From Modestobacter marinus (GTDB taxonomy: Bacteria; Actinomycetota; Actinomycetes; Mycobacteriales; Geodermatophilaceae), in contig NZ_JAAMPA010000001.1 in NCBI RefSeq assembly GCF_011758655.1, positions 930,001-994,000 on the forward strand: DNA of 64,000 bases, given 5' to 3'. How positions within the stretch are numbered: the stretch's first letter is position 1; each line of letters starts with the position of its first letter. The notes below the pieces were generated by a model. That model made no database searches, was not told the origin of the DNA, and was given only the letters and a program-made list of their open reading frames with translations. Made by a program: the position numbers and the translations under genes. Below are positions 1 through 64,000 of this stretch, piece by piece.

Positions 1-3000
1 GTCGCGCTCACCGTGGCCGCCGCGGACTCGTTGCCCGTGACGTCGACCGCGGTCACCCGGTACCAGCCGGTGGAGCCGACCGGGACGGTGTTGTCCACGT
101 AGGTCGAGGCGGTGATCGGGGTGCTGGTGAGCCGGGCGTAGGTGCCCGTCTCGCTGAGCGCGCGGTAGACGACGTACCCGGCGGTGTCGCCCTCGGCGTC
201 GTCCGCCCAGTCCAGCGTCACCGCACCCGGTGCCACCGCGGCGGCCAGCCCGGCCGGCACGGCCGGCGCGGTGGTGTCCGACGGCGCCGGCTCGTCCTCA
301 CCGGTGGGGTTCCAGCCGTCCTTGCCGGCCAGGTAGTCCCACTTGGTGTACTGCTCGGCCTCGGCGGCCGTCAGCTGCGGACGGTTCTCGTTCACCCCGG
401 CGCCCGGGCCGGTGTTCTGGTACTCGAAGAACCGGGCCTCGGTCCAGGAGAACCCGCTCATGTCCGTCCACGGCGCGGACTTGATCGCCGCGGGCAGCTC
501 GGTGTCGCGGATGACGACCTGGGCGATCGCGTTCACGTCACCACTGGGGTGCCACGGCCGGCCGAGGTGGAAGCTGCCCGCCGGGGCGTCGCTCTCCACG
601 TTGCTGTCGGTGATCAGGATCCCGTACGGGAGGCTGATGTCGACGCTGCTGGCCGTCAGGTAGCCGTTGTTGGAGCTGCTGCCCCGGGTGGACGCGAAGA
701 TCGTGCTCCGGTCGAACACCGCGGTGCCCCGGCCGAAGATGAAGTCCACGTCACCCTCGACGTAGCTGTCCACGAAGTACGACCGCGCCTGCACGCCCGT
801 CCCGGGCGAGTCGACCATCAGGGTGTCCTGGTCGCCCAGGAACCGGACGTCCTCGAACACCAGCCGGTCGCCCTGGGTCTTGAGCGCCAGGGCCTGCTGC
901 GCCGACAGCGTCGAGGTGGCCTCGTCGAAGTCGTTGGCGAACGTGAGGTCCCGGACGGTGATGTCGCTGCCCTTGATGAGCACGGTGGCACTGCCGGAGG
1001 AGCCGTAGGTGCCGGAGCCGTCCGGCTTCTGCGTGCCCGCCGCGTTGTCCTCCACGATGACGACGTCCGCGGCGTTGCCGGTGGTCCCGATGAGGGTCAC
1101 GTGGTTGCGGGACATGGTGACGACCTCGCGGTACTCACCCGGGGTCACCGCGATGACGACCGGGTCGGCCGCGGTGCCCGCGCCGGCCGCGTCGACCGCG
1201 GCCTGGACGGTGGTGAAGTCACCCGAGCCGTCCTGGGCGACCAGCAGGTCGTGGTCGGGCAGCGGGGTCCCGGTGGTGGTCAGCGTGACCGGCGCCGAGG
1301 CGGCCGACACGTTGCCGGTGGTGTCCACCGCGGTCACCAGGTAGCTGTACTCGACGCCAGGGGCGACGGCCGTGTCGGTGTAGCCGACCTCGGTCAGCAG
1401 CTCGGTGGTGAGCTGGTTGGCCGCGATGGCCTCGACCGTGCTGCCGGTGGCCCGGTACACGTGGTACCCGGCCAGGTCGGCCTCGCCGTTCGCCGTCCAG
1501 GTCACGGCCACACCAGCGGCGTCCGCCGAGGCGATGAGGCCGGCCGGTGCCGCCGGGGCGGTGATGTCGCCGGTGGCCGGCTCCTCGGCACCGGTGGGGT
1601 TCCAGCCGTCCTCGCCGGCCAGGTAGTCCCACTTGGTGTAGTCGGTGGCCCCGGCGACCGAGAGCTGCGGGCGGTTGGCGTTCACCGTCGCGCCCGCACC
1701 GGTGTTCTGGTACTCGGCGAAGCGGCCGTCGGTCCACAGGTTCGGGGACATGTCGGCCCACGGCTGGCTGGTCCGGATCGCGGCCGGCAGCTCGGTCTCG
1801 CGGATGACGACCTGACCACGCGAGTTCGGCATCTCGACGCCGTTCTTCGTGTAGTCGTCGCTCCAGCCGCGCCACGGGCGGCCGAGGGAGAAGGTCTCCG
1901 CCGGGGCGTCGCTGGTCACCGTGGAGTTGGTGATCAGGATCCCGTACCGGTTGTCGTCCGCGGTGCTCGCGGCGGTGAGGTAGCCGTTGTTGGAGCTGCT
2001 GCCCCGGGTCAGCGCGTGGATCGTGCTGCGGTCGAACACCGCGGTGCCCCGGCCGAAGACGAAGTCGACGTCGCCCTCGACGTAGCTGTCCACGAAGTAG
2101 GACCGGGCGACGACGTTGGCGTCGCCGGAGTTGACCAGCAGCGTGTCCTGGTTGCCCAGCAGCCGGACGCCGTCGAAGACCAGCCGGTCGCCGGTGGTGT
2201 TCAGCGCGACCGCCTGCTTGTCCTTGAACGTCGCAGCCGCCTCGTCGAAGGCGTTCTCGATCGTCAGGTCGCTGACCGTGACGTCGTTGCCCTTGACCAG
2301 CACGGTCTGGCTGTTCCCGGTGCCGTACGCCGACCCGGTGGCCGGGTTGGTCGTGCCGGCCGCGTTGTCGTAGGTCAGCACGACGTCGGTGGCGGTGCCG
2401 GTGGTGCCGAACAGCGAGATGTTGCCCTTGGTGATGCTGACCAGCTCGCGGTAGGTGCCCGGCTTGACCGCGATGGCGACCGGGTCGCCCGCCGTGCCGG
2501 CGCCGGCGGCGTCGACAGCGGCCTGCACGGTGGTGAAGTCACCGGAACCGTCCTGCGCGACCAGCAGGTCGTGCGGCGGCAGCACCTCACCGGTCGGGGT
2601 GGCCGAAACGGTCGCCGAGGCGGCCGACGCGTTGCCCGAGCCGTCGACGGCGACGAGCACGTAGGCGTACCCGGTGCCGCTGACCACCGCACGGTCGGTG
2701 TAGGAGGAGCCGGTGAGCAGCGCGGTGTTCACCTTGTTCGCAGCCGTCACCTCGACGGTGCCGCCCGCGGCCCGGTAGAGGTCGTAGCCGGCGAGGTCGC
2801 TGTCGGTGTTCGCCGTCCAGGTCAGCTCGACCTGGGCGTCGCCGGCGGTGGCCGTCAGGCCGGCGGGGACCGCGGGGGCGGTGGTGTCGGCCGGCTCGGT
2901 GGGCAGCTGCTGCCCGACCGGGGCCCAGCCGTCGGTGCCGGCGAGGTAGGCGGCCTTGGTGTACTGCGCGGCCTGCTCGTCGGTCAGCTGCGGGCGGTTG

Positions 3001-4997
3001 GCGTTGACCGTCGCGCCCGGGCCGGTGTTCTGGTACTCGGAGAAGCGACCCGAGGTCCACGGCGTGGTGGCGTTCCAGTCCTTCCACGGCTGGGCGGTGT
3101 TGATCGCCGCACCGAGCTCGGTGCCGCGGATCGTCACCTGTGCCTGCGACACGGTGCTGGCCGGGTAGGGGCGACCCAGGTAGATCGAGCCGGCGGCCCC
3201 GTCGGTGACGATCTCGCTGTCGGTGATCAGGAAGCCGTACGGGTGCGCCGAGCTGACCGCCGAGTCGGTGAGGGCAGCGCCGGGCTGGTCGAGCACGTGG
3301 ATCGTGCTGTCCTCGAAGACGGCGACCGCGCGGCCGAGGATCGTGTCCTGGCCACCCTCGACGTAGGCGTTCGTGAAGTAGAGCCGGCTGTAGGTGGTGG
3401 TGTTCGCCGTCTGCAGCTGCAGGGTCTGCTTGTTGCCGAGGAAGGCGACGTTGTCGAACACGTCGCGGTCACCGGAGTTGACCTTCAGCGCGGTGGCCTG
3501 GGCGCCGGCGACCCCGGTGCCGTTGGTGTTCGCCACGGTGAGGTTCAGCAGCGACCACTCGTGGCCGGAGAGGGAGACGGTCGGGTTCACCGCGTCGGCG
3601 GCGGTGAGGACCGTGTCGGCGGGGTCGGTCGTCGCGCCCATGATCGTGACGCCGTACCGGTTGCCCGAGGCGACCAGGCCCTCGTAGGTGCCCGGCTGGA
3701 CCAGCACCAGCTTGGGGTCGGCCCGGTGGTCGGCGTTGTTCGGCACCAGGTCGACGCCGGCCTGCACCGTCGTGGCGTCCGCGGAGCCGTCGGCGGCCAC
3801 GACGACGTCGGCGTCCACCGGGGTGGCGACGGCGGCAGCGGAAGCGTCCGAGGTGTTGTCCGCGGTGTCGGTGGCGGTGACCGTGTAGGAGTACCGGGTC
3901 CCGACCGTGGCGGTGGAGTCGGTGAAGGAGGTGCCCTCGACGACCGCGTCGGTCAGCTCGACCGGCTCGCCGCCGTCGGCGGTGCGCTGGACGTCGTACC
4001 CGGCGAGGTCGCCCTCGGCGGAGGCCGCCCAGGTGACCGTGACCGAGCTGTCGCCCAGCACGGTGCGGACGTCGGCCGGCGCGGCCGGGGCCTCGGTGTC
4101 CTCGACCGGCGCGGCGGCCGTCGCCTGGCGGGCGCCCAGGCCGCGGGTCAGCGCGAGGTCGCCCTCGCCGCCCCAGTACGTGCTGGCGCCGTCCTGGACG
4201 AACCACTGCCCGGACGAGGGGCGGAAGACCGCGATCTCGGCCGCACCGTCGCCGTCGTAGTCCGCCGGCACCGCCACGTCGCCGGCGCCGCCCCAGTACG
4301 TGCTGGCGCCACCCTCGACGAACCACTGCCCGGTCTCCGGGCGGAACACCGCGACCTCGGCCGCACCGTCACCGTCGTAGTCCGCCGGCACGGCCACGTC
4401 ACCGGCGCCGCCCCACCACGAGGTGGCACCGCCCTCGACGAACCACTGCCCGGTCGAGGGGCGGAACACCGCGATCTCGGCCGCACCGTCGCCGTCGTAG
4501 TCGGCCGGCACGGCCACGTCGCCGGCGCCGCCCCACCACGAGGTGGCACCGCCGTCGACGAACCACTGCCCGGTCGAGGGGCGGAACACCGCGATCTCGG
4601 CCGCACCGTCGCCGTCGTAGTCCGCCGGCACGGCCACGTCGCCGGCCTCGCCCCACCACGAGGTGGCACCGCCGTCGACGAACCACTGCCCGGTCGAGGG
4701 GCGGAACACCGCGATGTCGGTGGTGCCGTCGCCGTCGTAGTCGGCGGAGACGTCGAGGTCTCCCTCGCCGCCCCACCACGTGGCGTCCTGGCCCTCGATC
4801 AGGAAGCGGCCCTCGGCCGGCCGGAAGACGCCGAGGTCGCTGGCGCCGTCCCCGTCGAAGTCGGCCACGGCGGTCGAGCCGGTGGCAGCGGCGGCGCTGG
4901 GCACCCCGACGACGACGCTGCCGAGCAGCGCCGCGGCCGCCAGGGTGGCGCCGCCGGCACGGGACACGAGTGCGGGCGGGCGGGAAGTGCGAGACAC
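1..4997 (-). CDS. Secreted multidomain pectinesterase, partial (C-terminus beyond left edge)
   Basis: About 1,665 residues are in the window and no stop is reached. The chosen GTG at 4997 opens a signal peptide (MSRTSRPPALVSRAGG, then a hydrophobic Ala/Leu/Val stretch). Next come six 40-residue FG-GAP/VCBS-like repeats (about residues 45-285), then alternating fibronectin-III and pectinesterase (CE8) modules. The three CE8 modules lie at roughly residues 396-670, 807-1110 and 1246-1543; a fourth FN3 begins near 1576. CE8 enzymes de-esterify homogalacturonan. Modules 2 and 3 keep the signature residues: QDTL (general acid), GDVDF(V/I)FGR (nucleophile Asp) and LGRPW. Module 1 reads KQTL in place of QDTL, so it lacks the general acid and is probably inactive or altered. 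Secretion and plant-polymer attack are inferred from family knowledge. The neighbouring surface-polysaccharide genes are on the same strand but 270 bp away. Confidence 0.9.
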   Translation of the reverse strand, partial: MSRTSRPPALVSRAGGATLAAAALLGSVVVGVPSAAAATGSTAVADFDGDGASDLGVFRPAEGRFLIEGQDATWWGGEGDLDVSADYDGDGTTDIAVFRPSTGQWFVDGGATSWWGEAGDVAVPADYDGDGAAEIAVFRPSTGQWFVDGGATSWWGGAGDVAVPADYDGDGAAEIAVFRPSTGQWFVEGGATSWWGGAGDVAVPADYDGDGAAEVAVFRPETGQWFVEGGASTYWGGAGDVAVPADYDGDGAAEIAVFRPSSGQWFVQDGASTYWGGEGDLALTRGLGARQATAAAPVEDTEAPAAPADVRTVLGDSSVTVTWAASAEGDLAGYDVQRTADGGEPVELTDAVVEGTSFTDSTATVGTRYSYTVTATDTADNTSDASAAAVATPVDADVVVAADGSADATTVQAGVDLVPNNADHRADPKLVLVQPGTYEGLVASGNRYGVTIMGATTDPADTVLTAADAVNPTVSLSGHEWSLLNLTVANTNGTGVAGAQATALKVNSGDRDVFDNVAFLGNKQTLQLQTANTTTYSRLYFTNAYVEGGQDTILGRAVAVFEDSTIHVLDQPGAALTDSAVSSAHPYGFLITDSEIVTDGAAGSIYLGRPYPASTVSQAQVTIRGTELGAAINTAQPWKDWNATTPWTSGRFSEYQNTGPGATVNANRPQLTDEQAAQYTKAAYLAGTDGWAPVGQQLPTEPADTTAPAVPAGLTATAGDAQVELTWTANTDSDLAGYDLYRAAGGTVEVTAANKVNTALLTGSSYTDRAVVSGTGYAYVLVAVDGSGNASAASATVSATPTGEVLPPHDLLVAQDGSGDFTTVQAAVDAAGAGTAGDPVAIAVKPGTYRELVSITKGNISLFGTTGTATDVVLTYDNAAGTTNPATGSAYGTGNSQTVLVKGNDVTVSDLTIENAFDEAAATFKDKQAVALNTTGDRLVFDGVRLLGNQDTLLVNSGDANVVARSYFVDSYVEGDVDFVFGRGTAVFDRSTIHALTRGSSSNNGYLTAASTADDNRYGILITNSTVTSDAPAETFSLGRPWRGWSDDYTKNGVEMPNSRGQVVIRETELPAAIRTSQPWADMSPNLWTDGRFAEYQNTGAGATVNANRPQLSVAGATDYTKWDYLAGEDGWNPTGAEEPATGDITAPAAPAGLIASADAAGVAVTWTANGEADLAGYHVYRATGSTVEAIAANQLTTELLTEVGYTDTAVAPGVEYSYLVTAVDTTGNVSAASAPVTLTTTGTPLPDHDLLVAQDGSGDFTTVQAAVDAAGAGTAADPVVIAVTPGEYREVVTMSRNHVTLIGTTGNAADVVIVEDNAAGTQKPDGSGTYGSSGSATVLIKGSDITVRDLTFANDFDEATSTLSAQQALALKTQGDRLVFEDVRFLGDQDTLMVDSPGTGVQARSYFVDSYVEGDVDFIFGRGTAVFDRSTIFASTRGSSSNNGYLTASSVDISLPYGILITDSNVESDAPAGSFHLGRPWHPSGDVNAIAQVVIRDTELPAAIKSAPWTDMSGFSWTEARFFEYQNTGPGAGVNENRPQLTAAEAEQYTKWDYLAGKDGWNPTGEDEPAPSDTTAPAVPAGLAAAVAPGAVTLDWADDAEGDTAGYVVYRALSETGTYARLTSTPITASTYVDNTVPVGSTGWYRVTAVDVTGNESAAATVSA
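4150..4869 (-). repeat. Six tandem 120-bp repeats encoding FG-GAP-like units
   Basis: The phrase aaccactgcccgg recurs exactly every 120 bp (4201, 4321, 4441, 4561, 4681), with a diverged sixth copy at about 4801. Each unit encodes 40 residues of the type ADYDGDGAAEIAVFRP. The inner copies are nearly identical at DNA level, implying recent expansion or gene conversion. The N-terminal-most copy, next to the signal peptide, is the most diverged. Confidence 0.95.
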
Positions 4998-5121
4998 AGA
5001 CGAGCTCTTCTCTGCAGGGGCCGAGGAGACAGGCTCCGAGGACGGCGACACGCCGATCCGCACACCACTGGGCGATCGGGGTTTCGCCGCGGAACGCTAC
5101 GACTCCGATTGCGCCCCAGGC

Positions 5122-5141
5122 AACGCTGAGTCATCAGCGTT
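5122..5141. promoter_or_regulatory. Perfect hairpin/dyad upstream of the pectinesterase
   Basis: AACGCTGA-gtca-TCAGCGTT is a perfect 8-bp inverted repeat with a 4-base loop. It lies about 125-145 bp upstream of the pectinesterase GTG, in the 270-bp gap after the flippase gene. It has no T-tract. A regulator-binding dyad is as likely as a weak terminator. Confidence 0.4.
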
Positions 5142-5267
5142 CAGGCGGTTGAGGCCCGTTTCACCTGTTCGGGTGGCCGGTCACTCGCAGTAGTGCCGGT
5201 CCCCGACTACACAACGTGAGCGACTTTTCATTGAACGGAAGGGCCCTTGACGGGCAGCACGCGTCGC

Positions 5268-6533
5268 TCAGGCGGGCGCGGGGCCCAGCCGCAGCGAGCG
5301 GCGGTAGAGGCTCCACCAGACGACCCCGGAGACCACCCCGGCCGCCACGTAGCCCACCGCGACGCCCTGGACGCCGGCCAGCGCGGCGCCGGCCCAGGCC
5401 AGGACCAGCAGTGCGGGTGCGGACGTCAGCTGGGCGGCCAGGCTGCGGCCGGAGTCGACCAGCCCGTGCAGCCCGGTGGCCGCCCCCGACTGGACCCCGA
5501 TGGCCACCAGCCAGAGCCCCAGCACGGCCACCACCCCCCGGACCTCCGGCCACTCCGGCCCGAGCACGGCGCTCACCGCCCCCGTCGGCAGCACGAGCAG
5601 CACGCCCGTCCAGAGCACCGCCACACCGGCCAGCGTCGCGCCGACGGTGACCGACCAGCGCAGGTGCGGCCCCGCACCCCGGCCGCGCAGCTGCACGCTC
5701 CGCACGGTGGCGATCGTGTACGCGCCCTGGAACAGCACGTTCACCGGGCTGAGCGCGGTCAGCGCCAGCCGGAGCGCGCCGGCCAGCGCCAGGCCGAACT
5801 GCGCGGCGAGCCCGTAGACGAGCAGCTGGTAGGCGCCGAAGCCGGTGAGCGACTCGAGGCAGTAGCGCCGGATCAGCTGCGCGTTCTCGCGCAGGAACCG
5901 CCGGCCCAGGGCGACGTCCGGGCGCACCCGGTCCAGCAGCACCGCCAGCGGCAGCGACGCCGCACCCGCGACCCCCCAGGCCAGCAGCAGCGACGGGGCG
6001 CTCACCCGGTCGGTGACCAGCGGCAGGGCGAACGCGGGGACCAGCAGCACCACCCAGACACCGTCCAGCGCCGACGCCGCCCCGGCGCGCCCGGCGCCCA
6101 GCAGGCAGTACCGCCAGGCGTCCTGCACCAGCAGCGCGGGCAGCGTCAGCGCGAGCACGACCAGGGCCGGCCCGACCCGGCCACCGATCGCCAGCCCGGC
6201 CCCCGCCACCAGGAGCGCGGCCAGGCACCCCCCTGCCGCGGCCAGCCCGGTGACCGCCCGGGTCAGCACCGGCCAGTCGCCGGCCGGGGCGCCGGCGTGC
6301 CGGACCAGCAGGGTCTCCCCGCAGGCGGCCCGCACCAGGCCCAGCAGGATCAGGTAGGTGGCCACGGCGACGGCGAAGGCGCCGAGCTCGGTGGGGGCCA
6401 GCTCGCGGGCGGCGACCAGGGAGAGGGCGAAGTTGGTGACGCTGGACAGCCCCTGGTCGAGCAGGGTGAACAGCCGCTGGCGCCCCGGGCGCACCTCCTC
6501 CCCGGGGACGGCCTGATCAGCCGACACGGACAC
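5268..6533 (-). CDS. Polysaccharide flippase-like membrane protein (Wzx/MurJ superfamily)
   Basis: 421 residues with about 10-12 hydrophobic segments. The N-terminus (LFTLLDQGLSSVTNFALSLVAARELAPTELGAFAVAVATYLILLG) is typical of oligosaccharide flippases of the MOP exporter superfamily, which move lipid-linked glycans across the membrane. The GTG start at 6533 lies inside the end of the upstream ligase gene (17-bp overlap), so the two are translationally linked. With the glycosyltransferase and ligase it forms a three-gene minus-strand unit for surface glycan assembly. The substrate cannot be told from sequence. Confidence 0.8.
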   Translation of the reverse strand: MSVSADQAVPGEEVRPGRQRLFTLLDQGLSSVTNFALSLVAARELAPTELGAFAVAVATYLILLGLVRAACGETLLVRHAGAPAGDWPVLTRAVTGLAAAGGCLAALLVAGAGLAIGGRVGPALVVLALTLPALLVQDAWRYCLLGAGRAGAASALDGVWVVLLVPAFALPLVTDRVSAPSLLLAWGVAGAASLPLAVLLDRVRPDVALGRRFLRENAQLIRRYCLESLTGFGAYQLLVYGLAAQFGLALAGALRLALTALSPVNVLFQGAYTIATVRSVQLRGRGAGPHLRWSVTVGATLAGVAVLWTGVLLVLPTGAVSAVLGPEWPEVRGVVAVLGLWLVAIGVQSGAATGLHGLVDSGRSLAAQLTSAPALLVLAWAGAALAGVQGVAVGYVAAGVVSGVVWWSLYRRSLRLGPAPA

Positions 6534-7785
6534 CGGACGCGGCGGGCAGCGGCACGGAGTCGGCCGCCGGGGGGGCGTCCGCCGGCCCCGGCTCCCGGAG
6601 CAGGCCGAGCGCGAGCACCAGCGCGAGGGGGACGAAGTGCCCCACGTCGACGTCCTCGGCCACCGACCAGACCGCGGTGAAGACGACCAGCGCCAGCGCC
6701 GCCGCCTCGGCGCGCCGCCAGGCCACCCAGCCCGCCACGACCAGCGCGGCCACGAAGAGCAGCAGGGCGACGGCGCCGCCGCGGTAGAGCAGCCCGAGGT
6801 AGCTGCTGTGGCTGCCCAGGCTGGCCACCAGCCCGGGCACCCGCTCCTTGACCCCGGAGCCGAGCAGCGGGGTGGGCGAGCTCAGCACCCGGTCCAGGGT
6901 GATCAGGTAGATCTCGCCGCGGGTCTCGGCGGACCCGGCCCGGGTGCCGTTCAGCGACGCGATCAACGCGGGGACCGGCAGCACCGCCAGGACGGCGACC
7001 GCACCGGCGACCGACAGCGACAGCAGGGCGGCGAAGCCGGGGGCGCCCATCCGGCGCCGCAGCAGCACCGCCCCGGCCGCGACCAGGGCGACCAGCAGGG
7101 CGAGCACGGTGTTGCGCGAGTACGACAGCACCAGCGACGGCAGCAGGACGACGACGCCCGCGGCCGTGAGCGCCCAGCCCCGCACCCCTGGCCGCCGCAG
7201 CCCGAACGGGTCCACCAGCAGCAGCAGGATCCCGAGCGCGGCGAGCGCGCCGCCCCAGGTCGGGTTGCCGAGGATGCCGCCGCTGCGGACGACCGGCATC
7301 GCGAAGTAGTCCGGGAACGCGAGGTGGGTGATCGCGAAGGCGGAGATGCTGGGGTCGGCCAGCACGGAGTCGGGCAGCAGCCGGCCCAGCGGGAGCACGA
7401 GGTCCTGCGCCCGCGGGTAGACCAGCAGGGCGAGCAACGTCAGCGCGGCCTGGACCAGGGCCAGCCCCACCAGGCCCGCGGCGGCCTCGGCGAGCTGTCG
7501 CCGGGAGGGCCGGGCGGCGACCAGCAGCACCAGGCAGACCCAGACGAGCAGGTTGAGCGCGGCGCCCAGCACCCGCCCCGCCGGGGGGTCCTGGACGATC
7601 GCGAGCAGCAGGCTGAGCCCGAGGAAGCCCGCCACCCCGGTCAGCAGCAGCGGCGGCCGGTGGTCGGCGCGGGCACGCAGCAGCAACCGGACCAGCAGCC
7701 ACGGCCACCACAGGAAGCCCGCACCGGCGAGCCAGAGGGCTGCGTAGCCCAGGACGAAGCGGCGGGACAGCGCCGGGGAGGTCAC
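6517..7785 (-). CDS. O-antigen ligase/polymerase family membrane protein (Wzy_C-like)
   Basis: 422 residues and about 11-12 hydrophobic segments. A large central extracytoplasmic stretch contains ITHLAFPDYFAMPVVRSGGILGNPTWGG and is followed by LSYSRNTVLALL and GSGVKERVPGLVASLGSHSSYL. The loop followed by (S/R)-rich and HS..L motifs is typical of the Wzy/WaaL family, which polymerises or ligates lipid-linked glycans. The GTG at 7785 overlaps the glycosyltransferase stop as GTGA, which fixes the start; the longer open frame upstream is an artefact inside the glycosyltransferase gene. Confidence 0.85.
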   Translation of the reverse strand: MTSPALSRRFVLGYAALWLAGAGFLWWPWLLVRLLLRARADHRPPLLLTGVAGFLGLSLLLAIVQDPPAGRVLGAALNLLVWVCLVLLVAARPSRRQLAEAAAGLVGLALVQAALTLLALLVYPRAQDLVLPLGRLLPDSVLADPSISAFAITHLAFPDYFAMPVVRSGGILGNPTWGGALAALGILLLLVDPFGLRRPGVRGWALTAAGVVVLLPSLVLSYSRNTVLALLVALVAAGAVLLRRRMGAPGFAALLSLSVAGAVAVLAVLPVPALIASLNGTRAGSAETRGEIYLITLDRVLSSPTPLLGSGVKERVPGLVASLGSHSSYLGLLYRGGAVALLLFVAALVVAGWVAWRRAEAAALALVVFTAVWSVAEDVDVGHFVPLALVLALGLLREPGPADAPPAADSVPLPAASGVRVG

Positions 7786-8732
7786 CGGCGCGTCTCCGAC
7801 CAGACCAGCGGGCTGACCCACCGCAGCGGCGTCCACCGGCGCAGCGCGAGACCGGCCCGCTGGGCCCGGCCGCTCGCCGTCCAGCCGTGCTTGCGGTGCA
7901 GCCGGACGTGGCTGGCCTCGTACCAGGCGTCGGTGGTCGGGCTGCGGGTCCAGCGCTCGGCGTGCAGGACCGGGGTGTCGGGCGTGACCAGGCCCAGCCG
8001 CCAGCCGGCCGCGACAGCCCGCACCGACCAGTCGATGTCCTCGGCGTACAGCCGGAAGCGGCGGTCCAGCGGTCCCACCGACGTCCAGGCCGCGCGGCGC
8101 ACCGCCACGCACGTCCACGGCAGGTACTCGCCGTCCTGCAGCAGCCGGACCGGGGCGCTGCTGGCTCCGGCGCGGGCGGCACCGGAGTTGCGCTCGCGCC
8201 AGGCGGCCGAGCGGCGCAGCAGCAGGCGCTGCCACTGCAGCAGCCGGCCCTGGCGCAGGCCGGCGGCGCGCAGGAACTCCAGCGCCGGGCGGGGCAGCCG
8301 GCCGGAGCTGAACACCGGCTCGCCGTCGTACCCGGTCAGCAGCGGACCCACGGCCGCCACCTCCGGGTGCCGGTCCAGCGCGGCCACCAGCGTGTCGACG
8401 ACGCCCGGCTCGAGCTCCAGGTCGAAGTTGACGCTCAGCAGGACGTCGACCGGCGCGGCCTCGAGGAGGGCGTCGACGCCCCGGTCCACGTTCACCGCGA
8501 AGCCCGCCGGCTCGTCGTTGACCAGCGTGGTCGCGGCCGCGGGGAGGCGGGCGTACCGCCCGGGCCCCGGGTCGTTGACCACGAGCACCAGGGGCACGGC
8601 CCGGGCGAGCGCGAACAGCCACCCCGGCACCTCCGGGTCGCCGTGCAGCACGCAGACCACCCCGACCCGGCCGGTCGCCACGCCCGGCCCAGCCGTGCTG
8701 TCCGTGCCGGTCACTGACGCCTCCGTGCCCAC
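7782..8732 (-). CDS. GT2-like glycosyltransferase (rhamnosyltransferase type)
   Basis: 316 residues. After a short Thr/Ser-rich N-terminus it reads RVGVVCVLHGDPEVPGW, then LLSVNFDLELEPGVVDTLVAAL, a VGPLLTGYDGEP segment and LYAEDIDWSVRAVAAGWRLGL. The ED.D(W)S.R motif is the acceptor/catalytic segment of GT2 enzymes such as WsbD/rhamnosyltransferases. The expected DxD position is occupied by NFD, so nucleotide-sugar binding may be non-canonical. It is the first gene of the minus-strand glycan unit. The GTG at 8732 is used here; an internal GTG seven codons later is possible. Confidence 0.8.
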   Translation of the reverse strand: MGTEASVTGTDSTAGPGVATGRVGVVCVLHGDPEVPGWLFALARAVPLVLVVNDPGPGRYARLPAAATTLVNDEPAGFAVNVDRGVDALLEAAPVDVLLSVNFDLELEPGVVDTLVAALDRHPEVAAVGPLLTGYDGEPVFSSGRLPRPALEFLRAAGLRQGRLLQWQRLLLRRSAAWRERNSGAARAGASSAPVRLLQDGEYLPWTCVAVRRAAWTSVGPLDRRFRLYAEDIDWSVRAVAAGWRLGLVTPDTPVLHAERWTRSPTTDAWYEASHVRLHRKHGWTASGRAQRAGLALRRWTPLRWVSPLVWSETRR

Positions 8733-8740
8733 GTACGTGC

Positions 8741-8766
8741 GCCGTTCGCGACTTCCTGCGAACGGC
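8741..8766. promoter_or_regulatory. Operator-like inverted repeat between divergent glycan genes
   Basis: GCCGTTCGC - 8 bp - GCGAACGGC is a perfect 9-bp inverted repeat. It lies in the 125-bp divergent region between the glycosyltransferase and the Wzz-like gene, adjacent to the glycosyltransferase start. Its geometry suits a dimeric repressor controlling both directions; this is inference. Confidence 0.45.
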
Positions 8767-8857
8767 TGGTTACGCTACGTCGGCTCGGCGCCACCGAGGG
8801 CACGGTACAGGTGCGGACGTCGCCACCGGGACACCGTCGATCTGATGAGGCACCTCC

Positions 8858-10198
8858 ATGACCTTCCGCGAGATCTCCCGCGCGCTCCGCCACGGCGCAC
8901 TGCCGATCGCGCTGTGCGTCGTCCTCGGCGTCGCCCTGGCCCTGGCCTGGTCGCTGCTGCGCACCCCGGTCTACGTCGCCGAGTCGCAGCTGTTCCTCGG
9001 CGCCTCGGAGGAGGCCGACGAGGGCGTGGTGACCCGGCAGGACACCGCCTACCTGCAGCAGCGCATGCAGTCCTACGCCGCCGTGCTGGGCAGCCCGCTG
9101 CTCGGGGAGCGGGTCGCCGAGCGCCTCGACCTGGAGCTGACCGGCGCCGAGGTGGCCGGGGAGATGACGGTCGAGGTGCCCGCGGAGACGGTGCTGCTCA
9201 CCGTGCGGGTCAGCGACCCCTCTCCCGAGCGCGCCCAGGACATCGCCAACGCGGTCGGGGACGCGTTCTCCGCGCTGCTGGCCGAGCTGGAGGACGCACC
9301 GGGGGCCGCCGTCGACACGGTGCAGGTCAGCACCATCCGCCCGGCGGCGCTGCCGACCACCCCCACCGCACCGACCACCGCGGTGCTGCTCACCGTCGGC
9401 GCCCTGCTCGGGCTGGCCGTCGGCGTCGCCGTCGCGTTCCTGCGCGAGTCGCTGGACGACACCGTCCGGGACGCCGACGAGCTGTCCGCGGCCGGTGTCC
9501 CCGTCCTCGGCGTCGTCCCGCCGCGCGACCGGCGGCACCGGGACGCGACCGAGGGGCCGGCCCCGGACCGCGGCGAGGCGCTGCGCCGGATCCGCGCCCA
9601 CCTCGGGGACCGGCCCGGCCGCCGCACCCCGGCACCCCGCACCGTCACCGTGCTCGGCACGACCGCACGCGCCGACACCGCCGCCCTGGGGTGGGACCTG
9701 GCGCGGGTCTTCGCCGCGGCACGGCTGCGCACGGTGCTCGTCGAGGCCGACCTGTGGTCCCCCGGCGCGGCGGGACTGCTCGGCCTGCCCGAGCAGACGC
9801 CCGGCCTGGCCGAGGTGCTCGCCGGGCGCCTCCCGCTGCAGGAGGCCCTGCGGCCGGGCCCGAACGGCCTGCGGGTGCTGCCGGCCGGCCGGGCGCCGGA
9901 GGCGGGGGGCGAGGACCTGCTCGACGGCCCGCGGATGGCCGAGGTGCTGACCCGGGTGTCCGGCGACGCCGACGTCACCATCGTGGTGCCCCCGCCGCTG
10001 GACCGGCGGTCGGGTGCGGCGTCGCTGACCACGCTCAGCGACGGCGTGGTCCTGGCCGTCCGGGCCGGGAGCACGACGCGGCGCGAGCTGCACGACGTCA
10101 CCTCCCTCCTCGACACGCTCGGTGCGCCGCTGGTCGGCGCCGTCCTGGAGTCCGCCGACCGGCCGTCGCGGCGGCCGGTCCCCCACCGGCTCGGCTGA
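8858..10198 (+). CDS. Wzz/BY-kinase-like chain-length regulator with degenerate nucleotide-binding motifs
   Basis: 446 residues. An N-terminal Wzz domain has TM1 (LPIALCVVLGVALALAWSLL) and TM2 (TTAVLLTVGALLGLAVGVAVAFLRESLDDTVRD). The typical post-TM2 stretch DADELSAAGVPVLGVVPP follows, then a cytoplasmic P-loop-fold domain. In active bacterial tyrosine kinases the Walker A is GEGKS/T; here it reads GTTARADTA from residue 267 with no Lys. Walker A' is VLVEADL (VEAD in place of VDAD) and the Walker B region is VTIVVPPPL with no Asp. There is no C-terminal tyrosine cluster. It is probably a structural co-polymerase or pseudokinase setting glycan length, divergent from the glycan genes. ATG at 8858. 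Confidence 0.82.
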   Translation: MTFREISRALRHGALPIALCVVLGVALALAWSLLRTPVYVAESQLFLGASEEADEGVVTRQDTAYLQQRMQSYAAVLGSPLLGERVAERLDLELTGAEVAGEMTVEVPAETVLLTVRVSDPSPERAQDIANAVGDAFSALLAELEDAPGAAVDTVQVSTIRPAALPTTPTAPTTAVLLTVGALLGLAVGVAVAFLRESLDDTVRDADELSAAGVPVLGVVPPRDRRHRDATEGPAPDRGEALRRIRAHLGDRPGRRTPAPRTVTVLGTTARADTAALGWDLARVFAAARLRTVLVEADLWSPGAAGLLGLPEQTPGLAEVLAGRLPLQEALRPGPNGLRVLPAGRAPEAGGEDLLDGPRMAEVLTRVSGDADVTIVVPPPLDRRSGAASLTTLSDGVVLAVRAGSTTRRELHDVTSLLDTLGAPLVGAVLESADRPSRRPVPHRLG

Positions 10199-10239
10199 CC
10201 CCCGCCACCTCGACCCGGCCACCCGGTGCCGGGCCGCGG

Positions 10240-10998
10240 TCATCCCCCACCGACCGAGGTGGCCACGGTCGCCAGCCCCGTGACCATGACCAGCCCGAGC
10301 GTCAGCAGCCGGAAGCCGGTCAGGGGCAGGCGGGCGCCGTAGGTGACCCCGACGTGGTTGCCGAGGACCGCGCCCGGGAGCCAGCACGCCAGCAGCAGCC
10401 CCACCCGGTCCAGCGACAGCCCACCCGTCAGCCCGATCAGGGTCAGCGCCATCGCGTTGCAGGCCAGCAGGTACACCGCCATGTCGGCGATGAAGGCCCG
10501 GGGCGCCACCTGCCGGTGGGACAGCAGGATGACCGGCGGTGGGCCGTTCATCGAGGTCGTGATGCCGAGGAACCCGCCCAGCACCCCGGCCACGCCCGGC
10601 GCGAGGCGGGAGGGCGCGCCGGGGGCCGGGGGTGAGGTGGCCGGCCGCCGCAGCAGGAGGAAGCCCGCGGCGACCACCGCCACGGCGCCGGCCGTCACCT
10701 TGAGCGCGTCGGCGTCCACCAGGTCGAGCGTGAGGTGGCCGAGCAGCAGTCCGGGGACGCAGCCCGCGACCAGGTACGCGGACCGTTGCCGGTCGACCGA
10801 GTGCCGCAGCCGCAGCACGGCCCCGAGGCGGGTCACGACGCCGACCGTGAGGTTGAGGACGACGACGTCGGTCAGCGGGATGCCGGCCAGCAGCAGCAGC
10901 GGCGTGCACACCAGGGAGTAGCCGAAGCCCGTGCCGCCCGCCAGGACGCTGGCGAGGAGGACGACCACACCCCCGGCCACCAGGAGCGTCCCGTCCAC
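10240..10998 (-). CDS. TSUP-family (TauE/SafE) membrane exporter
   Basis: About 252 residues with 8 hydrophobic segments. It has the repeated TSUP pattern: AGGTGFGYSLVCTPLLLLAGIPLTDVVVLNL in the first half and GGFLGITTSMNGPPPVILL in the second. The family exports sulfite or organosulfonate-type anions; the substrate here is unknown. The frame is open to a GTG at 11016, but the GTG at 10998 follows GGGGAAGGG at good spacing and is preferred. It lies 28 bp downstream of the diguanylate cyclase gene on the same strand and may be cotranscribed. Confidence 0.8.
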   Translation of the reverse strand: MDGTLLVAGGVVVLLASVLAGGTGFGYSLVCTPLLLLAGIPLTDVVVLNLTVGVVTRLGAVLRLRHSVDRQRSAYLVAGCVPGLLLGHLTLDLVDADALKVTAGAVAVVAAGFLLLRRPATSPPAPGAPSRLAPGVAGVLGGFLGITTSMNGPPPVILLSHRQVAPRAFIADMAVYLLACNAMALTLIGLTGGLSLDRVGLLLACWLPGAVLGNHVGVTYGARLPLTGFRLLTLGLVMVTGLATVATSVGGG

Positions 10999-11026
10999 TG
11001 CACGCCCTTCCCCCACCGACCGCAGG

Positions 11027-12094
11027 TCAGCCGGGTCGCACCGGGGTCGTCGCGCCGACCCTAGCCACCTCGACCCGGCCGCGGCCGGCGCGCTTGGCGG
11101 CGTACAGCGCCGTGTCGGCGGCCGCGTAGAGCTGTTCCAGCCCGGTGGCGTGGGTGGGCGCGTGGGCCACGCCCAGGCTCACCGAGATGGCCAGCAGGGT
11201 GCCGTCGGGCAGCGTCAGGGGCGTGGCCCGGACCGCGTCGAGCACCTCGCCGGCGCGGGCGGCGGCGGCGTCCGCCGGGCAGTCGGGCAGCAGGACGGCG
11301 AGCTCGTCACCGCCCATCCGGCTGAGCACGGCGTCCCCCGCCCGGACCACCGAGCGCAGCACCGCGGCGATGTGCACCAGGGCCTCGTCGCCGACCGGGT
11401 GGCCGTGCTCGTCGTTGATCGCCTTGAAGGAGTCGACGTCCACGAGGACCAGCGAGGTGCCCCGCGGCGCGGCCGGGGTGGCCAGGGCGGCGTCCAGCGC
11501 CTCGTCGAGCACCCGCCGGTTGACCAGCCCGGTGAGGGAGTCGGTGGCGGCCTGCTGCTGCAGCTGGGCGACCAGCCGGGCCTGGGTGTCGCCGGCGCGA
11601 GCCAGCATCGTCGCCATGACCACCAGCACCGCACCGAAGAAGCTCAGGTCGCTGATCGCGTGGCCGGCCGGCTGAAGCTGGAACAGCACCACGGCGTCCC
11701 CGCCGATCGCGACGGCCGTCACCAGCCACACCGCGTCGCGCCGGAGGTGGACGCCGGCCCACAGCACCGGGAAGGCGAGGAACGCCTGGCCGGCGGCGGA
11801 GGGGTCGCGGGTGAGCCAGTTCATCCCGCAGGTCAGCAGGACGCCGAGGACGGCGGTGAGCACGAAGCCGCCGCGGGCGTCGATCCGGACGGGATCGGTG
11901 AGCCGGTAGACCAGCGCCAGGACGGCGAGCAGCGCGGCACACAGCCAGGAGGCGACGACGCCCCCTGTCGTCACCGCGTTGGGCCCGAACAGCGAGAAGA
12001 CCAGCAGCGTCACCGCGCACACCAGCAGCACCGGGACCGCGGTCCGGGCTGCCGTCCGAGGGTCTCGCGCCCTCAGCCGCTCGTCGATCTGCAC
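11027..12094 (-). CDS. Membrane diguanylate cyclase (GGDEF domain)
   Basis: About 355 residues. Six or so N-terminal hydrophobic segments form a MASE-like sensor. A short helix (MLARAGDTQARLVAQLQQQAATDSLTGLVNRR) leads into a GGDEF domain with DSLTGLVNRR, VDVDSFKAINDEHGHPVGDEAL and RMGGDELAVLLP. GGDEL replaces GGDEF, but the catalytic acidic residues are present, so synthesis of c-di-GMP from GTP is expected. An RAGD motif sits upstream, one residue further away than in a canonical inhibitory I-site. The open frame reaches 12202, inside the preceding terminator hairpin. The GTG at 12094 is the only sensible later start, although its GGAGG is immediately adjacent, so the start is uncertain. Confidence 0.85.
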   Translation of the reverse strand: MQIDERLRARDPRTAARTAVPVLLVCAVTLLVFSLFGPNAVTTGGVVASWLCAALLAVLALVYRLTDPVRIDARGGFVLTAVLGVLLTCGMNWLTRDPSAAGQAFLAFPVLWAGVHLRRDAVWLVTAVAIGGDAVVLFQLQPAGHAISDLSFFGAVLVVMATMLARAGDTQARLVAQLQQQAATDSLTGLVNRRVLDEALDAALATPAAPRGTSLVLVDVDSFKAINDEHGHPVGDEALVHIAAVLRSVVRAGDAVLSRMGGDELAVLLPDCPADAAAARAGEVLDAVRATPLTLPDGTLLAISVSLGVAHAPTHATGLEQLYAAADTALYAAKRAGRGRVEVARVGATTPVRPG

Positions 12095-12188
12095 CCTCCG
12101 GTGATCGGCGCCCCGGCAGATCGGCTGTGCACGATCGACCTGCCGGCTGCCCCGGACGGGTGAGTGCGACGGCCGGGGGGCAGGACGG

Positions 12189-12220
12189 CGACGGGCCCCC
12201 ACCGGAGTGGGGGCCCGTCG
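12189..12220. terminator. Strong G+C hairpin terminator
   Basis: A 14-bp perfect stem (CGACGGGCCCCCAC and its complement) with a 4-base CGGA loop. It sits between the end of the nucleotidase gene (12289) and the diguanylate cyclase start, both on the minus strand. It has no U-tract, as is common in high-G+C actinobacteria. It most likely ends the nucleotidase transcript. Confidence 0.75.
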
Positions 12221-12288
12221 TCGTGGGTGTCGCGGTGGTCAGTGCCCCGGCCTGGGCCGGTCGTGCACCCGGGCCGGGGTACCGGTGG

Positions 12289-14877
12289 TCAGCGCAGCCA
12301 GGTGCCCAACAGCTGCCGCAGCCACGAGGTGAGCTTCTGCACCACGGTGCCACCGTTGCCCGGGCGGGCCTGCTCGGTCACCTGCACCTCGACCGTCGCG
12401 GTCGAGCCGGTGGTGACGCCGGTGGCCGTGACCTCGACCGTGCCGCTGTCCACCGAGGCGGGGACCCGCACCCGGACCGTCGCAGCGCCCTCGGCGTCGG
12501 TCGTGACCCGGCCGAGCCGCCGGCCGTCCACGGTCACCTCGACCCGCTCGGCCGGGCCGAAGCCGCTCACCGAGAAGGTCACCAGGTCGCCGGGGGCGAA
12601 GGTCGACGGCGAGACCGCGACCTCGGCCGCCGGCTGCTGCGGCTGCTCGGAGGCGTCCCCGACGGTGACCCGCCCGGTGAACTGCTCCGGGCTGAGCGGC
12701 GAGTTCTCCTCCAGGTAGGCCCGGAAGGAATCGAAGTCGATCAGACCGGTCTGCTCCGTGGTGCCCTCGGCGAAGGTGGTGAAGTTGTCGCCGCCGGAGG
12801 CCAGGAAGCTGTTGGTCGCCACCCGGTAGGTGGCGTCCAGGACGATCGGCTCCCCGGAGACCCGGATGCTGTCGACGATGACCCGCTCACCGGGGGGCGC
12901 CTCCGGGTCGTAGGACCAGGTCAGCTCCTCCGAGGTGCCCAGGGCCAGGAACGGCCGCGAGCTGCCCTCGGGCTGCCACTGCTGCTCCAGCACCTGCACC
13001 AGCTGCGCCCCGGTCAGCGAGACGACGACCAGGTCGTTGGCGAACGGGGTGACCTCGTTGGCCTCGGCCAGCGTGACCACGCCGTCCTCGCCGTAGAGCA
13101 GGTCGGCCCGCAGGCCACCGGGGTTGACCAGGCCGAGGTCGGCCGGCTCGATGGCGCTGTCCGCGGCCCCGTACACGTAGCTGTCCGCCACCAGGCCACC
13201 CAGGGCCGAGTACGAACCTCGGTCCTCGGCCGGCTGACCGTCCGGGCCGGTGGTGAAGGCCCGGGTGATGTCGGCCGTCACCGACCCGACGACCTGGCTG
13301 CCGACCTCCTCGGCCACCGCCTGCGCGGCGGCCACGGTCTCGGCGATCTCGGCGACCCGCGGGTAGGCGACGACCAGCTCCTCCTCGGGCACCTCGGTGA
13401 GGGCCAGGTTCTCCACCGTGGAGGCGGTGACCTCGTCGGTGGACTCCTCGTAGCTGAGCACGATCCGGCCGAGGTCCGCGGCGTAGGAACCCGTCTGGAT
13501 CACCGGGCGGGTCCCGTCGGTGCCGGGGACCGGCGCCTGCCAGGCGTAGGTCTGGTGCGTGTGCCCGGTGAAGATGGCGTCCACGTCGGCGTCGGCACCG
13601 GCGACGATCGCGGCGAAGGCGGTGTCGGCGGCGAGCTGCTCCTCCAGCGTGCTGGTGGCCTCACCCTCCGGCGCACCCTCGTGGGCGAGCAGGACGATCA
13701 CGTCCGCCTCGTCCCCGACCCCGTCGGTGAGCTCGTCGGTCACCCGGTTCGTGGCCTCCAGCGGGTCACCGAAGGTGATCCCCTCGATGCCGGCCGGGGA
13801 GACCAGCGAGCTCGTCTCCTCGGTCACGACGCCGATCACGCCGACCGTGACGCCCTCGGCGTCCAGCAGCGTGTACTCCGGCAGCACCGGCTCGCCGTCC
13901 TCGCCGTAGACGTTGGCGCCCAGGTAGTCGAAGTCGGCCAGCCCGCTCTCGCCGTCGACCCCGACCCGGCCGGTCAGGTCGGCGAAGCCGCGGTCGAACT
14001 CGTGGTTGCCCACGGCCGAGGCGTCCAGCCCCAGCTCGTTGAGCACCTCGATCGTCGGGGCGTCCTGCTGGCTGGAGGAGACGAACGGCGAGGCGCCGAT
14101 GTTGTCCCCGGCCGAGAGCAGCAGCGTCGCGTCGACGTCCTCGCGGGCCCGCTGCTCCTCGACGGTGCCCGCCAGGGCCACCGCGTCGTCCAGCCGGCCG
14201 TGGAAGTCGTTGATGCCCAGCAGCTGCAGGTCGACGGTGCCGTCGTCCTCGCCGCCGGTACCCGGCTCGGGGACCGTGGGCTCGGGGACCGTGGGCTCGG
14301 GGACCGTGGGCTCGGGGACCGTGGGCTCGACCACCGCGTTGGCCGCGCCGAAGGTGTTGGTGTCGGTGACCACCCAGACGCCGTCGACCAGTTGCACCGA
14401 CCCGTCCGCCGGGCCGGAGCCGTCCTCGGTGACCCCGACGTCGGTGGAGTCGAAGACCGATCCGCCGACGGTCACGCTGAGCGCGCCGCCGTAGGAGAGG
14501 AACTGCACGACCGTGCCCGCCGGGTCGACCAGCGCGATGCCGTCGGGGCCGCCGTCCTGCAGGCCGGTGAAGTCGACGACCACGGTGCCGGACTCGTCGA
14601 CGACGCCGGACAGGGCCTTCGCGTCGTAGGGCGCGCCACCGTCGCCGTCGACGCCGACGACCGTCCAGCCGGTGAGGTCGGTGCCCGGTGCGGCCGTGAC
14701 CTCGACGCGCTCGTTGGCGTCGGTGCCCTCGTTGTCGTGGTGGAACTCGCTGATGAACGGGCTGCCGGCGGGCGGCTCGATCGCCAGGGCGGGGGACGCA
14801 CCGAGGAGCGCACCCCCGACGGCGACGGCGGTGACGGCAGCGGCCCTGCGCGCTGTCATCGAGTGGGCAAAGGGCAC
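12289..14877 (-). CDS. Secreted 5'-nucleotidase/metallophosphatase with N-terminal lamin-tail domain
   Basis: 862 residues. The GTG at 14877 follows CGGAGGAAACAC. A signal peptide (MTARRAAAVTAVAVGGALLGASPALA) leads to a lamin-tail-like domain (FISEFHHDNEGTDANERVEV...FDSTDVGVTEDGSG, about residues 40-180) and a PEPTV repeat linker. The calcineurin-like phosphoesterase (GINDFHGR, SAGDNIGAS, GNHEFDRG, HEGAP, GHTHQ) is followed by the UshA-type 5'-nucleotidase C-terminal domain (LGGLVADSY, NPGGLR, NSFLASGGDNF). An Ig-like domain and a short WLRQLLGTWLR tail end the protein. The metal-binding motifs look intact. The role is hydrolysis of extracellular nucleotides or 2',3'-cyclic nucleotides for phosphate or nucleoside scavenging. 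It appears monocistronic. Confidence 0.92.
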   Translation of the reverse strand: MPFAHSMTARRAAAVTAVAVGGALLGASPALAIEPPAGSPFISEFHHDNEGTDANERVEVTAAPGTDLTGWTVVGVDGDGGAPYDAKALSGVVDESGTVVVDFTGLQDGGPDGIALVDPAGTVVQFLSYGGALSVTVGGSVFDSTDVGVTEDGSGPADGSVQLVDGVWVVTDTNTFGAANAVVEPTVPEPTVPEPTVPEPTVPEPGTGGEDDGTVDLQLLGINDFHGRLDDAVALAGTVEEQRAREDVDATLLLSAGDNIGASPFVSSSQQDAPTIEVLNELGLDASAVGNHEFDRGFADLTGRVGVDGESGLADFDYLGANVYGEDGEPVLPEYTLLDAEGVTVGVIGVVTEETSSLVSPAGIEGITFGDPLEATNRVTDELTDGVGDEADVIVLLAHEGAPEGEATSTLEEQLAADTAFAAIVAGADADVDAIFTGHTHQTYAWQAPVPGTDGTRPVIQTGSYAADLGRIVLSYEESTDEVTASTVENLALTEVPEEELVVAYPRVAEIAETVAAAQAVAEEVGSQVVGSVTADITRAFTTGPDGQPAEDRGSYSALGGLVADSYVYGAADSAIEPADLGLVNPGGLRADLLYGEDGVVTLAEANEVTPFANDLVVVSLTGAQLVQVLEQQWQPEGSSRPFLALGTSEELTWSYDPEAPPGERVIVDSIRVSGEPIVLDATYRVATNSFLASGGDNFTTFAEGTTEQTGLIDFDSFRAYLEENSPLSPEQFTGRVTVGDASEQPQQPAAEVAVSPSTFAPGDLVTFSVSGFGPAERVEVTVDGRRLGRVTTDAEGAATVRVRVPASVDSGTVEVTATGVTTGSTATVEVQVTEQARPGNGGTVVQKLTSWLRQLLGTWLR
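14264..14329 (-). repeat. 15-bp tandem repeats encoding PEPTV linker
   Basis: The 15-bp unit ggctcggggaccgtg is repeated about four times without change and encodes (PEPTV)n between the lamin-tail and phosphatase domains. Copy number is likely to vary between strains. Confidence 0.9.
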
Positions 14878-14933
14878 GTGTTTCCTCCGGATGCGACGGA
14901 TCGGGACGACGCCGAGCACTGTCACTCAGTCGT

Positions 14934-14993
14934 GTGAACGGGACGTGTCGACATAGAAGCAGGCAGTCGTCGATACGAACAGGTCCCGTTCAC
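14934..14993. repeat. Perfect 11-bp inverted repeat with 38-bp spacer
   Basis: GTGAACGGGAC at 14934-14944 and GTCCCGTTCAC at 14983-14993 lie in the 153-bp gap between the nucleotidase start and the end of the GH3 gene (both minus strand). The spacer holds further CGAC/GTCG symmetry. It could terminate the amino-sugar operon or be a paired operator in the nucleotidase promoter. Confidence 0.5.
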
Positions 14994-15030
14994 GTTCGCC
15001 GGGCGCTCCCCGCCAGGGCCGCCCGAGGAC

Positions 15031-16518
15031 TCAGTCGCCGCGGAGCAGGTCGGCGACCGCCCGGGTGACGACCCGGGCGGCACCGTGCGCCGCGATCGCC
15101 GGCCCCGCCGCCCGCTCCGCGTCGACCGACATGCCCAGCGCGACCAGCACCGCGTCGGGCCGGGCCCGGAGGAGCCGGTCGAGCCACGCCGTCTGCCAGG
15201 GGCTGCGGTAGGCGTCCCGCACGGCGACCACCAGGGGCCGACCGGCCCCCGCGGCGACCACCTCGTCGGCGGCGACGCCGCCCTCGGTGACCGTGTGCAC
15301 CCCGGCCAGCAGTCCGACCGCGGCCAGCGGCTCGGCCAGGCTCCAGGCCGCGTCCCCGACCGCCAGGTTGGTGGCGGCGCGCAGTTCGGCCACGACCGCC
15401 GGCCCGGCCAGCGGCGCCACCCCGCGCGCCCGGAGGGCGGCCCGCGCGGCGTCCCGCGCCAGGGCCGGCGCGGTCACCGGGGCCTCGGGGCGCTCGGCGG
15501 CGCCCAGCCGCTGCCGCAGCGCGGTCACCCGGGCGGCGGCGTCCCGCAGCCGGTCCTCGGCCAGCGTGCCGTCGGCGACGGCGGCCCGGACCGCCGACCG
15601 GATCGCCGCGCAGTGCTCCTCGCCGTCCTCGGCGCCCAGCAGCAGCAGGTCCGCGCCGGCGGCAAGGGAGAGCACGGCGGCCCCGGCCAGCCCGTGCGCG
15701 GCCCGGACCCCGGCCATGTCGAGGGCGTCGGTGACCACGACCCCGGTGAAGCCCAGCTCGCCACGGAGCACGTCGACCAGCAGCCGGCGGCTCAGCGTGG
15801 CCGGTGCGCCGTCCAGGGCGGGGAAGACGACGTGCGCCGTCATCACCAGGTCCACCCCGGCCCGGACGGCGGCGGCGAAGGGCGGCAGTTCCCGGGCCCG
15901 GAAGGTGGCCTCGTCGGCGTCGATGACGGGCAGCCCGAGGTGCGAGTCGACGGTGGTCGCCCCGTGCCCGGGGAAGTGCTTCGCGGCGGCGGCGACGCCG
16001 GCCGCCTGTAGCCCCCGCACGTAGGCCACCCCGTGCCGGGCGACCAGCGCCGGGTCGGCACCGAACGAGCGGACGCCGATGACCGGGTTGGCCGTGTCGC
16101 TGTTGACGTCCACCGAGGGCGCGAGGTCGACGTCCACCCCGACCCGGCGCAGCTGGGCGCCGATCCCGGCCGCCACCGCGAAGGTGGCCGCCTCGTCGTC
16201 GACCACGCCGAGGGCGGCGTTGCCCGGCCAGCTGCTGCCCGTCGTGTACTCCAGGCGGGTCACGTCACCGCCCTCCTCGTCCAGCGCCACCAGCACGTCG
16301 CCGCGCACGGCCCGGGCCGCGGCGGTGATCGCCGCGACCCGCTCGGCCACCGGCGGGCCCTCGCCGGTCAGGTTCTGGCCGTACAGGCAGATCCCGGCCA
16401 GGCCGTCGGCCAGGGCGTCGGCGACCCAGGCCGGGAGCGTCGGGCCGGTGAAGCCCGGCATCAGGCAGGCGTTGACCAGCCGGTCCAGGTCGGGCGTGCT
16501 GGGCTCCTCGGTGGTCAT
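15031..16518 (-). CDS. nagZ: GH3 beta-N-acetylhexosaminidase (NagZ type)
   Basis: 495 residues; ATG at 16518 after GAGGAGC. The NagZ signature KHFPGHG...DSH occupies residues 180-193 (His in the flexible loop acts as acid/base) and VVTDALDM holds the nucleophile Asp264. A C-terminal extension (about residues 330-495) resembles the second alpha/beta domain of Gram-positive NagZ. There is no signal peptide, so it is cytoplasmic. The family removes terminal beta-linked GlcNAc from muropeptides or chito-oligomers. As last gene of the transporter/ROK-kinase operon it probably hydrolyses the imported disaccharide, which the upstream kinase then phosphorylates. Confidence 0.9.
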   Translation of the reverse strand: MTTEEPSTPDLDRLVNACLMPGFTGPTLPAWVADALADGLAGICLYGQNLTGEGPPVAERVAAITAAARAVRGDVLVALDEEGGDVTRLEYTTGSSWPGNAALGVVDDEAATFAVAAGIGAQLRRVGVDVDLAPSVDVNSDTANPVIGVRSFGADPALVARHGVAYVRGLQAAGVAAAAKHFPGHGATTVDSHLGLPVIDADEATFRARELPPFAAAVRAGVDLVMTAHVVFPALDGAPATLSRRLLVDVLRGELGFTGVVVTDALDMAGVRAAHGLAGAAVLSLAAGADLLLLGAEDGEEHCAAIRSAVRAAVADGTLAEDRLRDAAARVTALRQRLGAAERPEAPVTAPALARDAARAALRARGVAPLAGPAVVAELRAATNLAVGDAAWSLAEPLAAVGLLAGVHTVTEGGVAADEVVAAGAGRPLVVAVRDAYRSPWQTAWLDRLLRARPDAVLVALGMSVDAERAAGPAIAAHGAARVVTRAVADLLRGD

Positions 16519-16562
16519 GCTGCGCTGCTCCTCGTCGGGGGAAGGGGGTGCCGCCGGACCGG

Positions 16563-17543
16563 TCACGACGGCGCGGGCACCGGACGGCGGCCGTCGGCGG
16601 CGACCCGGTCCCGCACGGCGAGCGCGGCTCCGATCGGCGCCACCGGCACCCCAGCGGGCACGAGCTGGACCCGGTCGGCGATCCGCAGGCTGTCCAGGAA
16701 CGGCGACCCGGCGGCCTGCCGCCGGCACTGGTGCGCCACCGCCGCCATCAGCGGGGTGCCCACCTCGGCGACCCCGCCACCGAGCACCACGTGCTCGACG
16801 TCGCAGGTGAGCACCAGCAGCCGGACGGCGGCGGCGACCGCGCCGGCGAAGGCGTCCCGGACCCGCACGGCGGCGGCGTCCCCGCCGGCGGCAGCCGCGA
16901 AGAGCTCCACGGCGGCGGGCCGGCCGGTGCGGCCGGGCCAGGCTGCGCCCAGCGCCGCCCCGGAGGCGTACAGCTCCAGGCAGCCGCGCTGACCGCACGG
17001 GCAGCGCGGGCCCGCCGGGTCGTACGGGATGTGCCCGATCTCCCCGGCGCCGCCGCGGTGGCCGCGCCGCAGCTCCCCGCCGAGCAGCAGCCCGGCGGCC
17101 ACCCCGGTGCCCAGGGACAGGAACGCCAGGTCGCCCCGCAGGCCCAGCACCCGGGCCGCGCCGACGGCGGCGACGTTCAGGTCGTTCTCCACGGTCACCG
17201 GCACACCGCCCAGCCGGTCGGCCAGCAGCGGGGCCAGCGCGACCGGCTCGTCGGCGATGCCCAGGTTCACCGCGTGGGAGACCTCGCCGGTCAGCGGGTC
17301 CACCAGTCCGGGCACCCCGGCGCCGACGCCGGCCAGCTCTCCCGGGGGGAGGCCGGCGGTGCGGCACAGCTGCGTGACCACCTCGGCCGCGGCACCGACG
17401 ACGCCCTCGGTGCCGGGCCGGCTGGGCACCCGCACGCTGGCCCGCACCGTCGCGGCGTCGTCCAGCAGCACCCCGAGCACCTTGGTGCCGCCGACGTCGA
17501 GCCCGACCGTGCACCGGCCCTCGCCTGCCGAGCGCGCGGTCAC
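16563..17543 (-). CDS. ROK-family sugar kinase
   Basis: 326 residues. The GTG at 17543 overlaps the permease stop as GTGA, fixing the start. Motifs: GLDVGGTKVLGVLLD (ATP phosphate loop), GAGVPGLVDP, VENDLNVAAVGA with the catalytic Asp, LSLGTGVAAGLLLGG, GGAGEIGH and the zinc motif CPCGQRGCLE. It has no DNA-binding domain, so it is an enzyme rather than a repressor. Operon context (NagZ downstream, ABC sugar importer upstream) suggests an N-acetylglucosamine or related amino-sugar kinase; glucose is the alternative. Confidence 0.88.
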   Translation of the reverse strand: MTARSAGEGRCTVGLDVGGTKVLGVLLDDAATVRASVRVPSRPGTEGVVGAAAEVVTQLCRTAGLPPGELAGVGAGVPGLVDPLTGEVSHAVNLGIADEPVALAPLLADRLGGVPVTVENDLNVAAVGAARVLGLRGDLAFLSLGTGVAAGLLLGGELRRGHRGGAGEIGHIPYDPAGPRCPCGQRGCLELYASGAALGAAWPGRTGRPAAVELFAAAAGGDAAAVRVRDAFAGAVAAAVRLLVLTCDVEHVVLGGGVAEVGTPLMAAVAHQCRRQAAGSPFLDSLRIADRVQLVPAGVPVAPIGAALAVRDRVAADGRRPVPAPS

Positions 17544-18442
17544 CCCTTCACCGCCCCGGCCACCAGACCGGAGCTCATCCGCCGCTGGACGAACAGGAAG
17601 AAGAGGATGACCGGCACGGTGATCACCGCGGCCCCGGCCATGACCACGCCCCAGTCGGTGGCCCGGTTGGCCTCGACCAGGCCCTGCAGCCACAGCGGGA
17701 GGGTGCGCTCGGCCGGGTCGGTCATCACGACCAGCGCGAGGGTGTACTCGTTCCAGGCCTGGAGGAACCCGTAGACGCCGGAGGCGACCAGCCCGGGGGC
17801 GAGCAGCGGGAAGGTGATCCGGAAGAACGCGCCGGTGCGGGACAGGCCGTCCATCATCGCGGCCTCCTCCAGCTCGAACGGCACCCCGCTGACGAAGCCG
17901 CGCAGCATCCAGATGGTGAACGGCAGGACGGCGGCGACGTAGACGATCGACAGGCCCAGCACCGAGTTGACCAGGTGCCAGGTGTCCAGCATCTGGTACT
18001 GGGAGATGAACAGCCCCTCGGCCGGGATCATCTGCACGACCAGCACCGTCACGACGAAGCTCTTGCGGCCCCGGAACCGGAACCGGCTGATCGCCAGCGC
18101 CGCCACGAAGGCGAAGAGGATCGCGGCGGCCAGGGTCAGCCCGGTGACGGCGAGGGAGACCCGGAAGGCGTCGTAGAACGACGGGTCGCCGAGCACCCGG
18201 CGGAAGTTGGCCAGCGTGCCGCCGAACGGCAGGAACGACGGCTCCGGGGTGCGCAGCCGGTTGGTCGGCAGGAACGCGCTGTTGATCATCCAGTAGACCG
18301 GGAAGACCCAGGCCAGCGCGACGACCACCGCCAGCGCCCCCAGCAGCCGGCGGGACGCGGAGGCCCGGCGCCGGGGACGGCGCCGCACCACCTGGGCGCG
18401 CGCGGGCACGGCGGTGTTCGGCGGCGGGACGACGGCGGTCAT
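17540..18442 (-). CDS. ABC sugar transporter permease (MalG type)
   Basis: 300 residues, six transmembrane segments. The EAA loop reads EEAAMMDGLSRTGAFFRITFPLLAPGL. The ATG at 18442 overlaps the upstream permease stop as ATGA, so the pair is translationally coupled. It ends with RRMSSGLVAGAVKG, typical of CUT1-family inner permeases. It imports oligosaccharides with the adjacent permease and binding protein. No ATPase gene is in the operon, so a shared MsiK-type ATPase elsewhere is inferred. Confidence 0.93.
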   Translation of the reverse strand: MTAVVPPPNTAVPARAQVVRRRPRRRASASRRLLGALAVVVALAWVFPVYWMINSAFLPTNRLRTPEPSFLPFGGTLANFRRVLGDPSFYDAFRVSLAVTGLTLAAAILFAFVAALAISRFRFRGRKSFVVTVLVVQMIPAEGLFISQYQMLDTWHLVNSVLGLSIVYVAAVLPFTIWMLRGFVSGVPFELEEAAMMDGLSRTGAFFRITFPLLAPGLVASGVYGFLQAWNEYTLALVVMTDPAERTLPLWLQGLVEANRATDWGVVMAGAAVITVPVILFFLFVQRRMSSGLVAGAVKG

Positions 18443-19425
18443 GCCTCGTCCTCGCGCAGCATCCGGCGGATGTAGAAGACGGTCAGCGCCAGCGTGATCA
18501 CCAGCATGATCGTGGCCATCGCCCCGGCCATCGAGAACTCCTTGGACAGCGAGTAGATGTAGGTGCCCAGCAGGTGGGTCTCCCGGGTCGGCGCGCCGGC
18601 GCGCTGCAGGACGTGGATCTGGGTGAACACCCGGAGGTCCCAGATCACCTGGAGCAGGGCCACCACGAACAGCACCGGCTTGATCATCGGGAGCGCCAGC
18701 CGCCACAGCCGCTGCCAGCTGCTCGCCCCGTCGAGCTGCGCGGCCTCCATGCACTCGTCGGGCACCTGCAGCAGCCCGGCGTAGACGGTGAAGACGACGA
18801 ACGGCACGCTCATCCAGACCACGATCACCGTGGCGACCGCGTAGAAGGACAGCGGCTCGATCAGCCAGGAGTGGCCGCGCTGGCCCTCCATCCCCAGCGG
18901 CCCGGCCAGCACCCAGTTGACGACGCCGTACTGGGAGTCGAACAGCCACTGCCAGACGGTCATCGTGGCCAGCACCGGGGTGCCCCAGGCCAGCAGCATG
19001 CCGACCTGCAGGGTGATCCGGGCCGCCCGGCCGACCTTGGTCATCAGCACCGCCAGCGCGATGCCCAGCGCCATGGTCAGCGCGGCGTTCACCAGGCAGA
19101 AGGCGATCGACCGGGCGATCACCCCCCAGACGTAGGGGTCGGAGAGCAGGGTGACGTAGTTGTCCAGGCCGACCCACTCGGCCGGGCGGCCGAACTGCTG
19201 GGCCAGGCCGTACTCCTGGAAGGAGAACACGAACTGGCGGACCAGCGGGTACCCCAGGCCCACCGCCAGCGGGACCAAGGCGGGGACGAGCAGGAGGTAG
19301 GGCCCGACGCGGGCGGGGAGCGGCCGACGGCGGCGCAGCGGTGCCGCGGCGGTGCTCCCCGTCGCCGGGGGTGGTGTGCGGGGCGCCGCGGGTGCGGGCG
19401 CGGCGGGTGCGGGTGGCGCGGACAT
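18439..19425 (-). CDS. ABC sugar transporter permease (MalF type)
   Basis: 328 residues. A Pro/Ala-rich cytoplasmic N-terminus (about 35 residues) precedes six transmembrane segments. The EAA motif is ECMEAAQLDGASSWQRLWRLALPMIKPV. It matches CUT1 MalF-like permeases of actinobacterial di- and oligosaccharide importers. ATG at 19425. It lies 113 bp after the binding-protein stop, and its stop overlaps the next permease. Confidence 0.93.
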   Translation of the reverse strand: MSAPPAPAAPAPAAPRTPPPATGSTAAAPLRRRRPLPARVGPYLLLVPALVPLAVGLGYPLVRQFVFSFQEYGLAQQFGRPAEWVGLDNYVTLLSDPYVWGVIARSIAFCLVNAALTMALGIALAVLMTKVGRAARITLQVGMLLAWGTPVLATMTVWQWLFDSQYGVVNWVLAGPLGMEGQRGHSWLIEPLSFYAVATVIVVWMSVPFVVFTVYAGLLQVPDECMEAAQLDGASSWQRLWRLALPMIKPVLFVVALLQVIWDLRVFTQIHVLQRAGAPTRETHLLGTYIYSLSKEFSMAGAMATIMLVITLALTVFYIRRMLREDEA

Positions 19426-19538
19426 GGCGGGCTCCTGGATCCGGGCAGGACCGGGCCGGGCCGGGGACGCGATCGCGGCGCGCGGGCACCGGACGGCGGG
19501 CGGGCGCGATCGCGCCCCCGGCGAGCGGGGTCAGGCGG

Positions 19539-20882
19539 TCAGTTGAGCGTGTCGGTGATCAGCTGGTCCGCCTCGGCCGCGGCCGTGGCCGGGTCGGTGC
19601 CGCTGGCGATCTCCTGGAAGAGGTCCTCCAGGATCCGGGCGCCCTCGACGTCGGCCCACTTCTCGGCCGGCGGCGTCAGCTCGGCGTCGACCGCGGCGGC
19701 CAGCGCCGCCTGGGCGTAGACGTCGTCGCCGAGCGCGTCGGCGTACTCGGTGTTGCCCGGGATGAGCCCGTTCTCGGCCAGCATCGTCTGGTACTCGGGG
19801 CTGAAGATGATCCGCAGCAGGTCGCGGGCCAGCTCCTGGTTGCCCGACTTCGCCGGGATGCCGATGTTCGAGCCGCCGGCGAAGACCGGTGCGACCGAGC
19901 CCTCCTCGAGACCGGGGAGGGCGAAGATGCCGGTCTTCTCCTCGTTGCACGCCTGCTGCTCGGCCAGCAGCGCCTTCGCCGCCTCGGACTCGTCGTCGGC
20001 GGCCACGCCCTTGTTGCACGCGGGCAGGTCGATGCTCCAGCGGGCCCAGGTGGGGGCGGAGAACATCGCCGCCTCGCCGTTGTTGAACGCGATCCACGGC
20101 TCGTTGGAGTCGGCGTCCCGCGGTGCGCTGGTCGCCGTGGTGAACAGCTCCTGGACCTCGGCCAGCCCCTCCTGCGACTCGGGGCTGGACAGCGCGCCGG
20201 TCCACTCGCCGTCCTCCTCGACGGCCAGCTCACCGCCGTGGCTGTTCAGCCAGGCGACGCCGTTGTACCAGTCCTGACCGGGCAGCCAGAACCCGGAGAA
20301 GCTCGGCGCCCCGGTCGGGTTGGCCTGCTGCAGCGTCTGCGCGACCTCGGTGAACTCGGCGAGGGTGGTGGGCACCTCCACCCCGGCGGCCGCGAAGACC
20401 TCCTTGTTGTAGAAGACCGCGCGGGCACCGGAGTAGTAGGGCACCGCGTACAGCGTGTCGTCGACCGTGCCGGCGTCGACGAAGCCCTGCAGCAGGTCGT
20501 CGCCGCCCAGCTCCTCGTACATGTCGGAGATGTCGCTGAAGGCGCCGGCGTAGGTGAACGTCGGGCTCTGCGTGTTGCCGATCTCCACCAGGTCCGGGGT
20601 CTGGCTCTCCGACGTCAGCGCCGTCTGCAGCCGCGGGACGAGCCCGTTCCAGTCCTGCTCCTCGATCACCAGGGTCGCGTCGGGGTGCTCGGCCTCGAAG
20701 GTCTCCACCAGGTGGTCGCGGAGCTCCTGCGGGGTGTCGGAGCCGGCCAGCCACAGCCGGAGCTCACCACCGCTCTCGCCGCCACCGCCGCTGTCGGCGG
20801 CGTCCTCGCCACCGCCACAGGCGGTCAACGCCAGCATCCCGACGGCCAGGGCCGCCAGGCCACTCGTGCGTACCCTCTTCAT
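19539..20882 (-). CDS. Sugar ABC transporter solute-binding lipoprotein
   Basis: 447 residues. ATG at 20882 follows GGAAGGAA; the frame is open further upstream, but MKRVRTSGLAALAVGMLALTACGGG is an obvious type II signal peptide with lipobox LTAC. The mature part is an extracellular-binding-protein family 1 fold (GGELRLWLAGSDTPQE, DWNGLVPRLQTAL, YAVPYYSGARAVFYNKEVF, FAGGSNIGIPAKSGNQELA). It captures an oligosaccharide, probably chitobiose or an amino-sugar muropeptide fragment judging from NagZ and the ROK kinase in the operon; the ligand is inferred. Confidence 0.93.
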   Translation of the reverse strand: MKRVRTSGLAALAVGMLALTACGGGEDAADSGGGGESGGELRLWLAGSDTPQELRDHLVETFEAEHPDATLVIEEQDWNGLVPRLQTALTSESQTPDLVEIGNTQSPTFTYAGAFSDISDMYEELGGDDLLQGFVDAGTVDDTLYAVPYYSGARAVFYNKEVFAAAGVEVPTTLAEFTEVAQTLQQANPTGAPSFSGFWLPGQDWYNGVAWLNSHGGELAVEEDGEWTGALSSPESQEGLAEVQELFTTATSAPRDADSNEPWIAFNNGEAAMFSAPTWARWSIDLPACNKGVAADDESEAAKALLAEQQACNEEKTGIFALPGLEEGSVAPVFAGGSNIGIPAKSGNQELARDLLRIIFSPEYQTMLAENGLIPGNTEYADALGDDVYAQAALAAAVDAELTPPAEKWADVEGARILEDLFQEIASGTDPATAAAEADQLITDTLN

Positions 20883-21021
20883 GTTGGGGTTCCTTCCCGA
20901 TGCGCGGACGGTGCCGGACAGCGCCGTTCCAGGGGGCGTGCTCTCCCGACGTGCAGGAGGTCGGCTCGGGGTCGTCGCCTGGGTGCACCACCACCCGGGT
21001 CGCGTGACCACGTTCGCGAGG

Positions 21022-22200
21022 TCACGTGACCCCGAGCTGACCGGACAGCACGAGCACGGCGGCCCCGGACAGGGCGCCGTGCTCGCCGAGCGAGGTCATC
21101 CGCAGCTGGACGTGGCTGCTGACGACCGGGATGGTGCGTTCGCGCAGGGTGTCCAGTGCCGCGTCGCGCAGCGGCCCACCCAGCAGTTCCCCCGGGCCGC
21201 AGAGCACGACCTCGGAGAGGTTGAGTGCGCTGACCACGGGGGCCAGCACGATGCCCAGCCGACGGCCGACCGAGGCCAGTGCGGCATCGGTGGCGGCAGG
21301 GTCGAGCCCGGCGATCCGCCGGCGCATCGCCGGCACGGACAGCACCGTCTCCAGGCAGCCGCGGCGCCCGCAGGCGCAGGGCTGGGGGCGGCCGAGGGGT
21401 GCCTGGTCGTGCTCGTCGCGCTCGTCGAGGGCGGTGACGTGCCCGAGCTCGCCGGCGGCGTGCTCGTTGCCCTGGACGAGCGCGCCGTCCAGCACGATGC
21501 CGGCGCCCACCCCACCGCCGACGGTGAGCACCAGCAGGCCGTTGCCGGAGGCGCCGCCCCAGGTGAACTCGCCCAGGGCCGCGGTGTCCGCGTCGTTGGC
21601 CACGTGCACCGGCAGCTCCAGCGCGGCGCTCAGCTGCTCGGCGAGCGGCAGGTCGTACCAGCCGCGGTTGGGCGCCTGCAGCACGCGACCGGAGGGGTCG
21701 ATGACGCCCGGGGAGCCCACCCCCACCCCGAGCACCGGGCGGGTGGTCGCCGCGACCAGCTCCTGGCACAGGCCCAGCAGCACCTCGACCGCCGCGGCAC
21801 CGGTGCGGCCGCCGACCGCCGCCGTCCGGCGTTCCTGGACGGCGCCGGACAGGTCGAGGACGGCGCCGTGCACCAGCTCGTCGTCGGCCAGGTCGACGGC
21901 GACGATCTGGAAGGCCTCGGCGTCCAGCCCCACCAGCGTGCCGGGCTTGCCGACCTTGCCGTCGGCCTGCTGACCCAGCTCGGTGACCAGGCCCTGGGCC
22001 AGCAGTGAGGCGACGAGGTCGGAGATCGTGACCCGGGTCAGCCCGGTCGCCCGGGCCAGCTCGGCCCGCGACCGCGGCCCGGCGTGGAAGAGCAGCTGGA
22101 GCACCATCGACCGGTTGCTCGCCCGGGCGTGCTCGGGCAGCACCTTGGCGGTGGAGCGCAGCGCTCGTCGGTGCTGCGGGGTGTCTGCGACGGCGGTCAC
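21022..22200 (-). CDS. ROK-family transcriptional repressor (NagC/XylR type)
   Basis: 392 residues from the GTG at 22200. An N-terminal winged helix (SMVLQLLFHAGPRSRAELARATGLTRVTISDLVASLLAQGLV) is followed by a ROK sugar-binding domain with GVGVGSPGVID, ANDADTAALGEF, LTVGGGVGAGIVLDG, GELGHV and zinc motif CACGRRGCLE. The frame is open upstream to 22329, but that would place the operator dyad inside the gene, so 22200 is preferred. It heads the importer operon and is likely an autoregulated repressor released by an amino sugar or its phosphate. Confidence 0.9.
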   Translation of the reverse strand: MTAVADTPQHRRALRSTAKVLPEHARASNRSMVLQLLFHAGPRSRAELARATGLTRVTISDLVASLLAQGLVTELGQQADGKVGKPGTLVGLDAEAFQIVAVDLADDELVHGAVLDLSGAVQERRTAAVGGRTGAAAVEVLLGLCQELVAATTRPVLGVGVGSPGVIDPSGRVLQAPNRGWYDLPLAEQLSAALELPVHVANDADTAALGEFTWGGASGNGLLVLTVGGGVGAGIVLDGALVQGNEHAAGELGHVTALDERDEHDQAPLGRPQPCACGRRGCLETVLSVPAMRRRIAGLDPAATDAALASVGRRLGIVLAPVVSALNLSEVVLCGPGELLGGPLRDAALDTLRERTIPVVSSHVQLRMTSLGEHGALSGAAVLVLSGQLGVT

Positions 22201-22201
22201 A

Positions 22202-22226
22202 TTTGTTAGGCAACCGTCCTTACAAA
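22202..22226. promoter_or_regulatory. ROK operator overlapping the repressor start region
   Basis: TTTGTTAGG-caaccgt-CCTTACAAA is an inverted repeat with 8 of 9 arm positions matching, directly upstream of the repressor GTG. A -35-like TTGACA lies just upstream (22236-22231 on the minus strand). TTAGG/CCTAA arms are typical of ROK-repressor sites, so autorepression is likely. No second copy was seen before the binding-protein gene. Confidence 0.7.
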
Positions 22227-22328
22227 CACCTGTCAAGGGGGTGGCGCGCGAGTGAGCAGAACGCAACCTGCCTACTTGCAGCTCACCGGCCCGGCACGCG
22301 CACACGGCTCGCGCTGCTACGGATGACA

Positions 22329-22352
22329 TGGGACTCGAAACATGAAGAGCCG
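22329..22352 (+). repeat. Degenerate copy of tRNA-Ser 3' segment (possible att remnant)
   Basis: TGGGACTCGAAACATGAAGA and the following GCCG align with 28010-28034 inside tRNA-Ser (T arm and variable arm). About 20 of 25 positions are identical with one gap, in the same orientation. The position coincides with the left edge of the lower-G+C region, and the geometry (displaced tRNA 3' end on the distal side) is what tRNA-targeted integration leaves. Chance similarity is not excluded. Confidence 0.45.
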
Positions 22353-23111
22353 CCCTCGAAGCTTCCGACCATCGCAGCGCAATCTTTGGAGCCGCCGCTC
22401 CGCCCTTCGAATGGCCAGATTCAGATTCGGTTCACCGCCCGCAACTCTGACTGTCCGTTGAGATCCCGCGGCGGGGCGAGGTAGCGCGTGACCTTAAGAG
22501 CTTCGCCGCAACCGCCCCGCCGGCCGATACGGCTACCAGCTGGCTACCGTGGACGAAGACCGCCTGGAGGCGATGCTGAACGACGACGAAGACCAGCGCC
22601 GGAGATACCAGTCGCACGCGTCGCCGGCCACTGGCTACCAAGCCAGCCGCGGGTTTGCCCCGCGCCAGATGCGGTCTCGCAATTGGTCGCGGGGCTGCAA
22701 TGCAACGGTGCGTTCCCGTCACAGGTCTCGCGCGCTGGCACAGTGAGACGGCTAGCCTCGGAGCCGCGCGACCACGCCCAAGGGGTCTAGATGTACGCGG
22801 TCGAGCCGACCGCCAAGTCCCCCTGAGAAGTTGGGCCAGCAGCCGCCTTGCTCAGCCACCGATCCGCCGACCGCTGGCAGACGAGAATCGTGTCCTTCAG
22901 GAGGTGGCCATCCCACCGTAACGGACCCGGCAAGCCTGGATTTAACCACTGCTGCACTATTTCTAGCGTGGTACCACACCTGCAGACGACCCCGGCGCGC
23001 CTTAAAGGTCGACTGGGGCAGACGTGGGAGTACTGTATGTCCGACGACGTCCGCGCCTGAAGTAACCGTTTACGTCTAGACTCAGCAGGCCCCTCCGCTG
23101 CTCTGCCCCAC
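22353..23111. other. Island-edge region without a recognisable gene
   Basis: Short open frames exist, for example 22549-22746 encoding MDEDRLEAMLNDDEDQRRR followed by low-complexity Arg/Ser. None has a convincing ribosome site, codon pattern or recognisable domain. The region probably holds gene debris and the promoter of the downstream helicase gene. Confidence 0.5.
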
Positions 23112-25019
23112 ATGCCATCCTCCGCAGAATTGTTACGACCAAGGGACCACGCCTTGCCCCTACTGCGACTCTCTGGTCGCCGCCTTAAAGCGCTGGCTGA
23201 TGGCAATTCACTGAGCGCGACACTAGCCAGGCAGATGTCCCTCACTCATCGGCCGATGATTTCTAGTCGAAGCATGAGCGCTTGGGCGAATAGCCTAAGC
23301 ACACTCGCCGTCGACCTTAGTGAAGCCAACCTAGGAGACGTTGAGGTCCTCATCTCCTACCGGCTTCCGCACTCTAGCCATCATGTCGACGTTGTCCTCG
23401 TTGGCCAACAAGCGGAGCGGCTTGGACCTTCATACGTTCTTCTGAATATTAAGCCTTGGCAAGAAGCGACTCTATTTGAAGATAATCCAAAGCTCGTCCT
23501 CCAGTCCGGCACGCGAGGCCGACCAAGTCTTCATCCAGTCGCGCAGGTTCATGCACAGTGCGAGTACCTACGTAGCAAACTGGGATATGCGGACATGTCC
23601 GCCGACCCCGTCTCTGGCGCCGCCTATCTACACAACGCTAGCGATGACTCGGTACACGCGCTCCGCACTTACCCGCAGGATCGGTCAGGTCAACTATTCA
23701 CCGCCCTCGGCCGAGCCAGGTTCTTGGACTATCTTCGCAGCCGCCTATCTCCCATCAATGCGGACATTCACGCCGATCGCCTTCTCAGGTCGTCGTTCAC
23801 TTCGTGCAAGAGACTACTCAGCGTAGCGGCCGAAGAGTTTCACGGCCGCCCACAATTCATTTTCCTGAACGAACAGCTAGTGGCATTCAACTTGGTGTTA
23901 CATGAGGCAACCAAAGCCCAATCTGTCGACCACAAGTCTGTGGTAGTCATTTCGGGCGGGCCTGGTAGCGGAAAGAGTGCGGTCGCATTGTCGCTGCTCG
24001 GCGAGTTGAACCTCCGCGGATTAATAGCAGCCCACGTGACAGGATCGCGATCCTTTACTCAAACGCTACGGCGGGTGATTAGCCCGCAAGCGCCGCGGGT
24101 CGCTGCACTGTTCAAGTATTTCAATCAGTTCATAGATGCTCCAGAAAACGGCCTCGACGTTCTGATAGCGGACGAAGCTCATCGACTGCGGAAGACGTCA
24201 GTGAATAGGTGGACCAGGCCAGAGCTGAACACCGGCAAGCGCCAGGTCGACGAAATTATCGACGCCGCTCGCCTGTCTGTCTTTTTGCTAGACCAGGACC
24301 AAGTGGTACGCCCCGGCGAGACGGGCACTCTTGAAGAAATTGAAGACCACGCGCGGGCGCGCGGCATCCCAGTAAGTCACGTTGCTCTAGACGGACAGTA
24401 CCGCAGCGGCGGGGATCCCGAGTATGTCAACTGGGTGGACCGACTTCTCGGACTAACGGCAGGAAGACCCGCACCGTGGACGGGGAATGCCGACTTCGAA
24501 CTCAAGTTGGCATCATCCCCGTCTGCACTGGAGGCGATGCTGGCCGATAGGGTCGTAATGGGGCAAAGTGCGCGCATTGCTGCTGGCTACTGCTGGCCGT
24601 GGAGTGACCCGCTTCCGGACGGGTCCCTCGTACCGGACGTCCGGATCGGCGAATGGATGCACCCTTGGGCCCTTAAGGGTGATCGGTCGGTCGGCGGGGC
24701 GCCGCCAGCCGCGCTTTGGGCGAGTGACGACCGCGGTTTCGGGCAAGTGGGCACCGTCTATTCGGCTCAGGGGTTCGACTACGAATGGAGCGGTGTGCTT
24801 GTGGGACCCGACCTAGTGTGGCGGAACGACGACTGGGTGACTGTGCGCCAAGCGAGTATGGACCCGGACTTTAAGAATCTGCGACGTGTCAGTGACGCGG
24901 ACTTCGACGTACTCGTTCGCAACGTCTATAAAGTTTTGCTGACCCGAGGTCTGCGCGGAACTATTCTCTATTCGACCGATGAGGAGACGCAGGAATTCCT
25001 CAAGACAGTCGTCCGCTAG
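23112..25019 (+). CDS. Nuclease-like / DUF2075 (Schlafen group 3-like) helicase protein, candidate defence gene
   Basis: 635 residues. Residues 60-130 form a PD-(D/E)xK-like core: the HHVDVVLVG strand with D93, then YVLLNIKPW with N112 and K114. In relatives as I recall them this strand reads VVxELKQW, so the catalytic Glu is replaced by Asn. A P-loop ATPase/helicase domain follows: Walker A GGPGSGKS (282-289), Walker B IADEAH (D354-H357), LLDQDQVV sensor, AQGFDYEWSGVLVG, and LLTRGLRGTILY as an arginine-finger motif. This is the DUF2075 module. It is convergent with the SIR2 gene, 79 bp away. Composition is unlike the host. A nucleic-acid-targeting defence role is inference. The start at 23112 is plausible; later ATGs exist near 23235. 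Confidence 0.82.
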   Translation: MPSSAELLRPRDHALPLLRLSGRRLKALADGNSLSATLARQMSLTHRPMISSRSMSAWANSLSTLAVDLSEANLGDVEVLISYRLPHSSHHVDVVLVGQQAERLGPSYVLLNIKPWQEATLFEDNPKLVLQSGTRGRPSLHPVAQVHAQCEYLRSKLGYADMSADPVSGAAYLHNASDDSVHALRTYPQDRSGQLFTALGRARFLDYLRSRLSPINADIHADRLLRSSFTSCKRLLSVAAEEFHGRPQFIFLNEQLVAFNLVLHEATKAQSVDHKSVVVISGGPGSGKSAVALSLLGELNLRGLIAAHVTGSRSFTQTLRRVISPQAPRVAALFKYFNQFIDAPENGLDVLIADEAHRLRKTSVNRWTRPELNTGKRQVDEIIDAARLSVFLLDQDQVVRPGETGTLEEIEDHARARGIPVSHVALDGQYRSGGDPEYVNWVDRLLGLTAGRPAPWTGNADFELKLASSPSALEAMLADRVVMGQSARIAAGYCWPWSDPLPDGSLVPDVRIGEWMHPWALKGDRSVGGAPPAALWASDDRGFGQVGTVYSAQGFDYEWSGVLVGPDLVWRNDDWVTVRQASMDPDFKNLRRVSDADFDVLVRNVYKVLLTRGLRGTILYSTDEETQEFLKTVVR

Positions 25020-25098
25020 CCCGGATTACGTACAATCTGGTGCGGACAACGACCTACTAATGTAGTCCCGCTAGGTAGACGTCTGTCAAAATACGGCG

Positions 25099-26673
25099 TT
25101 AAGAGTCGGCCAGGTCCTGTACCGCATCGGTGATCTCCTCGAAGGAGTCGAACCACAGCACTCTCACCCCTAGGCTCATGAGGATTTCTTCGACAAGTCC
25201 GTGATGCATGTCAAGGAACTTCCGCAAACTTGGATCGGAGATTGACTTTAGTTCTTTGACCGACCGGCGAGCTGTCGACAGGTTTTCCCGTCTCATGAAT
25301 GCATAGTGCCGTGCCGTGTCGACACTGCGTGCACCGATGTCCAACATGCGACGAAGATTCGGGTCCGTCATCGACAGTCCGACGAAAAGGCATGCATGTT
25401 CCCTGATGGCATTCAGCTGGACGATGTTGGTCCAGTGAAATGGATCTGAGTACACTTGGTGATACCCTTGTTCACTCATGACTAGAAACTGCTCATGAAC
25501 GCCCAAGTAAGTATCTGGATCACTTGGCAGGAAGCCGTGGACATGATATACGGGCAATTCCTGCGAGGTTGGCGCTGTCTTCCCTTCGTAAACCGCTACT
25601 GCTCGAACACGCCTAGTATTGAGGTTACCTTCCAATAGGTCATCAAAATTGTAGGTGATCACCGAGTGCACGCGTGAGCCTGCGCGCGTGGGCACACACA
25701 GATCGGAGATTGCTCGCAGGAGAGCCTTTGGCCTGTCGTTGGAGGCGTTAGCATATAGAATGCTGCGCAAATGCGATTTGAAGTCCTCGCCGCCGCGCTC
25801 CAAAGCTTGCTGAAGATACCGAGCCAGTTGGAGAGGCGAATCGCTATTAAGATGACCGGCGAGCAGGCCGAGGGCCGTAAGCTCCGACGACCCCGAGCGC
25901 GAGTCGAGTTGAGAGCTGAACGCGGCATCAAATAGAGAAGCGATCATCTGGTTCCAGGACGGTAGACCCAAGTCCATCGAGGCGCCGGCCCCCAGAAACA
26001 GCGACACGCCCTCGCGGTTGAAGATGTCGCGCAGTTCGCCTATAGCCTCAGATCTTACGAAATTCCGCTCCTGACGACGGACTTTTGTGGCTTCTTGCGG
26101 TGCCGGAGGTTTCACGGTCGGTCGGGCCGCGAGTTCATCCGCCAGTATTTCTGAATGCCGGGCGGCCAGATCCTCGAGGTCTTCAACGCCCCAGACAATT
26201 ACGGGAGGGGCGTCTGGCCGCATCGCAGAAGACAGCTCGTGTAGCTCAGCATCGAGACCTAGTCGCCGAAGTTGACGACTGGAGAGGTTATGGATAATAA
26301 GGACCGTCCCCGCTGACGCCGCGACGCCTTCAATCGCGGCGCGTCTGACAACTTCGCGAAGCCTAAAACTTGCCATTCTTGGATTATTCGAGAAGAACTT
26401 CACGTCGACCATCAACGGCGGCACGAGGCTTGCCACCGCGAACGGAATTACCGCATCAAATGCGTACGTTCTACGCTTAGGCGAAGCTCGGGCGAGTTCA
26501 AGTGACTCAGGCGTGACCTGCTTCTCACCCGAGGAGGCGGGGGGTGCGTCCGCTGCCAGGAGTCGCAAAACTAGAGCCTCGAATCGTCGGGCCCCCGCGA
26601 GAAGGTTAGCTTCCTCCTCCAGGCGGTCGAGAAGAAGTCGAAGGGGCGACAAGGGGCCGTCCGAGGTTGTCAT
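25099..26673 (-). CDS. PD-(D/E)xK nuclease - SIR2 NADase fusion, candidate antiphage effector
   Basis: 524 residues from ATG 26673 (AAAGG nine bases upstream; the frame is open to 26835 but without support). The N-terminal half resembles an Mrr-like restriction endonuclease: RRFEALVLRLL, YAFDAVIPF (D73), PLMVDVKFF (D90, K92), then VLIIHNL and VIVWGVEDLEDL. The C-terminal half is a SIR2-like NAD-binding domain: FLGAGAS (228-232), ITYNFDD (N342), YHVHG (H379) and VGLSMTDPNLRRML. The Asn and His needed for NAD+ cleavage in defence SIR2 proteins are present. Such domains deplete NAD+ during phage infection in known systems. The fusion and its convergent helicase partner suggest an abortive-infection module; function here is inferred. 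Confidence 0.82.
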   Translation of the reverse strand: MTTSDGPLSPLRLLLDRLEEEANLLAGARRFEALVLRLLAADAPPASSGEKQVTPESLELARASPKRRTYAFDAVIPFAVASLVPPLMVDVKFFSNNPRMASFRLREVVRRAAIEGVAASAGTVLIIHNLSSRQLRRLGLDAELHELSSAMRPDAPPVIVWGVEDLEDLAARHSEILADELAARPTVKPPAPQEATKVRRQERNFVRSEAIGELRDIFNREGVSLFLGAGASMDLGLPSWNQMIASLFDAAFSSQLDSRSGSSELTALGLLAGHLNSDSPLQLARYLQQALERGGEDFKSHLRSILYANASNDRPKALLRAISDLCVPTRAGSRVHSVITYNFDDLLEGNLNTRRVRAVAVYEGKTAPTSQELPVYHVHGFLPSDPDTYLGVHEQFLVMSEQGYHQVYSDPFHWTNIVQLNAIREHACLFVGLSMTDPNLRRMLDIGARSVDTARHYAFMRRENLSTARRSVKELKSISDPSLRKFLDMHHGLVEEILMSLGVRVLWFDSFEEITDAVQDLADS

Positions 26674-27139
26674 CTGGCAGGGCCTTTCGCACGAGACGGT
26701 TTCACGAACAGCGTGCCACATCTCACCGACGGCACTGCCGTGGACACGCAAGTTGGACGCATGCAGGCGGGTATGTCCGAAGTTGGTCGCCGCCCATGAG
26801 GCATACAGGGTCGCTGGCAATCGCACAGTCTTCACTGTGTAGCCAGCGATTGTGGGTCCGGCAGGGACGCAAAGGAACTTCCGGCGAGGAGTCGGCCGAG
26901 ATGACGAGAGCTCGACTTAGTTTCCGCTAGTCACTGGTGTGCCGATTCGATGCTCTTGATTGTGCAACCCCCCGCCGCGCGATCAGCCCCACGATAGATT
27001 CAGTCGCCATTAATACTCAGCTTGTCATGATGGCGGAATCGGACTTCTTGCCGGTAGGCCGCCTGGCCGTTGGCCAAGTCGCGAATTCAGCCAAGGCTGT
27101 ATCGACATGCGTTTACAGATTGCGCTTGGCGACATTCGA
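26674..27139. other. Island stretch without a supported gene
   Basis: About 460 bp between the SIR2 gene start and the IS481 relic. No frame shows recognisable protein similarity. The portion next to the SIR2 gene probably carries its promoter; the rest looks like decayed sequence on the missing 5' side of the insertion element. Confidence 0.5.
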
Positions 27140-27944
27140 TTTGCAGCCGCCGAACAGCCCAACGAGACTTCGCAGTCGAACTTCACCCACTATAGGCTGG
27201 CCACCGGCGCCGACAGCGAAATCAGCACCTGGCTCGACGCCCACACCGGCTGGCACTCCACGTCTCCGCCCACACCCGGATCACCGGACCGATCGTGCTG
27301 GCCACCTTCCGGCAAGCCGCTGCACGGATATCCAGCATCCATACTCACCGACAACGGCACGGTCTACACCACCCGCTTCGCCGGCGGTCGCGGCGGACGC
27401 AACCACCTCGAACACGAACTACGCCGCCTGCACATCACCCAGAAGAACTCCCGCCCCAACCACCCCACCACCTGCGGCAAGGTCGAACGCTTCCAACAGA
27501 CGATGAAGAAGTGGTTGGCCGCCCAGCCCGATCAGCCGACCACGCTCGACCAGCTGCAGACCCTCATCGGCGTCTTCCTCACCGCCTACAACCACGACCG
27601 CCCGCATCGGTCACTGCCGCACCGAGCCACCCCGGCCACCGCCTACGCCGCACGGCCCAAAGCCGGCCCCGGCGCCGACCGCAGCCGCGACACCCAACGA
27701 CCGGGTCCGCACCGACCGCATCGACTCCACCGGCTGCCTCAGCCTCCGCCTGGCCGGCCGCCTCCACCACATCGGCATCGGCCGAACCCACGCCGGAACC
27801 CACGTCCTGCTCCTGGTCCAGGACCTGCACATCCGCGTCATCGACGCCGCCACCGGCGAACTCCTCCGCGAACTCACCCTCGACCCCACCCGCGACTACC
27901 AGCCCACCGGCCGACCACCCGGACCCACCCCGAAAAAGCACTAG
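27140..27944 (+). pseudogene. IS481-family transposase relic (5'-truncated, frameshifted, catalytic Asp lost)
   Basis: Similarity to an rve/DDE integrase is spread over frames. AAEQPNETSQSNFTHYRL (27140 on) is in one frame. RLALHVSAHTRITGPIVLAT is in another from about 27250. HGYPASILTDNGTVYTTRF and KVERFQQTMKKW return to the first frame near 27330. The C-terminal DRIDSTGCLSLRLAGRLHH, then GELLRELTLDPTRDYQP, is in another frame from about 27690 to the TAG at 27942. In active relatives the first stretch reads QSDFTHY; here the first catalytic Asp is Asn (codon 27179-27181). The N-terminal helix-turn-helix part is absent. At least three frameshifts make it non-functional. Confidence 0.85.
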
Positions 27945-27974
27945 CCCGGACCCACGAATCGTGGGTCCGGGCTA
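27942..27974 (-). terminator. Rho-independent terminator after tRNA-Ser
   Basis: A perfect 15-bp stem (27942-27956 with 27960-27974, core AGCCCGGACCCACG, loop AAT). On the minus strand it is followed by gtgcTTTTTcgg, a proper U-tract, so it would terminate tRNA-Ser transcription. It also contains the TAG stop of the transposase relic, so it may instead derive from the insertion element. Confidence 0.75.
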
Positions 27975-27977
27975 TGC

Positions 27978-27998
27978 CGATGTCCTGCGACATCACAG
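27978..27998. repeat. Probable IS481 right-end sequence next to tRNA
   Basis: GATGTCctgcGACATC is a 6-bp inverted repeat followed by ACA, starting four bases after the terminator hairpin and ending just before the tRNA 3' end. It resembles the terminal sequences of actinobacterial IS481-type elements as I recall them. No left-end partner was found, in line with a truncated element. Confidence 0.45.
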
Positions 27999-28000
27999 CG

Positions 28001-28088
28001 CGGAGGGCGTGGGATTCGAACCCACGAAGAGCTGTGAACTCTTAGCGGTTTTCAAGACCGCCGCCATCGGCCACTAGGCGAGCCCTCC
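28001..28088 (-). tRNA. tRNA-Ser (anticodon TGA)
   Basis: 88 nt. The 5' GGAGGGC (28088-28082) pairs with the 3' GCCCTCC (28008-28002). The anticodon stem GCGGT/ACCGC encloses loop CTTGAAA with anticodon TGA (28054-28052). A long variable arm and T arm GTGGG-TTCGAAT-CCCAC follow. The discriminator is G and no CCA is encoded. It is the likely anchor of the adjacent island. Confidence 0.95.
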
Positions 28089-28389
28089 TGGCGGTCCGAG
28101 GCTAACGCCCCGCCGCGCTGGGCACCGTCCCCGCTCCGGCGAGCGGGACACCGCGACGACGCGAGCACGGAGGGTCACCCGGTCGTGACCGGCGTCCGGC
28201 TGGCAGACTCGTGGGGAGCACAGCACCACGGGCGGGGCCGCAGGCCGCCGCCCACCGGGGCGCGCGGCGACGACCGGGCCCGGCCGGGCATGCCCGGCAG
28301 CACCCCGGTGTTGCAGCTCCCAGATGGTCCGCGAGGGCTCGCGTCGACCTCCCCCACTCAGCACGCCGACCGAAGGACACTCCCTGCCT
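28089..28389. other. Gap with divergent promoters for tRNA-Ser and helicase gene
   Basis: About 300 bp, G+C-rich like the host. No gene is supported. It contains host-type GC-rich inverted repeats (for example CGGGCCCGGCCGGGCATGCC). A distant in-frame ATG at 28324 exists, but the GTG at 28390 better suits the helicase start. Confidence 0.5.
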
Positions 28390-30201
28390 GTGACCGGCAC
28401 CCAGCACTCCCCCACCCGGCGCCGTGAGCGCAGCGCGGCCCGCGAGACCGCCGCCCGTGACGCCGACCGGGTGGCCGCCCGCGACGAGAAGCGCGCCCAG
28501 CAGATCTGGGTGGACGGCGCGGCACCCGAGCTGCCCAGCCGGGCGACCCGCCCGGAGAAGGTGGTCTTCCACCTCGGCCCGACGAACTCCGGCAAGACCT
28601 ACGAGTCGCTGCAGGCGCTGGCCGCCCTCGGCTCCGGCGTCTACGCCGCCCCGCTGCGCCAGCTGGCCCACGAGGCCTACGCCAAGCTCTCCGCCCAGCT
28701 GCCCCCGGGCACCGTTGGCCTGTCCACCGGCGAGGAGGAGATCGACCCGAACGCGGCGATCGTCTGCTGCACCGTGGAGAAGGCCCCCGACCGCGGCGAG
28801 ATGCTCGTCCTCGACGAGTCGCACTGGGTCACCGACCCCGACCGCGGCCACCACTGGGCCCGGCTGCTGCTGACCGGCGAGTACCGCGAGATGCACCTCA
28901 TCTCCGCCGCCGAGGCCTACCTGGTGCTCAAGCCGCTGGTCACCGACGCCCAGCAGGTGCAGGTCGTCAACCACAAGCGGCTCTCCCGGCTCGACGTCCT
29001 CCGGGCCCCGGTGCGCACCGACGCCGTCCGCCCGCAGACGCTGGTCGTGGCCTTCTCCCGCAAGGCCGTCTACGCCGTCGCCGCCGAGCTGGACCAGCAC
29101 CGGCCCGGCAAGGTCGGCGTCCTCTACGGCGCGCTGCCCCCGGCCACCCGCCGCCAGGTCATCGACCGGTTCACCCGCGGCGAGCTCGACGTGCTGGTGA
29201 CCACCGACGTCATCGGCCACGGCATCAACGTGCCGGCCACCACGGTGCTGTTCGCCGAGACCACCAAGTTCGACGGCCAGGAGCTGCGCCCGCTGCGCAC
29301 CTGGGAGGTCGCCCAGATCGCCGGGCGCGCCGGCCGGTACGGGCTCACCGGACACGGCCAGACGGGCATCCTGATCGGCGTCTCCGGGCTCAAGCCGGTC
29401 GGCGCGCTGGTCGGCGCCGGTGCCGCGGTCGCCCGCGGCGACGAGATGAGCGACCTGCCCAAGCGCCGGCCCCGGCTCCGCCCGGAGCTGGAGGACCTCG
29501 GCGCGTTCGAGGCGGTCGACCTGCCCGAGGCGCTCACCCGCTGGATGGCCTGGGCGCGGGTGGCCACCCAGGACGAGGGCATGACCGCCGACGACGTCAC
29601 CGGCCTGGTGCTGCGCGTGCACGCCCTGCTGCCGATGCTGCGCGGGCCGCTGGGCGAGGCCGGCGACCTGCAGACGGTGTGGCGGTTGATCAACCTGGCC
29701 ATCGACTACAACCCGCCGCGGCGCACCCGCTGGCTGGTGCTGGCCCGGGCCGCCCTGCAGCACGCGGTCGGCCTGCCGGTGCCGGTCGCGACCGTGCTGC
29801 CGGAGTACCCGGTCAAGGGGTCGGTCGAGGAGTACGAGCAGACCGCCGCCGCCGCGCGGGACGCCCAGACCCTGCTTCGCCAGTTCCCCGGCGTGGCCGG
29901 GCTGGACAGCGACGACGCCGCCGAGCTCGAGGAGGCGTGCGCCCAGACGATCACCGAGCTGCTGCCCGACGCCATCTCCATCGGCCGGTCCGGCACCTGC
30001 ACCGAGTGCGGCACCTCGATCGCCCCGTGGTTCACCACCTGCCGGCCGTGCAGCGGCCCGCGGTCCGGCCGCGGTGGCAGTGAGCGCTCCCGGCCGGCCG
30101 GCGGTCGCGGCCGGTCCGGCGGTCGCCCGACGCCGACCGCGAACACCGGTGCCGGCGCCGGACGGCGCAACCGGTCCTCCCGGGGGTCGCGCCGCAGCTG
30201 A
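28390..30201 (+). CDS. SUV3-like DExH RNA/DNA helicase
   Basis: About 603 residues. A charged N-terminus (RRRERSAARETAARDADRVAARDEKRAQQIW) precedes the helicase core: HLGPTNSGKTYESLQAL (Walker A as in SUV3), YAAPLRQLAHEAY, STGEEE, CCTVEKAP, LVLDESHWVTD (motif II DESH), VVAFSRKAVYAVA, VLYGALPP, VTTDVIGHGINVPATTVLF and QIAGRAGRYG. An SUV3-type C-terminal helical domain follows, then a CxxC-CxxC zinc ribbon (CTECGTSIAPWFTTCRPC) and a Gly/Arg-rich tail. SUV3 acts with RNA-degrading nucleases in mitochondria; the bacterial role is unproven. The GTG at 28390 is preferred; the frame is open to 28324. Confidence 0.85.
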   Translation: MTGTQHSPTRRRERSAARETAARDADRVAARDEKRAQQIWVDGAAPELPSRATRPEKVVFHLGPTNSGKTYESLQALAALGSGVYAAPLRQLAHEAYAKLSAQLPPGTVGLSTGEEEIDPNAAIVCCTVEKAPDRGEMLVLDESHWVTDPDRGHHWARLLLTGEYREMHLISAAEAYLVLKPLVTDAQQVQVVNHKRLSRLDVLRAPVRTDAVRPQTLVVAFSRKAVYAVAAELDQHRPGKVGVLYGALPPATRRQVIDRFTRGELDVLVTTDVIGHGINVPATTVLFAETTKFDGQELRPLRTWEVAQIAGRAGRYGLTGHGQTGILIGVSGLKPVGALVGAGAAVARGDEMSDLPKRRPRLRPELEDLGAFEAVDLPEALTRWMAWARVATQDEGMTADDVTGLVLRVHALLPMLRGPLGEAGDLQTVWRLINLAIDYNPPRRTRWLVLARAALQHAVGLPVPVATVLPEYPVKGSVEEYEQTAAAARDAQTLLRQFPGVAGLDSDDAAELEEACAQTITELLPDAISIGRSGTCTECGTSIAPWFTTCRPCSGPRSGRGGSERSRPAGGRGRSGGRPTPTANTGAGAGRRNRSSRGSRRS

Positions 30202-30216
30202 CGGCTGCGGGACCCG

Positions 30217-31275
30217 CTATCGGCGGCCGGCCGCCACCGTCTGGGCGGCGTCGCGCACCTCGCCGACCAGCTCCTCCAGCACGTCCTCCAGGGCGACGAC
30301 GCCGACGGTGCGTCCGCTGCCGGCGTCGCGGACGACCGCCAGGTGCGCACCCTCCCGCTGCATGGTGGCCAGCACGTCCCGCAGCCCCTGGTCGGTCGTC
30401 GCCCCGGCCAGGGGCCGGACGAGCGCCGGGTCGACCGGGGAGTCCCGCTCCGCCACCGGGACGGCGAGGAAGTCCTTGAGGTGCACGTAGCCCTCGAGGT
30501 CGCCGTCGCCGTCCACCACCGGGAAGCGGGAGTAGCCGGTGGCCGCGCACACCTGCTCGAGCTCGCCCACGGTGATCCGGGACGGCACGGTGACCAGGTC
30601 CGCCGTCGGGATCGCCACGTCGGCGGTCCGCTGCTCGTCGAACTGCAGCGCGCCGGTCAGCAGCTGGTGCTCCCGCTCGTCCAGCAGCCCCTCGCGATGC
30701 GACTCGCCGATCAGGCCGGTCACCTGGTCCCGGGTGAACGTCGAGCTGACCTCGTCCTGCGGCGTCACCCGCAGCGCCCGCAACACCAGGTTCGCCACCT
30801 GGTTCAGCAGCCAGATCAGCGGGTGCAGGCCCCGGACGACCCAGTACAGCGCCGGCCCGAGGAGCAGTGCGGACCGTTCCGGCCCGGCCAGGGAGATGTT
30901 CTTGGGCACCATCTCGCCCAGCACCATGTGCAGGAAGACGACGACGGCGAGCGCGAGGGCGAACGCCACCGGGTGCACCAGCGCCTCGGGCAACCCGGCC
31001 GCGGCGAAGGGGCCCTCGAGCAGGTGCGCCACCGCCGGCTCGCCCACGGCGCCCAGCCCCAGCGAGCAGACCGTGATGCCCAGCTGCGCGCCGGCCATCA
31101 TCAGCGAGACGTTCTCGATGGCCTTCAGCGTCGTCCGGGCACCGCGCACGCCCTCGGCCGCGCGCGGCTCGATCTGGGTCCGCCGCGCGGAGACCAGCGC
31201 GAACTCGGCGCCCACGAAGAACGCGTTGCCGGCCAGCAGGGCCACCGCCAGCACGATGGCCACGGTGTCGCTCAT
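30217..31275 (-). CDS. CNNM/CorC-type membrane protein (DUF21-CBS), short form
   Basis: 352 residues. A DUF21 transmembrane domain has SDTVAIVLAVALLAGNAFFVGAEFALVSARR and VFLHMVLGEMVPKNISLAGPE. A CBS pair follows (IPTADLVTVPSRITVGELEQV, VALEDVLEELVGEV). It ends after the CBS pair and lacks the CorC_HlyC domain. The family is linked to Mg2+/Co2+ efflux. The ATG at 31275 overlaps the upstream paralogue's stop (ATGA), so the two probably act as a heteromer. It converges on the helicase gene with a 15-bp gap. Confidence 0.88.
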   Translation of the reverse strand: MSDTVAIVLAVALLAGNAFFVGAEFALVSARRTQIEPRAAEGVRGARTTLKAIENVSLMMAGAQLGITVCSLGLGAVGEPAVAHLLEGPFAAAGLPEALVHPVAFALALAVVVFLHMVLGEMVPKNISLAGPERSALLLGPALYWVVRGLHPLIWLLNQVANLVLRALRVTPQDEVSSTFTRDQVTGLIGESHREGLLDEREHQLLTGALQFDEQRTADVAIPTADLVTVPSRITVGELEQVCAATGYSRFPVVDGDGDLEGYVHLKDFLAVPVAERDSPVDPALVRPLAGATTDQGLRDVLATMQREGAHLAVVRDAGSGRTVGVVALEDVLEELVGEVRDAAQTVAAGRR

Positions 31276-32675
31276 CGGGCGGCCTCCGTCTCGTCCGGTC
31301 GTGCCGAGGCCGCGGTCGCGCCCCCGGTGCGCCGCATCCGCACCCGGTCGACCCGGTGGCCGTCCAGCCGGGTCACCGTCACCGCCACCTCGGTCGGCAC
31401 AGGGACGCCGTCGGCATCCGGGTGGGCGACGTCGCGGGCCGGCAGGACGACGCGGTCGCCGACCCGCGGCAGCCGGCCCAGCCGCTCGGTCAGCAGCCCG
31501 CCGAGCGTGTCCGTCCCCTCGCCCTCGGGCAGCTCCAGCCCGACGGCGTCCCCCGCCTCGTCGGGCCGCAGCAGACCGGAGAGCACCCACGACCCGTCCG
31601 GTGCCTGGCGCTGCCGGTGCACGGGGGCGTCCTGCTCGTCGTCGATCTCGCCGACGATCTCCTCGATGAGGTCCTCCAGGGTCACGATGCCGGCGGTGCC
31701 GCCGTACTCGTCGACCACCACGGCCACCTGCAGCCCCGGCTCCCGAAGCGTCTCCAGCAGCGGGTCGAGCTCGACGGTCTCCGGCACCGCGCGCACCGGC
31801 ACCATCACCTCGCCCACCGTGCGGGTCGCCCGCTGTGCCGCCGGCACCGCCATCGCGTGCTTGAAGTGCACCACCCCGACGACGTCGTCGACGCCCTCGC
31901 CCTCGACCGGGAAACGCGCGTGCCCGCTGGACGCGGCCAGCTCCAGCAGGTCGGCGACCGGCTGGTCGGCGCGGAGGAAGTGCACCCGCGGGCGGGGGGT
32001 CATCACGTCGGCCGCCGTCCGCTCGCCGAACTGGATGGACCGGGCGACGAGGTCGGCCGTGCCGACGTCCAGCGTCCCGGCCTGCCCCGACCGGTTGACC
32101 AGCGACGCCAGCTCCTGCGGGGCCCGCGCGGAGGCGAGCTCCTCGGTCGGGGTGATGCCCATCGACCGCAGGAGCCGGTTCGCCGACCCGTTCAGAAAGG
32201 TGATCAACGGTCGGGTCGCGCGGGTGAAGGCCCGCTGCGGCCCGGCGACGAACTTGCCCACCCGGGTGGGCTCGGCGATCGCCCAGTTCTTCGGGACGAG
32301 CTCGCCGAAGACCATCTGCACCCCGGTGGCGACGGCGAGTGCGAGCCCGACGGAGATCGCGGTCACCGCCCCGTCGCCCAGCCCGGTCAGCCCGAGTGGC
32401 CCACGCAGCAGCGTGGCCAGCGACGGCTCGGCGATGAACCCGACGACCAGGCTGGTCACGGTGATGCCCAGCTGGGCGCCGGAGAGCTGGGTGGACAGCG
32501 AGCGCATCGCCGTCACCACGCTCGCCGCCCGGCGGTCGCCGCCCGCCGCCTCACGTTCCAGGGTGACCCGGTCGGCGGCAATCAGGGAGAACTCGGCCGC
32601 GACGAACACCGCGTTGGCGGCGACGAGGAGGACGGCGGCCAGGAGCAGCAACCACTCGATCACCGGCGTCCCCAC
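31272..32675 (-). CDS. CNNM/CorC-type membrane protein (DUF21-CBS-CorC_HlyC), full form
   Basis: 467 residues. DUF21 transmembrane domain (LLVAANAVFVAAEFSLIAADR, MVFGELVPKNWAIAEP), CBS pair (VMTPRPRVHFLRAD, VVVDEYGGTAGIVTLEDLIEEIVGEIDDE) and C-terminal CorC_HlyC domain (DTLGGLLTERLGRLPRVGD). A divalent-cation transport or regulation role is inferred from family knowledge. GTG at 32675; an internal GTG at 32663 preceded by GGTGGGG is an alternative. First gene of a two-gene operon. Confidence 0.88.
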   Translation of the reverse strand: MGTPVIEWLLLLAAVLLVAANAVFVAAEFSLIAADRVTLEREAAGGDRRAASVVTAMRSLSTQLSGAQLGITVTSLVVGFIAEPSLATLLRGPLGLTGLGDGAVTAISVGLALAVATGVQMVFGELVPKNWAIAEPTRVGKFVAGPQRAFTRATRPLITFLNGSANRLLRSMGITPTEELASARAPQELASLVNRSGQAGTLDVGTADLVARSIQFGERTAADVMTPRPRVHFLRADQPVADLLELAASSGHARFPVEGEGVDDVVGVVHFKHAMAVPAAQRATRTVGEVMVPVRAVPETVELDPLLETLREPGLQVAVVVDEYGGTAGIVTLEDLIEEIVGEIDDEQDAPVHRQRQAPDGSWVLSGLLRPDEAGDAVGLELPEGEGTDTLGGLLTERLGRLPRVGDRVVLPARDVAHPDADGVPVPTEVAVTVTRLDGHRVDRVRMRRTGGATAASARPDETEAAR

Positions 32676-32894
32676 CGAGTGCGGTCATGGCGCAGCCCTG
32701 GGCAGCGCGTGTCCACCGTGGTCCCCTGTTCGTCGTCCGTCCGGCGTCCGCACTGCGCTCCACCGCTCCCGGACTGAACGCCCGAGCGGACCGACTGGTT
32801 CCACGGTAGGACTGAGGACCCGCCCGCCCCGGCTCGCGTCAGGCTCCGCCGGACACGGCCGGGGGACGCGCCGATCACGTACGGAGACGCCAGG

Positions 32895-35528
32895 ATGACC
32901 GGACAGACCCGCCGCGATGAGACCGGTGCGGCCGCTGACCCGGCCGACGGCGCCCCCAGCCGCTGGATCCGTATCGCGTACCGGGCGGAGAACGGCCTGC
33001 GCGACCAGCTCGCCCGGGTGGCCCGGCGCCGCGGCTGGCACCCGGCGGCGCTGACCTTCCCCGGCTACGGCGCCGGCGGCCGGGCGCGGGTGCTGGGCCG
33101 GCTGCTGCTGGCGCCGGTCGGCACCGATCCCGGAGCCCGGCGGGACATCCCGGGCTGGCGCCGCTTCCTCACCCTCGAGGAGCCCGGCGGCGACGTGGAG
33201 CTCGCGCTGGGCGGCGTGCGGCGGCGGGCCCGGTCCGATGCCGCCGGGCTCGTCGACGTCACCCTCGACGTGGAGCTCCCCCCGGGGCCGGCGCAGGTCG
33301 AGTTCCTCGTGCCCGGGCGCGAGCCGGCCCGGGCCACCGTGCACGTCGCCGGGCCGGACGCGCGCCGCGGGGTGGTCTGCGACGTCGACGACACCGTCTG
33401 GGTGACCGGACTGCGCCACCCGCTGCGGGCCGCGTGGCGCACCTTCGGCCGGTCCAGCAGCGGCCGCACCGTGGTGCCGGGCATGGCGCTGCTGCTGACC
33501 CGGCTGGTCCAGGACCATCCGCACGCCCCGGTGGTCTACCTGAGCAACGGGCCGTGGAACCTGGCCGGCCCGGTGGCCCGGTTCCTGCACCGGAACCGGT
33601 TCCCGGCCGGGGCGCTGCTGATGACCGACTGGGGCATCACCCCGCGCGCCTGGTTCCGGGACGGCCGGGCCCACAAGCGGGGCGCGCTGGAGCGGCTGTC
33701 CGCTGACCTGCCCGGGATCCGCTGGGTGCTCGTCGGCGACGACGGCGAGCACGACCCGGAGATCTACCGCGACTTCGCCCGCCGACACCCCGACCGGGTG
33801 GAGGCCATCGCGCTGCGGCAGGTCCTGCCGGGCGGTGACGAGGAGCGGACCGACGACGCCGACGGCGTGCCGGTCGTCCGGGCTCCGGACGGCGCCGCAC
33901 TGGCCGCCCGGCTGGACCCCGTCCTCGACCTGCCCCCCGCAGCCCCGGCCGGCCTCGAGGCCTGGTTCCTCTCCGCCGCCGAGCGCGGCAACGACGCGAC
34001 CCGGCTCCGCCCCTGGACCGAGGGCAACCAGGTGCGCCCGGTCGTGCACGGCCGCAGCTACTTCCCCGCCCTGGCCGAGGCGCTGGCCGGCGCCGGGCGC
34101 GGCGACGTGGTCTTCCTCGCCGGCTGGCGGGGCGACACCGACGAGCTGCTCACCAGCGACGGCCTGACCGTGGGCAGGGCGCTGTCGGACGCCGTCCGCC
34201 GCGGCGCCCTGGTCAAGGGGCTGATCTGGCGGTCGCACATGGAGTCGATGGCCTTTTCCGCCGAGCAGAACCGCGACCTCTCCATGGACGTCAACGAGAC
34301 CGGTGGCGAGGTCCTGCTCGACCAGCGGGTCCGGCCGATGGGCAGCCACCACCAGAAGTTCGTCGTCGTCCGGCACCGGGACCGCCCGGCCGACGACGTC
34401 GCCTTCGTCGGCGGGATCGACGTGGCGCACAGCCGCCGGGACGACGCCGCGCACGACGGCGACCCCCAGGCGCGACCGTTCGCCGACGCCTACGGCGACA
34501 CCCCGGCGTGGCACGACGTCCAGGTCGAGCTGCGCGGGCCGGTCGTCCGCGAGGTCGAGGCCGTCTTCCGGGAGCGCTGGGAGGACCCCGCGGCACTGAG
34601 CCGGATGCCCTGGCACGTGCTCCCCGACCTGCTCCGCGGCCAGGACCGGGCGCCGTCGTCGCTGCCCGAGGTCCGGCCGGCGCCGCCCGGCGAGGGGTCG
34701 TGCGCGGTGCAGCTGCTGCGCACCTACCCCAACCGCTGGCCCGGGTACCCGTTCGCCCCGGACGGCGAGCGCAGCGTGGCCCGCGGCTACGCCAAGGCGC
34801 TGGCCCGCGCCGAGCGGCTGGTCTACGTGGAGGACCAGTACATGTGGTCCACCGACGTCGCCCGGGTCTTCGCCGAGGCGCTCCGCGCGCGGCCCCGGCT
34901 GCACCTTATCGTCGTCGTCCCCCGGCACCCGGACAAGGACAGCCCGGTGAGCATCCTGCCCGCGGCCGTCGGGCAGTCCCGGGCCCTGGACATGGTGCGG
35001 GAGGCCGGCGGGGACCGGGTGCAGGTCTTCGACGTGGAGAACGCGGAGGGCGCGCCGGTGTACGTGCACGCCAAGGTCTGCGTCGTCGACGACGTCTGGG
35101 CCACGGTCGGCAGCGACAACTTCAACCGCCGGTCCTGGACCCACGACTCGGAGCTGACCGCGGCCGTGGTGGACAGCGAGCGCGACCCGCGGGAGCCGAC
35201 CGACCCGGGCGGGCACGGGGACGGCGCCCGCCGGTTCGCCCGGGAGCTGCGGCTGCAGCTGATGCGCGAGCACCTCGGCCGGCTCGACGGCGACGACGAC
35301 GACCTGCTCGACCCGGCGGAGGCCGTCGCGGCGGTGCAGCGCAGCGCCGCCGCCCTGGACGCCTGGCACACCGGCGGGCGCCGCGGGGCCCGCCCTCCCG
35401 GCCGGCTGCGCAGGCACGCCGTCGAGCGCCCGCCGCTGTGGGAGCGACTGCTGGCCGCCCCGCTCTACCGCTGGTCCATCGACCCCGACGGCCGCCCGCC
35501 CCGGCTCAAGGTGCGCCGCAGCATGTGA
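32895..35528 (+). CDS. App1 phosphatase - phospholipase D fusion
   Basis: 877 residues. The N-terminal ~340 residues match App1/DUF2183 phosphatidate-phosphatase proteins: a beta-rich section, then CDVDDTVWVTG (D163, D165, T167; the DxDxT motif of HAD phosphatases), VVYLSNGPWNL and VLVGDDGEHDPEIY. The C-terminal ~500 residues are a phospholipase D domain. HKD1 is SHHQKFVVVR (H486, K488; the usual Asp is R493), followed by VAFVGGIDVAHSR. YVEDQYMW precedes an intact HKD2, HAKVCVVDDVWATVGSDN (H725, K727, D732). PLD makes phosphatidate and App1 removes its phosphate, so one chain could turn phospholipid into diacylglycerol; that coupling is inference. No signal peptide seen. ATG 32895. Confidence 0.9.
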   Translation: MTGQTRRDETGAAADPADGAPSRWIRIAYRAENGLRDQLARVARRRGWHPAALTFPGYGAGGRARVLGRLLLAPVGTDPGARRDIPGWRRFLTLEEPGGDVELALGGVRRRARSDAAGLVDVTLDVELPPGPAQVEFLVPGREPARATVHVAGPDARRGVVCDVDDTVWVTGLRHPLRAAWRTFGRSSSGRTVVPGMALLLTRLVQDHPHAPVVYLSNGPWNLAGPVARFLHRNRFPAGALLMTDWGITPRAWFRDGRAHKRGALERLSADLPGIRWVLVGDDGEHDPEIYRDFARRHPDRVEAIALRQVLPGGDEERTDDADGVPVVRAPDGAALAARLDPVLDLPPAAPAGLEAWFLSAAERGNDATRLRPWTEGNQVRPVVHGRSYFPALAEALAGAGRGDVVFLAGWRGDTDELLTSDGLTVGRALSDAVRRGALVKGLIWRSHMESMAFSAEQNRDLSMDVNETGGEVLLDQRVRPMGSHHQKFVVVRHRDRPADDVAFVGGIDVAHSRRDDAAHDGDPQARPFADAYGDTPAWHDVQVELRGPVVREVEAVFRERWEDPAALSRMPWHVLPDLLRGQDRAPSSLPEVRPAPPGEGSCAVQLLRTYPNRWPGYPFAPDGERSVARGYAKALARAERLVYVEDQYMWSTDVARVFAEALRARPRLHLIVVVPRHPDKDSPVSILPAAVGQSRALDMVREAGGDRVQVFDVENAEGAPVYVHAKVCVVDDVWATVGSDNFNRRSWTHDSELTAAVVDSERDPREPTDPGGHGDGARRFARELRLQLMREHLGRLDGDDDDLLDPAEAVAAVQRSAAALDAWHTGGRRGARPPGRLRRHAVERPPLWERLLAAPLYRWSIDPDGRPPRLKVRRSM

Positions 35529-35541
35529 CCGCCGGCCCGGG

Positions 35542-35700
35542 TCACTGGTCGATGGTCACGTCGTTGAACGGGAGCATCGGCTCGACCCAGGGGAAGACGA
35601 CCAGCAGCAGCAGCGCGCAGACGGCGAGCGCCAGCAGCAGCGACAGCAGCGCCTTGCTCGTCCGCCCGCCCGGGAGGGTCCGCCAGATCCAGCCGTACAT
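35542..35700 (-). CDS. Small single-pass membrane protein paired with sortase
   Basis: 52 residues, MYGWIWRTLPGGRTSK, then the hydrophobic stretch ALLSLLLALAVCALLLLVVFPWV, ending in PMLPFNDVTIDQ. Its ATG shares one base with the sortase stop (TGATG), so it is translationally coupled. The same type of short protein with a PFNDVT tail lies next to class E sortases in other actinobacteria, as far as I recall. The function is unknown; a sortase-associated membrane role is inferred. Confidence 0.75.
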   Translation of the reverse strand: MYGWIWRTLPGGRTSKALLSLLLALAVCALLLLVVFPWVEPMLPFNDVTIDQ

Positions 35701-36569
35701 CAGGAGTCCTCTCCGCCCTCGAGCAGCGCCGGCGGGCCGTCGGGCGCCTCGGCCTTGGCGACCGGGGCGCCGTCCAGGTCCGCGTGCACGATCAGCCGCT
35801 GCCGCGCGGAGTACTTCGGGTGGCAGGTGGTCAGGGTCAGGTACGTGCCCGACGGCGCCGCACCCGCAGCCCCCGGCGTCGGGGCGATGACGTCGACGTC
35901 GGCCGGCTGGACGATCTGCTGGCCCGGGACCCCGCTGGGGTCGGTGGTGAAGTCGCCGGTGGCCGGGTCGCCGAGCACCCGGTACACGAACCACGCGTCC
36001 GCGGTCTCCACCACGATCGGGTCCCCGGGCCGCAGCCGGTCGAGGTCCATGAAGGGCGACCCCTTGCCCACCCGGTGCCCGGCCAGCGCCAGGTTGCCGG
36101 GCTGCCCGGGCATCGCCGTCCCGACGTAGTGGCCCGGGCCCTGGGACAGCTGGGTCTCGTCGGTTCCCTGCAGGACGACCTGCTGGTAGTCCGACCCCAG
36201 CCGGGGGACGTGCAGCACCGCGATCGGCTCGCCGACGGCGGGCTCGACCAGCACCGGCAGCGCCGCCGTGGGCGCCGGGGCGTCCGCCCAGACGTCGCGG
36301 ATCTCCTCGGTCAGCTGGTCCTGCCGGCGGTCGTTGAGCAGGTCGGTGACGTAGACCTCGTAGACGACGAACAGCAGCAGGACCAGGCCCACGGTCACCA
36401 TCAGCTCGCCGGCTCCGCGGGTCAGCACCTGCCAGAGCGGCTCCCGCGTGCGCTCCCCGGACCGGGGCCCCGGGTCCTGGTCGAGCTGCGTCCACAGGGG
36501 GCTCGGCTCCTCCGACAGAGCCGGCAGCGCTCGACCCGGGCTCACCTGCTGCATCGGCTGCGTGTCCAT
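35700..36569 (-). CDS. Class E sortase
   Basis: 289 residues. A Pro-rich cytoplasmic N-terminus precedes one transmembrane anchor (LMVTVGLVLLLFVVYEVYVTDLL, about 57-79) and the sortase barrel. Catalytic residues are visible: H165 in LALAGHRVG, C249 in TLTTCHPKYS, and Arg256/258 in SARQRL. Class E sortases of high-G+C actinobacteria anchor proteins with LAxTG-type signals to the cell wall. No substrate with such a tail is seen in the window (the pectinesterase C-terminus is outside it). ATG 36569; no strong ribosome site. Confidence 0.92.
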   Translation of the reverse strand: MDTQPMQQVSPGRALPALSEEPSPLWTQLDQDPGPRSGERTREPLWQVLTRGAGELMVTVGLVLLLFVVYEVYVTDLLNDRRQDQLTEEIRDVWADAPAPTAALPVLVEPAVGEPIAVLHVPRLGSDYQQVVLQGTDETQLSQGPGHYVGTAMPGQPGNLALAGHRVGKGSPFMDLDRLRPGDPIVVETADAWFVYRVLGDPATGDFTTDPSGVPGQQIVQPADVDVIAPTPGAAGAAPSGTYLTLTTCHPKYSARQRLIVHADLDGAPVAKAEAPDGPPALLEGGEDS

Positions 36570-36622
36570 GACGGGGCGATGCTAGGTGAGCAGCGCTCCG
36601 TGACCGCGCGCCGCGCGGGAGC

Positions 36623-37477
36623 TCAGGACGGACGGATCGTGCCGAGCAGGTGCTCGGTGCCCGCCTTGGCGTTGCGGACGGCGACGTCCCAGCCCCCGTC
36701 GGCCTGCTCGGTCGACAGCGTGACCGTGCCCGGCAGCAGCAGCGGCTTGCGGAACGCCACGTCCACCGCCAGGGCGTCGGGCAGCCGGCCGGTCAGCGCC
36801 GCCAGGGTGCGGGCCTTCACCCACATGCCGTGCGCGATCGCCCGCTTGAAGCCGAACGCCTTGGCGGTGACCCCGCTGAGGTGGATCGGGTTCACGTCCC
36901 CGGACACCGCGGCGTACCGGCGGCCGGCGTCGGCGGGCACCCGCCACTGCGCGGCGACCCGGTCCAGCGCCCCGACCGACACCTGGACGTCGGCGTCCGG
37001 CGCGCCCTCGGGCGCCGTGGCCCCGCGGGCCAGGTACGTCGACCGGCTGCGCCAGACCTCCGCCCCGGCCGCGGAGACCGAGGCGCAGAGGTCGACGGTC
37101 GCCCCGCGCACGTGGGCGGCGAACCGGTCGGCCCACACCTCGACGTCCAGCGCCTCGCCGGCGCCGATCGGCCGCAGCTGCTCGACCCGGTTGCGCACGT
37201 GCACCAGGCCGGGCAGCGCGAGCGGGAACCCCCGGTCGGTCATCAGCGCCACCTGCAGCGGGAAGGCGACCAGGTGCGGGTAGGTCACCGGCAGGGTGTC
37301 GGCGAGCGGGAACCGGCAGACCCGGGCGTAGGCCGCCAGGTGCGCCGGGTCGACCTCGACGCCGAGCCGGGCCAGCCGGGTGTCGGGCAGGGCGCCGCCC
37401 CGGCCGCGCGCGGTGAGCGCGGCCCGGGCGAACAGCGCCGGCATCGCCGGCGGGGTGTCGAGCACCGTGCGGGTCAC
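36623..37477 (-). CDS. htdX: MaoC-like 3-hydroxyacyl-thioester dehydratase (HtdX type)
   Basis: 284 residues. Double hot-dog enzyme with a C-terminal MaoC hydratase-2 motif YAAVSGDVNPIHLSGVTAKAFGFKRAIAHGM (catalytic Asp and His). The GTG at 37477 starts one base after the FabG4 stop (TGACGTG), fixing the start; the longer frame runs into fabG4. Order and type match M. tuberculosis Rv0241c-Rv0242c-Rv0243 (htdX-fabG4-fadA2). It would hydrate or dehydrate enoyl/3-hydroxyacyl thioesters in fatty-acid turnover or remodelling. Confidence 0.88.
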   Translation of the reverse strand: MTRTVLDTPPAMPALFARAALTARGRGGALPDTRLARLGVEVDPAHLAAYARVCRFPLADTLPVTYPHLVAFPLQVALMTDRGFPLALPGLVHVRNRVEQLRPIGAGEALDVEVWADRFAAHVRGATVDLCASVSAAGAEVWRSRSTYLARGATAPEGAPDADVQVSVGALDRVAAQWRVPADAGRRYAAVSGDVNPIHLSGVTAKAFGFKRAIAHGMWVKARTLAALTGRLPDALAVDVAFRKPLLLPGTVTLSTEQADGGWDVAVRNAKAGTEHLLGTIRPS

Positions 37478-37478
37478 G

Positions 37479-38834
37479 TCAGGCCCCCAGCAGCGACTGG
37501 CCGCAGACCCGGACGACCTGGCCGTTGACCCCGGCGCTGCCCGGCTGGGCCAGCCAGGCGATCGTCTCGGCGACGTCGACCGGCAGCCCACCCTGCTGCA
37601 GCGAGTTGAGCCGGGCACCGACCTCGCGGGTGCCCAGCGGCATCTTCGCGGTCATCTCGGTGACGATGAAGCCCGGCGCGACGGCGTTGATCGTGGCCCC
37701 GCGCTCGGCGAACTCCGGCGCCCAGCTGCGCACCATGCCGATGATCCCGGCCTTGGACGCGGCGTAGTTGGTCTGCCCGCGGTTGCCGGCGATCCCGGAC
37801 TGCGAGCTGACGCAGACCACCCGGGCGTCGGGCTTGAGCGCCCCCTCGGTGGTCAGCAGCGCCTGGGTGAGGTCCAGCTGGGCCTGCAGGTTCACCGCCA
37901 TCACCGAGTTCCAGCGGGCGGCGTCCATGTTGACCAGCAGCTTGTCCCGGGTGATGCCGGCGTTGTGCACGACGACGTCCACCCCGCCGTGCCGGGCCAC
38001 CAGCTGGGCGGCCAGCCGTTGGCCGGCGTCGGCGCCGGTGATGTCCAGGGCCACCGCCGTCCCGCCGACCTCGTTGGCGACCTCGGCCAGCTGCTCGCCG
38101 GCCGCCGGCACGTCGACGGCGACCACGTGGGCGCCGTCGCGGGCCAGCACCCGGGCGATGGCCGCACCGATGCCGCGGGCGGCACCGGTCACGACGGCGA
38201 CCTTGCCCGCCAGCGGCCGCTCGTCGTCGGCGCCGGCGGGCAGGTCGGCGGCCGTGACCGCGAGCACCTGGCCGTCGACGTAGGCCGACCGGCCGGAGAG
38301 GAAGAACCGCAGCGGGCTGGCCAGCGAGCCCTCCGCGCCGAGGGGCACGTGCACCAGGTTCGCCGTCGACCCGCCGCGCAGCTCCTTGGCGAGTGAGCGG
38401 ACCAGCCCCTCCAGCGCCTGCCGGGCAGCCGCCTGGGCCGGGGACGACGTCTCCGCGGGCGGGTCGGCGAGCACCAGCACCCGGCCGGACGGCCGCAGCC
38501 GCTTCAGCGCCGGGGCGAGGAAGTCGTGCGCGGCGGCCAGGTCGGCCGGGCCGGTCAGCCCGGTGGCGTCGAGCAGCACCGCCGCCAGCCGCTCCCCGTC
38601 GGCCGAGCCGTCGGCGGCGACGGGGGACACGACGGTCACACCGGCGTCGCGCAGCAGCCCGGTGACCTCCTCGCGCAGCCGGCCCTCACCGGCCGAGCCG
38701 ACCACCGCCGGGCCCGGGAGCAGCGGCTGCCCGGGCTCGTACCGGCGCAGCTGCGCCGGCCGGGGCAGGCCCAGCTGCTTGGTGATGGTCGTGCCGACGC
38801 CGGAGTTGGCGAAGTCGCGGTACCAGTCGCTCAC
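37479..38834 (-). CDS. fabG4: High-molecular-weight 3-oxoacyl-thioester reductase (FabG4 type)
   Basis: 451 residues; the GTG at 38834 follows GGAAGGAC. Two-domain SDR: an N-terminal flavodoxin-like half (VSDWYRDFANSGVGTTITKQLGLP, then a degenerate Rossmann fold) and a C-terminal active SDR (TGAARGIGAAIA, VVHNAGITRDKLL, VSSQSGIAGNRGQTNYAASKAG with Ser-Tyr-Lys). The length and N-terminal sequence match mycobacterial FabG4, an NADH-dependent reductase of long-chain 3-oxoacyl-CoA. Operon with the dehydratase downstream and thiolase upstream (106-bp gap). Confidence 0.92.
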   Translation of the reverse strand: MSDWYRDFANSGVGTTITKQLGLPRPAQLRRYEPGQPLLPGPAVVGSAGEGRLREEVTGLLRDAGVTVVSPVAADGSADGERLAAVLLDATGLTGPADLAAAHDFLAPALKRLRPSGRVLVLADPPAETSSPAQAAARQALEGLVRSLAKELRGGSTANLVHVPLGAEGSLASPLRFFLSGRSAYVDGQVLAVTAADLPAGADDERPLAGKVAVVTGAARGIGAAIARVLARDGAHVVAVDVPAAGEQLAEVANEVGGTAVALDITGADAGQRLAAQLVARHGGVDVVVHNAGITRDKLLVNMDAARWNSVMAVNLQAQLDLTQALLTTEGALKPDARVVCVSSQSGIAGNRGQTNYAASKAGIIGMVRSWAPEFAERGATINAVAPGFIVTEMTAKMPLGTREVGARLNSLQQGGLPVDVAETIAWLAQPGSAGVNGQVVRVCGQSLLGA

Positions 38835-38940
38835 GTGTGGTCGTCCTTCCGTGGTACGTGGAGGTCGGGTCGAGCGGCTCGACGTCAGGTGGGCCGGGTC
38901 GACCCGGGTGACGGGCGGCCCGGACCCGGGAGCCGGGGGA

Positions 38941-40224
38941 TCAGGACTCGAGGATCGCGACGACGCCCTGGCCACCGGCGGCGCAGATGGAGATCAGGCC
39001 GCGCTTGCCCGGGCCCGCCTCGTGCAGCGTCTTGGCCAGCGTCGCGACGATCCGGCCGCCGGTCGCGGCGAACGGGTGCCCGGCCGCCAGCGACGAGCCG
39101 TGCACGTTCAGCTTCGCCGGGTCGATCGAGCCCAGCGGGGCGTCCAGCCCGAGCTTCTCCTTGCAGAACGCCGGGTTCTCCCAGGCCTTGAGCGTCGCGA
39201 GCACCGTGGAGGCGAACGCCTCGTGGACCTCGTAGAAGTCGAAGTCCTGCAGGCTCAGGCCGTTGCGGGCCAGCAGCACCGGCACCGCGTACGCCGGGGC
39301 CATCAGCAGCCCCTCGCCGCCGTGCACGTAGTCGACCGCGGCGGTCTGCGCGTCGACCAGGTGGGCGAGCACCGGCAGGTCGTGCTCGGCGGCCCACTCG
39401 TCCGAGGCGAGCAGGACGGCGGAGGCGCCGTCGGTCAGCGGGGTCGAGTTGCCCGCTGTCATCGTGGCACCCTCGCCCTGCCCGAACACCGGCTTCAGCT
39501 TCGCCAGCTTCTCCACCGAGGTGTCCGGCCGCAGGTTCTGGTCGCGGGTGAGGCCGAGGAACGGCGTCACCAGGTCGTCGAAGAAGCCACGGTCGTAGGC
39601 CGCGGCGAGGGCCTGGTGCGAGCGGACGGTCAGCTCGTCCTGCTCCTCCCGGCCGATCTCCCACTCCGCGGCGGTGATCGCCGCGTGGTCGCCCATGGCC
39701 AGGCCGGTGCGCGGCTCGGCGTTGCGCGGGATCTCCGGGACCAGCTGGCCGGGCCGGATGCCGGCCAGCGCCTTGAGCCGCTGCTGCAGGGTCTTCGCGC
39801 TGTTGACCGCCAGCAGGGCCCGGCGCATGTCCTCGTTCAGCGCCATCGGCGCGTCGGAGGTGGTGTCCACGCCCCCGGCGATGCCGGACTCGAGCTGCCC
39901 CAGGGCGATCTTGTTGGCGACCAGGACGGCGGCCTCCAGCCCGGTGCCACAGGCCTGCTGCACGTCGTAGGCCGGCGTCGCGGCCGACAGCCGGGAGCCC
40001 AGCACGCTCTCCCGGGTCAGGTTGAAGTCGCGGGCGTGCTTGAGGACGGCGCCGGCGACCACCTCCCCCACCTGCTGACCCTGCAGCCCGAAGCGGGCGA
40101 CGAGCCCGTCGAGGGTCGCGGTGAGCATGTCCTGGTTGCTGGCCCGCGCGTACGCGCCGTTGGAGCGGGCGAACGGGATGCGGTTGCCGCCGACGATCGC
40201 GGCCTTCCGGGTCTGCGGTGCCAT
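38941..40224 (-). CDS. fadA2: Acetyl-CoA C-acyltransferase / 3-ketoacyl-CoA thiolase (FadA2 type)
   Basis: 427 residues. Thiolase motifs: VQQACGTGLEAA (nucleophile Cys), GGVDTTSDAPMAL, NVHGSSLAAGHPFAATGGR (His) and ISICAAGGQGVVAI (second Cys). It is longer than FadA-type enzymes and resembles the FadI/FadA2 group. It cleaves 3-ketoacyl-CoA in beta-oxidation. ATG 40224, divergent from the TetR gene across a 99-bp region holding a 24-bp palindrome; the downstream FabG4 and dehydratase complete a beta-oxidation-like set. Confidence 0.92.
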   Translation of the reverse strand: MAPQTRKAAIVGGNRIPFARSNGAYARASNQDMLTATLDGLVARFGLQGQQVGEVVAGAVLKHARDFNLTRESVLGSRLSAATPAYDVQQACGTGLEAAVLVANKIALGQLESGIAGGVDTTSDAPMALNEDMRRALLAVNSAKTLQQRLKALAGIRPGQLVPEIPRNAEPRTGLAMGDHAAITAAEWEIGREEQDELTVRSHQALAAAYDRGFFDDLVTPFLGLTRDQNLRPDTSVEKLAKLKPVFGQGEGATMTAGNSTPLTDGASAVLLASDEWAAEHDLPVLAHLVDAQTAAVDYVHGGEGLLMAPAYAVPVLLARNGLSLQDFDFYEVHEAFASTVLATLKAWENPAFCKEKLGLDAPLGSIDPAKLNVHGSSLAAGHPFAATGGRIVATLAKTLHEAGPGKRGLISICAAGGQGVVAILES

Positions 40225-40246
40225 GGGGGCCTCCAGGAGCTGGTCA

Positions 40247-40270
40247 CCACCAAAATGGCCATTTTGGTGG
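40247..40270. repeat. AAATGGCCATTT palindrome, copy 1 (perfect 24 bp)
   Basis: Left arm CCACCAAAATGG and its exact complement, centred on TGGCCA. It lies between the divergent thiolase and TetR genes, 23 bp upstream of the thiolase ATG. Here it cannot be a terminator of either gene, so an operator or protein-binding role is possible. Confidence 0.9.
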
Positions 40271-40292
40271 AGGGGTGACGCGGTCAGTGCCG

Positions 40293-40314
40293 GGTACCGA
40301 GAGTATCAGGTACC
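40293..40314. promoter_or_regulatory. Possible TetR operator upstream of tetR
   Basis: Two GGTACC hexamers separated by 10 bp (gagagtatca) end 9 bp before the TetR gene start. The TACC...GGTA dyad spacing fits a TetR dimer. It is adjacent to, but distinct from, the 24-bp palindrome. Autoregulation is inferred. Confidence 0.4.
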
Positions 40315-40323
40315 GTCGGTGTC

Positions 40324-41034
40324 GTGAACATGGAGACGGCGGCCGGCCCGCGTGACCGGCGGGACTCGCGGTGGGACGAGCACCGCCGCGCGCGCCGCGA
40401 GCAGCTGGTCGACGCCACCCTCGCCGCGGTCGGCAGGCACGGCGCGGGCGTCGGCATGGAGGAGATCGCCGCCGCGGCCGGCACCAGCAAGACCGTCGTC
40501 TACCGGCACTTCGCCGACCGGAGCGAGCTCTACGTCGCCGTCTGCGCCCGGGTGGCCGACCAGCTCACCCGCAAGCTGCGCGAGGCGATGGGCAGCAGCG
40601 CCCACCCCCGGCAGATGGTCACCGCGGCCGTGGAGACCTACCTGGCCTTCATCGAGGCCGACCCGGAGGTCTACCGGTTCGTCGTCTCCCACGCCCTGAC
40701 CGACCGCCCGGGGGACCTGGTCGCCGACGGCACGGACCCGATCAGCAGCCTGTCCGACCTGGTCGGCGACGAGGTCGGCGCACTGGTCGCCGCCGCGCTG
40801 ACCCACGCCGGGCAGGACACCGCCGCGGCCGCCCCCTGGGGCCACGGCGTCATCGGCCTGGTCCGGGCCGCCGCCGACTGGTGGCTGCGCGCCGACCGCC
40901 CGATGCCCCGCGCCGACCTGGCGACCCACCTCACCGACCTGGCGTGGACGGGGTTGCGCGGCGTCGTGACCCCCGAGCCCACGCACCCCGGCCCCTCAAC
41001 CCCGGCCCCCGCGAGTCCGATGGAGGAAGCATGA
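40324..41034 (+). CDS. TetR-family transcriptional regulator
   Basis: 236 residues (GTG 40324; ATG 40330 also possible). N-terminal helix-turn-helix: REQLVDATLAAVGRHGAGVGMEEIAAAAGTSKTVVYRHFADRSELY. The all-helical ligand domain is typical of fatty-acid or acyl-CoA-responsive regulators. Its stop overlaps the acyl-CoA oxidase ATG (ATGA), and it is divergent from the thiolase operon. It probably controls both units in response to acyl-CoA; the ligand is inferred. Confidence 0.9.
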   Translation: MNMETAAGPRDRRDSRWDEHRRARREQLVDATLAAVGRHGAGVGMEEIAAAAGTSKTVVYRHFADRSELYVAVCARVADQLTRKLREAMGSSAHPRQMVTAAVETYLAFIEADPEVYRFVVSHALTDRPGDLVADGTDPISSLSDLVGDEVGALVAAALTHAGQDTAAAAPWGHGVIGLVRAAADWWLRADRPMPRADLATHLTDLAWTGLRGVVTPEPTHPGPSTPAPASPMEEA

Positions 41035-43073
41035 CCAGCACTCCCACCCCCCTGACGCCGGTCGACCCCGCCCGGCTCACCGAGGTCCTCGACGGCCGCT
41101 GGGCCCACGTCCGCCGGGACAGCCGCGAGCAGCTCGACGACCCCCGCTGGGCACCGGTGTACGGCGAGTCGATGGCCGAGGCGCGCGAGCGGGTCACCGC
41201 CCTGGCCGCGGAGCTGGCCGCCACCGGCCGCGTCTCCCTCGGCTTCCCCGTCGAGTACGGCGGCGCCGACGACGCCGGCGGCTCGGTGACCGCCATCGAG
41301 ATGCTCGCCCAGGCCGACCTGTCCCTGATGGTCAAGGCCGGGGTGCAGTGGGGACTGTTCGGCGGCGCGGTGCAGGCGCTGGGCACGAAGCGCCAGCACG
41401 ACCGGTACCTGCCCGACATCATGGGCTTCGCGCTGCCCGGCTGCTTCGCGATGACCGAGACCGGCCACGGCTCCGACGTCCAGCAGCTGCGCACGACCTG
41501 CACCTACGACCCGGCCACGCAGACCTTCGACCTGCACACCCCGCACGAGGCCGCCCGCAAGGACTACATCGGCAACGCGGCGAAGGACGGCCGGATGGCC
41601 GTCGTCTTCGCCCAGCTGGTCACCCAGGGGGAGGGGCGGGGCGTGCACGCTTTCCTCGTGCCCATCCGGGACGCCGACGGCGCACCGGTGCCCGGCGTCA
41701 CGATCGGCGACGACGGCCCCAAGGCCGGGCTGCTCGGGGTGGACAACGGGCGGCTGACCTTCGACCACGTCGCCGTGCCGCGCGACATGCTGCTCGACCG
41801 CTACGGCCAGGTCGCCGCCGACGGCACGTACACCAGCTCGATCGAGAACGAGACCCGGCGCTTCTTCACCATGCTCGGCACCCTGGTGCGCGGGCGGGTC
41901 AGCGTCGGCGGCTCGGCCGGGGCGGCGACGAAGGTGGCCCTGGAGATCGCCGTCCGCTACGGCGACACCCGCCGCCAGTTCTCCGCCCCCGGCGAGGACC
42001 GCGAGGTCGTCATCAACGACTACCTGGTGCACCAGCGCAAGCTGCTGCCCGCGCTGGCGAAGACCTACGCCCTCAGCTTCGCCCAGGAGGAGCTGACCTC
42101 GACGATGCACGACGTCCTGGGGGCGGCCGACGTCGACGAGGCGGCGCAGCGCGAGCTGGAGTCCCGGGCGGCCGGGATCAAGGCCGTGAGCACCTGGCAC
42201 GCCACCCGGACGATCCAGCTGTGCCGGGAGGCCTGCGGCGGGGCCGGCTACCTGGCGGAGAACCGGCTGCCCACGCTCAAGGCCGACACCGACGTCTTCA
42301 CCACGTTCGAGGGCGACAACACCGTGCTCATGCAGCTGGTCGCCAAGGGGCTGCTCACCGGCTACCGGGACGCCTTCGGCTCGCTGGACGGCTGGGGCCG
42401 GGCCGCCTTCGTCGCCGAGCAGGTGCGCGAGACGGTGCTGGAGCGGACGGCGGCCCGCGGGCTGATCCAGCGGCTGGTCGACGCCGTCCCCGGGCGGGAC
42501 GAGGACGTCTCGATGCTCGACCGGGGCTGGCAGCTGGCCACCTTCGAGGACCGCGAGAAGCACCTCCTGGAGAGCGCGATCCGGCGGCTGCGCGGCGGCG
42601 CCGCGGTCAAGAAGGACCGGCCGTTCGACATCTTCAACGACGTGCAGGACCACGTGCTGGCCGCGGCCGAGGCGCACATCGACCGGGTGGTGCTGGAGGC
42701 GTTCGTCGCCGGCATCGAGCGCACCCCGGACCCGGCCGCGCGGGCGCTGCTGGCGCGGGTCTGCGACCTCTACGCGCTGAGCACCATCGAGGCCGACAAG
42801 GGCTGGTTCCTCGAGCACGGCCGGCTCACCCCCACCCGGGCCAAGGCGCTGACCGGTGCGGTGAACGACCTGCTCAAGGAGCTGCGCCCGCACATGCGCA
42901 CCCTGGTCGACGGCTTCGCCATCCCCGAGTCGTGGCTCAACTGCGCGATCGTGGCCGAGGAGCCCGGCCGCCAGGAGACGATGGCCGCGCACGACGCCGC
43001 CCTGCGGTCCGCCGGGGCACAGCCGCAGCAGGAGGCCACCGCGACCGACCTGGAGATGGCCCCCGCCCAGTAG
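41031..43073 (+). CDS. Acyl-CoA oxidase/dehydrogenase family protein
   Basis: 680 residues; the ATG at 41031 overlaps the TetR stop. Acyl-CoA dehydrogenase fold with FAMTETGHGSDVQQLRT (flavin/substrate loop), KDYIGNAAKDG, VAVPRDMLLDRYG, YGDTRRQFSAPG and CREACGGAGYLAENRLPTLKADTDVFTTFEGDNTVLMQ. An extra ~220-residue helical C-terminal domain follows. Length, the GDNTVL motif and the extra domain fit acyl-CoA oxidases (O2 acceptor) better than FadE5-type dehydrogenases (about 610 residues), which hold the equivalent position in mycobacteria. It catalyses the first step of beta-oxidation; the oxidase assignment is moderately sure. Confidence 0.88.
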   Translation: MTSTPTPLTPVDPARLTEVLDGRWAHVRRDSREQLDDPRWAPVYGESMAEARERVTALAAELAATGRVSLGFPVEYGGADDAGGSVTAIEMLAQADLSLMVKAGVQWGLFGGAVQALGTKRQHDRYLPDIMGFALPGCFAMTETGHGSDVQQLRTTCTYDPATQTFDLHTPHEAARKDYIGNAAKDGRMAVVFAQLVTQGEGRGVHAFLVPIRDADGAPVPGVTIGDDGPKAGLLGVDNGRLTFDHVAVPRDMLLDRYGQVAADGTYTSSIENETRRFFTMLGTLVRGRVSVGGSAGAATKVALEIAVRYGDTRRQFSAPGEDREVVINDYLVHQRKLLPALAKTYALSFAQEELTSTMHDVLGAADVDEAAQRELESRAAGIKAVSTWHATRTIQLCREACGGAGYLAENRLPTLKADTDVFTTFEGDNTVLMQLVAKGLLTGYRDAFGSLDGWGRAAFVAEQVRETVLERTAARGLIQRLVDAVPGRDEDVSMLDRGWQLATFEDREKHLLESAIRRLRGGAAVKKDRPFDIFNDVQDHVLAAAEAHIDRVVLEAFVAGIERTPDPAARALLARVCDLYALSTIEADKGWFLEHGRLTPTRAKALTGAVNDLLKELRPHMRTLVDGFAIPESWLNCAIVAEEPGRQETMAAHDAALRSAGAQPQQEATATDLEMAPAQ

Positions 43074-43103
43074 CCGGAGCCGTTCCCGCGACACCTGGCA
43101 CGA

Positions 43104-43133
43104 GGACCACCAAAATGGCCATTTTGGTGGTCC
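43104..43133. repeat. AAATGGCCATTT palindrome, copy 2 (perfect 30 bp)
   Basis: Arm GGACCACCAAAATGG with its exact complement. It lies between the convergent ends of the acyl-CoA oxidase and SpoIIE-type genes, 31 bp after the oxidase stop. The position suits a bidirectional terminator. The core is identical to copy 1 over 24 bp. Confidence 0.9.
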
Positions 43134-43154
43134 CCCTCGGACGGCTGGAGGATC

Positions 43155-43176
43155 ACCGAAATGGCCATTTCTGTGG
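43155..43176. repeat. AAATGGCCATTT palindrome, copy 3 (imperfect)
   Basis: The core GAAATGGCCATTTC is perfect over 14 bp; the flank CACC faces TGTGG, so the outer stem is disturbed. It lies 22 bp after copy 2 and 17 bp before the SpoIIE-type gene's stop, giving a doublet in one convergent gap. Confidence 0.85.
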
Positions 43177-43192
43177 TGGCTCGGGTGGGGTG

Positions 43193-46018
43193 TCAGCCGG
43201 CGCCGGCCTCCGGGTGCACGTCCGGGGACGGCGCGATGCCCGGCGGGACCCGCTGCGGGCCGGCCTCGGCCGGCCGCGGCCGGTCCTGCGGGTGCAGCCG
43301 GACGGCCAGCAACGCGACGTCGTCCTCGGTGTCGGGCAGGTACATCCGCTCCAGCAGCCGGTCACACAGCTGCTGCAGCGGCACGTCGGTGAGCCCGGCC
43401 AGCACCCGGCACAGCTCGGCGACGCCGGCGTCCAGGTCCCGGTCGCGCCGCTCGACCAGGCCGTCGGTGTAGAGCAGCAGGGTGCCCCCGCGGCCGATGA
43501 CCGCGACCCGGTCGTTGCGTGCGGTGCCCGGCTCCACCCCCAGCAGCAGGTCCGGGTCGACGCCGTCGAGCACCGTCACCTCGCCGTCCGCGCTCATCAG
43601 CACCGGCGGCGGGTGCCCGGCGGTGGCCCAGCGCACCCGGGTCTGCGCGGCCGACAGCTCCGGGTCGTCCTGTTCCAGCCGGGCGACCAGGGCGGTGGCC
43701 ATGACGTCGAGGTCCAGGCCGGTGCTGGCCCGGTCCAGGCCGGTGAGCACCTCGGCCGGGGTGCCGCCGGTGTGGTGCCCGATCCCGCGCAGCAGCCCGC
43801 GCAGCTGGCCCATCGCCGCCGCGGCCCGGCTGTCGTGCCCGACGACGTCCCCGATCACCAGCATGGTCGCCCCGTCGGGCTGGACGAACGCGTCGTACCA
43901 GTCACCGCCGACCTCGGCCCCGGCCGCGGCCGGCACGTACCGGACGGCGATCTCGCAGTGGTCCGGCGCGGGTGGCGCGGTTAGCATGCTCCGCTGCAGC
44001 GTCTCCGCCAGCTGCCGCTGCTGACCGAACAGCCGGGCCTGCTGCAGGGCCACCCCGGCGCGTCGTCCCAGCTCCAGCGCGGTGTCCAGCTCCGCGTCGC
44101 TGTGCCGCCCCCGCTCGACGCTGACGTAGAGCCCCAGCGCCCCCAGCGTCCGTCCCCGGCTGACCAGGGGGACGACGATGCCGGAGTCCGGGTGCAGCCG
44201 CGCCAGCTGCTCGCGGGCCACCGGGTCCGGCAGCGCCCGCGCGATGTAGGCGGCGTCCAGGCCGGGCACCCGCAGCGGCCGCCCGGTGCGGGTGACCACC
44301 CGGGCGGCGGCGTGCTCGGTCATCCCGCCGACCATCGCGCGCACGTAGTCGGCCAGCTCCGCCGACCTCGCGCGGTCCCGGTGCGCCGAGGCGAGCTGGC
44401 GCATCCGGCCGTGCTCGTCGGTGACGACGACCCAGCACCAGTCACCGAGCGCCGGCACCACGAGCTCGGCCAGCCGGCCCAGCTGCTCGGTGATCTCCAT
44501 CGTCCCGGAGAGCACCCGCCCGGTCTCGGCCAGCAGCTCCAGCCGGGCGTTGGCCGCGGCCATCTCCGCGACCGCGGCGTCCCGCTGGGCATCGGCGTGC
44601 AACCGGGAGACGCTGAGGCCGATCTGGGCCGTGAGCGCACCGAGCAGCTCGACGTCCTCCGGGGTGAAGACGTGGTCCTCGCCCCACACCGCCACGAAGC
44701 TGCCCAGCACCCGGCCCTCCAGCCGCACCGGCAGCGCGGCCAGCGCCCGCACCCCGACCAGCTCCCCCACCTCGGCCATCCGCGGGAACCGGGCCACGGC
44801 CGCCGCCCGGTCGGTCAGCAGCACCGGCTCGCCGTGCCTGGCCACGAACTGGGTCGGCAGCGCGTCGTCGAGCGGCAGCTCCACCCCCTCCCCGGAGAGG
44901 ACGACGTCGGCGCCCGCCTCGACCGCGTCGACCAGCCGGCGGGTCATGTGCAGCCGCAGCGGCCCGTGGCCGCCGTCGAAGACGGCCAGCGCGCTGGCGT
45001 CGGCGCCCAGCACCGCCGCTCCTCGCAGCGCCGCCTCCGCCAGGTCCGTCATCCGGTCGGCGTTGGCCAGCGCGGCGGCGACCTCGGCGATGACGGCGGC
45101 GCGCTGGACCGCGGCCAGCCGGAGCTGCGCCTGCCGCCGGGCCTCGGTGACGTCGACGGTGGTGCCCAGCAGGCGCACCGGCCGGCCCGCCTGGTCCCGC
45201 ACCACCCGGCCACGGGAGACCGTCCAGCGCACCTCGCCGTCGGCCCGCAGGACCCGCATCTCGACGACGAACTCCCCGCTGCCGGCGAGCGCGGTCTGCA
45301 TCGCCTGCGCGACCGCCGCGTGGTCGTCGGGGTGGATCCGCTGGGCCATCACCTCGTCGCCGTCGAGCTCGACCGGGCCCCGGAGACCGAAGATCGCCGC
45401 GTTGCGCTCGTCCCAGGAGGTCGTCCCGGTGCGCAGGTCCCGTTCCCAGCTGCCGACCTCGCTGGCCGCCAGGGTGAGCTCCAGACGGCCCAGCGAGCTG
45501 CGCACCGCGAGCGTGGCGGCGACCAGCTCCAGCTCGGTCACGACGGTGGCCGCGACCTCACCGGCGAGGGCGACGTCGTCCTCGGCCCAGGCCCGGGGCT
45601 CCGGGGAGAGCAGGGTCAGCGCGCCCACCACGTCCCCGGCGGAGAGCACCAGCGGGAGGGACAGGCAGGCGCGGACCTCACCGGAGAGCACGGCCGGCAG
45701 GCCGGCGACCCGGGGGTCGGTGGCGGCGCCGGGCACCACCAGCGGTGCCCGCAGGCGCGCAGCGACGCTGCCCGGCACCTCGTCCAGGGGCGTGGCCGAC
45801 CCCAGCACGATCGGCCGGCCGGAGCCCCCCACCCGCACCGCGACGTCGGTGAGCAGCACCACCTGCGCCGTCGGGACCGCCAGCAGCCGGGTGGCCAGGC
45901 GGGCCAGCCGGTCGAAGGGGGCGCTCCCGGGCAGCTCGACGAGCAACCGGCGGACCACCGCGATGCGGGCCGGGTCGGCCAGCGGGTCGGGTTCGGCAGG
46001 CGTGCTCGGAGCGGGCAC
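43193..46018 (-). CDS. SpoIIE-type PP2C serine phosphatase with GAF-PAS-GAF-GAF sensors
   Basis: 941 residues; the GTG at 46018 follows GGGAAGG. N-terminal GAF (about 30-180), PAS (SWERDLRTGTTSWDERNAAIFGL...VDVTEARRQ, about 195-310), two more GAF domains (about 320-480 and 495-670), then a PP2C/SpoIIE domain with AEVGGDWYDAF, LVIGDVVGHDSRAAA, ATALVARL, TAGHPPPVL, LLLYTDGLVERRD and DDVALLAVRL. Metal-binding Asp residues are present. Such proteins dephosphorylate anti-sigma antagonists in response to signals. The partner is not in the window. Divergent from the EAL gene. Confidence 0.92.
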   Translation of the reverse strand: MPAPSTPAEPDPLADPARIAVVRRLLVELPGSAPFDRLARLATRLLAVPTAQVVLLTDVAVRVGGSGRPIVLGSATPLDEVPGSVAARLRAPLVVPGAATDPRVAGLPAVLSGEVRACLSLPLVLSAGDVVGALTLLSPEPRAWAEDDVALAGEVAATVVTELELVAATLAVRSSLGRLELTLAASEVGSWERDLRTGTTSWDERNAAIFGLRGPVELDGDEVMAQRIHPDDHAAVAQAMQTALAGSGEFVVEMRVLRADGEVRWTVSRGRVVRDQAGRPVRLLGTTVDVTEARRQAQLRLAAVQRAAVIAEVAAALANADRMTDLAEAALRGAAVLGADASALAVFDGGHGPLRLHMTRRLVDAVEAGADVVLSGEGVELPLDDALPTQFVARHGEPVLLTDRAAAVARFPRMAEVGELVGVRALAALPVRLEGRVLGSFVAVWGEDHVFTPEDVELLGALTAQIGLSVSRLHADAQRDAAVAEMAAANARLELLAETGRVLSGTMEITEQLGRLAELVVPALGDWCWVVVTDEHGRMRQLASAHRDRARSAELADYVRAMVGGMTEHAAARVVTRTGRPLRVPGLDAAYIARALPDPVAREQLARLHPDSGIVVPLVSRGRTLGALGLYVSVERGRHSDAELDTALELGRRAGVALQQARLFGQQRQLAETLQRSMLTAPPAPDHCEIAVRYVPAAAGAEVGGDWYDAFVQPDGATMLVIGDVVGHDSRAAAAMGQLRGLLRGIGHHTGGTPAEVLTGLDRASTGLDLDVMATALVARLEQDDPELSAAQTRVRWATAGHPPPVLMSADGEVTVLDGVDPDLLLGVEPGTARNDRVAVIGRGGTLLLYTDGLVERRDRDLDAGVAELCRVLAGLTDVPLQQLCDRLLERMYLPDTEDDVALLAVRLHPQDRPRPAEAGPQRVPPGIAPSPDVHPEAGAG

Positions 46019-46213
46019 GGCTGGGATCCTTCCCTGCTGGCGCCGGCGGGCCGGACGCGGGTGCCGATGGTCGTCGACACGCCCGGCTGGGCGCGCTCCG
46101 CTCATGCTGGCACGCCAGGCCGACCGGGCCCGGCACCGACGGCACGGAGCGGTGTCCCCCGCCGGGGTGGGGCCGGTCTCAAGCTGCGGGGCGGCGCGGC
46201 CGATCCAGAGGAG

Positions 46214-47305
46214 GTGACGTCGACCCTCCCGGACCGCTGGGACTGCCGCCCGCTGCTCGCGGGTGAGGAGGACCTGACCGTCGTCTTCCAGCCGATCGTC
46301 GACCTGGCCTCGGCCTCGGTCGCCGGCTACGAGGCGCTCGCGCGGTTCCCCGGCACCGCCGCACCGGACGTGTGGTTCGCCGCCGCCGCCGAGGCGGGCC
46401 TGGGTGCCGAGCTCGAGGCGCTCGCCCTGCGCAAGGCGCTCGCCGCCCTGCCCGACCTGCCGCCCAACACCTTCCTGACCGTCAACGTCAGCCCACACCT
46501 GCTGGGCACCGCGCCGGTCGCCGCCGCCCTCGCCCAGCCGGCCACGCTGCGCCGGGTGGTCGTCGAGCTGACCGAGCACATGCCCACCCCGGACCTGGCG
46601 GCGCTGCGGGAGCAGACCGCTGCACTGCGGGGTCGCGGCGCGCTCATCGCCATCGACGACGCCGGCTCCGGCTACGCCGGGCTCCAGCAGCTCGCCGAGG
46701 TCCGGCCGCAGCTGGTCAAGCTCGACCGGGCCCTGGTCGCCGGCGCCGACACCGACCCGGTGAAGGCCGCGCTCGCCGAGATGGTCGGCACCTTCACCAG
46801 CCGGATCGACGCCTGGCTGCTCGCCGAGGGGGTCGAGACCGCGGGCGAGCTCGCCGTCTTCGCCCGGCTCGGCGTCCCGCTCGCCCAGGGCTGGCTGTTC
46901 GGCCGCCCCGCACCGCACTTCGCCCCGCTCTCCCCCGAGGTCACCCAGCTGGTCCGCACCCAGGTGGCCCGCGCCCAGCTGGCCGAGAGCGTCGCCAGCC
47001 TGCTGCGCCCGGTCCGCCGGCGGGAGGCCTTCGACGGGGACGACGGCCCGCCGCCCTACGTCGTGCTGGACCGCGCCGAGGTGCCCGTCGAGCTGGTGCT
47101 CGCCGACCCGCGGACCGGTGCCCCGTACCGGGCGCCGGTGTCGCTGCGGGTGCACCCCTCGGCCGGGGTCACCGAGACCCTGCAGCGCGCCCTCACCCGC
47201 CCGCCCGTGCACCGGTTCGACCCGGTGCTGTGCACCGACCGCAGCGGAGCCGTCCTCGGCCTGCTGCGGATCGAGGACCTGGCGTCGGCAGCCGCCACCG
47301 ACTGA
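46214..47305 (+). CDS. EAL-domain c-di-GMP phosphodiesterase with C-terminal CBS-like region
   Basis: About 363 residues. EAL signature residues appear intact: YEALARF, NVSP, VVELTEH, IAIDDAGSGYAGL, VKLDRALV, AEGVET and AQGWLFGRP. This indicates an active enzyme cleaving c-di-GMP to pGpG. The C-terminal ~85 residues (YVVLDRAEVPVELVLADP, VLCTDRSGAVLGLLRIEDL) look like a CBS/sensor module. No transmembrane segment. The GTG at 46214 has its GAGGAGG immediately adjacent, so the start is uncertain; no better in-frame start is seen. It balances the diguanylate cyclase at 11-12 kb. Confidence 0.88.
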   Translation: MTSTLPDRWDCRPLLAGEEDLTVVFQPIVDLASASVAGYEALARFPGTAAPDVWFAAAAEAGLGAELEALALRKALAALPDLPPNTFLTVNVSPHLLGTAPVAAALAQPATLRRVVVELTEHMPTPDLAALREQTAALRGRGALIAIDDAGSGYAGLQQLAEVRPQLVKLDRALVAGADTDPVKAALAEMVGTFTSRIDAWLLAEGVETAGELAVFARLGVPLAQGWLFGRPAPHFAPLSPEVTQLVRTQVARAQLAESVASLLRPVRRREAFDGDDGPPPYVVLDRAEVPVELVLADPRTGAPYRAPVSLRVHPSAGVTETLQRALTRPPVHRFDPVLCTDRSGAVLGLLRIEDLASAAATD

Positions 47306-47397
47306 GCCCCCGGGGGCCCTGACCCCGCCCCCGGTGCACCACCCCTGACCGTCGTCCGGCGGACAGGTCCCCGCACCACCAGCGCACTGGAGCCCAC

Positions 47398-47571
47398 ATG
47401 AAGGCATTCGCCTGCGGGGACGTCGTCCCCGGCTGCACCATGACGTTCACCGGCCCCGACGAGGACGCCGTCCTCGGTCAGGTCGCGGCGCACGCGACCA
47501 CCGACCACGGGCTGGGCAGCATCCCGCCCGAGCTCGTCGAGCAGGTCCGCGCCCACCTGGTCGCGGTCTGA
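47398..47571 (+). CDS. DUF1059 small protein
   Basis: 57 residues: MKAFACGDVVPGCTMTFTG, then EDAVLGQVAAHATTDHGLGS and IPPELVEQVRAHLVAV. It matches the DUF1059 pattern (CGDVVPGC at the N-terminus, HA..DHG in the middle, PEL..VRAHL at the end). Two Cys and two His could bind a metal. Function unknown. ATG 47398, 92 bp after the EAL gene; a hairpin follows its stop. Confidence 0.88.
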   Translation: MKAFACGDVVPGCTMTFTGPDEDAVLGQVAAHATTDHGLGSIPPELVEQVRAHLVAV

Positions 47572-47578
47572 CGAAGGA

Positions 47579-47630
47579 CCCTGCTGCCCCCCGCGACACG
47601 CTCCGCGCGCCGCGGGCCCCTGCAGCAGGG
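47579..47630 (+). terminator. Terminator hairpin after DUF1059 gene
   Basis: CCCTGCTGC (47579-47587) pairs with GCAGCAGGG (47622-47630), and inside it CCCGCG pairs with CGCGGG. It starts seven bases after the stop codon. Confidence 0.6.
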
Positions 47631-47634
47631 CCGA

Positions 47635-47673
47635 TGAACCGGGTGGGCCGCCTGCGGCGACCCACCCGGTTCA
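47635..47673 (-). terminator. Terminator hairpin at end of aldo/keto reductase gene
   Basis: TGAACCGGGTGGG (47635-47647) and its perfect complement (47661-47673); the right arm includes the reductase stop codon. The 13-bp stem encloses a small inner GCC-rich hairpin. Confidence 0.65.
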
Positions 47674-48594
47674 CGCGCTGGCGTCGGTGAGGCGCTGCCG
47701 CTCGTCGTCGGTGAGCACCAGGTCCAGCATCGGCAGCAGGTCGGCCAGCTGCTCGACCGAGCGGCCGCTGGCGATCGGCGCGGTGACCGCGGGGGAGTCG
47801 GCCAGCCAGCGCAGCGCCACCGCGGCACCGGTGACGGAGTGCGCCTCGGCCACCTCGGCCAGCGCGGACAGCACCCGGTCGCCCTTCTCCCCCACGTACT
47901 TCGCCGCGCCCTTGGCCCGCGGCGAGTCGATCGTCTCCCCGGCCCGGTACTTGCCGGTCAGGAAGCCGCGCGCCAGCCCGAAGTAGGGCATCGACCCCAG
48001 CCCGCGCTCGGTCACCACGGCGGCCAGCTCGGCCTCGTAGACCTCGCGCTCCATCAGGTTGTAGTGCGGCTGGAGCGCCACGTACCCGGTCACGCCGAGC
48101 TGCTGGGCGGTGTCCAGCGCCTCGGTCAGCCGCTTCGCCGAGTAGTTCGACGCCGCCGCGTACCGGACCTTGCCGGCCTGCACCAGCTCGTCGAAGGCGG
48201 TGAGCGTCTCCTCCAGCGGCGTCGTCTCGTCGTCGTAGTGCGCGTAGTAGAGGTCGATGGTGTCGACCTGCAGGTTGCGCAGCGAACGCTCGGCCGCCGC
48301 CCGGATCTCCGGGGCCGACAGCGGGTGCTCCTTCTCCCCTGGCGAGGCCTTGGTGGCCACGACCAGCCGGTCGCGCACCCCGCGCTCGGCCATCCAGTTG
48401 CCGAGGATCGTCTCGGAGACGCCGTTGCCGTACATCTCGGCGGTGTCCACGAACGGCGACTGGGTGCTGGGGACGGCGTCGAGGAAGCGGTCGAGCAGGG
48501 CGAAGGACGTCGGCTCGTCCGCCGTCCAGCCGAAGACGTTGCCACCCAGGCAGAGGTCGCTGACGGTCAGATCGGTCCCGGGGAGCTGAGGCAT
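47671..48594 (-). CDS. Aldo/keto reductase
   Basis: 307 residues; ATG 48594. Motifs: LCLGGNVFGWTADE, FVDTAEMYGNGVSE (Asp and Tyr of the catalytic tetrad), VVATKASPG (Lys), VDTIDLYYAHYDDE (the usual His is followed here by YDD), ALQPHYNLMER and APIASGRSVEQL for NADPH binding. It is an NADPH-dependent oxidoreductase of the AKR family; the substrate is unknown. It appears monocistronic. Confidence 0.9.
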   Translation of the reverse strand: MPQLPGTDLTVSDLCLGGNVFGWTADEPTSFALLDRFLDAVPSTQSPFVDTAEMYGNGVSETILGNWMAERGVRDRLVVATKASPGEKEHPLSAPEIRAAAERSLRNLQVDTIDLYYAHYDDETTPLEETLTAFDELVQAGKVRYAAASNYSAKRLTEALDTAQQLGVTGYVALQPHYNLMEREVYEAELAAVVTERGLGSMPYFGLARGFLTGKYRAGETIDSPRAKGAAKYVGEKGDRVLSALAEVAEAHSVTGAAVALRWLADSPAVTAPIASGRSVEQLADLLPMLDLVLTDDERQRLTDASA

Positions 48595-48939
48595 GGCCCC
48601 AACGCTAGGACGGCCGACGGGACGTCGCGCGCCGAGGCGACGCGGCCCGGGGACGTGACGGTTGTGACCAGCGAGCAGGAAAACCCCGGGAATCCGGGCT
48701 TCCGGCTCGCCAACACCCAGGTCGGCATGGCAACGTGCCCGGCGTTCCTGGTCGACGACGGGGTCGGCCAGATCCGCCCACCGGGCCCCCGCTGCACACC
48801 TGTGTCCAGCGAGTTGGCACGGTGGAGACTCGGAGGTCCACCAGGACGGCCGGGCGATGCCCGGTCGACCAGGCGCGACACCACGTCTGCGCCCACCCCG
48901 CACCGGGGTGGGCTGCTCCACCCACGCGAGAGGAACACC
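48595..48939. other. Promoter/leader region of the HU gene
   Basis: 345 bp between the divergent aldo/keto reductase and HU genes. It contains a CCCGG-gaat-CCGGG hairpin near 48685-48700 and, close to the HU start, two overlapping hairpins (listed separately). No coding sequence is supported; the reductase promoter must also lie here. Confidence 0.6.
48892..48923 (+). promoter_or_regulatory. Mutually exclusive hairpins in the HU leader
   Basis: CCCACCCCG-CAC-CGGGGTGGG (48892-48912) is a perfect 9-bp stem. Its right arm can instead pair with CCACCC at 48918-48923 (GGGTGG at 48906-48911), just before the GAGAGGAAC ribosome site. The arrangement could allow alternative leader folding that affects HU translation; this is inference. 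Confidence 0.45.
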
Positions 48940-49227
48940 ATGAACAAGGCCGAACTCGTCTCCGCCATCTCCAAGCGCGCCGACGTCCCGGCGTCGACCG
49001 TCGACTCGGTGCTCAACGGGCTCCAGGAGGAGCTCGTCGACGCCATCACCCGGGGCGACAAGGTGGCCGTCCCCGGCCTGCTGACCGTCGAGCGCTCGCA
49101 GCGTTCGGCCCGCACCGGCCGCAACCCGCAGACCGGCGAGTCGATCGAGATCGCCGCTGCGCACACCGCCAAGGTGACCGCCGGCTCCAACCTGAAGAAG
49201 GCCGCTGCCGCCGTCCCGGTCTCCTGA
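48940..49227 (+). CDS. HU-family DNA-binding protein
   Basis: 95 residues: MNKAELVSAISKRADVPAST is the classic HU N-terminus; GLLTVERSQRSARTGRNPQTG is the DNA-binding arm (RTGRNPQTG), followed by the closing strand. It lacks the long Lys/Ala/Pro-rich tail of mycobacterial HupB. Nucleoid-associated, non-specific DNA bending. ATG 48940 follows GAGAGGAAC. A strong terminator follows. Confidence 0.96.
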   Translation: MNKAELVSAISKRADVPASTVDSVLNGLQEELVDAITRGDKVAVPGLLTVERSQRSARTGRNPQTGESIEIAAAHTAKVTAGSNLKKAAAAVPVS

Positions 49228-49265
49228 CCGCGGGCCCTCCCGCAGGGCCGCACCGAGCAGCACCC

Positions 49266-49321
49266 CGGCGCCCCCGTCGCGCTCCTGGCACCCCGTGCCA
49301 GGATGCCCGGCGGGGGCGCCG
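49266..49321 (+). terminator. Nested hairpin terminator after HU gene
   Basis: The outer stem CGGCGCCCCCG (49266-49276) pairs with 49311-49321; the inner stem CCTGGCAC/GTGCCAGG is at 49284-49302. It begins 38 bp after the HU stop and ends before the next gene. Confidence 0.75.
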
Positions 49322-49361
49322 CTCATCGGGGAGCGGGGCCCGTGACGAGCGGAGCGCCCGC

Positions 49362-50609
49362 GTGACGGCTGTGCAGACCGACCTGTCCGTGACCACCGAC
49401 CCGGCGGAGGTCGGGCTGGACGCCGCCCGGCTGCAGCGCCTGGACCACCGGCTGGCCCGCTACGTCGACGAGGGCCAGCTGCCCGGGTTCCTGGTCACCG
49501 TCGCCCGGCACGGCCGGCTGGTGCACGTCGGCCGGCACGGTCAGCGCGACGTCGAGGCCGGCCGCCCGGTCACCGACGACACCCGCTGGCGGATCTACTC
49601 GATGACCAAGCCGGTCACCTCGGTCGCGGCGATGTCGCTGTACGAGGAGGGCGCCTTCGAGCTCACCGACCCGATCAGCCGCTGGCTGCCCGAGTTCGCC
49701 GAGACCCGGGTCTGGACCGCCGGCCCGGCGCAGAAGCCGGTGACCGTGCCGCTGCTGGAGCCGATCCGGGTGGGGCACCTGCTGACGCACACCTCCGGGC
49801 TCACCTACGGCTTCCACCACGCCCACCCGGTCGACGGGCTGTACCGGCTGCGCGGCCACGAGTGGGGCACGCCGCCCGGCGCGGACTCGGCCGAGGTGGT
49901 GCGCCAGTTCGCGGAGATGCCGCTGCTGTTCCAGCCGGGCACCGAGTGGAACTACGGCGTCTCCACCGACGTGCTCGGCCGGCTGGTCGAGGTCGTCGCC
50001 GGCAAGCCGCTGGACGAGGTGTTCGCCGAGCGGGTGTTCGGGCCGCTGGGCATGACCGAGACCTCCTTCGGGCTGCGCCCCGAGGACGACGCCGACTCCC
50101 TCGCCCAGCTCTACGGGCCCGGGGTGACGCTGCTGCCGGCCCCGTTCGCCCAGGCCGCGCTGCGCAAGCCCACCTTCCTGTCCGGCGGCGGCGGGCTGGT
50201 CTCCACGGCGGGTGACTACCTGAGGTTCGTGGAGATGCTGCGCCGCGGCGGTTCGGTCAGTGACGACCCGGACGCCGGCCGGGTTCTCGGGTCCCGCACC
50301 GTGGCGCACATGGTGCGCAACCACCTCCCCGGCGGTGCGGACCTGGAGTCCGCCGGCCGGCCGCTGTACGCCGAGACCCCGCTGCGCGGCGTCGGCTTCG
50401 GGCTGGGGTTCTCCATGGTGCTGGACCCGGTGCGCTACGGCGGGGTGTCCAGCGTGGGCACGTACAGCTGGGGCGGGGCGGCCTCCACGGAGTTCTACGT
50501 CGACCCGGTGGAGGACCTGACGGTCACCTTCTACACGCAGCTGCTGCCCTCCAGCACGCTGCCGGTGCGCAGCCACCTCCGCCCCCTGGTCCAGCAGGCC
50601 CTGCTCTGA
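49362..50609 (+). CDS. Serine hydrolase of the beta-lactamase class C / esterase family
   Basis: 415 residues; the GTG at 49362 is preceded by GGAG. Catalytic SxxK is SMTK in WRIYSMTKPVTSVAAM. The second motif is Y-G-V (WNYGVSTDVLG) in place of YxN, and the third is near YSWGGAAS. This pattern fits EstB-like esterases and D-aminopeptidase-like hydrolases more than true beta-lactamases. No signal peptide is seen, suggesting a cytoplasmic location. Substrate unknown. Confidence 0.88.
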   Translation: MTAVQTDLSVTTDPAEVGLDAARLQRLDHRLARYVDEGQLPGFLVTVARHGRLVHVGRHGQRDVEAGRPVTDDTRWRIYSMTKPVTSVAAMSLYEEGAFELTDPISRWLPEFAETRVWTAGPAQKPVTVPLLEPIRVGHLLTHTSGLTYGFHHAHPVDGLYRLRGHEWGTPPGADSAEVVRQFAEMPLLFQPGTEWNYGVSTDVLGRLVEVVAGKPLDEVFAERVFGPLGMTETSFGLRPEDDADSLAQLYGPGVTLLPAPFAQAALRKPTFLSGGGGLVSTAGDYLRFVEMLRRGGSVSDDPDAGRVLGSRTVAHMVRNHLPGGADLESAGRPLYAETPLRGVGFGLGFSMVLDPVRYGGVSSVGTYSWGGAASTEFYVDPVEDLTVTFYTQLLPSSTLPVRSHLRPLVQQALL

Positions 50610-50613
50610 TCCC

Positions 50614-50647
50614 CCGGGGGGCAGAAATGGCCATTTCTGCCCCCCGG
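50614..50647. repeat. AAATGGCCATTT palindrome, copy 4 (perfect 34 bp)
   Basis: Arm CCGGGGGGCAGAAATGG and its exact complement, the longest copy. It lies between two plus-strand genes, starting five bases after the serine-hydrolase stop and ending 12 bp before the acetamidase ATG. The outer arms differ from copies 1 and 2, so compensatory change has kept the pairing. Confidence 0.92.
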
Positions 50648-50659
50648 CAGGATGGGGGC

Positions 50660-51613
50660 ATGGAGCCCCGGCACGTCCTCTTGCCCGACGAGCGCACGCT
50701 GCACGGGCACTGGGACCCCTCGCTCCCGCCGGCCCTGACCGTCCAGCCGGGGACGACGGTGCGCATCGGCACGCTGGACTCCGGCTGGTCGACCGGGCCG
50801 TACACCGGCGGGGACACCGTGGCGGACCTGGCCGAGCGGCCCCGGCACCCGGCGCACGACCCGGCGGCCGGGCACGCGCTCACCGGCCCGGTCTGCGTCG
50901 AGGGCGCCATGCCGGGGCAGGTGCTCGCCGTCCGCATCGACGACGTCGTCCCGGGTGCCTTCGGGACGACGTACTGCGGGCTGCGGTCGACCGCGCTGAA
51001 CGAGCGGCTGGGCGTGACCGCGGCGCCCGTCGTCCACCGCTGGACGCTGGACGGCACCGCCGGGATCGGCCGCAACCAGGCCGGGCACTCGGTGGCGCTG
51101 CGGCCGTTCCTCGGCGTGATGGGCGTGCCGCCGGCCGAGCCCGGCCAGCACTCGACGATCCCGCCGTACTGGCACGGCGGGAACATCGACTGCCGCGAGC
51201 TGGTCGCCGGCGCGACGCTCTACCTGCCGGTGACGGTGCCCGGCGCCCTGCTGTCGGTCGGCGACGGGCACGCCGCGCAGGGGGACGGCGAGGTGGCCGG
51301 GACGGCGATCGAGTGCCCGATGGACGCCGTCGACCTGACCCTGGACGTGCTGCCGGACCTCTTCGGCGCCCCGGTCACCACACCCGTGGCCCGGACCCCC
51401 GCCGGCTGGGTGACCATGGGCGTGGCCGACGACCTGGACGAGGCGATGGCGATCGCGCTGGACGCGATGCTCGACGTCATGGCCGCGCTGCACGGCATCG
51501 GCCGCTCCGACGCCCTCGCCCTGGCGAGTGTCGCGGTCGACCTGCGGGTCACCCAGGTGGTCAACCAGGTCGTCGGCGTGCACGCCGTCCTCCCTTGGGG
51601 CGCCATCCGCTGA
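50660..51613 (+). CDS. Acetamidase/formamidase family amidohydrolase
   Basis: 317 residues. FmdA_AmdA fold: HWDPSLPPALTVQPG, DVVPGAFG, GNIDCRELVAGATLYLPVTVPGALLSVGDGHAAQGDGEVAGTAIECPMD, WVTMGV and DVMAALHGIGRSDALALASVAVDLRVTQVVN. The GDxHAxQGDGE motif marks the metal site. Hydrolyses short aliphatic amides to acid and ammonia. ATG 50660 after GGATGGGGG; an earlier in-frame ATG at 50627 lies within the palindrome and is unlikely. Confidence 0.93.
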   Translation: MEPRHVLLPDERTLHGHWDPSLPPALTVQPGTTVRIGTLDSGWSTGPYTGGDTVADLAERPRHPAHDPAAGHALTGPVCVEGAMPGQVLAVRIDDVVPGAFGTTYCGLRSTALNERLGVTAAPVVHRWTLDGTAGIGRNQAGHSVALRPFLGVMGVPPAEPGQHSTIPPYWHGGNIDCRELVAGATLYLPVTVPGALLSVGDGHAAQGDGEVAGTAIECPMDAVDLTLDVLPDLFGAPVTTPVARTPAGWVTMGVADDLDEAMAIALDAMLDVMAALHGIGRSDALALASVAVDLRVTQVVNQVVGVHAVLPWGAIR

Positions 51614-51623
51614 ACTGCCCGGC

Positions 51624-51647
51624 CCACCGAAATGGCCATTTCGGTGG
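51624..51647. repeat. AAATGGCCATTT palindrome, copy 5 (perfect 24 bp)
   Basis: Arm CCACCGAAATGG and its exact complement. It lies between the convergent ends of the acetamidase and DinB-1 genes, eight bases before the DinB-1 stop; a bidirectional-terminator position. Confidence 0.9.
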
Positions 51648-51654
51648 TCCGGGG

Positions 51655-52194
51655 CTACCAGCCGGTTGCGCCGTCGATGCGTTCGCGCAACAGGTCGGCG
51701 TGGCCGTTGTGCCGGGCGTACTCCTCGATCATGTGCAGGTACACCCAGCGCAACGTCACCTGCTCGCCGTACCGCAGGCCGGCGCTGAGGTCGTCGAGCG
51801 AGCCGTGCCCGGCGGCGACCGCCCGGCTGGCCTCGACCTCGGCGGTGAAGGCAGCCAGCTCCGCCGGGACGGCGGTGGCCGGGTCGTCGCCGTCGGCCCC
51901 CACCCCGGTGAACTCCGCGTCCTCCTCCTCGGTCCAGTGGACCGTCGGCGCATCGCGCCCGGCGACCACCCGGGTGAACCAGTAGCGCTCGACGTCGGTC
52001 AGGTGCCGCAGCAGGCCGCGCAGGCTCAGGGCCGACTCCGGGATGGCGCGCTCGCCCAGCTGCTCCGGGGTGAGGCCGGCGCACTTGGTCAGCAGGGTCA
52101 CCCGGTGGAAGTCCAGCCAGGCCGCCAGCGCGGCCCGTTCGCCGTCGGAGGAGGGCGGGACGACGCGGGTGGGGGCGGGCGGGACCACGGTCAC
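51655..52194 (-). CDS. DinB-fold protein 1 (DUF664, mycothiol-dependent type)
   Basis: 179 residues from the GTG at 52194; the open frame reaches 52227, inside the next palindrome. Four-helix DinB fold: WLDFHRVTLLTKCAGLTPEQLGER, SLRGLLRHLTDVERYWFTRV and YLHMIEEYARHNGHADLLRERIDGATG. The three His residues (RHLTDVE, LHMIEEYARHNGHAD) suit a metal site as in mycothiol-dependent maleylpyruvate isomerase and related transferases. Paralogue of the next gene, with a closely similar C-terminal half. Reaction unknown. Confidence 0.88.
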   Translation of the reverse strand: MTVVPPAPTRVVPPSSDGERAALAAWLDFHRVTLLTKCAGLTPEQLGERAIPESALSLRGLLRHLTDVERYWFTRVVAGRDAPTVHWTEEEDAEFTGVGADGDDPATAVPAELAAFTAEVEASRAVAAGHGSLDDLSAGLRYGEQVTLRWVYLHMIEEYARHNGHADLLRERIDGATGW

Positions 52195-52217
52195 CCGGCC
52201 AGTCTGCCGGGCGGACT

Positions 52218-52267
52218 GTGATCCCACGCCCCACCAGAATGGCCATGTCGGTGGGGTCTGGGATCAC
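52218..52267. repeat. AAATGGCCATTT palindrome, copy 6 (degenerate core, long outer stem)
   Basis: The outer arms GTGATCCCA (52218-52226) and TGGGATCAC (52259-52267) are perfect. The inner CCCCACC/GGTGGGG is perfect, but the core reads AGAATGGCCATGTC with three mismatched pairs. It overlaps the end of DinB-2 and is its likely terminator. Confidence 0.8.
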
Positions 52268-52809
52268 TCACCGGTGGCGCCGTCGATGCGCTCGCGGAGC
52301 AGGTCGGCGTGGCCGTTGTGCCGCGCGTACTCCTCGATCATGTGCAGGTACACCCAGCGCAGCGAGACCTGCTCCCCACTGCGGCTGGTGCGGCCCCGGC
52401 CCAGGTCGTCCAGTGCGTCGAAGCCGTCGGCGACGTCCCGGCTGACCTGGCACTCCTCGGCGAACCGGGCGAACTCCGCGGCCACCGTGTCCGCATCGCC
52501 GGCGTCCCGGCCCACGCCGTCGAAGTCGCCGTCCGGGTCGTCGTCCGAGCAGTAGAGGAGGGCGCGGTCCTGGCCGTCCAGCACCTTCCGGAACCAGCCC
52601 CGCTCCACCTCGGTCATGTGCCGGACCAGCCCGCGCAGGCTCATCGACGACGGCGGCACCGACCGCTCCCCCAGCTGCTCGGGCGTCAGCCCGGCGCACT
52701 TGGTCAGCAGGGTGCCCCGCTGGTACTCCAGCCAGGCCCGCACCGCGGGGCGTTCGGCGTCCCGGTACGGCGGGTCGACGCGCTCGGGGGCGTGCACGAA
52801 GTCGGTCAT
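52264..52809 (-). CDS. DinB-fold protein 2 (DUF664, mycothiol-dependent type)
   Basis: 181 residues; ATG 52809. Same fold and motifs as DinB-1 (WLEYQRGTLLTKCAGLTPEQLGER, SLRGLVRHMTEVERGW and LHMIEEYARHNGHADLLRERIDGATGE). The last ~33 residues are almost identical to the paralogue, and the DNA there is nearly identical, showing a tandem duplication about 0.6 kb apart. Its start lies only 11 bp from the divergent folP2 ATG, so at least one transcript has almost no leader. Confidence 0.88.
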   Translation of the reverse strand: MTDFVHAPERVDPPYRDAERPAVRAWLEYQRGTLLTKCAGLTPEQLGERSVPPSSMSLRGLVRHMTEVERGWFRKVLDGQDRALLYCSDDDPDGDFDGVGRDAGDADTVAAEFARFAEECQVSRDVADGFDALDDLGRGRTSRSGEQVSLRWVYLHMIEEYARHNGHADLLRERIDGATGE

Positions 52810-52820
52810 GACCGCAGATC

Positions 52821-53702
52821 ATGGCGTGGTTGGCTGTCCCGGTGCTGCGCATCGGCCCCCTCGACGTCCCCGACGGCGGGCTGGTCGTCATGGCGATCGT
52901 GAACCGCACGCCGGACTCGTTCTACGACGGCGGCGCCACCTTCGGGCTGGACGCGGCGCTGGCCCGGGTCGACCAGGTGGTCGCCGAGGGCGCGGACATG
53001 GTGGACGTCGGTGGGGTGAAGGCCGCCCCCGGCGCGGAGGTGGACCCGGCCGAGGAGATCCGCCGGACCGTGGACCTGGTCGCGGCGATCCGGGCGGCCC
53101 ACCCGCAGCTGCCGATCTCCATCGACACCTGGCGGGCCGAGGTCGGCCGGGAGGCGCTGGCCGCCGGCGCCGACGTGGTCAACGACGCCTGGGGCGGGGT
53201 CGACCCGCAGCTCGCGCACGTCGCCGCCGAGGCCGGCGCGGGCATCGTCTGCACCCACGCCGGCGGCCTCCCGCCCCGCACCCGGCCGCACCGGGTGACC
53301 TACGACGACGTGGTCGCCGACGTCATCCGGCGGACGACGGCGCTCGCCGAGGCCGCGGTGGCCGCCGGCGTCGACCCCGAGCGGGTGCTGATCGACCCCG
53401 GGCACGACTTCGGCAAGAACACCCGGCACTCGCTGGAGGCCACCCGGCGGCTCGACGAGCTGGTCGCCACCGGCTGGCCGGTGCTGGTGGCGCTGTCGAA
53501 CAAGGACTTCGTCGGGGAGACCCTCGACCTGCCGGTGGACCAGCGGCTGACCGGCACCCTCGCCGCGACCGCGGTGAGCGCGTGGCTGGGCGCCCGGGTG
53601 TTCCGGGTGCACGACGTCGCCGCCACCCGGCAGACGCTGGACATGGTGGCCTCGATCCGCGGCGACCGGCCGCCGGCCCGCACCACCCGCGGCCTGGCCT
53701 GA
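52821..53702 (+). CDS. folP2: Dihydropteroate synthase-like protein (FolP2 type)
   Basis: 293 residues; ATG 52821. TIM-barrel motifs: VNRTPDSFYDGG, MVDVGGVKAAPG, ISIDTWRAEVGREALAAGADVVNDAWGG, LIDPGHDFGKN and FRVHDVA. In true dihydropteroate synthases the second loop reads GGESTRPGA; the GGVKAxPG form here is that of mycobacterial FolP2, which has been reported not to show synthase activity. A folate role is therefore doubtful; FolP2 often lies near glucosyl-3-phosphoglycerate synthase, which is not seen here. Confidence 0.9.
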   Translation: MAWLAVPVLRIGPLDVPDGGLVVMAIVNRTPDSFYDGGATFGLDAALARVDQVVAEGADMVDVGGVKAAPGAEVDPAEEIRRTVDLVAAIRAAHPQLPISIDTWRAEVGREALAAGADVVNDAWGGVDPQLAHVAAEAGAGIVCTHAGGLPPRTRPHRVTYDDVVADVIRRTTALAEAAVAAGVDPERVLIDPGHDFGKNTRHSLEATRRLDELVATGWPVLVALSNKDFVGETLDLPVDQRLTGTLAATAVSAWLGARVFRVHDVAATRQTLDMVASIRGDRPPARTTRGLA

Positions 53703-53859
53703 CGAAGGTGGGAGGACCCCGTCCTCCTCACCCCTCGCGAGCTCGGGGCGAGCCTCGGGACGGGGCCTGACCCCACGCCTCGCAGGCTCGCGGCGGGCCC
53801 CTGGAGAGAGGCCGTCGGCCGGTGACGGGGAATGCGTCCGGGATCGCTACGTTGCGGGC

Positions 53860-54285
53860 ATGGCCGCCACCGGGTTCCACACCGCCGACGAGCTCAACGA
53901 CCTGCTGCCGGGCACCTTCCCCGGGTTGCTCGGCATCGTCGTCGACACCCACGAGCCGGGCCGGCTCACCTCCCACCTGGACGTCCGGCCCGAGCTGCTG
54001 GCGCCCAACGGCTACCTGCACGCCGGCACCGTGGTGACCCTCGCCGACACCAGCTGCGGCCTGCCGACCCGGGCGCTGCTGCCCGAGGGGTCCAGCGGCT
54101 TCACCACCATCGAGCTGAAGAGCAACCACCTGAGCACCGCCCGGAAGGGCCGCATCTCCGCCGTCGCCACGAACGTGCACGCCGGCCGGACGACGCAGGT
54201 CTGGGACGCCGTGGTGACCGCCGAGGCCACCGGGAAGACGCTGGCGCTGTTCCGCTGCACCCAGTCGGTGCTCTGGCCGCGATGA
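53860..54285 (+). CDS. PaaI-like hot-dog thioesterase
   Basis: 141 residues; ATG 53860. Hot-dog fold with LAPNGYLHAGTVVTLADTSCGLPTRALLPEG (the NGYLHAG catalytic loop with Asp in LAD), FTTIELKSNHLSTARKGRISAVATNVHAGRTTQVWDAVVT and FRCTQSVLWP. It hydrolyses acyl-CoA thioesters, probably aromatic or medium-chain. It lies upstream of an acyl-CoA ligase with a 137-bp gap containing short tandem repeats; the two may form a functional pair. Confidence 0.92.
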   Translation: MAATGFHTADELNDLLPGTFPGLLGIVVDTHEPGRLTSHLDVRPELLAPNGYLHAGTVVTLADTSCGLPTRALLPEGSSGFTTIELKSNHLSTARKGRISAVATNVHAGRTTQVWDAVVTAEATGKTLALFRCTQSVLWPR

Positions 54286-54339
54286 CCCGTCGCCTCCGGC
54301 GGTGATGACCAGTCGCCTCCGGCGGTGATGACCCCTCGG
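54281..54339 (+). repeat. 23-bp tandem repeat across the thioesterase stop
   Basis: Unit GATGACCCGTCGCCTCCGGC plus GGT occurs at 54281-54303 and again at 54304-54326 with one change (c to a), followed by a partial third copy. The first copy contains the thioesterase stop codon. Confidence 0.85.
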
Positions 54340-54422
54340 AGCTACCGGCGGGTAGCCCGGGTGTGGCGCGCGACACGCCGAATGTGAGACTGGCGTCACC
54401 GCACCTGAGTCGAGGAGGACCC

Positions 54423-56018
54423 GTGGCGTTCGCCAGTCGCTATCCCGATGTCGAGATCCCCGAGCTGTCGGTACCGCAGTTCGTGCTGGGCGGCGCCGCC
54501 GAACGCGCCGACCGCCCCGCGCTGATCGACGGCCTCTCCGGCGAGACGATCACCCACGGTGAGCTCGCCTTCTACGTCGAGCGGGTCGCCGCCGCGCTGC
54601 ACGCCCGGGGCCTGCGCAAGGGCGACGTCGTCGCCGTCTTCAGCCCGAACACGATCTGGTACCCGGTGGTCTTCCACGGCATCGCCGCGGCCGGCTGCGT
54701 GATCAGCCCGGTCAACGCGCTGTACACGCCGGAGGAGATCGCCTTCCAGCTCAAGGACTCCGGCGCGAAGGTGCTGGTCACCGTCTCGCCGTTCCTGGAC
54801 CGCGCGCTGGCGGCGACGGAGAAGTCGCCGGTCGACGAGGTCATCGTCATGGACGGCGCCGAGGGCCACGCCTCGCTGCGCGACCTGATCACCGCCGACG
54901 CCCCCGCCGTGCAGGTGGACATCGACCCGGCCGAGGACCTGATCACGCTCCCGTACTCCAGCGGCACCACGGGGCTGCCCAAGGGCGTCATGCTCACCCA
55001 CCGCAACCTGGTGGCCAACGTGACCCAGTCCCGCCCGCTGGCCGGCGTCGACGAGGGCAACGAGCGGATCATCGCCGTCCTGCCGTTCTTCCACATCTAC
55101 GGTTTGACCGTGCTGATGAACCAGGGCCTGCAGTGGGGCGGCGCCGTCGTCACCCTGCCGCGGTTCGACCTGGAGCAGTTCCTCCGGGTCGTCCAGGACC
55201 AGAAGATCACCCGGGCGTTCGTCGCCCCACCGATCGTGCTGGCGCTGGCCAAGCACCCGATGGTCGACCAGTTCGACCTCTCCTCGCTGCGCAGCATCAC
55301 CTCCGGTGCCGCGCCGCTGGACGAGTCGCTGGCCCAGGCCGCCCAGGACCGGCTCCGCAAGGGCGCGAGCGAGGGCGTCAGCGTCGGGCAGGGCTACGGC
55401 ATGACCGAGCTGTCGCCGGTCTCGCACACCACCCCCGAGGTGGGCCTGGAGCCGGCCGGCGCCGGCCCCACCCCGAAGGGCACGGTCGGCTACGCGCTGC
55501 CCAACACCGAGTGTCGGCTGATCGACCCGGCCACCGGCGAGGACGCCGCCCCCGGCGAGCGCGGCGAGCTGTGGGTGCGCGGGCCGCAGGTGATGAAGGG
55601 CTACCTGAACAACCCGCAGGCCACCGCCGAGACGCTGGACGGCGAGGGCTGGCTGCACACCGGTGACGTGGCGATCGTCGACGACGAGGGCCGCTACACC
55701 GTGGTCGACCGGGTCAAGGAGCTGATCAAGTACAAGGGCTACCAGGTGGCCCCGGCCGAGCTGGAGGCCGTGCTGCTCAACAACCCGCAGATCGCCGACG
55801 CCGCGGTCATCGGGGTGCTGGACAAGGAGAGCGGCGAGGAGCTGCCCAAGGCCTTCGTCGTCCGGGCGCCGGGCTCGGAGATCAGCGAGGACGACATCAA
55901 GGCCTACATGGCCGAGCACGTCGCCCCGCACAAGAAGATCCGGCTGGTCGAGTTCATCGACCAGGTGCCGAAGTCCATGGCCGGCAAGATCCTCCGCAAG
56001 GACCTCAAGAACCGCTGA
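54423..56018 (+). CDS. Acyl-CoA ligase (4-coumarate--CoA ligase-like AMP-binding enzyme)
   Basis: 531 residues; the GTG at 54423 follows GAGGAGGACCC. ANL-superfamily motifs: LPYSSGTTGLPKGVMLTHRN (P-loop), GQGYGMTELSP, GELWVRGPQVMKGY, WLHTGDVAIVDDEG, VDRVKELIKYKGYQVAPAELE and the C-terminal PKSMAGKILRKDL with the catalytic Lys. It activates a carboxylic acid as acyl-AMP and transfers it to CoA. Overall similarity is to plant-type 4CL and long-chain or medium-chain fatty acyl-CoA ligases; the substrate is not clear. Confidence 0.95.
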   Translation: MAFASRYPDVEIPELSVPQFVLGGAAERADRPALIDGLSGETITHGELAFYVERVAAALHARGLRKGDVVAVFSPNTIWYPVVFHGIAAAGCVISPVNALYTPEEIAFQLKDSGAKVLVTVSPFLDRALAATEKSPVDEVIVMDGAEGHASLRDLITADAPAVQVDIDPAEDLITLPYSSGTTGLPKGVMLTHRNLVANVTQSRPLAGVDEGNERIIAVLPFFHIYGLTVLMNQGLQWGGAVVTLPRFDLEQFLRVVQDQKITRAFVAPPIVLALAKHPMVDQFDLSSLRSITSGAAPLDESLAQAAQDRLRKGASEGVSVGQGYGMTELSPVSHTTPEVGLEPAGAGPTPKGTVGYALPNTECRLIDPATGEDAAPGERGELWVRGPQVMKGYLNNPQATAETLDGEGWLHTGDVAIVDDEGRYTVVDRVKELIKYKGYQVAPAELEAVLLNNPQIADAAVIGVLDKESGEELPKAFVVRAPGSEISEDDIKAYMAEHVAPHKKIRLVEFIDQVPKSMAGKILRKDLKNR

Positions 56019-56028
56019 GGTCCACCCC

Positions 56029-56106
56029 CGCGACGATCATGGAGCGGGCGTGGCGGCACGCGGCTGACCGGCCGCGTGTCGTCACCAGCGCTCCGTGATC
56101 GTCGCG
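56029..56106. repeat. Long nested inverted repeat after the acyl-CoA ligase gene
   Basis: CGCGACGATCATGGAGCG (56029-56046) and 56089-56106 are complementary at 17 of 18 positions; inside, ACGCGGC pairs with GCCGCGT. It starts 11 bp after the stop codon. It may be a terminator or an intergenic repeat element; there is no U-tract. Confidence 0.7.
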
Positions 56107-56191
56107 GCCGAGGTTCTTCCGGCCCCCGTGCAGGGCCACGCTGCGAGCTTGCGAGGAGCGGGGGGCACGGGGGTCCTTCTAGGGTCGGGGC

Positions 56192-57181
56192 ATGCGTGCG
56201 GTGACGATCTCCTCCCCCGGCGGCCCCGAGGTGCTCGGCTGGGGTGAGGTGCCCGACCCGGTCTGCGGGCCCGGTGAGGTGCTGGTCGACGTGGCCGCCA
56301 CCGCGGTGAACCGCGCCGACACCCTGCAGCGCCAGGGGCACTACCCGGCCCCGCCGGGCGCCAGCGAGGTCCTCGGCCTGGAGTGCAGCGGCGTGATCAG
56401 CGAGGTCGGCGCCGAGGTGACCGGCTGGTCGGTGGGCGACGAGGTGTGCGCGCTGCTGTCCGGTGGCGGGTACGCCGAGCGGGTCGCCGTCCCGGCCGGG
56501 CAGCTGCTCCCCCGCCCGGCCGGCGTCGAGCTGGCCACCGCCGCGGCGCTGCCGGAGGTGGTCTGCACGGTCTGGTCCAACGTGTTCATGCTCGCCAGGC
56601 TGCGGGCCGGCGAGGTCTTCCTGGTGCACGGCGGGTCCAGCGGCATCGGCACGATGGCGATCCAGCTCGCCCGGCGCGCCGGTGCCCGGGTGGCGACGAC
56701 GGCCGGCAGCCCGGAGAAGCTGGCCTTCTGCCGCGAGCTCGGCGCCGAGATCCTGGTCGACCACCGCGAGCAGGACTTCGTCGAGGTGGTCCGGGAGGCC
56801 ACCGACGGGCACGGGGCGGACGTCGTCCTGGACATCATCGGGGCCAAGTACCTGGCCCGGAACCTCGACGTGCTGGCCACCGGCGGCCGGCTGGTCGGCA
56901 TCGGCATGCAGGGCGGCACCAAGGCCAAGATCGATCTGGGCAAGCTGATGCGCAAGCGCGGCTCGGTGCACGCCACCACGCTGCGCTCGCGGCCGGCGAC
57001 CGGGCCCGGCGGCAAGGCCGAGATCGTGGCGGCGGTGCGGCACGACGTGTGGCCCGACGTCGAGCGGGGCGTCGTCCGGCCGATCGTGGACCGCCGGCTG
57101 CCGATGTCCCGGGCCGGCGAGGCGCACGCGCTGCTGGAGTCCAGCGGCCACATCGGCAAGGTCCTGCTGCTCCCCGGCTGA
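56192..57181 (+). CDS. NAD(P)H-quinone oxidoreductase (PIG3-type MDR enzyme)
   Basis: 329 residues; ATG 56192. Zinc-free medium-chain dehydrogenase: NRADTLQRQGHYPAPPGASEVLGLECSG, GDEVCALLSGGGYAERV, VHGGSSGIGTMAIQLARRAGARV (NADPH loop) and LDIIGAKYLARNLDVLATGGRLVGIGMQGG. It matches the PIG3/quinone-reductase subgroup that reduces quinones. Monocistronic, convergent with the cysteine-desulfurase-like gene. Confidence 0.93.
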   Translation: MRAVTISSPGGPEVLGWGEVPDPVCGPGEVLVDVAATAVNRADTLQRQGHYPAPPGASEVLGLECSGVISEVGAEVTGWSVGDEVCALLSGGGYAERVAVPAGQLLPRPAGVELATAAALPEVVCTVWSNVFMLARLRAGEVFLVHGGSSGIGTMAIQLARRAGARVATTAGSPEKLAFCRELGAEILVDHREQDFVEVVREATDGHGADVVLDIIGAKYLARNLDVLATGGRLVGIGMQGGTKAKIDLGKLMRKRGSVHATTLRSRPATGPGGKAEIVAAVRHDVWPDVERGVVRPIVDRRLPMSRAGEAHALLESSGHIGKVLLLPG

Positions 57182-57212
57182 CGCCGCTCGCGGCCGACGC
57201 CGCCCGCACCCG

Positions 57213-57270
57213 AGCGCTGTGCGCTGAGAGCCCACTCCGAGCGCGGGACGGGTCCTCAGCGCACAGTGCT
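57213..57270. terminator. Bidirectional hairpin between convergent genes
   Basis: AGCGCTGTGCGCTGAG (57213-57228) is complementary to 57255-57270 at 15 of 16 positions, in the 109-bp gap between the convergent quinone-reductase and aminotransferase-V genes. It probably serves both. Confidence 0.65.
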
Positions 57271-57290
57271 GGCCGTCGGCGACGGGTCCG

Positions 57291-58508
57291 TCAGCGCAGG
57301 TCGGCGACGGCCTCGACGAGGCGGTCGACCTCCTCGGCGGTGTTGTAGTGCATCAGGCCCAGTCGCACCGCGCCGCCGGCCTCGTTGACCCCGATCGCGT
57401 CGAACAGCTCCCGGGAGTAGAAGTCGCCGTCCCAGGCACAGACGCCGTTGCGGGCCAGCTCGGTGGCCGCCTGCCGGGGGCGCAGCCGGTCGACGGTGAA
57501 GGACAGCGTCGGCGTCGTCCACCCCGGGTCGCCCAGCACCTGCACGTGGGCCATCGACCGCAGCGCGGCGTCCAGCCGGGTGAACAGCTGCTCCTCGTAG
57601 CGGCTCACCGCGGCCATCGAGGTGCGCAGCCGTTCCCGCCGCGTGCCGGTGGCCTCGAGGCAGAGCGCCGCCAGGTGGTCGACCGAGGCCGCCACTCCGG
57701 CGTAGAGCTCGAACGGCGGCGCGCCCGTCTCGAACCGGTCGGGCACCCGCTCGGATGCGGGCAGCAGCTTGTCCGGCTCCAGCTCCTCGAGCAGCCCCGG
57801 GTGGGCGACCAGCGCGCCGACGTGCGGGCCGCACCACTTGTAGGCCGACAGCAGGAGGAAGTCCGCACCCAGCTCGTCGACGTCCAGCGGGGCGTGCGGC
57901 GCGGCGTGGGCGGCGTCGACGACGACCAGCGCCCCGACCCGGTGCGCCCGCTCGGCGATCGCGGCGACGTCGGGACGGGTGCCGATCGCGCTGCTGGCCG
58001 CGGTGACGGCGACCAGCCGGGTGCGGGCGGTGACCAGTTCGTCGTACTGCCAGTCCGGCAGCTCCCCGGTCTCGATGTCCACCTCGGCCCACCGCACGGT
58101 CATCCCGAGCGCGGCGGCGACCTGCAGCCACGGGCGGATGTTGGCGTCGTGGTCTAGCCGGCTGACCACGATCTCGTCGCCGTGACCCCAGTGCTTGGCC
58201 AGCGCCCGGGCGACGCCGTACGTCAGCGTGGTCAGGTTCGGTCCGAGGACGACGCCGGCAGGCGAGCCGCCCACCAGATCGGCCACCGCGGACCGCGCGC
58301 CGGCGACCAGCTGCTCGGCCCGGGCGGAGGAGGCGAAGACGCCGCCCCGGCCGGCGATCGGCACCCGCATCGCCTGGGAGACGGCGCGCACCACGCTCTC
58401 CGGGACCAGCGCGCCGCCGGGTCCGTCGGCGTGCACGAGGCCGTCGGACAGCCCGGGGAACAGGCCCCGGACGCGGGCCACGTCCAGCTGGCCCTCCCCC
58501 GACGACAT
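57291..58508 (-). CDS. Cysteine desulfurase-like protein (aminotransferase class V)
   Basis: 405 residues; ATG 58508 (the frame is open to 58664 without support). PLP-fold features: LVHADGPGGALVPESVV, GPNLTTLTYGVARAL, SRLDHDANIRPW, VAVTAASSAIGTRPDV, VVVDAAHAAPHAPLDVDELGADFLLLSAYKWCGPHVGAL (PLP Lys in SAYKW) and VRLGLMHYNTAEEVD. It belongs to the stand-alone cysteine-desulfurase-like subfamily rather than SufS. No suf genes are nearby, so the sulfur acceptor is unknown. Confidence 0.9.
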   Translation of the reverse strand: MSSGEGQLDVARVRGLFPGLSDGLVHADGPGGALVPESVVRAVSQAMRVPIAGRGGVFASSARAEQLVAGARSAVADLVGGSPAGVVLGPNLTTLTYGVARALAKHWGHGDEIVVSRLDHDANIRPWLQVAAALGMTVRWAEVDIETGELPDWQYDELVTARTRLVAVTAASSAIGTRPDVAAIAERAHRVGALVVVDAAHAAPHAPLDVDELGADFLLLSAYKWCGPHVGALVAHPGLLEELEPDKLLPASERVPDRFETGAPPFELYAGVAASVDHLAALCLEATGTRRERLRTSMAAVSRYEEQLFTRLDAALRSMAHVQVLGDPGWTTPTLSFTVDRLRPRQAATELARNGVCAWDGDFYSRELFDAIGVNEAGGAVRLGLMHYNTAEEVDRLVEAVADLR

Positions 58509-58647
58509 GGCGGGGAGCGTAGTTCCTCCGGCTGTGCCCATCGGTCCGCCTCCGCGGCGCCCGCCGGTGCGCCTCCGCCCGCGCCCGCGGGCGCCGCTGG
58601 CGTCGGGTACCCGGCGGCACCGGACGGCGCCGGGGCAGGATGGGGGC

Positions 58648-59178
58648 ATGACAGCACCAGGCACCGGTGAGCCCCGTCCCCAGCAGGTCCTCGTCGTGGG
58701 CCCGGACGGTCAGCCGGTCGGGGGCATGACCCTGTCCGACGGCGACGAGGGCAGCATGGCCGGGGTCGGCGACCTCGTCGAGCAGCCGGCCAAGGTCATG
58801 CGGATCGGCACGATGATCAAGCAGCTGCTCGAGGAGGTGCGGGCGGCGCCCCTGGACGACGCCAGCCGGAACCGGCTGCGCGACATCCACGCCTCCTCGA
58901 TCCGCGAGCTCGAGCAGGGGCTGGCCCCCGAGCTGCGCGAGGAGCTGGACCGGATCACGCTGCCGTTCACCGAGGGCGAGACCCCCTCGGACGCCGAGCT
59001 GCGGATCGCCCAGGCCCAGCTGGTCGGCTGGCTGGAGGGCGTCTTCCACGGCATCCAGACCGCGCTCTTCGCCCAGCAGATGGCCGCCCGCGCCCAGCTG
59101 GAGGAGATGCGTCGCAAGGCCCTCCCGCCGGGTGCGCCGGCCCAGGAGCACCGGCCCGGCGGCGGCCAGTACCTGTGA
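58648..59178 (+). CDS. bpa: Bacterial proteasome activator (Bpa/PafE)
   Basis: 176 residues; ATG 58648 after GGCAGGATGGGGGC. A disordered N-terminus precedes four-helix sequence AKVMRIGTMIKQLLEEVRAAPLDDASRNRLRDIHASSIRELEQGLAPELREELDRI and QAQLVGWLEGVFHGIQTALFAQQMAARAQLEEM. The last residues GQYL are the motif that docks into the 20S proteasome alpha ring. In mycobacteria Bpa forms a dodecameric ring that opens the proteasome without ATP for unfolded proteins. It implies a proteasome elsewhere in this genome. Confidence 0.95.
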   Translation: MTAPGTGEPRPQQVLVVGPDGQPVGGMTLSDGDEGSMAGVGDLVEQPAKVMRIGTMIKQLLEEVRAAPLDDASRNRLRDIHASSIRELEQGLAPELREELDRITLPFTEGETPSDAELRIAQAQLVGWLEGVFHGIQTALFAQQMAARAQLEEMRRKALPPGAPAQEHRPGGGQYL

Positions 59179-59311
59179 TCCCGGCCCAGCCGATCCCGGC
59201 CCAGCCGATCCCGGCCCAGCCGATCCCGGCCCAGCCGATCCCGGCCCAGCCGATCCCGGCGTAGCTGGTCCCGGCCCAGCTGGTCCCGGCTCAGCTGGTC
59301 CCGGCTCAGCT
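59177..59311. repeat. 15-bp minisatellite between convergent bpa and ddrB
   Basis: Unit GATCCCGGCCCAGCC is repeated nine times over 135 bp. Six copies are near-identical; the last three drift to GGTCCCGGCTCAGCT. The array starts inside the bpa stop codon and ends inside the ddrB stop codon, filling the whole convergent gap. Confidence 0.92.
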
Positions 59312-59668
59312 CAACGGCAGGCCCTTCACGATCCGGGCCGCGACCCGGCCGGCCCGCCGCCAGTCCCCGGGCCCGGCGTCCCGGCCCGTGGTCGCGGCCG
59401 GGCCGTGCGCGGGCAGCTTGCCGTGGTGCACCGCGACCGCGCCGTCGTCGTCGACGCCGATGCCCACCTCCAGCTGCGAGGCCCGGGCGGCCGCGTGCGC
59501 CAGCCCGACGGCGTCGGCCGGCCGGCCCGGCACGTCGACGACGTCGGTGGGCACGCCTTCCTCCTCCGCGCCGGCGCGCACCTCGCGCAGCACCGCGGCC
59601 GGCGCACCCGGGGGACGGTGCACCAGGACGGCCGGCCGCGCTGCGGCGCCGCTCAGCCGGCCGGGCAC
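59306..59668 (-). CDS. ddrB: Diol/glycerol dehydratase reactivase small subunit
   Basis: 120 residues from the GTG at 59668, which overlaps the large-subunit gene by 16 bp. AARPAVLVHRPPGAPAAVLREVRAGAEEEGVPTDVV, then ASQLEVGIGVDDDGAVAVHHGKLP, matches the DdrB/PduH (dehydratase reactivation, small) fold. With DdrA it exchanges damaged cobalamin in the dehydratase. The last residues VKGLPLS end inside the minisatellite, so array length change could alter the C-terminus. Confidence 0.85.
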   Translation of the reverse strand: MPGRLSGAAARPAVLVHRPPGAPAAVLREVRAGAEEEGVPTDVVDVPGRPADAVGLAHAAARASQLEVGIGVDDDGAVAVHHGKLPAHGPAATTGRDAGPGDWRRAGRVAARIVKGLPLS

Positions 59669-61533
59669 GACATCGCGGCCGCGTGGGACCGGACCAGTCC
59701 CGAGGCCACGGCGGTGCGCGGGCCCTGGGTGCCCAGCACGTTGCCGGTGCCGCAGACGATGCCGTAGGGCGCCAGCTCGTCGGCGATCAGCTCGGGGATC
59801 TCGAAGTCCAGCGCCGAGCCGCCCAGCAGCACCACGAAGTCCAGTGCCCGCAGGTCGCCCCCGGGCGCGACCTGCCGCAGCGCCCGGACGGCGTTGACGA
59901 CGAAGACCCGGCTCTTGGCCGCCCGGCGCACCCGGCGGACGTGGTCCAGGCCGTGCCGGGTGTCGACGGGCACCGGGCCGTCCGGCGTCATCACCACGAC
60001 GCGGGCGAAGACCTGCGGCGGGAACGGGTGGTCGAAGAACTGCACCGTGCCGTCCTCGTGCCGCAGGTGGAAGAAGCTCTCCACCTTGGCCAGCGGGTGC
60101 CACTTGACGCCCTCGGCGACCTCCCGGTCCCCCAGCGCCAGCTCGGAGTCGATCAGCTTGGTCACCAGCTCCCCGGCGCCGGCCACGTGGACGGCGGTGC
60201 ACACCCCGTCCCGGGTCATCAGCGCGGCGTCGGTCGACCCGCCGCCGAGGTCCAGGACGGCGACCGGCCGGTCGACGCCGGGGGTGGTCAGCGCCCCGCC
60301 CACGGCCATCTCCCCCTCGACCCCGCCGATCTCCGCCCGGGCCCCGAGCGCGGCGGACACCTGGTCGGCGACCAGCTGCATCCGGCTGCGGCTGGTCCGC
60401 ACCATCGCCGCTAGCGCCACGGCGTTCTCCAGCGCGACCTCACCGGCCAGCCCGCCGCGCACCTCGGCGGGCACGAAGGTGTCCACCGCCAGGACGTCGC
60501 GGATGGCGATCGCCGCCGGCTCCGCCGACCCGTCGGCGTCGTGCAGCACGTCGGTCATCGTGTCCCGGACCTGGGCGAGCATCCCGCCGACGTGGGTGCC
60601 CGGCTCCCCGTGCACGTCGTCCAGCGGCTGGAGGCGGGCGACGGTGGCCATGATCGCCTCGGCCCCGGCGTCGACGTCGACGCGGAGCTCCCGCCCCGCG
60701 CCGCGCAGCACCAGCTCCCCGACCGGGATCCGCCGGTCGGTGACGTCGCCGGACGGGGTGCGCACCACCACCGCCGACCGGTTCCCGGTGAGTGCGCGGG
60801 CCACCGGGGAGACCGCCCGGGTCTGGTCGGGGTCCAGGCCGAACACCGAGGCCAGCCCGTAGCTGTCCGACAGCGTGCGGATGGTCCGGCCCGGTGCGGC
60901 CACCTCGACCGCGGCCAGCATGCCCAGCGGCACCTTCTCGACCGCGCGCACCTCGTCGACGACCGGCACCGGGAAGTCCAGCCGGTTGGTGACCAGCACG
61001 GCGTCGTCCCCGGCGAGGACGGCGGCCACCACTGCCACCCCGCGGGCGACGGCGGCGTTGACCACCCGCGCGACGTCGTCGAAGTCCCATTCGACCGGCA
61101 CCACGCAGACCACCGGTTCGCCCGGGGGGTGCCCCGCCAGGTCGGCGATCGCCACGGTGGTGCCCACCGCGAGCCCCTGCCCGCCCGGGGTCGTCGGGTT
61201 GTGCCCGATCATCGTGGACTCGGTGATGATCGTCTCGGTGATGGTCTCCATCGCCAGGCCGCTGATCACCGGGGTGGCCTCGTTGAGCAGGACGGTGTGC
61301 ACCTCCTCGGGCCGCCGTCCGGCCCGCGCGAGCACGTCGCGGACCACCCGGAGCGCGCCGGCGGTGTTGTCCGGGGTGCCCTTGACGCCGGTGGTGCGGG
61401 TCAGGTCGGCGCCCAGGTAGGTCACCGACCCGTCCGGAGCGAGGCTGGCCAGGCAGGCCTCGGTCGTCGAGTTGCCGATGTCGACGCCGACGACCAGCCG
61501 GGCCGACGACGGGTCGTGGCCGGGCGCCCCCAC
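59653..61533 (-). CDS. ddrA: Diol/glycerol dehydratase reactivase large subunit
   Basis: 626 residues; the GTG at 61533 starts one base after the medium-subunit stop. Actin/Hsp70-like ATPase: VVGVDIGNSTTEACLA, NEATPVISGLAMETITETIITESTMIGHNP (the reactivase signature), VAVLDLGGGSTDAALM and VVLLGGSALDFEIPELI. It releases inactivated B12 from the dehydratase using ATP. Size is close to DdrA/PduG (about 610). Confidence 0.95.
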   Translation of the reverse strand: MGAPGHDPSSARLVVGVDIGNSTTEACLASLAPDGSVTYLGADLTRTTGVKGTPDNTAGALRVVRDVLARAGRRPEEVHTVLLNEATPVISGLAMETITETIITESTMIGHNPTTPGGQGLAVGTTVAIADLAGHPPGEPVVCVVPVEWDFDDVARVVNAAVARGVAVVAAVLAGDDAVLVTNRLDFPVPVVDEVRAVEKVPLGMLAAVEVAAPGRTIRTLSDSYGLASVFGLDPDQTRAVSPVARALTGNRSAVVVRTPSGDVTDRRIPVGELVLRGAGRELRVDVDAGAEAIMATVARLQPLDDVHGEPGTHVGGMLAQVRDTMTDVLHDADGSAEPAAIAIRDVLAVDTFVPAEVRGGLAGEVALENAVALAAMVRTSRSRMQLVADQVSAALGARAEIGGVEGEMAVGGALTTPGVDRPVAVLDLGGGSTDAALMTRDGVCTAVHVAGAGELVTKLIDSELALGDREVAEGVKWHPLAKVESFFHLRHEDGTVQFFDHPFPPQVFARVVVMTPDGPVPVDTRHGLDHVRRVRRAAKSRVFVVNAVRALRQVAPGGDLRALDFVVLLGGSALDFEIPELIADELAPYGIVCGTGNVLGTQGPRTAVASGLVRSHAAAMSCPAG

Positions 61534-61534
61534 C

Positions 61535-62119
61535 TCAGCCCACGGGGGCCGGCTCGAAGACGGCCTCGACCTCCACCGGGCTCCGGCCGGTCTCGATGCA
61601 CTCGAACTCCTTGAGGTGCAGGAGCGCGGCCTTGGCCTGCCAGCGGGGTCGGGCCATCTGGTCGTTGCGCGTGGGCACCGGCTGGGGCGACTCCCCCTTG
61701 GCGTACTGCGCGGCGTTGGACCCGATCATGCGGAACACCGCCGGGTCCAGCAGCGGCGACTGCGGGAACAGCTCCAGGTTGCTCAGCCGGGCGAGGTCCT
61801 TCTGGTGGATCATCGTCGTCCCGCGGGACAGCACGCCGACGGCGATGCCGGAGCCGGACAGCTTGGCGCCGAGGTGTGCGATCGCCGCCAGGTCCGCGGT
61901 CTCCCGGACCCGGACCAGCCGGGAGGCCACGCCCTGCTCCTCGATGCCGGCCATCAGCTGGCGCAGCACCTCGGCGTGCGGGACGTCGACGATCGTCTTG
62001 GTGAAGTGCCCGGCGAAGGCCGGGGAGACGGCGATGACCACCTCGTCGGGGCGGGTGCCCCGCATCGCCGGGGACAGCTCGCGGAGCCGGACGGTGCGGT
62101 CGGGGGCGGCGGTCGTCAT
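61535..62119 (-). CDS. pduD: B12-dependent diol/glycerol dehydratase medium subunit
   Basis: 194 residues; ATG 62119, one base after the large-subunit stop. PDEVVIAVSPAFAGHFTKTIVDVPHAEVLRQLMAGIEEQGVASRLVRV, then GSGIAVGVLSRGTTMIHQKDL (cobalamin-contact region) and RMIGSNAAQYAKGESPQPVP, are family hallmarks. The N-terminus before PDEVVIAV is only about 23 residues, so the ~30-residue encapsulation extension of microcompartment PduD (about 224 residues) is missing. A free cytosolic enzyme, as for glycerol dehydratases, is inferred. Confidence 0.93.
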   Translation of the reverse strand: MTTAAPDRTVRLRELSPAMRGTRPDEVVIAVSPAFAGHFTKTIVDVPHAEVLRQLMAGIEEQGVASRLVRVRETADLAAIAHLGAKLSGSGIAVGVLSRGTTMIHQKDLARLSNLELFPQSPLLDPAVFRMIGSNAAQYAKGESPQPVPTRNDQMARPRWQAKAALLHLKEFECIETGRSPVEVEAVFEPAPVG

Positions 62120-62120
62120 C

Positions 62121-63833
62121 TCAGCCCACCTCGCTCTCGGGGTCGGTCGCGGACGTGACGTGCCGCAGCTTCTTCAGCTCCGCCCAGCGTTCGCCCTGCA
62201 GGCGGTAGCCGGTGCCGGGGCCGGCGTAGTCGTTCGGGTCGTTGATCGCCGACAGCGGGGTGAAGTCGGCGGTGAGCACCGCGGAGGTCTGCAGCAGGTC
62301 CCCGGAGACCCGCTGGCGCAGCACGGTCAGCAGGTTCTCGGCGACGTCGGAGAACCCGCCGGCCTCCAGCCCCTTGACCAGGTCCAGGCCGGTGATGCCC
62401 CGGTCCATGACCGCCTGGGCGCCCTTGAGGTCGGCGAGCACGTCGCGGAACGGGTAGTCGGCGGAGGAGTTGGCGTAGGTCGCGGCCTCCACCTCCTCGT
62501 CGGTGACCGCCGGCAGGTCCAGGTGGGCGAACAGCGCCTGCAGCGCCCGGGCCGCCTTGCCCCGGGCGAGCAGGATCTCGTCCTCCCGCACGTGCCGCAG
62601 CCCGCCGTCGACCTGGAAGTCGCGCTGGATGGTGTTCCAGTCGTCGTAGTCCTCGGTGTCGAAGTTCGACCCGGCGAACATGTTGTCCGCGTTCGGCACC
62701 GCCGAGTAGCCGGAGCAGACGAAGTCGGTGCCGGGCAGCAGCTGCGGCATCATCCGGGCGGTCCGGCGCATCGCCGAGTGGGAGAACGACTGGTCGTTCC
62801 CGGAGGCGCACTCCAGGTCCATCATGCTGGCCACCAGGTTCTCCGCGGCCACCGCGCGCAGCCCACCGGGGACGGCGCCGGGCACCCCGATGCAGCTGAT
62901 CGAGCCGTTCTGCAGGCCCTGCACCCCGGCTCCCTTGGCCATCAGGATGCAGCGGATCTCCAGGAAGAGCATCGACTTGCCCTCGGCGTTGCCCATCTGC
63001 ACCTCCGAGCCGGTGCCGGAGGTGAAGCGCATCTTGATCCCGCGGGAGGCGTAGGCGGAGGCGAGGAACGCCTTGGACCACGGGGTGTCGTCGCCGTCGA
63101 TGAACACCGACTCGGTGCCGTAGATCGAGATCGTCTCGGCGTAGGCGGTGATGCCGCGCATGCCGAGCTCGAGCTCGGTGGCCTCCTCCAGCGCGCACTG
63201 GGTGAGCACGCCGCCGCGGCCGACCTGGGCGCCCACCTGCAGCGCGATCGCCACCAGGGGCGCGTAGCGGACGACGCCGAGCGTCGTCTCCAGCTCGGCG
63301 AAGCCGCGCAGCGCCCCCTCCGCCGCGTCCGCGGCGACCTGGATGGGGTTGTCCCGGGCGCTGGTGGAGTGCGCCTGGTTGGCCGGGGTGCGCCGGGCGC
63401 GCATCTTCTGCATCCCCTGCATGATCTCGACGACGTTCATCAGCTTGACGACGTCGAGGACCTTCGCCGGGGTCAGCCCACGGGTGACCGCGAGGACCTC
63501 GTCCCGGGACACCCGCGGGTCGATGAGCATCCGGGCGATCTCCGCCGAGGGGAGGGCGTTGGACTCCTCGGCGGAGGCCACGTCGATGGCGTGGTCGGCG
63601 ATGAAGGTGTCCATGAAGTCGAAGTCGGCGCGCTGCTTGCCGTCCAGCTCGACGATGCGACCGTCCTCGACGCGCACGCTGGGCGCCGGGTCGAAGTCGC
63701 TCTCCATCGCGACGAGGCCCTTCTCGGGCCACTCCTCGACGAACCCGTCGAGGTTGACCGGGCGGGCCTCCAGGACCTCGGTGCGCAGCGAGTGCCGGGG
63801 CTGGTCCGCCGGCCGCGGCTGGGTGGCGGTCAT
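62121..63833 (-). CDS. pduC: B12-dependent diol/glycerol dehydratase large (catalytic) subunit
   Basis: 570 residues. The ATG at 63833 overlaps the small-subunit stop as ATGA; the longer open frame upstream lies inside that gene. Typical segments: RPVNLDGFVEEWPEKGLVAMESDFDP, MNVVEIMQGMQKMRARRTPANQAHSTS, ETISIYGTESVFIDGDDTPWSKAFLASAYASRGIKMRFTSGTGSEVQMG, CILMAKGAGVQGLQNGSISCIGVPG and MMDLECASGNDQSFSHSAMRR. Adenosylcobalamin radical enzyme turning 1,2-propanediol or glycerol into propanal or 3-hydroxypropanal. Sequence alone does not decide the substrate. Confidence 0.96.
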   Translation of the reverse strand: MTATQPRPADQPRHSLRTEVLEARPVNLDGFVEEWPEKGLVAMESDFDPAPSVRVEDGRIVELDGKQRADFDFMDTFIADHAIDVASAEESNALPSAEIARMLIDPRVSRDEVLAVTRGLTPAKVLDVVKLMNVVEIMQGMQKMRARRTPANQAHSTSARDNPIQVAADAAEGALRGFAELETTLGVVRYAPLVAIALQVGAQVGRGGVLTQCALEEATELELGMRGITAYAETISIYGTESVFIDGDDTPWSKAFLASAYASRGIKMRFTSGTGSEVQMGNAEGKSMLFLEIRCILMAKGAGVQGLQNGSISCIGVPGAVPGGLRAVAAENLVASMMDLECASGNDQSFSHSAMRRTARMMPQLLPGTDFVCSGYSAVPNADNMFAGSNFDTEDYDDWNTIQRDFQVDGGLRHVREDEILLARGKAARALQALFAHLDLPAVTDEEVEAATYANSSADYPFRDVLADLKGAQAVMDRGITGLDLVKGLEAGGFSDVAENLLTVLRQRVSGDLLQTSAVLTADFTPLSAINDPNDYAGPGTGYRLQGERWAELKKLRHVTSATDPESEVG

Positions 63834-64000
63834 GGGGTGTCCTCTCCGTCCTCGGAGCCGGCGTCGTCGGGCCGGGCGAGCAGGTCGCGGCGGGCGTAGA
63901 CCTCGGCTGCCTCGCGGACGAGCGCCGCGCACACCGGCGCGGACCAGGTCCCCTGCAGGCGGTCGGCCAGCTCGGTGAGCTGGGCGGCGGTGGAGGCGCG
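63830..64000 (-). CDS. pduE: Dehydratase small subunit, C-terminal fragment (cut by right edge)
   Basis: 57 codons are visible, ending RASTAAQLTELADRLQGTWS, then APVCAALVREAAEVYARRDLL and a short acidic tail. The xLADRL...R..A.FVREAAEVY.RR.LL pattern is the C-terminus of PduE/DhaE-like small subunits. The stop overlaps the pduC ATG. It lies upstream of the large subunit, whereas pduCDE is the order in enteric bacteria. Confidence 0.85.
   Translation of the reverse strand, partial: RASTAAQLTELADRLQGTWSAPVCAALVREAAEVYARRDLLARPDDAGSEDGEDTP

Follow-up and report, generated by a model that had tools for sequence, protein, structure and literature searches.

The SIR2-HerA (Nezha) system pairs a SIR2 NADase with a helicase (available part of PMC11559045). 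ThsA of Thoeris is a SIR2-SLOG NADase, KomC of Kongming is a SIR2 NADase solved, according to structure titles, as a 264-residue chain with KomB, and DSR2, one of the defence-associated sirtuins DSR1/DSR2, has about 1000 residues with the SIR2 domain first and a long C-terminal sensor behind it. The effector domains of LmuA, from Lamassu, include both SIR2 and Mrr kinds (available part of PMC10586767).

The locus considered here lies in a window of 64,000 nucleotides of the Modestobacter marinus contig NZ_JAAMPA010000001.1 (the whole stretch analysed). As the initial annotation had it, two large ORFs converge there with 79 bp between them (Table 1). One encodes an SLFN-g3 (DUF2075) helicase and the other a fusion of an Mrr-like domain with a SIR2 domain. 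A helicase gene thus stands close to a SIR2 NADase gene as in Nezha, but this neighbour belongs to SLFN-g3, gives no HerA match and did not turn up beside the fusion at other loci. Unlike ThsA, the fusion carries a restriction-type domain in front and lacks SLOG, since the protein ends (residue 524) where its SIR2 domain ends; furthermore, no TIR match that would point to ThsB appears among the six ORFs submitted to domain scans (the Suv3-like gene and five ORFs located on the island or at its edge). It also differs from KomC in carrying the putative sensor itself, and from DSR2 in its length and in having SIR2 last. The PADLOC LmuA model matches the SIR2 part of the fusion (E 6.2e-10), over residues 209-467 only, whereas an SMC-like LmuB is missing, the adjacent gene being SLFN-g3 and none of the six ORFs giving an SMC match. 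The fusion resembles Mrr type IV restriction enzymes by its putative PD-(D/E)xK domain, in which the E32, D73, D90, K92 core is present, and by the Mrr_N domain found in two relatives (L083 and L084), but the window fusion gives no match to this winged-helix domain and has a SIR2 NADase domain added.

Table 1. Features of the island and its borders (positions in the window)
Feature	Position	Strand	Basis or detail
ROK-like regulator (presumed product), left of the island	21022..22329	-	comparison with relatives L105, L107
Likely left attachment-site scar, a degenerate repeat of the 3' end of tRNA-Ser	22320..22350		25/32 alignment columns identical
SLFN-g3 (DUF2075) helicase, 635 aa	23112..25019	+	Pfam match, alignment
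Fusion of Mrr-like PD-(D/E)xK and SIR2 domains (524 aa), candidate NADase gene for stand-alone defence	25099..26673	-	ATG at 26673, stop at 25099
SIR2 NADase domain (predicted), residues 199-524	25102..26079	-	GAGAS 228-232, N342, H379
Fusion N-terminal domain, residues 1-198	26080..26673	-	PD-(D/E)xK fold (model); E32, D73, D90, K92
IS481-family transposase remnant, integrase core	27107..28045	+	PF13683 E 4.9e-14
tRNA-Ser(UGA)	28000..28088	-	comparison with relatives
Suv3-like RNA helicase, right of the island	28324..30201	+	profile match, relatives

The foreign composition attributed to these genes is borne out by a GC content per kb of 54-60% at 23.0-27.0 kb versus 66-81% elsewhere in the window. 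The two genes are not alone on their island, as had been proposed: it also holds the IS481-family remnant, a partial match to its family model (NF033577 transpos_IS481, 88.7 bits for a cut-off of 224), and it is abutted by tRNA-Ser, whose 3' end is the insertion point. On the left, the degenerate copy of this 3' end is likely the attachment-site scar. Its score of 34 compares with a next best of 26 among 633 window tiles, the tRNA tiles and two overlapping scar-holding tiles being excluded. It adjoins the gene that we take, from its sequence, to be ROK-like, which is the position of the tRNA in two relatives (98 bp and 47 bp from this gene to tRNA-Ser). The scar takes in the opening codons of this ORF, whose match to the relatives begins at residue 15-19. 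On the right, the Suv3-like gene adjoins tRNA-Ser in all 12 relatives fetched, out of 22. Inspection by eye of the gap 22350-23112 recognised no integrase.

The C-terminal part of the fusion is a SIR2_2 domain (PF13289, E 4.4e-18), and its GAGAS motif, N342 and H379, like D73, D90 and K92 upstream, are found at the positions first given for them. It thus carries the signature of the SIR2_2 class of defence NADases, namely this domain, GAG(A/V)S and the catalytic N and H, and NAD+ hydrolysis is predicted from these features. Furthermore, residues 202-524 of the structural model align to residues 2-279 of ThsA. Structure titles indicate that helical assemblies have been solved for several relatives of this domain. 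The nuclease-like nature proposed for the N-terminus agrees with the modelled structure, which aligns best to PD-(D/E)xK enzymes with a modest Z. No significant match to this part came from Foldseek alone or from sequence searches with the PD-(D/E)xK region, and PADLOC models matched nothing before residue 209 at E up to 1. The full E/D/D/K core is kept in 12/18 rows of the family and broken in the six others, that is in the closest relative, which has DxR, and in five more; the NADase residues stay in these rows. Relatives of the fusion include WP_032434307 of E. coli. Alignment A2 leaves out L087 (short) and L090 (apparently the same as L089 where printed), and its rows L080, L083 and L084 begin downstream of their first start codon. 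No Mrr-SIR2 fusion is named in the open-licence papers retrieved, taken without supplements, among them the available parts of PMC9503650, PMC11559045, PMC10952713, PMC9519451, PMC9122126, PMC3506569, PMC10586767, PMC12839542 and PMC13092281, which is no proof of absence.

The domain described as a DUF2075 helicase matches SLFN-g3_helicase (PF09848, E 2.1e-77), presumably the former DUF2075, and also the PADLOC candidate PDC-S41 (E 2.2e-12). Walker A (GGPGSGKS) and DEAH are both intact and 96 of 104 invariant positions of the helicase domain are retained. The label of nuclease/helicase holds for the family, whose N-terminus appears nuclease-like from its conserved residues (E54, D93, E112, K114), but not for the window copy, which has S54, D93, N112 and K114. 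As E54 and E112 are present in all 28 relatives having the region, these two changes break the core, and this copy is probably nuclease-dead. Searched as a profile against the PDB, the helicase alignment found weak matches only (best E 0.055), mostly to P-loop proteins; a scan of viral_contigs returned 600 pattern matches and no relative, and the open-licence titles retrieved for DUF2075 were all unrelated.

The usual neighbour of the SLFN-g3 helicase elsewhere is a MazG-like gene, which adjoins it at 15 of 29 relative loci and so is not universal. The window contains no MazG-like gene of this helicase-linked kind (best tblastn E 0.11), and the whole genome has no match to PF12643 nor to one helicase-linked MazG-like protein, a search whose positive control came from a separate search of relatives. 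What is missing is this kind of gene, since one ordinary MazG gene (PF03819) lies about 580 kb away. This association between SLFN-g3 helicase and MazG-like gene is worth testing for the helicase family.

The initial annotation proposed that the pair, or the fusion alone, acts in defence. Homologues of the two genes neighbour each other at 0/20 and 0/19 loci, searched in both directions, an outcome that the annotation had itself named as refuting, so the paired half of this proposal is unsupported and a conserved helicase/SIR2 pair was dropped; the missing MazG-like neighbour and the degenerate nuclease also count against it, and the fusion-alone half survives. Searching whole genomes with PF09848, in 19 of the 20 SIR2-bearing genomes (that of L080 left out), gave some match in 18 and one above the cut-off in 11. 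The match covers the whole profile in G265 and G251 only, and in neither of these genomes did phmmer detect a helicase at the SIR2 loci. The sole case found in favour of pairing is a noisy Lysinibacillus plasmid, in which a DUF2075 piece and pieces of a distant SIR2 gene are separated by about 1.5 kb, with a pyrophosphohydrolase gene also inside the same 5 kb. A tempting but unsupported two-gene system is thereby corrected.

We favour, with a probability of about 0.55, the fusion as a stand-alone, single-gene defence NADase, whose N-terminus would be mainly a DNA sensor and which would not have the helicase as a partner. The Mrr-like domain would bind foreign, perhaps modified, DNA, this binding would release or oligomerise the C-terminal SIR2 domain, and NAD+ hydrolysis would then abort the infection. 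The helicase looks like a decayed orphan sharing with the fusion only the tRNA-Ser island. A two-gene counterpart of Nezha, with invading DNA processed or sensed by the helicase and the cell then killed by the fusion, would account for the adjacency of both genes on one small island and for the Lysinibacillus plasmid, and such SIR2 and helicase pairs are known (available part of PMC11559045). It is nevertheless improbable, considering the unpaired loci, the convergent orientation, the broken helicase nuclease and G198, the genome of the closest fusion relative found (47% identity), which has no helicase match.

Less doubtful, though still unlikely, is a dual effector in which the N-terminal nuclease cuts DNA, as in type IV-like restriction, with SIR2 as a back-up killing activity. 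The core intact in the window and in most family rows, the modelled fold and the Mrr_N of two relatives are consistent with it, whereas the loss of the core in the closest relative and five more rows, all keeping the NADase residues, counts against it. Both genes could also be remnants of a defence island eroding since insertion, which would fit the degenerate scar, the gap where no integrase was recognised by eye, the transposase remnant, the broken helicase nuclease and the missing helicase-type MazG-like gene; yet frames open through 635 and 524 codons, the retained SIR2 motif residues and the well-kept helicase domain make such decay a poor candidate.

If the favoured reading is right, a restriction module would have turned from cutter to sensor and been wired to cell suicide within one 500-residue protein. 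Modification-dependent restriction would then be connected with NAD+ depletion in a form where a single gene is enough for testing. More tentatively, such fusions may form an unnamed but widespread family of immune switches made of a single protein. Their Mrr-type domain, its scissors often broken, would have become a DNA sensor that triggers a SIR2 NADase and could be swapped for TIR, which would make the family a modular NADase chassis connecting type IV restriction with abortive infection.

Other defence genes do lie nearby at some loci, but the control does not prove an enrichment. At E 1e-15, the 91 ORFs closest to the SIR2 gene, taken from 19 loci, matched 33 PADLOC families (25 of them listed, with a single member for each), some of them apparent look-alikes, and 91 control ORFs matched 7, several models being able to match one ORF. 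An enrichment is suggested at most, because the number of ORFs matched is not given and the control stretches were hand-picked from already known contigs. Of 98 neighbour ORFs found, seven were dropped (two of L068, four of L080 and one of L072, which is an N-terminal piece of the SIR2 gene itself), as were the last five of 96 control ORFs. Class-wide, the SIR2 family is rare: at E 1e-30, the one genome carrying it among 394 is the window's own.

The helicase and the nuclease-SIR2 fusion genes are, as the initial annotation held, two large convergent genes lying 79 bp apart, both with open frames (table below), and their foreign composition was borne out, since GC per kb is 54-60% over 23.0-27.0 kb versus 66-81% elsewhere in the window. 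The helicase gene product matches PF09848 over residues 275-623 (E 2.1e-77), i.e., SLFN-g3, which we take to be the family formerly called DUF2075. The fusion matches SIR2_2 over residues 337-472 (E 4.4e-18).

Locations of features in the window and in fetched loci (L), or in compared genomes (G) by contig (C)
Feature	Location	Strand	Remark
Helicase gene, 635 aa	23112-25019	+	open frame
Fusion gene, 524 aa	26673-25099	-	open frame
tRNA-Ser(UGA) gene	28000-28088	-	3' end towards island
Degenerate copy of tRNA-Ser 3' end	22320-22350		25/32 columns identical, score 34
IS481-family transposase remnant	27107-28045		
Mrr_N-nuclease-like-SIR2	L083 9290-11071; L084 114-1892		
TIR-SIR2 fusion	L085 4675-6006; L088 3231-4571		
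Nuclease-SIR2, viral contigs	L089 5785-7134; L090 9485-10834		
DUF2075/SIR2 pieces, Lysinibacillus plasmid	L046 4300-9002		
Paired DUF2075 helicases	G055 C3:305584-309477; G090 C13:68846-72744; G214 C1:8311298-8315272; G228 C1:57592-61478; G240 C2:2777947-2781813		
Second island at tRNA-Ser	G280, L111 9920-19784		same genus

The two genes had been proposed to form a defence module. Co-occurrence, checked both ways (phmmer, E 1e-3, ORFs of at least 80 aa in fetched loci), indicates that the pair is not a system. No helicase was found near fusion relatives at the 20 loci from the scan of genome contigs, several of which have flanks below 10 kb at contig ends, nor at the three further loci from viral contigs, and no fusion near helicase relatives at 19 helicase loci of 17-20 kb. 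A search with both proteins across the order (249 genomes) found the helicase matched in 62 genomes and SIR2 in 13. The fusion is near full-length only in the window genome and in Geodermatophilus tzadiensis (47% identity, E 3.3e-137), where no helicase match was found; the remaining 11 matches are weaker and concern the SIR2 part (best E 2.3e-16). Against this stands a Lysinibacillus plasmid that, within 5 kb, carries in a row a pyrophosphohydrolase gene, a DUF2075 piece that is 25.7% identical over residues 535-635, and fragments of a distant SIR2 gene. Its frames seem broken, and the sole other plasmid record matched has 1% of the stretch in common.

Within the fusion family, the SIR2 residues are conserved, N342 in 22/22 rows and H379 in 21/22 (Y in L079). 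The nuclease region was scored in 18 rows, leaving out two where it is missing from the row used (L072, L081) and two with TIR (L085, L088). Its core is kept in 12 rows, window included, and broken in six: DVR (L068, G. tzadiensis), ECM (L080), EIF with E32 lost (L082), VIK (L083), YIK (L084) and EVW (L073, the earlier part being absent from the ORF used). Furthermore, Mrr_N stands in front in two Lachnospiraceae relatives, both MAGs (E 8.7e-16 and 2.2e-16), and two relatives carry TIR (L085, E 2.2e-19; L088, as judged from its sequence), with two rows matching TIR_2. The fusion nuclease could itself cleave DNA, and its residues in the window copy are intact. An effector kept while the nuclease is repeatedly lost or swapped is the pattern expected of a sensor N-terminus and a killer SIR2 domain; from this we infer that the N-terminus would sense and the SIR2 domain, as effector, would kill.

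Several architectures were met among the relatives. L083 and L084 each combine three parts in a single protein: Mrr_N, a nuclease-like domain lacking the (D/E)xK acid, and SIR2. The Mrr_N part of L083 is additionally matched by a type IV restriction model (E 9.2e-05). In the TIR-SIR2 fusions, one in an actinobacterial MAG and one on a viral contig, TIR replaces the nuclease before the same SIR2 class. A nuclease-SIR2 relative is also found on two viral contigs, with ExK intact in the one looked at (L089).

PADLOC models match the window fusion from residue 209 onward only. Published systems with SIR2 include Thoeris, SPARSA, DSR1/2, SIR2-HerA, PD-T7-2 and Avs5 (PMC10952713), Lamassu LmuA effector domains include SIR2 and likewise Mrr (PMC10586767), and uncharacterised SIR2 systems occur in P4 satellites (PMC9122126); the passages of this open-licence literature that were consulted hold no description of an Mrr-SIR2 fusion. 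Because of the PADLOC matches and the published systems, the fusion is filed as a variant among the putative SIR2 defence NADases rather than in a category of its own, and the helicase under a known family.

No neighbour family recurs in at least three of 21 SIR2 loci (E 1e-10, ORFs of at least 90 aa, within 9 kb), and the fusion thus fits a single-gene unit. Three of 5426 E. coli genomes carry a gene near-identical (99.9%) to a Klebsiella plasmid copy. At the two E. coli loci viewed, its neighbours are a CbtA/YeeU-GTPase cluster and a large gene that is annotated NACHT at one locus and as two hypothetical ORFs at the other; HsdR is ~9 kb off. For the Klebsiella plasmid, the CbtA/YeeU cluster is listed as a neighbour together with a hypothetical gene that is likewise large. 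As for nearness to defence genes, the 91 nearest ORFs of 19 SIR2 loci do give PADLOC matches (CBASS cyclase, 2TM effector, DrmA, PDC-S06 and PDC-S70 among them); 91 control ORFs match seven PADLOC families. Enrichment is not claimed.

The helicase is an orphan, degenerate member of its family. Described initially as a nuclease/DUF2075 helicase, it has the helicase domain and a broken nuclease core: in an alignment with 28 relatives having the N-terminus, E54 and E112 are present in 28/28 relatives and replaced by S and N in the window copy, which retains D93, K114, Walker A and DEAH. Compared with six outgroup sequences, the window copy has a mean identity of 0.39 over residues 45-160, versus 0.575-0.602 for six same-family relatives; over residues 271-630 the values are 0.61 versus 0.662-0.685. 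Of the positions at which all other rows agree, the window copy has lost 9/29 in the nuclease part and 8/104 in the helicase part, where most changes are mild. This domain test places the loss specifically in the nuclease part. Given the lost glutamates and this decay, the nuclease is very likely dead and the ATPase may still be functional.

Clustering of neighbour ORFs from the 19 helicase loci and the window revealed one small-protein family in 11 loci; all three of its members that were scanned gave matches to MazG or MazG-like models (PF03819, PF12643; E 1.7e-06 to 6.2e-04). PMC13092281 counts MazG domains among its predicted, unvalidated defence domains. A profile built from seven members, which therefore match by construction, found one at 15/29 helicase relatives (L016-L044), 14 inside 1.5 kb flanks and one (L022) via the larger stretch L055; by strand, 10 of the 15 point away from the helicase. 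The window has no MazG-like gene by profile (best tblastn E 0.11), whole-genome searches of its genome with PF12643 and with one helicase-linked MazG-like protein gave no match, and the single PF03819 MazG gene there is ~580 kb away. Genes for HNH_2, Vsr, C5-methyltransferase and PLDc-helicase-DUF3427 were also seen at the helicase loci (L049-L067), each family in 3-7 of 19. An arrangement of two helicases is suggested by 5 of the 249 genomes, in which two diverged DUF2075 helicases adjoin, either on one strand or back to back.

The low-GC island is real, but the pair is not alone on it, since it also holds a transposase remnant. The tRNA-Ser gene lies ~5.7 kb from the ROK-like gene on the island's left, versus 98 bp (G048, L105) and 47 bp (G099, L107) in same-genus genomes, the two among 12 relatives fetched out of 22 whose fetched stretch includes the ROK-like gene. 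The degenerate tRNA copy scores 34 versus 26 for the next best of 633 window tiles (two overlapping tiles holding the copy excluded). This closeness in relatives and the copy make it most likely that the island inserted at the tRNA 3' end, leaving on its left a scar since decayed. No integrase was recognised by eye in six-frame translations of the gap 22350-23112, where the family search covered two ORFs. Because another island, with a partial tRNA copy 9.7 kb off and GC down to 0.58, occupies the same tRNA-Ser in G280, this gene looks like an integration hot spot.
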